Shown here: one piece after another, positions 1 through 9,180 of the stretch
Numbering within the stretch: position 1 is the first letter of the stretch
Layout: every line of letters starts with the position of its first letter
Source: Streptomyces katrae
GTDB taxonomy: Bacteria; Actinomycetota; Actinomycetes; Streptomycetales; Streptomycetaceae
Length of the DNA: 9,180 nucleotides
NCBI RefSeq assembly: GCF_000966975.1
Contig: NZ_JZWV01000864.1
Span: 1 to 9,180 of the forward strand
Direction of reading: 5' to 3'
The notes under the pieces: generated by a model
What the model saw: only the letters and a program-made list of their open reading frames with translations
Told to the model about the DNA's origin: nothing
Databases searched by the model: none
Program-made: the position numbers and the translations under genes

Positions 1-1466
1 GCGCAGACCACGGCGGCGGGGCGGACGGCGCCGAAGGACTGCAGGAGCAGCCCGGTCCACATCACGGTGCCGAGGAGCAGCAGGGTGGTGACGCGGACCC
101 AGGTGAGGCCGGGGGCGTGCGGCCACAGCAGGGTTCCGGCGGTGCCCAGCAGGAGCAGCACCGCCAGGTAGGCGGCGAGGCAGCCGGCCAGGGTGGTGAG
201 CATCCGCCGCCGGAACGCCCGGGGCGAGCGGGCCGCGCGCAGCCCGGCGAGGCTGCCGCTGCGGAAGCGGTGCAGCAGCCATTCGGCGGGTCCCATGCTG
301 AGGGTGAGGGCCACCGCCGAGGGGGCCGCGACGGCTTCGGCGGGGCCGCCGGTGAGCACCTCGCCCAGGGCGGCGTACAGCACGAGCAGGCCGGTGCCCA
401 GGCCGAACACCCCGTAGGGCACGGAGTCCCCGATGCGGGGCCCACGCCGGGTGTGGTCCTCCTCGGCGCCGCGCAGCATCCGCCAGCGCACGGCGCCCCC
501 CTCGCCCGGGTGGCGCTGCGTCCGGTCCCTGATCCTGCGCACCGCGGCCCGTACCCCGTCGGCGAGCGGGAGTTCCCGCAGGGCCAGGGCGCACGCGGCC
601 GTCAGGGAGACCAGCAGCAGGGCCACCCGTACGGGCACGGGCGGGTCGGTGAACAGCGCGAGCACCGATCCGGCGGCCATCGGGGCGAGGGCGGTGAGCA
701 GCAGCTGTTCGCGCCGCAGGACGAGCAGGACGGTCGCGGCGCCCACGTACAGGGCCTGTCCGGCGGCGAAGGCGTAGGAGAAGGGCGGGCCGCCCGGTAC
801 GGCGAAGGCGGCGGCGGTGCCGAGCAGGGCGCCGACGGGGGCGCCGACGAGGAGGGTGCGTCCGGCGGCGGCCCGGTCGCCGAGGCCGAGCCAGGAGTAG
901 GCGCGGTGGGAGAGGGTCTGGTCCCAGACCCAGCCGATGAGGGCGCCGGCGAGCAGGGTGAGGGTGCCGGCGGGCAGGCCGAGCCGGTCGGGCGGTCCTT
1001 CGAGGAGTGGTTCGCCGAGGAGGTAGGCCAGGCCGGGCAGGGCGAAGATCAGCCCGCGGAGCAGGCAGGCGGTGAGGGAGACCTTCCAGGGGTCGGGGAG
1101 GGCGTCGGGCTCGGGGAAGGACCGGGGGACGCGGTGGTAGAGCTCCTCGGCGAGGGTGAAGGAGTCGGGGCGGCCGTAGGTGAGGCGGATGTACTCGTCG
1201 GTCATGCCGTCGGATTCGAGGACGGCGGCGATCTCGTCGGGGTGGACGGCGGCGGCGACGAAGGCGTCGAGGCGTCCGGCGAGTTCGTCCATGGGGTCGG
1301 CGGCGGCCGGCCCCGCCCCGGCCCGGCCGGGGCGGGGAAGGACGGGCAGGGTGTCCGTGGCCCCCGCGGCGGCGACGGGGCGGGGGCGGCAGGCGGAGGC
1401 CGCGTGGCCGACGGGTACCCAGGAGCCTTCCGGCCCGGGCGGCTTGAGCCAGAGGGATCCGCTCAC
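1..1466 (-). CDS. Polytopic membrane protein of a PelF-type exopolysaccharide locus, C-terminus outside the window
   Basis: Not recognised as a named family. The reading frame is open from a GTG at 1466 to the left edge (488 complete codons, no stop). The start is chosen because it overlaps the stop of the glycosyltransferase gene as GTGA, and GGGAG (1477-1473) sits six bases upstream; a second GTG lies one codon earlier, and Met59 is an internal alternative. Residues 1-58 are rich in Pro, Gly and Ala and look disordered. Residues 59-128 look soluble and acidic. Hydrophobic segments follow at about 129-150, 165-181, 204-223, 229-250, 255-272, 279-296, 350-368, 378-398, 425-447 and 456-475, with a basic, probably cytoplasmic loop at 297-349. 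The overlap implies translational coupling and a shared pathway. A role in polymer export or synthase assembly, like that of PelG, is inference from position; I see no clear PelG motif. Confidence 0.85.
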   Translation of the reverse strand, partial: MSGSLWLKPPGPEGSWVPVGHAASACRPRPVAAAGATDTLPVLPRPGRAGAGPAAADPMDELAGRLDAFVAAAVHPDEIAAVLESDGMTDEYIRLTYGRPDSFTLAEELYHRVPRSFPEPDALPDPWKVSLTACLLRGLIFALPGLAYLLGEPLLEGPPDRLGLPAGTLTLLAGALIGWVWDQTLSHRAYSWLGLGDRAAAGRTLLVGAPVGALLGTAAAFAVPGGPPFSYAFAAGQALYVGAATVLLVLRREQLLLTALAPMAAGSVLALFTDPPVPVRVALLLVSLTAACALALRELPLADGVRAAVRRIRDRTQRHPGEGGAVRWRMLRGAEEDHTRRGPRIGDSVPYGVFGLGTGLLVLYAALGEVLTGGPAEAVAAPSAVALTLSMGPAEWLLHRFRSGSLAGLRAARSPRAFRRRMLTTLAGCLAAYLAVLLLLGTAGTLLWPHAPGLTWVRVTTLLLLGTVMWTGLLLQSFGAVRPAAVVC

Positions 1467-3004
1467 CACAGGCTCCCGTCGGCCGCGAGTTCCTTGTACC
1501 AGGGGTCGGTGAGGCGTTGGGTCCACTGGTCGCCGGGGTGGACGGGGAGGACGGGCTGGCCGGCGAGTTCCCGGTAGATGTGGCGGAAGCCGTCCACGGA
1601 CTGGTGGAGGGTGAACTTCTCGGCGACCCGCCTGCGGGCCATGCGGCCGAGTTCGGCGCGGCGTTCGTCGTCGCGGAGCAGGGCGAGGGTGGCGCGGGCC
1701 ATGGTCTCGGGTTCCCGGGGCGGGACGACGAGGCCGGTGTCGGCGACGGCTTCGCGGACGCCGCCGACGTCGGTGGAGACGGTGGTGCGGCCGCAGGACA
1801 TGGCTTCGATGATGCTGAAGGGGAAGCCTTCGCTGATGCTGGAGAGCATGACGACGCTGCCGGCGGCGTAGGCCTTGGCCACCTCGTTGATCCGGCCCTC
1901 CCAGGTGATGCCGTCGCCGACGCCGAGTTCGGCGGCGAGCTTCTCCAGGCGGAGCTTGTACTCCTCGCAGCCGGCGGGGACGGGGCCGAAGAGGCGCAGT
2001 CGCAGGGCGGGGAGTTCCTGGCGCATGAAGGCGTAGGCGCGGATGAGGGTTTCGAGGTCCTTGATGGGGTCGACGCGGCCGCACCAGCTGAGGGTGGGGA
2101 CGTCGGGTTCGGGGCCCGCTTCAGGGAAGAGGTGCGGGTCGACGCCGTTGTAGACGGTGCGGATCCGTTCGGAGGCGGCTCCTCCGCGTTCTTCCCAGCG
2201 GCGGTTGTACTGGTTGCAGGGGGTGATCAGGTCGGCCTGCCGGTAGCCCTCGGAGTTCAGCTCCCGGTAGAAGCCGAGCATCAGGGCCTTGACGGGCCAG
2301 CGCTGGGCGGCGGTGCGGTAGCCGAGGTAGCGCTCGCGCAGGTAGATGCCGTGTTCGGTGAGGAGGAAGGGGACCCCGTCGAGGTGTTTGGCGGCGAGGG
2401 CGGGGAGGGTGGCGAGGCCGCTGCTGACGGCGTGGGCGACGCTGTCGGGCGGGATCCGCACGGCGAGCGGGCGCAGGGCGTGTTCGAGCAGGTCGGTGGC
2501 GGTGAGCGCGTCGTGGATGGTGGGGTCGGCGGCGGTGGTGGCCAGGCCTGGGCGGGTCCATACGTCCATCAGCAGGCGCAGGACGGTTTCGGAGCGCAGG
2601 GCCGGGGCGAGGCGGCCGGCGCGGGCGAGGCGGGCAAGTTCGGCCAGGGCCTCGGAGAATCCGCCGGCTGCCGCTGGGAGGGGCCCCCTGCCGTGCTCGG
2701 GGGCGATCAGGGAGAGCAGGAAGGTTTCGTAGACCTCGGTGAAGCGGCGGTGGGCCTTGCCGCGGAGGGTGGTGCGGCGGGCCTTGGGGGGCGGCGGGCC
2801 CCACAGTGGGACGGCGGTGTGCCGGTAGACGTTGCGCGGCAGTTCCCAGGTGACCGGTTCGCGTCCGGAGCCGGTCAGGGCTATGACGTTGAAGTCGACC
2901 TCCGGCATGCCGCGTACCAGTTGGTCGCACCAGGTGCTGACGCCCCCGTGGACGTGCGGGTAGGTGCCTTCGGTGAGCATGGTGACATGACGCCCATGGC
3001 TCAT
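1463..3004 (-). CDS. pelF: GT4 glycosyltransferase, PelF/DUF3492 type
   Basis: Probable cytoplasmic retaining glycosyltransferase of 513 residues that adds nucleotide-sugar-derived hexosamine to an exopolysaccharide. It has no signal peptide or membrane helix. The N-terminal DUF3492 signature is visible as EGTYPHVHGGVSTW (12-25) and TEHGIYLRER (216-225). The GT4 half follows with YNGVDP (285-290), the sugar-nucleotide loop GRVDPIKD (309-316), and SEGFPFSIIEAMSCG (391-405), which contains the EX7E pair E392/E400. PelF of the Pel system uses UDP-GlcNAc/UDP-GalNAc; the donor here is inferred. The ATG at 3004 is preceded by a G-rich Shine-Dalgarno nine bases upstream; Met9 is a weaker alternative. 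The stop overlaps the downstream membrane-protein gene by four bases. The secreted deacetylase gene lies 140 bases upstream on the same strand. Family assignment is firm; exact substrate is not. Confidence 0.92.
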   Translation of the reverse strand: MSHGRHVTMLTEGTYPHVHGGVSTWCDQLVRGMPEVDFNVIALTGSGREPVTWELPRNVYRHTAVPLWGPPPPKARRTTLRGKAHRRFTEVYETFLLSLIAPEHGRGPLPAAAGGFSEALAELARLARAGRLAPALRSETVLRLLMDVWTRPGLATTAADPTIHDALTATDLLEHALRPLAVRIPPDSVAHAVSSGLATLPALAAKHLDGVPFLLTEHGIYLRERYLGYRTAAQRWPVKALMLGFYRELNSEGYRQADLITPCNQYNRRWEERGGAASERIRTVYNGVDPHLFPEAGPEPDVPTLSWCGRVDPIKDLETLIRAYAFMRQELPALRLRLFGPVPAGCEEYKLRLEKLAAELGVGDGITWEGRINEVAKAYAAGSVVMLSSISEGFPFSIIEAMSCGRTTVSTDVGGVREAVADTGLVVPPREPETMARATLALLRDDERRAELGRMARRRVAEKFTLHQSVDGFRHIYRELAGQPVLPVHPGDQWTQRLTDPWYKELAADGSLW

Positions 3005-3026
3005 GTGCTGAGTCCCCCCAGGACTG

Positions 3027-3062
3027 AAAAGGGGCCGGCGCCCGTGGTGGGCGGACGCCGGC
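3027..3062 (-). terminator. Hairpin with short T run upstream of the PelF-like gene
   Basis: On the minus strand, 3062-3052 (GCCGGCGTCCG) pairs with 3044-3034 (CGGGCGCCGGC). This gives 11 base pairs including one G-U, closing a seven-base loop. CCCC and then TTTT (3030-3027) follow. This is the layout of an intrinsic terminator or attenuator, ending only about 22 bases before the PelF-like ATG. That leaves no room for a conventional promoter in between, so glycosyltransferase transcription would depend on read-through or on a start upstream of the hairpin. The T run is short, and activity is inferred. Confidence 0.5.
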
Positions 3063-3106
3063 GCTGGGTACTGCCGGGTGGAGCGGGTGGCCGCGGGGCT
3101 CCGGGC

Positions 3107-3131
3107 GCCCGCCCCCCGGTCGGGGGCGGGC
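3107..3131 (-). terminator. GC hairpin just after the deacetylase stop codon
   Basis: A perfect 10-bp inverted repeat (GCCCGCCCCC at 3107-3116 against 3122-3131) with a five-base loop lies 13 bases past the deacetylase stop. No T run follows on the minus strand, so it could be a U-less actinobacterial terminator, an mRNA 3'-end stabiliser, or a simple GC-rich fold. With the hairpin at 3034-3062 it makes a tandem pair in the 140-base gap. Confidence 0.4.
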
Positions 3132-3144
3132 CGGAGCGGGCGGC

Positions 3145-5172
3145 TCAGAGCAGGTGGAGGGTGACCGCCGACTGGAGCAGTTCGGGGCCCGTCCAGGTGG
3201 AGCGGGTGCCGGCGTAGGCGGTGCCGAAGTCGGCGGTGCCGAGCAGGAGCTGCTTCTTGGTGCCGTTGGGGGCGGTGACCGGGGCGAGGATGCCGGAGGG
3301 CGCCTTGATGGTGACGTCCTTGCCGATGCGGTAGGCGGTGACCTGGCCGGCGTCGACGGCCTTGTTCCAGGCGGCGCGGCGCTGGAGCTCGACGCCGGTG
3401 GCCTTCATGCTCTGGTTGACGATGGGCGCGCTGGGCGCGTAGAGGGAGCGGTAGGTGTCGAGGACCTGGTTGAGCACGGGGTAGAGGGTGCGGTCCTCGG
3501 CGAGGTTGGACTGGTGCACGTAGTGCGGCTTGGGGTCGTTGGCGAGGACGTGGCGCAGGGCGGTCTTCGCCTCGGCCGGGACGATGTAGTCCAGGTAGCC
3601 GGTGGCGGTGTCGAGGGGGGCCGGGAGGCAGGTGGAGGTCGCCGGGTTGTCCTCGCAGAGTCCGCTGCCGCCGTCGGTGCGGCTGGTGTAGATCCAGTTG
3701 TACTCGTCGGCCATCTCCGCGTTGGTGCCCGTGTTGTAGTACACGTTCATCGGGTAGCGGGGGACGGTGAGGGCGGCTCCGACGGCCCGCTGGTCGGGTT
3801 CACGGGAGTTGTCGCTGCCGGCCCACTTGACGCCGTTGTCGGCGAGGGCGCCGGCCAGGTTGGGGTTGTCCTGGGGCTGCTGCGGGAGGGTCTTGAGGCC
3901 GGAGTGCTCGCCGGTGACGAGCTCGGAGCGGTCGGTGGTGAGGCCCTTGGAGGCGGCCCAGTTGTTGTTGTCGCGGATCTGCGCCGAGATGTCGGCCCGG
4001 CTCATCCAGAGGGTCTGGCCCTGGGCGTCCTTGGTGCAGGTCCAGGGGTTGACGCTGACGTCCTGGGTGCAGCCGAGGAAGAGGTGGGTGTAGGTGTGGT
4101 TCATCCAGCGGTACTTGGCCTTGTCGGCCAGCAGCTGGGTGGTGAGGGCGTCGGTGCCGCCGTTCTCGGTCTTCCACTCCTCGCCGGCGCCCGCGTTGAA
4201 GAGCAGGTCCAGCTTGAAGTCCTTGGAGGTCTGCCACTGCGCCAGGTACTGGGCGTCGGCGGCCGTCATGCGGATCGTGGACTCCTTGCCCTCGCCTCCC
4301 GCGCAGGCGTAGTCGCCGGGGGTGCAGTTGAGGGACTTGTCCCAGCGGGCGTCGGGGGCGAAGACGTCGTCGACGTGGACGGCGAAGTAGTTGCGCTCCT
4401 GGCCGAGGTGGACGCCCTGGGTGAGCCATTCGACGATGCCGCGGGCGAGCAGCCGGAACTGCTGCTGGTACTGGTTGTAGCCGAAGGTGACGACGAGTTC
4501 GCTGCGGCCGTCGTGGGCGTACTCGCCGACGAGCGAGCCGCGTCCGGAGCCGACGGGGGCGTCGACGAGGCTGGTGTAGCCGGCCATCGGCTTGGCGATG
4601 AAGCCGTAGCTCTCCGGAATCAGGGGAGAGTTGTCCTCGAAGGTCACTTGACCGCCGAGGTAGCCGAAGGGGCCTGCCTTGCCGGCTGCGGTGACGGCGG
4701 CCTGGGTGCCGTCGAGGGTGCCGGTGTAGCCGCCGTTGTCGGTGTATTCCAGGCCAACCTCGGGGTGGGCCCAGGTGTAGGCGTCGACCTGGCGGATCCC
4801 GTACGCCGTCTCGTAGGCGGTGAGCGCGGCCATCTCGGCGGAGCCGGTGCCGAAGGGGTTCTCGTTGGGCAGGACGACGCCCTGGTACTTGGCGCGCGGC
4901 CGGCCGCTGACGGTGTCGCTGAGGAAGGCGGCGTCGATCACGGGGCGGCTCGCGCTGCCCAGGTCGATCCGCGTGAAGGGCACCCCGGTGTCGCGGAGTT
5001 CCGCGGTGATGGCCCCGACCGAGCTGCCGCCGTCGTCGACGACCAGCACCTTCAGGTCGATGCGCGGGGCCACGGTCGCCGCGTGGGCGGTCGTGGCGGG
5101 TACTGCGACCGACATCAGCGCCGCTACGCCCATGGCTGCCGCGGCCCTGTTCATCCGGTTCTTCTTGACCAT
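3145..5172 (-). CDS. Secreted polysaccharide deacetylase resembling Agd3 (CE18)
   Basis: Probable extracellular metal-dependent deacetylase of 675 residues acting on an N-acetylhexosamine polymer. A Sec signal peptide is clear: KK/R near the N-terminus, a hydrophobic stretch to about 24, and AHA at 29-31 before the predicted cleavage. Residues ~35-250 form a non-catalytic N-terminal region, plausibly the counterpart of the carbohydrate-binding/beta-sandwich part of Aspergillus Agd3. The catalytic half shows HVDDVF (266-271; Asp pair 268/269, the NodB motif-1 position) and NHTYTH (358-363; the HxxxH metal pair H359/H363). TGEHSG (420-425) and YVHQSN (551-556) are candidate later active-site motifs. 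Three close cysteine pairs (283/290, 368/379, 506/515) suit a disulfide-stabilised exoprotein. The ATG at 5172 has GGGGGGAAAGG five bases upstream; Met7 is an alternative. It is the first gene of the minus-strand cluster, upstream of the PelF-like gene. Deacetylase fold is fairly sure; CE18 membership is from memory of motif layout; the substrate is inferred. Confidence 0.85.
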   Translation of the reverse strand: MVKKNRMNRAAAAMGVAALMSVAVPATTAHAATVAPRIDLKVLVVDDGGSSVGAITAELRDTGVPFTRIDLGSASRPVIDAAFLSDTVSGRPRAKYQGVVLPNENPFGTGSAEMAALTAYETAYGIRQVDAYTWAHPEVGLEYTDNGGYTGTLDGTQAAVTAAGKAGPFGYLGGQVTFEDNSPLIPESYGFIAKPMAGYTSLVDAPVGSGRGSLVGEYAHDGRSELVVTFGYNQYQQQFRLLARGIVEWLTQGVHLGQERNYFAVHVDDVFAPDARWDKSLNCTPGDYACAGGEGKESTIRMTAADAQYLAQWQTSKDFKLDLLFNAGAGEEWKTENGGTDALTTQLLADKAKYRWMNHTYTHLFLGCTQDVSVNPWTCTKDAQGQTLWMSRADISAQIRDNNNWAASKGLTTDRSELVTGEHSGLKTLPQQPQDNPNLAGALADNGVKWAGSDNSREPDQRAVGAALTVPRYPMNVYYNTGTNAEMADEYNWIYTSRTDGGSGLCEDNPATSTCLPAPLDTATGYLDYIVPAEAKTALRHVLANDPKPHYVHQSNLAEDRTLYPVLNQVLDTYRSLYAPSAPIVNQSMKATGVELQRRAAWNKAVDAGQVTAYRIGKDVTIKAPSGILAPVTAPNGTKKQLLLGTADFGTAYAGTRSTWTGPELLQSAVTLHLL

Positions 5173-5192
5173 TTCGGCCTTTCCCCCCGCAG

Positions 5193-5237
5193 GCCTCCCC
5201 CGACCCGGCCCATGGCGGAAGGCCGGGCCGGAGAGGC
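5193..5237 (-). promoter_or_regulatory. Hairpin in the 5' leader of the deacetylase gene
   Basis: On the minus strand GCCTCTCC (5237-5230) pairs with GGGGAGGC (5200-5193). Inside a small asymmetric internal loop, CCCGGCC pairs with GGCCGGG. It ends about 20 bases before the deacetylase ATG and just before the G-rich ribosome-binding site. The fold could limit ribosome access or stabilise the mRNA. The region is GC-rich, so a chance fold is possible. Confidence 0.35.
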
Positions 5238-5320
5238 TCTGTGGAAATCATGCAAAAGGACCCCGCGTCCCCTTGCGAGAGTGGCTCGATCCTCTCGGAC
5301 CTCGTCAGGTCTAGGCGGCA

Positions 5321-5391
5321 AACCTGGAGCAGAGTCCACAGATGGGTGAACCTGGAGGCCCTCCGGTCGAACAACTTGACAAACCTTGGAG
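5321..5391. repeat. Three AACCTGGAG direct repeats with a near-palindrome, possible operator
   Basis: AACCTGGAG occurs at 5321-5329 and 5349-5357, and as AACCTTGGAG at 5382-5391; the start-to-start distances are 28 and 33 bases. The first and third share a preceding CAA context. A 15-bp near-palindrome (5352-5366, centred on 5359, one mismatched pair) overlaps the second copy. The set lies between the two divergent genes and abuts the TTGACA at 5376. Binding by a regulator is inferred; no regulator gene is present in the window. Confidence 0.35.
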
Positions 5392-5454
5392 TGACGTACG
5401 GATGACGGGCTGCGCGTAGGCTCGTTTCCGGCGGCCGTCGGGCCCGAATACGAT
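5376..5454 (+). promoter_or_regulatory. Candidate promoter region for pepA
   Basis: A perfect TTGACA lies at 5376-5381, but no good -10 is found 16-18 bases after it. Further on are TAGGCT (5417-5422) and TACGAT (5449-5454), both acceptable streptomycete -10 hexamers, with only weak -35 partners (for TACGAT, TTTCCG at 5425-5430 with an 18-base spacer). Transcription probably starts in this interval, giving a pepA leader of about 70-130 bases. Which hexamers act together cannot be decided by eye. Confidence 0.35.
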
Positions 5455-5529
5455 CGCTGCGGAGCGGCCGGCGACCCCGACGCGACAGAAGCGCCCATAT
5501 AACACAAACGGAAGCGAGACTTCACCACC

Positions 5530-7059
5530 GTGACTGCTCTGACTCTCAGCACTGCCGGCGCGGCGACGCTGCGCGCCGACGCCCTCGTGGTCGGCGTGGC
5601 GAAGGGCCCGAAGGGGCTCGTCGTGGCCGCCGGCGCGGAGGCCGTGGACACGGCGTTCGACGGAAAGCTCGCCGCCATGCTCGACGCGCTCGGCGCCTCC
5701 GGCGCCGAAGGCGAGATCACGAAGCTGCCGTCCCCGGCCGGCCTCAAGGCCCCGGTCGTGCTGGCGGTCGGCCTGGGCTCCGCGCCCGAGCTGGACGAGT
5801 CCTTCGACGAGGAGGCCCTGCGCCGCGCCGCCGGTTCCGCCGCCCGCGCCCTGCACGGTTCGAAGAAGGCGGCCTTCGCCCTCCCGCTGGAGGACGCCTC
5901 CGCCGTCACCGCCGTGGCCGAGGGCGCGCTGCTGGGCGCGTACGCCTTCACCGCCTACCAGGGCGGCGACAAGAAGGCCGCCAAGAACGGTGGCCCCAAG
6001 CAGCCGCTGGCCGAGGTGGCCCTGCTCGGCGCCAAGCCGCGTGACAAGGAGCACAAGGCGGCCGCCGAGCGCGCGACCGTCGTCGCCACCGAGGTCAACG
6101 TCGCCCGCGACCTGATCAACACCCCGCCGAACGACCTCACGCCGGCCGCCTTCGCCGCCATCGCCGCGGCGACCGCCAAGGAGCTCGGTCTCAAGGCGCA
6201 GGTCCTGGACGAGAAGGCGCTGATCAAGGGCGGCTACGGCGGCATCATGGGCGTCGGCAAGGGCTCCGAGAACCCGCCGCGCCTGGTGAAGATCGCCTAC
6301 ACCCACCCGGAGGCGGAGAAGCACCTCGCCTTCGTCGGCAAGGGCATCACGTACGACTCGGGCGGCATCTCCCTGAAGCCGGCCGGTCACAACGAGACGA
6401 TGAAGTGCGACATGTCCGGCGCCGCCGCCGTGTTCTCGTCGGTCGTCGCCGCCGCCAAGCTGGGCCTGAAGGTCAACGTCACCGGCTGGCTCGCCCTGGC
6501 CGAGAACATGCCGTCCGGCTCCGCCACCAAGCCCGGTGACGTGCTGCGCATGTACAGCGGCAAGACCGTCGAGGTCCTGAACACGGACGCCGAGGGCCGC
6601 CTGGTCCTGGGCGACGCCCTCACGAAGGCCTCCGAGGAGAACCCGGACGCGATCGTCGACGTGGCCACCCTGACCGGCGCCATGGTGCTGGCCCTGGGCG
6701 ACCGCACCTTCGGCATCATGGCCAACGACGACGCCTTCCGCACCTCGATCCACGAGATCGCCGAGGAGGTCGGCGAGGCCTCCTGGCCGATGCCGCTCCC
6801 CGAGGACCTGCGCAAGACGATGGACTCCCCGACCGCCGACATGGCGAACATGGGCGTCCGGATGGGCGGCGGCCTGGTGGCCGGCCTCTTCCTCCGGGAG
6901 TTCGTCGGCGAGGGCATCACCTGGGCCCACCTCGACATCGCGGGCCCCGCCTTCCACGAGGGCGCCCCGTACGGCTACACCCCGAAGGGCGGCACCGGCT
7001 CCGCCGTCCGCACCCTGGTGCGCCTCGCCGAGCGCACCGCCACCGGCGACCTGGGCTGA
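5530..7059 (+). CDS. pepA: Leucyl aminopeptidase, peptidase family M17
   Basis: Cytosolic zinc/manganese aminopeptidase of 509 residues that removes N-terminal residues such as leucine from peptides, normally as a hexamer. The N-terminal domain (about 1-170) is variable; the C-terminal catalytic domain (about 185-505) holds every expected residue. Metal ligands are K271 and D276 (GKGITYDSGG), D294 (CDMSG), and D353 and E355 (NTDAEGRL). The catalytic pair is K283 (SLKP) and R357. These fall one residue after the E. coli PepA positions. An in-frame TAA at 5500-5502 leaves the GTG at 5530 as the only common start; its Shine-Dalgarno is poor (GCGAG, 11 bases away). The gene is divergent from the deacetylase and followed by a strong hairpin, so it is probably monocistronic. 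E. coli PepA also binds DNA; nothing here tests that. Confidence 0.97.
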   Translation: MTALTLSTAGAATLRADALVVGVAKGPKGLVVAAGAEAVDTAFDGKLAAMLDALGASGAEGEITKLPSPAGLKAPVVLAVGLGSAPELDESFDEEALRRAAGSAARALHGSKKAAFALPLEDASAVTAVAEGALLGAYAFTAYQGGDKKAAKNGGPKQPLAEVALLGAKPRDKEHKAAAERATVVATEVNVARDLINTPPNDLTPAAFAAIAAATAKELGLKAQVLDEKALIKGGYGGIMGVGKGSENPPRLVKIAYTHPEAEKHLAFVGKGITYDSGGISLKPAGHNETMKCDMSGAAAVFSSVVAAAKLGLKVNVTGWLALAENMPSGSATKPGDVLRMYSGKTVEVLNTDAEGRLVLGDALTKASEENPDAIVDVATLTGAMVLALGDRTFGIMANDDAFRTSIHEIAEEVGEASWPMPLPEDLRKTMDSPTADMANMGVRMGGGLVAGLFLREFVGEGITWAHLDIAGPAFHEGAPYGYTPKGGTGSAVRTLVRLAERTATGDLG

Positions 7060-7077
7060 CCCGCCCCGCCACCGGCC

Positions 7078-7118
7078 GCCGCGGGGCGCGTTCCACCTGG
7101 TGGGACGCGCCCCGCGGC
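7078..7118 (+). terminator. Strong hairpin terminator after pepA
   Basis: GCCGCGGGGCGCGT (7078-7091) and its exact reverse complement (7105-7118) form a 14-bp perfect stem. The T at 7092 can wobble with the G at 7104, and CCACC/GGTGG continue the symmetry toward the centre. It begins 18 bases after the pepA stop. There is no U tract, as is common for Streptomyces terminators. The stem is symmetrical, so it would fold on either strand. Confidence 0.8.
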
Positions 7119-7126
7119 ACGCGCCG

Positions 7127-7158
7127 CACCCCGGGACCGGGACCCTGGACCCGGGGTG
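7127..7158 (+). terminator. Second hairpin downstream of pepA
   Basis: CACCCCGGG (7127-7135) pairs with CCCGGGGTG (7150-7158), nine base pairs around a 14-base loop. It starts nine bases after the first stem and is followed by a moderately T-rich TGTTCGCTCT. It is probably a back-up terminator, though it may instead mark the start of the lpdA regulatory region. Confidence 0.45.
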
Positions 7159-7165
7159 TGTTCGC

Positions 7166-7195
7166 TCTGGAAGAAATCTTGAGGATCAGTAGGTT
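7166..7195 (+). promoter_or_regulatory. Candidate lpdA promoter
   Basis: TAGGTT at 7190-7195 fits the actinobacterial -10 pattern. The -35 is poor: CTGGAA at 7167-7172 gives a 17-base spacer, with three of six matches to TTGACA. It lies directly after the second hairpin in a locally AT-richer stretch. Use of this site would give a leader of about 200 bases. An alternative start near the AT-richer bases at 7270-7285 would shorten it. Confidence 0.3.
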
Positions 7196-7351
7196 TCTAC
7201 GCCCGGGTAACCCGGACTTCGGGCAGAACGACGGTCCACACCCGGGGCCCGGCGTCCCGCGTTCCCCCGACAAATGCGAAGATGGGTTCTCGGCAGGACA
7301 GGGCCCCCACCACAGGGCCGAAGAAACAAGCGGCCGATTACCAGCCGCCGC

Positions 7352-7369
7352 CCGGTCACAGAGGACCGG
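7352..7369 (+). promoter_or_regulatory. Leader hairpin before the lpdA ribosome-binding site
   Basis: CCGGTC (7352-7357) and GACCGG (7364-7369) form a six-base-pair stem with the loop ACAGAG. It ends 18 bases before GGAGG. It could stabilise the mRNA end or tune initiation. It is short and may have no function. Confidence 0.25.
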
Positions 7370-7387
7370 TGCCCGGCGCACATGCAT

Positions 7388-7392
7388 GGAGG
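7388..7392 (+). promoter_or_regulatory. lpdA ribosome-binding site (decides start)
   Basis: GGAGG is a perfect Shine-Dalgarno core, seven bases before the GTG at 7400. It fixes that GTG as the start, in preference to the in-frame ATG at 7274, which would add 42 unrelated Arg/Pro-rich residues. Confidence 0.85.
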
Positions 7393-7399
7393 ACGTGAC

Positions 7400-8788
7400 G
7401 TGGCGAACGACGCCAGCACCGTTTTCGACCTAGTGATCCTCGGCGGTGGCAGTGGCGGCTACGCCGCGGCGCTCCGCGCATCCCAGCTGGGTCTCGACGT
7501 TGCGCTGATCGAGAAGAACAAGCTCGGCGGCACCTGCCTGCACAACGGCTGCATCCCCACGAAGGCTCTGCTGCACGCCGGTGAGGTCGCCGACCAGGCG
7601 CGCGAAGCCGGACAGTTCGGTGTCAAGGCCTCTTTCGAGGGCATCGACATCGCCGGTGTGCACAAGTACAAGGACGAGGTCATCGCCGGCCTCTACAAGG
7701 GTCTGCAGGGCCTGGTCGCCTCCCGCAAGGTGACCTACATCGAGGGTGAGGGCCGCCTCTCCTCCCCGACTTCCGTCGACGTCAACGGCCAGCGCATCCA
7801 GGGCCGCCACGTCCTGCTGGCGACCGGCTCCGTGCCGAAGTCCCTGCCCGGCCTGGACATCGACGGCAACCGCATCATCTCCTCGGACCACGCGCTGGTC
7901 CTGGACCGCGTGCCCCAGTCCGCGATCATCCTGGGCGGCGGCGTCATCGGCGTCGAGTTCGCCTCGGCGTGGAAGTCCTTCGGCACCGACGTCACCGTCA
8001 TCGAGGGCCTCAAGCACCTCGTCCCGGTCGAGGACGAGAACAGCTCCAAGATCCTGGAGCGCGCCTTCCGCAAGCGCGGCATCAAGTTCAACCTCGGCAC
8101 CTTCTTCCAGAAGGCCGAGTACACCGAGTCCGGCGTCCGCGTGACCCTCGCCGACGGCAAGACCTTCGAGGCCGAGGTGCTGCTGGTCGCCATCGGCCGC
8201 GGCCCGGTCTCGCAGGGCCTGGGCTACGAGGAGCAGGGCGTCGCGATGGACCGCGGCTACGTCCTGGTCGACGAGTACATGCGCACCAACGTGCCGACCA
8301 TCTCCGCCGTCGGTGACCTGGTCCCGACCCTCCAGCTCGCGCACGTCGGCTTCGCCGAGGGCATCCTGGTCGCGGAGCGCCTGGCCGGTCTGAAGACCGT
8401 CCCGATCGACTACGACGGCGTCCCGCGCGTCACGTACTGCCACCCCGAGGTCGCCTCCGTCGGCATCACCGAGGCCAAGGCCAAGGAGATCTACGGTGCG
8501 GACAAGGTCGTCGCCCTGAAGTACAACCTGGCGGGCAACGGCAAGAGCAAGATCCTGAAGACCGCGGGCGAGATCAAGCTCGTCCAGGTCAAGGACGGTG
8601 CCGTGGTCGGCGTCCACATGGTCGGTGACCGGATGGGCGAGCAGGTCGGCGAAGCCCAGCTGATCTACAACTGGGAGGCCCTGCCGGCCGAGGTCGCGCA
8701 GCTCATCCACGCGCACCCGACCCAGAACGAGGCCCTCGGCGAGGCCCACCTGGCCCTGGCCGGCAAGCCGCTTCACGCACACGACTAA
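7400..8788 (+). CDS. lpdA: Dihydrolipoamide dehydrogenase (E3)
   Basis: Cytosolic FAD-dependent E3 subunit of 462 residues. It reoxidises dihydrolipoyl groups of 2-oxoacid dehydrogenase complexes and passes electrons to NAD+. In order it shows the FAD dinucleotide motif GGGSGG (15-20), the redox-active disulfide C46/C51 in GGTCLHNGC, the NAD motif GGGVIG (179-184), the second FAD contact SAVGDL (302-307, D306), and the dimer-interface catalytic pair H439/E444 in HAHPTQNE. Length is normal for the family and no key residue is missing. The GTG at 7400 is supported by GGAGG at 7388-7392. sucB begins 57 bases after the TAA stop in the same direction, so the two are probably co-transcribed, supplying E3 and E2. 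As in most actinomycetes, this E3 could also serve pyruvate or branched-chain complexes; the sequence does not say which. Confidence 0.97.
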   Translation: MANDASTVFDLVILGGGSGGYAAALRASQLGLDVALIEKNKLGGTCLHNGCIPTKALLHAGEVADQAREAGQFGVKASFEGIDIAGVHKYKDEVIAGLYKGLQGLVASRKVTYIEGEGRLSSPTSVDVNGQRIQGRHVLLATGSVPKSLPGLDIDGNRIISSDHALVLDRVPQSAIILGGGVIGVEFASAWKSFGTDVTVIEGLKHLVPVEDENSSKILERAFRKRGIKFNLGTFFQKAEYTESGVRVTLADGKTFEAEVLLVAIGRGPVSQGLGYEEQGVAMDRGYVLVDEYMRTNVPTISAVGDLVPTLQLAHVGFAEGILVAERLAGLKTVPIDYDGVPRVTYCHPEVASVGITEAKAKEIYGADKVVALKYNLAGNGKSKILKTAGEIKLVQVKDGAVVGVHMVGDRMGEQVGEAQLIYNWEALPAEVAQLIHAHPTQNEALGEAHLALAGKPLHAHD

Positions 8789-8845
8789 TCCACAGTCACG
8801 GGCGCGACGACCACTTCCGCACTTTCGTTAGGAGCAACAGAAACC

Positions 8846-9180
8846 ATGCCGGTTTCCGTAACCCTTCCGGCGCTCGGTGAGAGCGTCACCGAGGGCACTG
8901 TCACCCGTTGGCTGAAGGCCGAGGGCGAGCGCGTCGAGGCCGACGAGCCGCTGCTCGAGGTCTCGACCGACAAGGTCGACACCGAGATCCCCTCCCCCGT
9001 CTCCGGCATCCTCGCGTCCATCAAGGTCGCCGAGGACGAGACCGTCGAGGTCGGTGCCGAGCTGGCGATCATCGACGACGGCTCGGGCGCCGCTGCCCCG
9101 GCCGCCGCTCCGGCCGCCGAGCCCGCCGCCGCCCCGGCGCCGGTCGCCGAGGCCCCGGCCGCCCCCGCACCGGCCGAGAC
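8846..9180 (+). CDS. sucB: 2-Oxoglutarate dehydrogenase E2 (dihydrolipoyl succinyltransferase), N-terminal part
   Basis: Only the first 111 codons are inside the window. Residues 1-76 are a biotinyl/lipoyl domain. The beta-hairpin [13 protein letters not shown] carries the lipoylation lysine K43; the opening [13 protein letters not shown] is typical of SucB-type E2 proteins. From about residue 80 it becomes a flexible Ala/Pro-rich linker. Streptomycete homologues often have a second lipoyl domain, then a subunit-binding domain and the catalytic acyltransferase core; these would lie beyond the right edge. The ATG at 8846 has AGGAG at 8830-8834, with a rather long 11-base spacing. It lies 57 bases after lpdA. 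An E2 for pyruvate or branched-chain oxoacids cannot be fully excluded from the N-terminus, but the lipoyl motif and the lpdA neighbour favour succinyl transfer. Confidence 0.92.

Follow-up and report, generated by a model that had tools for sequence, protein, structure and literature searches.

Cationic galactosamine polymers are known to glue together the matrix in Pseudomonas, bacilli and moulds. In the portions available of PMC4817252 and PMC8647848, the GAG cluster of Aspergillus fumigatus is composed of uge3, agd3, ega3, sph3 and gtb3, and a single putative transmembrane protein, Gtb3, is credited with making as well as exporting the polymer. In bacteria, Bamford et al. (2020; PMC7229062, seen in part) described agd3 operons that combine an Agd3 homologue, a cytoplasmic glycosyltransferase, a multi-spanning membrane protein and GH114, with a spherulin-4 gene in some Actinobacteria; the discussion of that paper already mentions operons with most or all of the GAG-cluster genes and raises the idea that the fungal cluster originated in bacteria. 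A further related system is the Gram-positive pelDEADAFG operon (PMC7112168 and PMC13254593, in extracts), and the accessible text of PMC7112194 also refers to pel operons of Rubrobacteria.

The Streptomyces locus considered here has the same set as the bacterial agd3 operons, including spherulin-4. It likewise contains counterparts of agd3, ega3 and sph3 together with a synthase-exporter function, which is divided between two genes, in contrast to the single Gtb3; a counterpart of uge3 was not found in Streptomyces locus type A, and the Sph3 counterpart shows no signal, whereas Sph3 of A. fumigatus is predicted to be membrane-anchored (PMC4817252 and PMC8647848, same portions). PelF, a MOP-fold exporter and an extracellular three-domain deacetylase are shared with pelDEADAFG as described in those extracts, but the Streptomyces loci are without a PelD-like match, their deacetylase is of the Agd3 type and not the PelADA type, and their exporter falls outside the PelG model and has an added N-terminal domain. 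The words PelF, PelG, flippase and disulfide are absent from the main text of PMC7229062, and neither the exporter N-terminal domain, nor a signal-less spherulin-4, nor the three Streptomyces locus types were met in the parts of that paper at hand.

Gene layout and conservation

The window, that is, the whole 9,180-nucleotide stretch of Streptomyces katrae DNA that was analysed, contains genes 1 to 3 of a set of five that is conserved in many Streptomyces (Table 1). Re-reading of the ORFs from the sequence reproduced the three genes of the earlier note, all on the minus strand. The membrane gene begins with GTG at 1466 and runs to the window edge, with 488 codons inside the window, and its start and the stop of pelF share a 4-base overlap, GTGA (1466-1463). 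The contig end falls within this third gene, and the gene set therefore extends beyond the window.

Table 1. Position and basis of the features identified in the window
Feature	Position	Strand	Basis
Agd3/CE18-type de-N-acetylase, 675 aa	3145..5172	-	ORF; AF2 model; Foldseek/VIA; alignment with relatives
PelF-family GT4 glycosyltransferase, 513 aa, predicted cytosolic polymer synthase	1463..3004	-	NF038011 and DUF3492
Membrane protein, predicted MOP fold, predicted exporter, first 488 of ~536 codons	1..1466	-	
Intergenic region, divergent deacetylase/pepA	5173..5529	.	MAFFT of 23 intergenic regions
N-terminal motif domain of predicted exporter, residues 70-116	1119..1259	-	alignment A8
HVDDVF 266-271: predicted base D268, metal ligand D269 (Agd3 D377/D378)	4360..4377	-	invariant D268/D269 in A3
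NHTYTH 358-363: predicted metal ligands H359/H363 (Agd3 H510/H514)	4084..4101	-	alignment A3
R472, predicted base-coordinating arginine (Agd3 R613, motif CM3)	3757..3759	-	alignment A3
YVH 551-553: H553 predicted catalytic acid (Agd3 H668)	3514..3522	-	H553 invariant in A3

The survey of relatives used the best 80 of 246 confirmed loci, which are therefore close relatives by design. The deacetylase gene is divergent from pepA in all 80, and pelF and the membrane gene follow downstream on the same strand in every one of the 72 loci with at least 5.5 kb of downstream sequence (8 were dropped). Because both arrangements are without exception, the gene association exceeds what chance would produce, and the co-occurrence that the earlier note had proposed as a check is borne out, gene order included. 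Counterparts of Agd3, the glycosyltransferase, GH114 (Ega3) and spherulin-4 (Sph3) occur together in 61 of these 72 loci, gene 4, gene 5 or both being missing as scored in the other 11; the spherulin-4 check accepted starts up to 30 bases ahead of the stop of the membrane gene. The GH114 protein is a predicted lipoprotein (60 of 64 genes pass a lipobox regex, and the remaining 4 were inspected by eye), and the Spherulin-4/GH135-like protein is predicted to lack a signal. No GH114 match was found in the S. katrae genome itself, in which the contig stops just short of the expected place.

Three types of Streptomyces locus (A, B and C) were recognised. Separately, a deacetylase match was observed in 144 of 295 Streptomyces genomes, about half being without one; in the genome draws, scoring covered the best few candidates of each genome.

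The predicted synthase and deacetylase

The glycosyltransferase passes the NCBIfam equivalog for PelF (NF038011, 169.6 bits; cut-off 100) and Pfam DUF3492 (195.8 bits; cut-off 23.3), and its earlier DUF3492/PelF identification was correct. The deacetylase has a predicted Sec signal (residues 1 to ~31), a CBM87-like domain, a NodB-like catalytic domain and a beta-rich C-terminus. Its AF2 model (m575f6b766c3e, pLDDT 78.7) had Agd3 (6nwz) as the top fold match in Foldseek/VIA, so that the predicted structure combines the Agd3 fold with the three-domain architecture of CE18 (CBM87, CE and beta-rich C-terminal). Further hits, to GMP synthases and additional glutamine-amidotransferase folds, aligned mostly with the N-terminal domain and were not considered further. 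Agd3 was found by the fold search alone; PDB sequence searches with the single sequence and with a 9-row profile did not find it.

The label 'Agd3-like' is based on the fold, the residues and the relatives, because the protein's own match to Pfam Agd3_CE (21.4 bits) is under the cut-off of 27.6. Its nearer relative L113 is likewise below that cut-off (18.4 bits; CBM87, 16.2), three of the four scanned relatives (L110, L112 and L115) pass both PF25115 and PF25116, and several homologues with 85-88% identity are assigned PF25115.2 in the protein database. With the residue numbers for Agd3 taken from PMC7229062 (including M666 and H668; source seen in part) and mapped by us through the full-length alignment A3 of the deacetylase with its relatives (22 rows), the catalytic set D377, D378, H510, H514, R613 and H668 corresponds to D268, D269, H359, H363, R472 and H553. 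N358, H359, T360 and H363 are invariant in A3, and R472 is nearly so, L112 being the exception. Y551 occupies the position of M666, which that paper, in the part available, reports Agd3 to need. Both motifs of the earlier note, HVDDVF at 266-271 and HxxxH through H359/H363, are present, as are its six paired cysteines: the only cysteines (283, 290, 368, 379, 506 and 515) form three close pairs.

What might such a gene set make? We consider it probable that the five genes make, export and partly deacetylate a positively charged polymer that contains galactosamine and is of the Pel/galactosaminogalactan type. To judge from its family, PelF would polymerise UDP-GalNAc into alpha-1,4-GalNAc chains in the cytosol. 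The membrane protein, with its predicted MOP fold, would pass the chain out of the cell as it grows, and its N-terminal motif domain would keep PelF at the membrane as a substitute for PelD/PelE. The deacetylase, with its CBM87-like domain and the putative metal site D269/H359/H363, may then strip acetyl groups extracellularly, giving a polycation that would stick to hyphae and surfaces, and the GH114 lipoprotein may trim or release the polymer there. The Spherulin-4/GH135-like protein, being without a predicted signal, would act on cytosolic chains. Several observations weigh against this reading: the Agd3_CE scores of the deacetylase and of L113 below the cut-off, the PDB sequence searches that missed Agd3, Y551 in the place of M666, the lack of a sequence relation between the Streptomyces exporter itself and PelG, the absence of a GH114 match from the S. 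katrae genome, the 11 loci scored without gene 4, gene 5 or both, and the sugar-supply genes, since the epimerase, SDR and nucleotidyltransferase of type B had no match in the 80 type A loci (tblastn, 1e-5).

An Agd3-like enzyme might instead deacetylate another hexosamine polymer or glycan made by this locus, for example one containing GlcNAc, galactose or uronic acid. The paralogous type B locus, however, carries an epimerase-family gene (PF16363, 234 bits; PF01370, 201.6 bits), and most loci contain GH114/Ega3-like and Spherulin-4/Sph3-like genes, which belong to galactosaminogalactan-cutting families; both observations make a different glycan unlikely. The neighbourhood search for an epimerase and GH114 suggested earlier thus succeeded for GH114, in most relatives' loci, and failed for the epimerase in the type A loci. 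The earlier interpretation is partly supported: its combination of a PelF-type synthase with a fungal-type deacetylase stands on the PelF models and the predicted Agd3 fold.

The predicted exporter and the comparison with pel operons

P0121, a near-identical full-length copy of the membrane protein, has 536 aa, and its model suggests the MOP-superfamily fold with about 12 TM helices, 10-11 of which lie within the window; the protein of about ten helices described earlier therefore fits the window part, the complete protein having about 12. Neither the window protein nor five homologues matched Pfam PelG (PF16933); no protein of the S. katrae genome passed this model, whereas 2 of 149 genomes did pass. 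In hhalign comparisons with PelG, profiles of the Streptomyces exporter reached only 0.5% and 0.1%, and a profile mixed with phylum-level relatives only 2.1%, so the exporter was not classed as PelG; five phylum-level relatives reached 93.2% (E 3e-7). These profile alignments suggest that any connection to PelG is distant and indirect.

The motif domain of the exporter was present in 21 of 392 Actinomycetota genomes. Among the 28 loci in which adjacency was read (some listed matches yielded no locus), the PelF gene adjoins the domain in 26, or in 20 of 22 after removal of the six seed loci of the motif model (L133, L134, L142, L147, L153 and L154), which had been chosen for their position beside PelF. 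Of the two exceptions, L156 has no PelF within 3.1 kb, and the match in L160 (E 5e-4, in a 41-aa frame) is probably due to chance. This extra N-terminal domain would hold PelF and the exporter together.

Could the locus be an ordinary Gram-positive pel operon with diverged members? PelF passes its own equivalog, an alignment to PelG was obtained with exporter relatives, and Gram-positive PelD is hard to spot by BLAST or HMMER according to the available text of PMC7112168 and could be missed. We nevertheless rejected this as very improbable, there being no PelD-like match and no match to the PelG model. First, a tblastn search with one Rubrobacter PelD-like query found no PelD-like gene at 91 of 93 loci, although a diverged PelD could escape this single query, and the two matching loci (L110 and L111) are of the Rubrobacter type; they resemble ours as Actinomycetota loci in which PelF neighbours an Agd3-type deacetylase, but have a true PelG (470.6 and 459 bits; 457 aa, with no N-terminal motif domain seen) and a GAF-GGDEF PelD-like gene upstream. 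Second, a gene-by-gene reading of L009 revealed no additional gene between the deacetylase and GH114. Third, the exporter fails the PelG model. Fourth, PelADA is described as outside all existing CE families (PMC13254593, in extract), whereas the enzyme here is nearest to Agd3. GGDEF regex matches in 5 of the 93 loci were in frames judged by eye to encode non-GGDEF proteins, and a PF16963 search of the S. katrae genome for PelD carries no evidential weight, since no control genome matched.

Still less credible is a set that only degrades or remodels polymers of fungi or other bacteria: the fungal polymer is a substrate of GH114 and Agd3-type enzymes, and a deacetylase match in 144 of 295 genomes fits an accessory function, but PelF and MOP-fold membrane-protein genes, superfluous for pure degradation, are present in 72 of 72 loci.

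Returning to the synthesis of a galactosamine-containing polymer, we tentatively propose, as a possibility that we hold with some doubt, that the Pel/galactosaminogalactan-type synthase of Actinomycetota works with neither PelD nor PelE. The exporter would be a divergent PelG whose N-terminal module, built into the protein, docks PelF; polymer synthesis would thereby escape the direct switching by c-di-GMP that pel systems have, and the Spherulin-4/GH135-like enzyme would act intracellularly on the nascent chain. The domain offers a testable route for the membrane tethering of PelF where PelD and PelE are missing. Why the hydrolase Sph3 is required for synthesis is a question raised in PMC8647848 (in the portion available). 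If the Spherulin-4/GH135-like enzyme does act on the nascent chain, this would explain the need for a hydrolase, and the signal-less protein recasts the question as one of which side of the membrane is its workplace. With counterparts of most genes of the fungal cluster, the Streptomyces set sharpens the published idea of a bacterial origin of that cluster and provides a filamentous bacterium, non-pathogenic and genetically tractable, for studying polymer synthesis.

With regard to regulation, the window had no Rfam match to a c-di-GMP or other RNA element at gathering scores. The deacetylase, pelF and membrane genes contain no TTA codons, and thus there is no hint of bldA control. Finally, a block to which no known operator was matched, GCATGATTTCCACAG at 5239-5253 on the minus strand, is conserved upstream of the deacetylase among the 23 intergenic regions aligned with MAFFT.

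A conserved gene set beside pepA

The earlier note had proposed an operon of same-strand deacetylase, PelF-like and membrane-protein genes, and the annotation bore out the shared strand: all three genes occupy the minus strand (see the table). The PelF reached 169.6 bits with the NCBIfam PelF equivalog, for which the cut-off is 100, and 195.8 bits with DUF3492, for which it is 23.3. The start of the membrane-protein gene and the stop of pelF share four bases (GTGA); TTA codons are absent from all three genes. The window is an entire 9,180-base contig, one of the 1,873 that make up an assembly of 8.05 Mb. The top homologues of its deacetylase are from Streptomyces, with identities of up to 97%.

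Coordinates and gene content of the features discussed (window positions unless a contig or locus is named)
Feature	Location	Strand	Remarks
Deacetylase-like gene	3145-5172	minus	ORF
PelF gene	1463-3004	minus	NCBIfam and Pfam matches
Membrane-protein gene	GTG start 1466, 488 codons up to contig end	minus	incomplete; contig stops inside gene
pepA	5530-7059	plus	divergent from deacetylase; passes own Pfam and NCBIfam models
lpd	7274-8788	plus	ORF; name read from translation
sucB-like gene	8846 on	plus	start only; name read from translation
GCATGATTTCCACAG	5239-5253	minus	conserved block, ~70 bases upstream of deacetylase start
GAGCCTACGC	5413-5423	minus	identical in 23/23 aligned intergenic regions
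Type B, own genome	C17		deacetylase (63% identical), PelF, motif domain
Type B, own genome	C16		epimerase-family gene, nucleotidyltransferase, second SDR gene, Spherulin-4 (cut by contig end)
Type C, own genome	C431 (L127 5500-6516)		PelF (41% identical), membrane protein, SDR; no deacetylase on contig
Type C, own genome	C432 (L128 2-718)		Spherulin-4 gene at contig beginning
Spherulin-4 gene of S. lavendulae	L009 15309-15962

Among relatives with this kind of locus (type A; 80 named loci, the best of 246), pepA and the deacetylase gene are oriented divergently in all 80. In the 72 loci with at least 5.5 kb of downstream sequence, both pelF and the membrane gene invariably accompany the deacetylase (72/72 each). 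A Spherulin-4 gene is present in 68 of these and a GH114 gene, which the earlier note had suggested looking for to the left of the window, in 64; pelF, the membrane gene, Spherulin-4 and GH114 occur together in 61.

Bamford et al. 2020 (PMC7229062) reported Agd3 homologues in 45 bacterial species, and 30 of the 35 homologues in their tree belong to operons that encode carbohydrate-active enzymes or lie close to such operons; a cytoplasmic glycosyltransferase and a multi-spanning membrane protein occur in every identified operon, GH114 is highly consistent, and spherulin-4 is found in some Actinobacteria. Their discussion also cites a galactosamine polysaccharide of the Streptomyces wall and an endo-galactosaminidase secreted by S. 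griseus. Given this operon description, the gene set inferred from the window is already in print in outline. Among the matches listed, the open-licence titles and abstract openings yielded no paper that connects the set with PelF, with an exporter resembling PelG or with a phenotype in Streptomyces. The gene set is conserved and open to experimental testing, and part of it has been published; the new parts are the exporter and the signal-less hydrolase.

A domain of the predicted exporter and its tie to PelF

The N-terminal part of the predicted exporter carries a motif that recurs in the membrane proteins encoded at distant loci (alignment A8, six rows). In genome searches with this alignment, the motif domain turned up in 14 of 148 genomes at class level and in 21 of 392 across the Actinomycetota; these include all 11 and all 12 Streptomyces, respectively, among the matches listed. 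A PelF-family gene adjoins the domain in 26 of 28 loci; because the six seed loci of the alignment are among those 28, the independent adjacency is 20 of 22. Five phylum-level motif-domain proteins (L115 and L156 to L159) could be aligned to PelG by hhalign across 405 columns (93.2%, E 3e-7). When four of the five were scanned for PelG, one gave a sub-threshold score (20.8 versus 29 bits) and three had no match, and adding Streptomyces members to the phylum-level profile lowered the PelG match to 2.1%. From these alignments we infer that the motif-domain family is a branch of diverged PelG proteins that carry an additional cytosolic domain; the Streptomyces members are tied to it solely via the phylum-level intermediates. 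The true-PelG genomes G011 and G041 are not among the 21 motif-domain genomes, from a 392-genome sample that may not include both.

In contrast, PelF at two Rubrobacter-type loci (L110 and L111) stands beside a true PelG (470.6 and 459 bits) and an Agd3-type deacetylase, together with a GAF-GGDEF protein that we labelled PelD-like. Used as a single query, which a diverged PelD could escape, this protein matched nothing at the remaining 91 of the 93 loci; PMC7112168 describes such PelD proteins as hard to recognise. A 739-aa metagenomic protein (P0333) combines PelG and GH114 Pfam domains in an exporter-hydrolase fusion.

Two hydrolases and the proposed route

The S. lavendulae Spherulin-4 protein (105 Pfam bits) matches Sph3 (5c5g, E 1.7e-10), and the GH114 protein of the same locus (279 bits) matches Ega3 (6oj1, E 4e-59). 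D95 and E145 of Spherulin-4 are invariant in 11 aligned rows and were taken as the putative catalytic Asp and Glu. The Glu beside this Asp is replaced by Gln in the nine Streptomyces rows (FLDQ versus FFDE in Sph3); the Rubrobacter-type protein retains it. The Spherulin-4 start sits near the first strand, and in none of 69 loci did a start codon located at the membrane gene's end or beyond it give a signal-like extension: the extra N-terminal residues number at most 6 in 37 loci, 7-26 in 28 and more than 26 in 4, with a hydrophobic 10-mer in none. The same measure flagged both positive controls, the window deacetylase and the S. lavendulae GH114 protein. A lipobox was recognised in 60 of 64 GH114 proteins by regular expression and in the remaining 4 by eye. 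A signal-less Spherulin-4 and a lipobox-bearing GH114 together predict a layout with one hydrolase inside the cell and one outside.

As to product class and route, the best-supported account, which we consider probable, is that PelF would drive polymer synthesis together with a predicted MOP exporter that bears its own PelF-linked domain, and that Agd3-type deacetylation outside the cell would then yield a polycation. A bolder and rather doubtful reading is that a docking domain replaces PelD/PelE and that Spherulin-4 is cytosolic.

PelF loci across Streptomyces and the upstream region

The genome of the window holds two further PelF loci, of types B and C. The type B order in the G352 copy (L120) is deacetylase, PelF, motif domain, epimerase, nucleotidyltransferase, SDR and Spherulin-4, and another copy (L118) has a GH114 match. 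Searches with the epimerase, SDR and nucleotidyltransferase of type B gave no match in the 80 type A loci; the earlier note had suggested looking for a nearby UDP-GlcNAc 4-epimerase, and type B carries an epimerase-family gene. Among the 12 Streptomyces in the matches listed for the phylum samples, all 12 have the motif domain and 6 the deacetylase, which occurs in 144 of 295 genomes of a larger genus sample; the PelF-exporter pair therefore seems to be general in Streptomyces and the Agd3-type sets accessory. Since the motif domain also occurs in Streptomyces without a deacetylase match, a pair of PelF and membrane protein like that of type C may be general in the genus. At L116 (7708-8618, genome G294), a deacetylase relative is broken up into several stop-containing frames, so this copy may have decayed or been mis-sequenced; a GH114 gene and two PelF-like genes lie nearby.

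Between the deacetylase and pepA, an alignment of 23 intergenic regions shows GCATGATTTCCACAG to be kept in most of them, distant ones included. The plus-strand reading of GAGCCTACGC includes TAGGCT, perhaps the -10 element of the pepA promoter.
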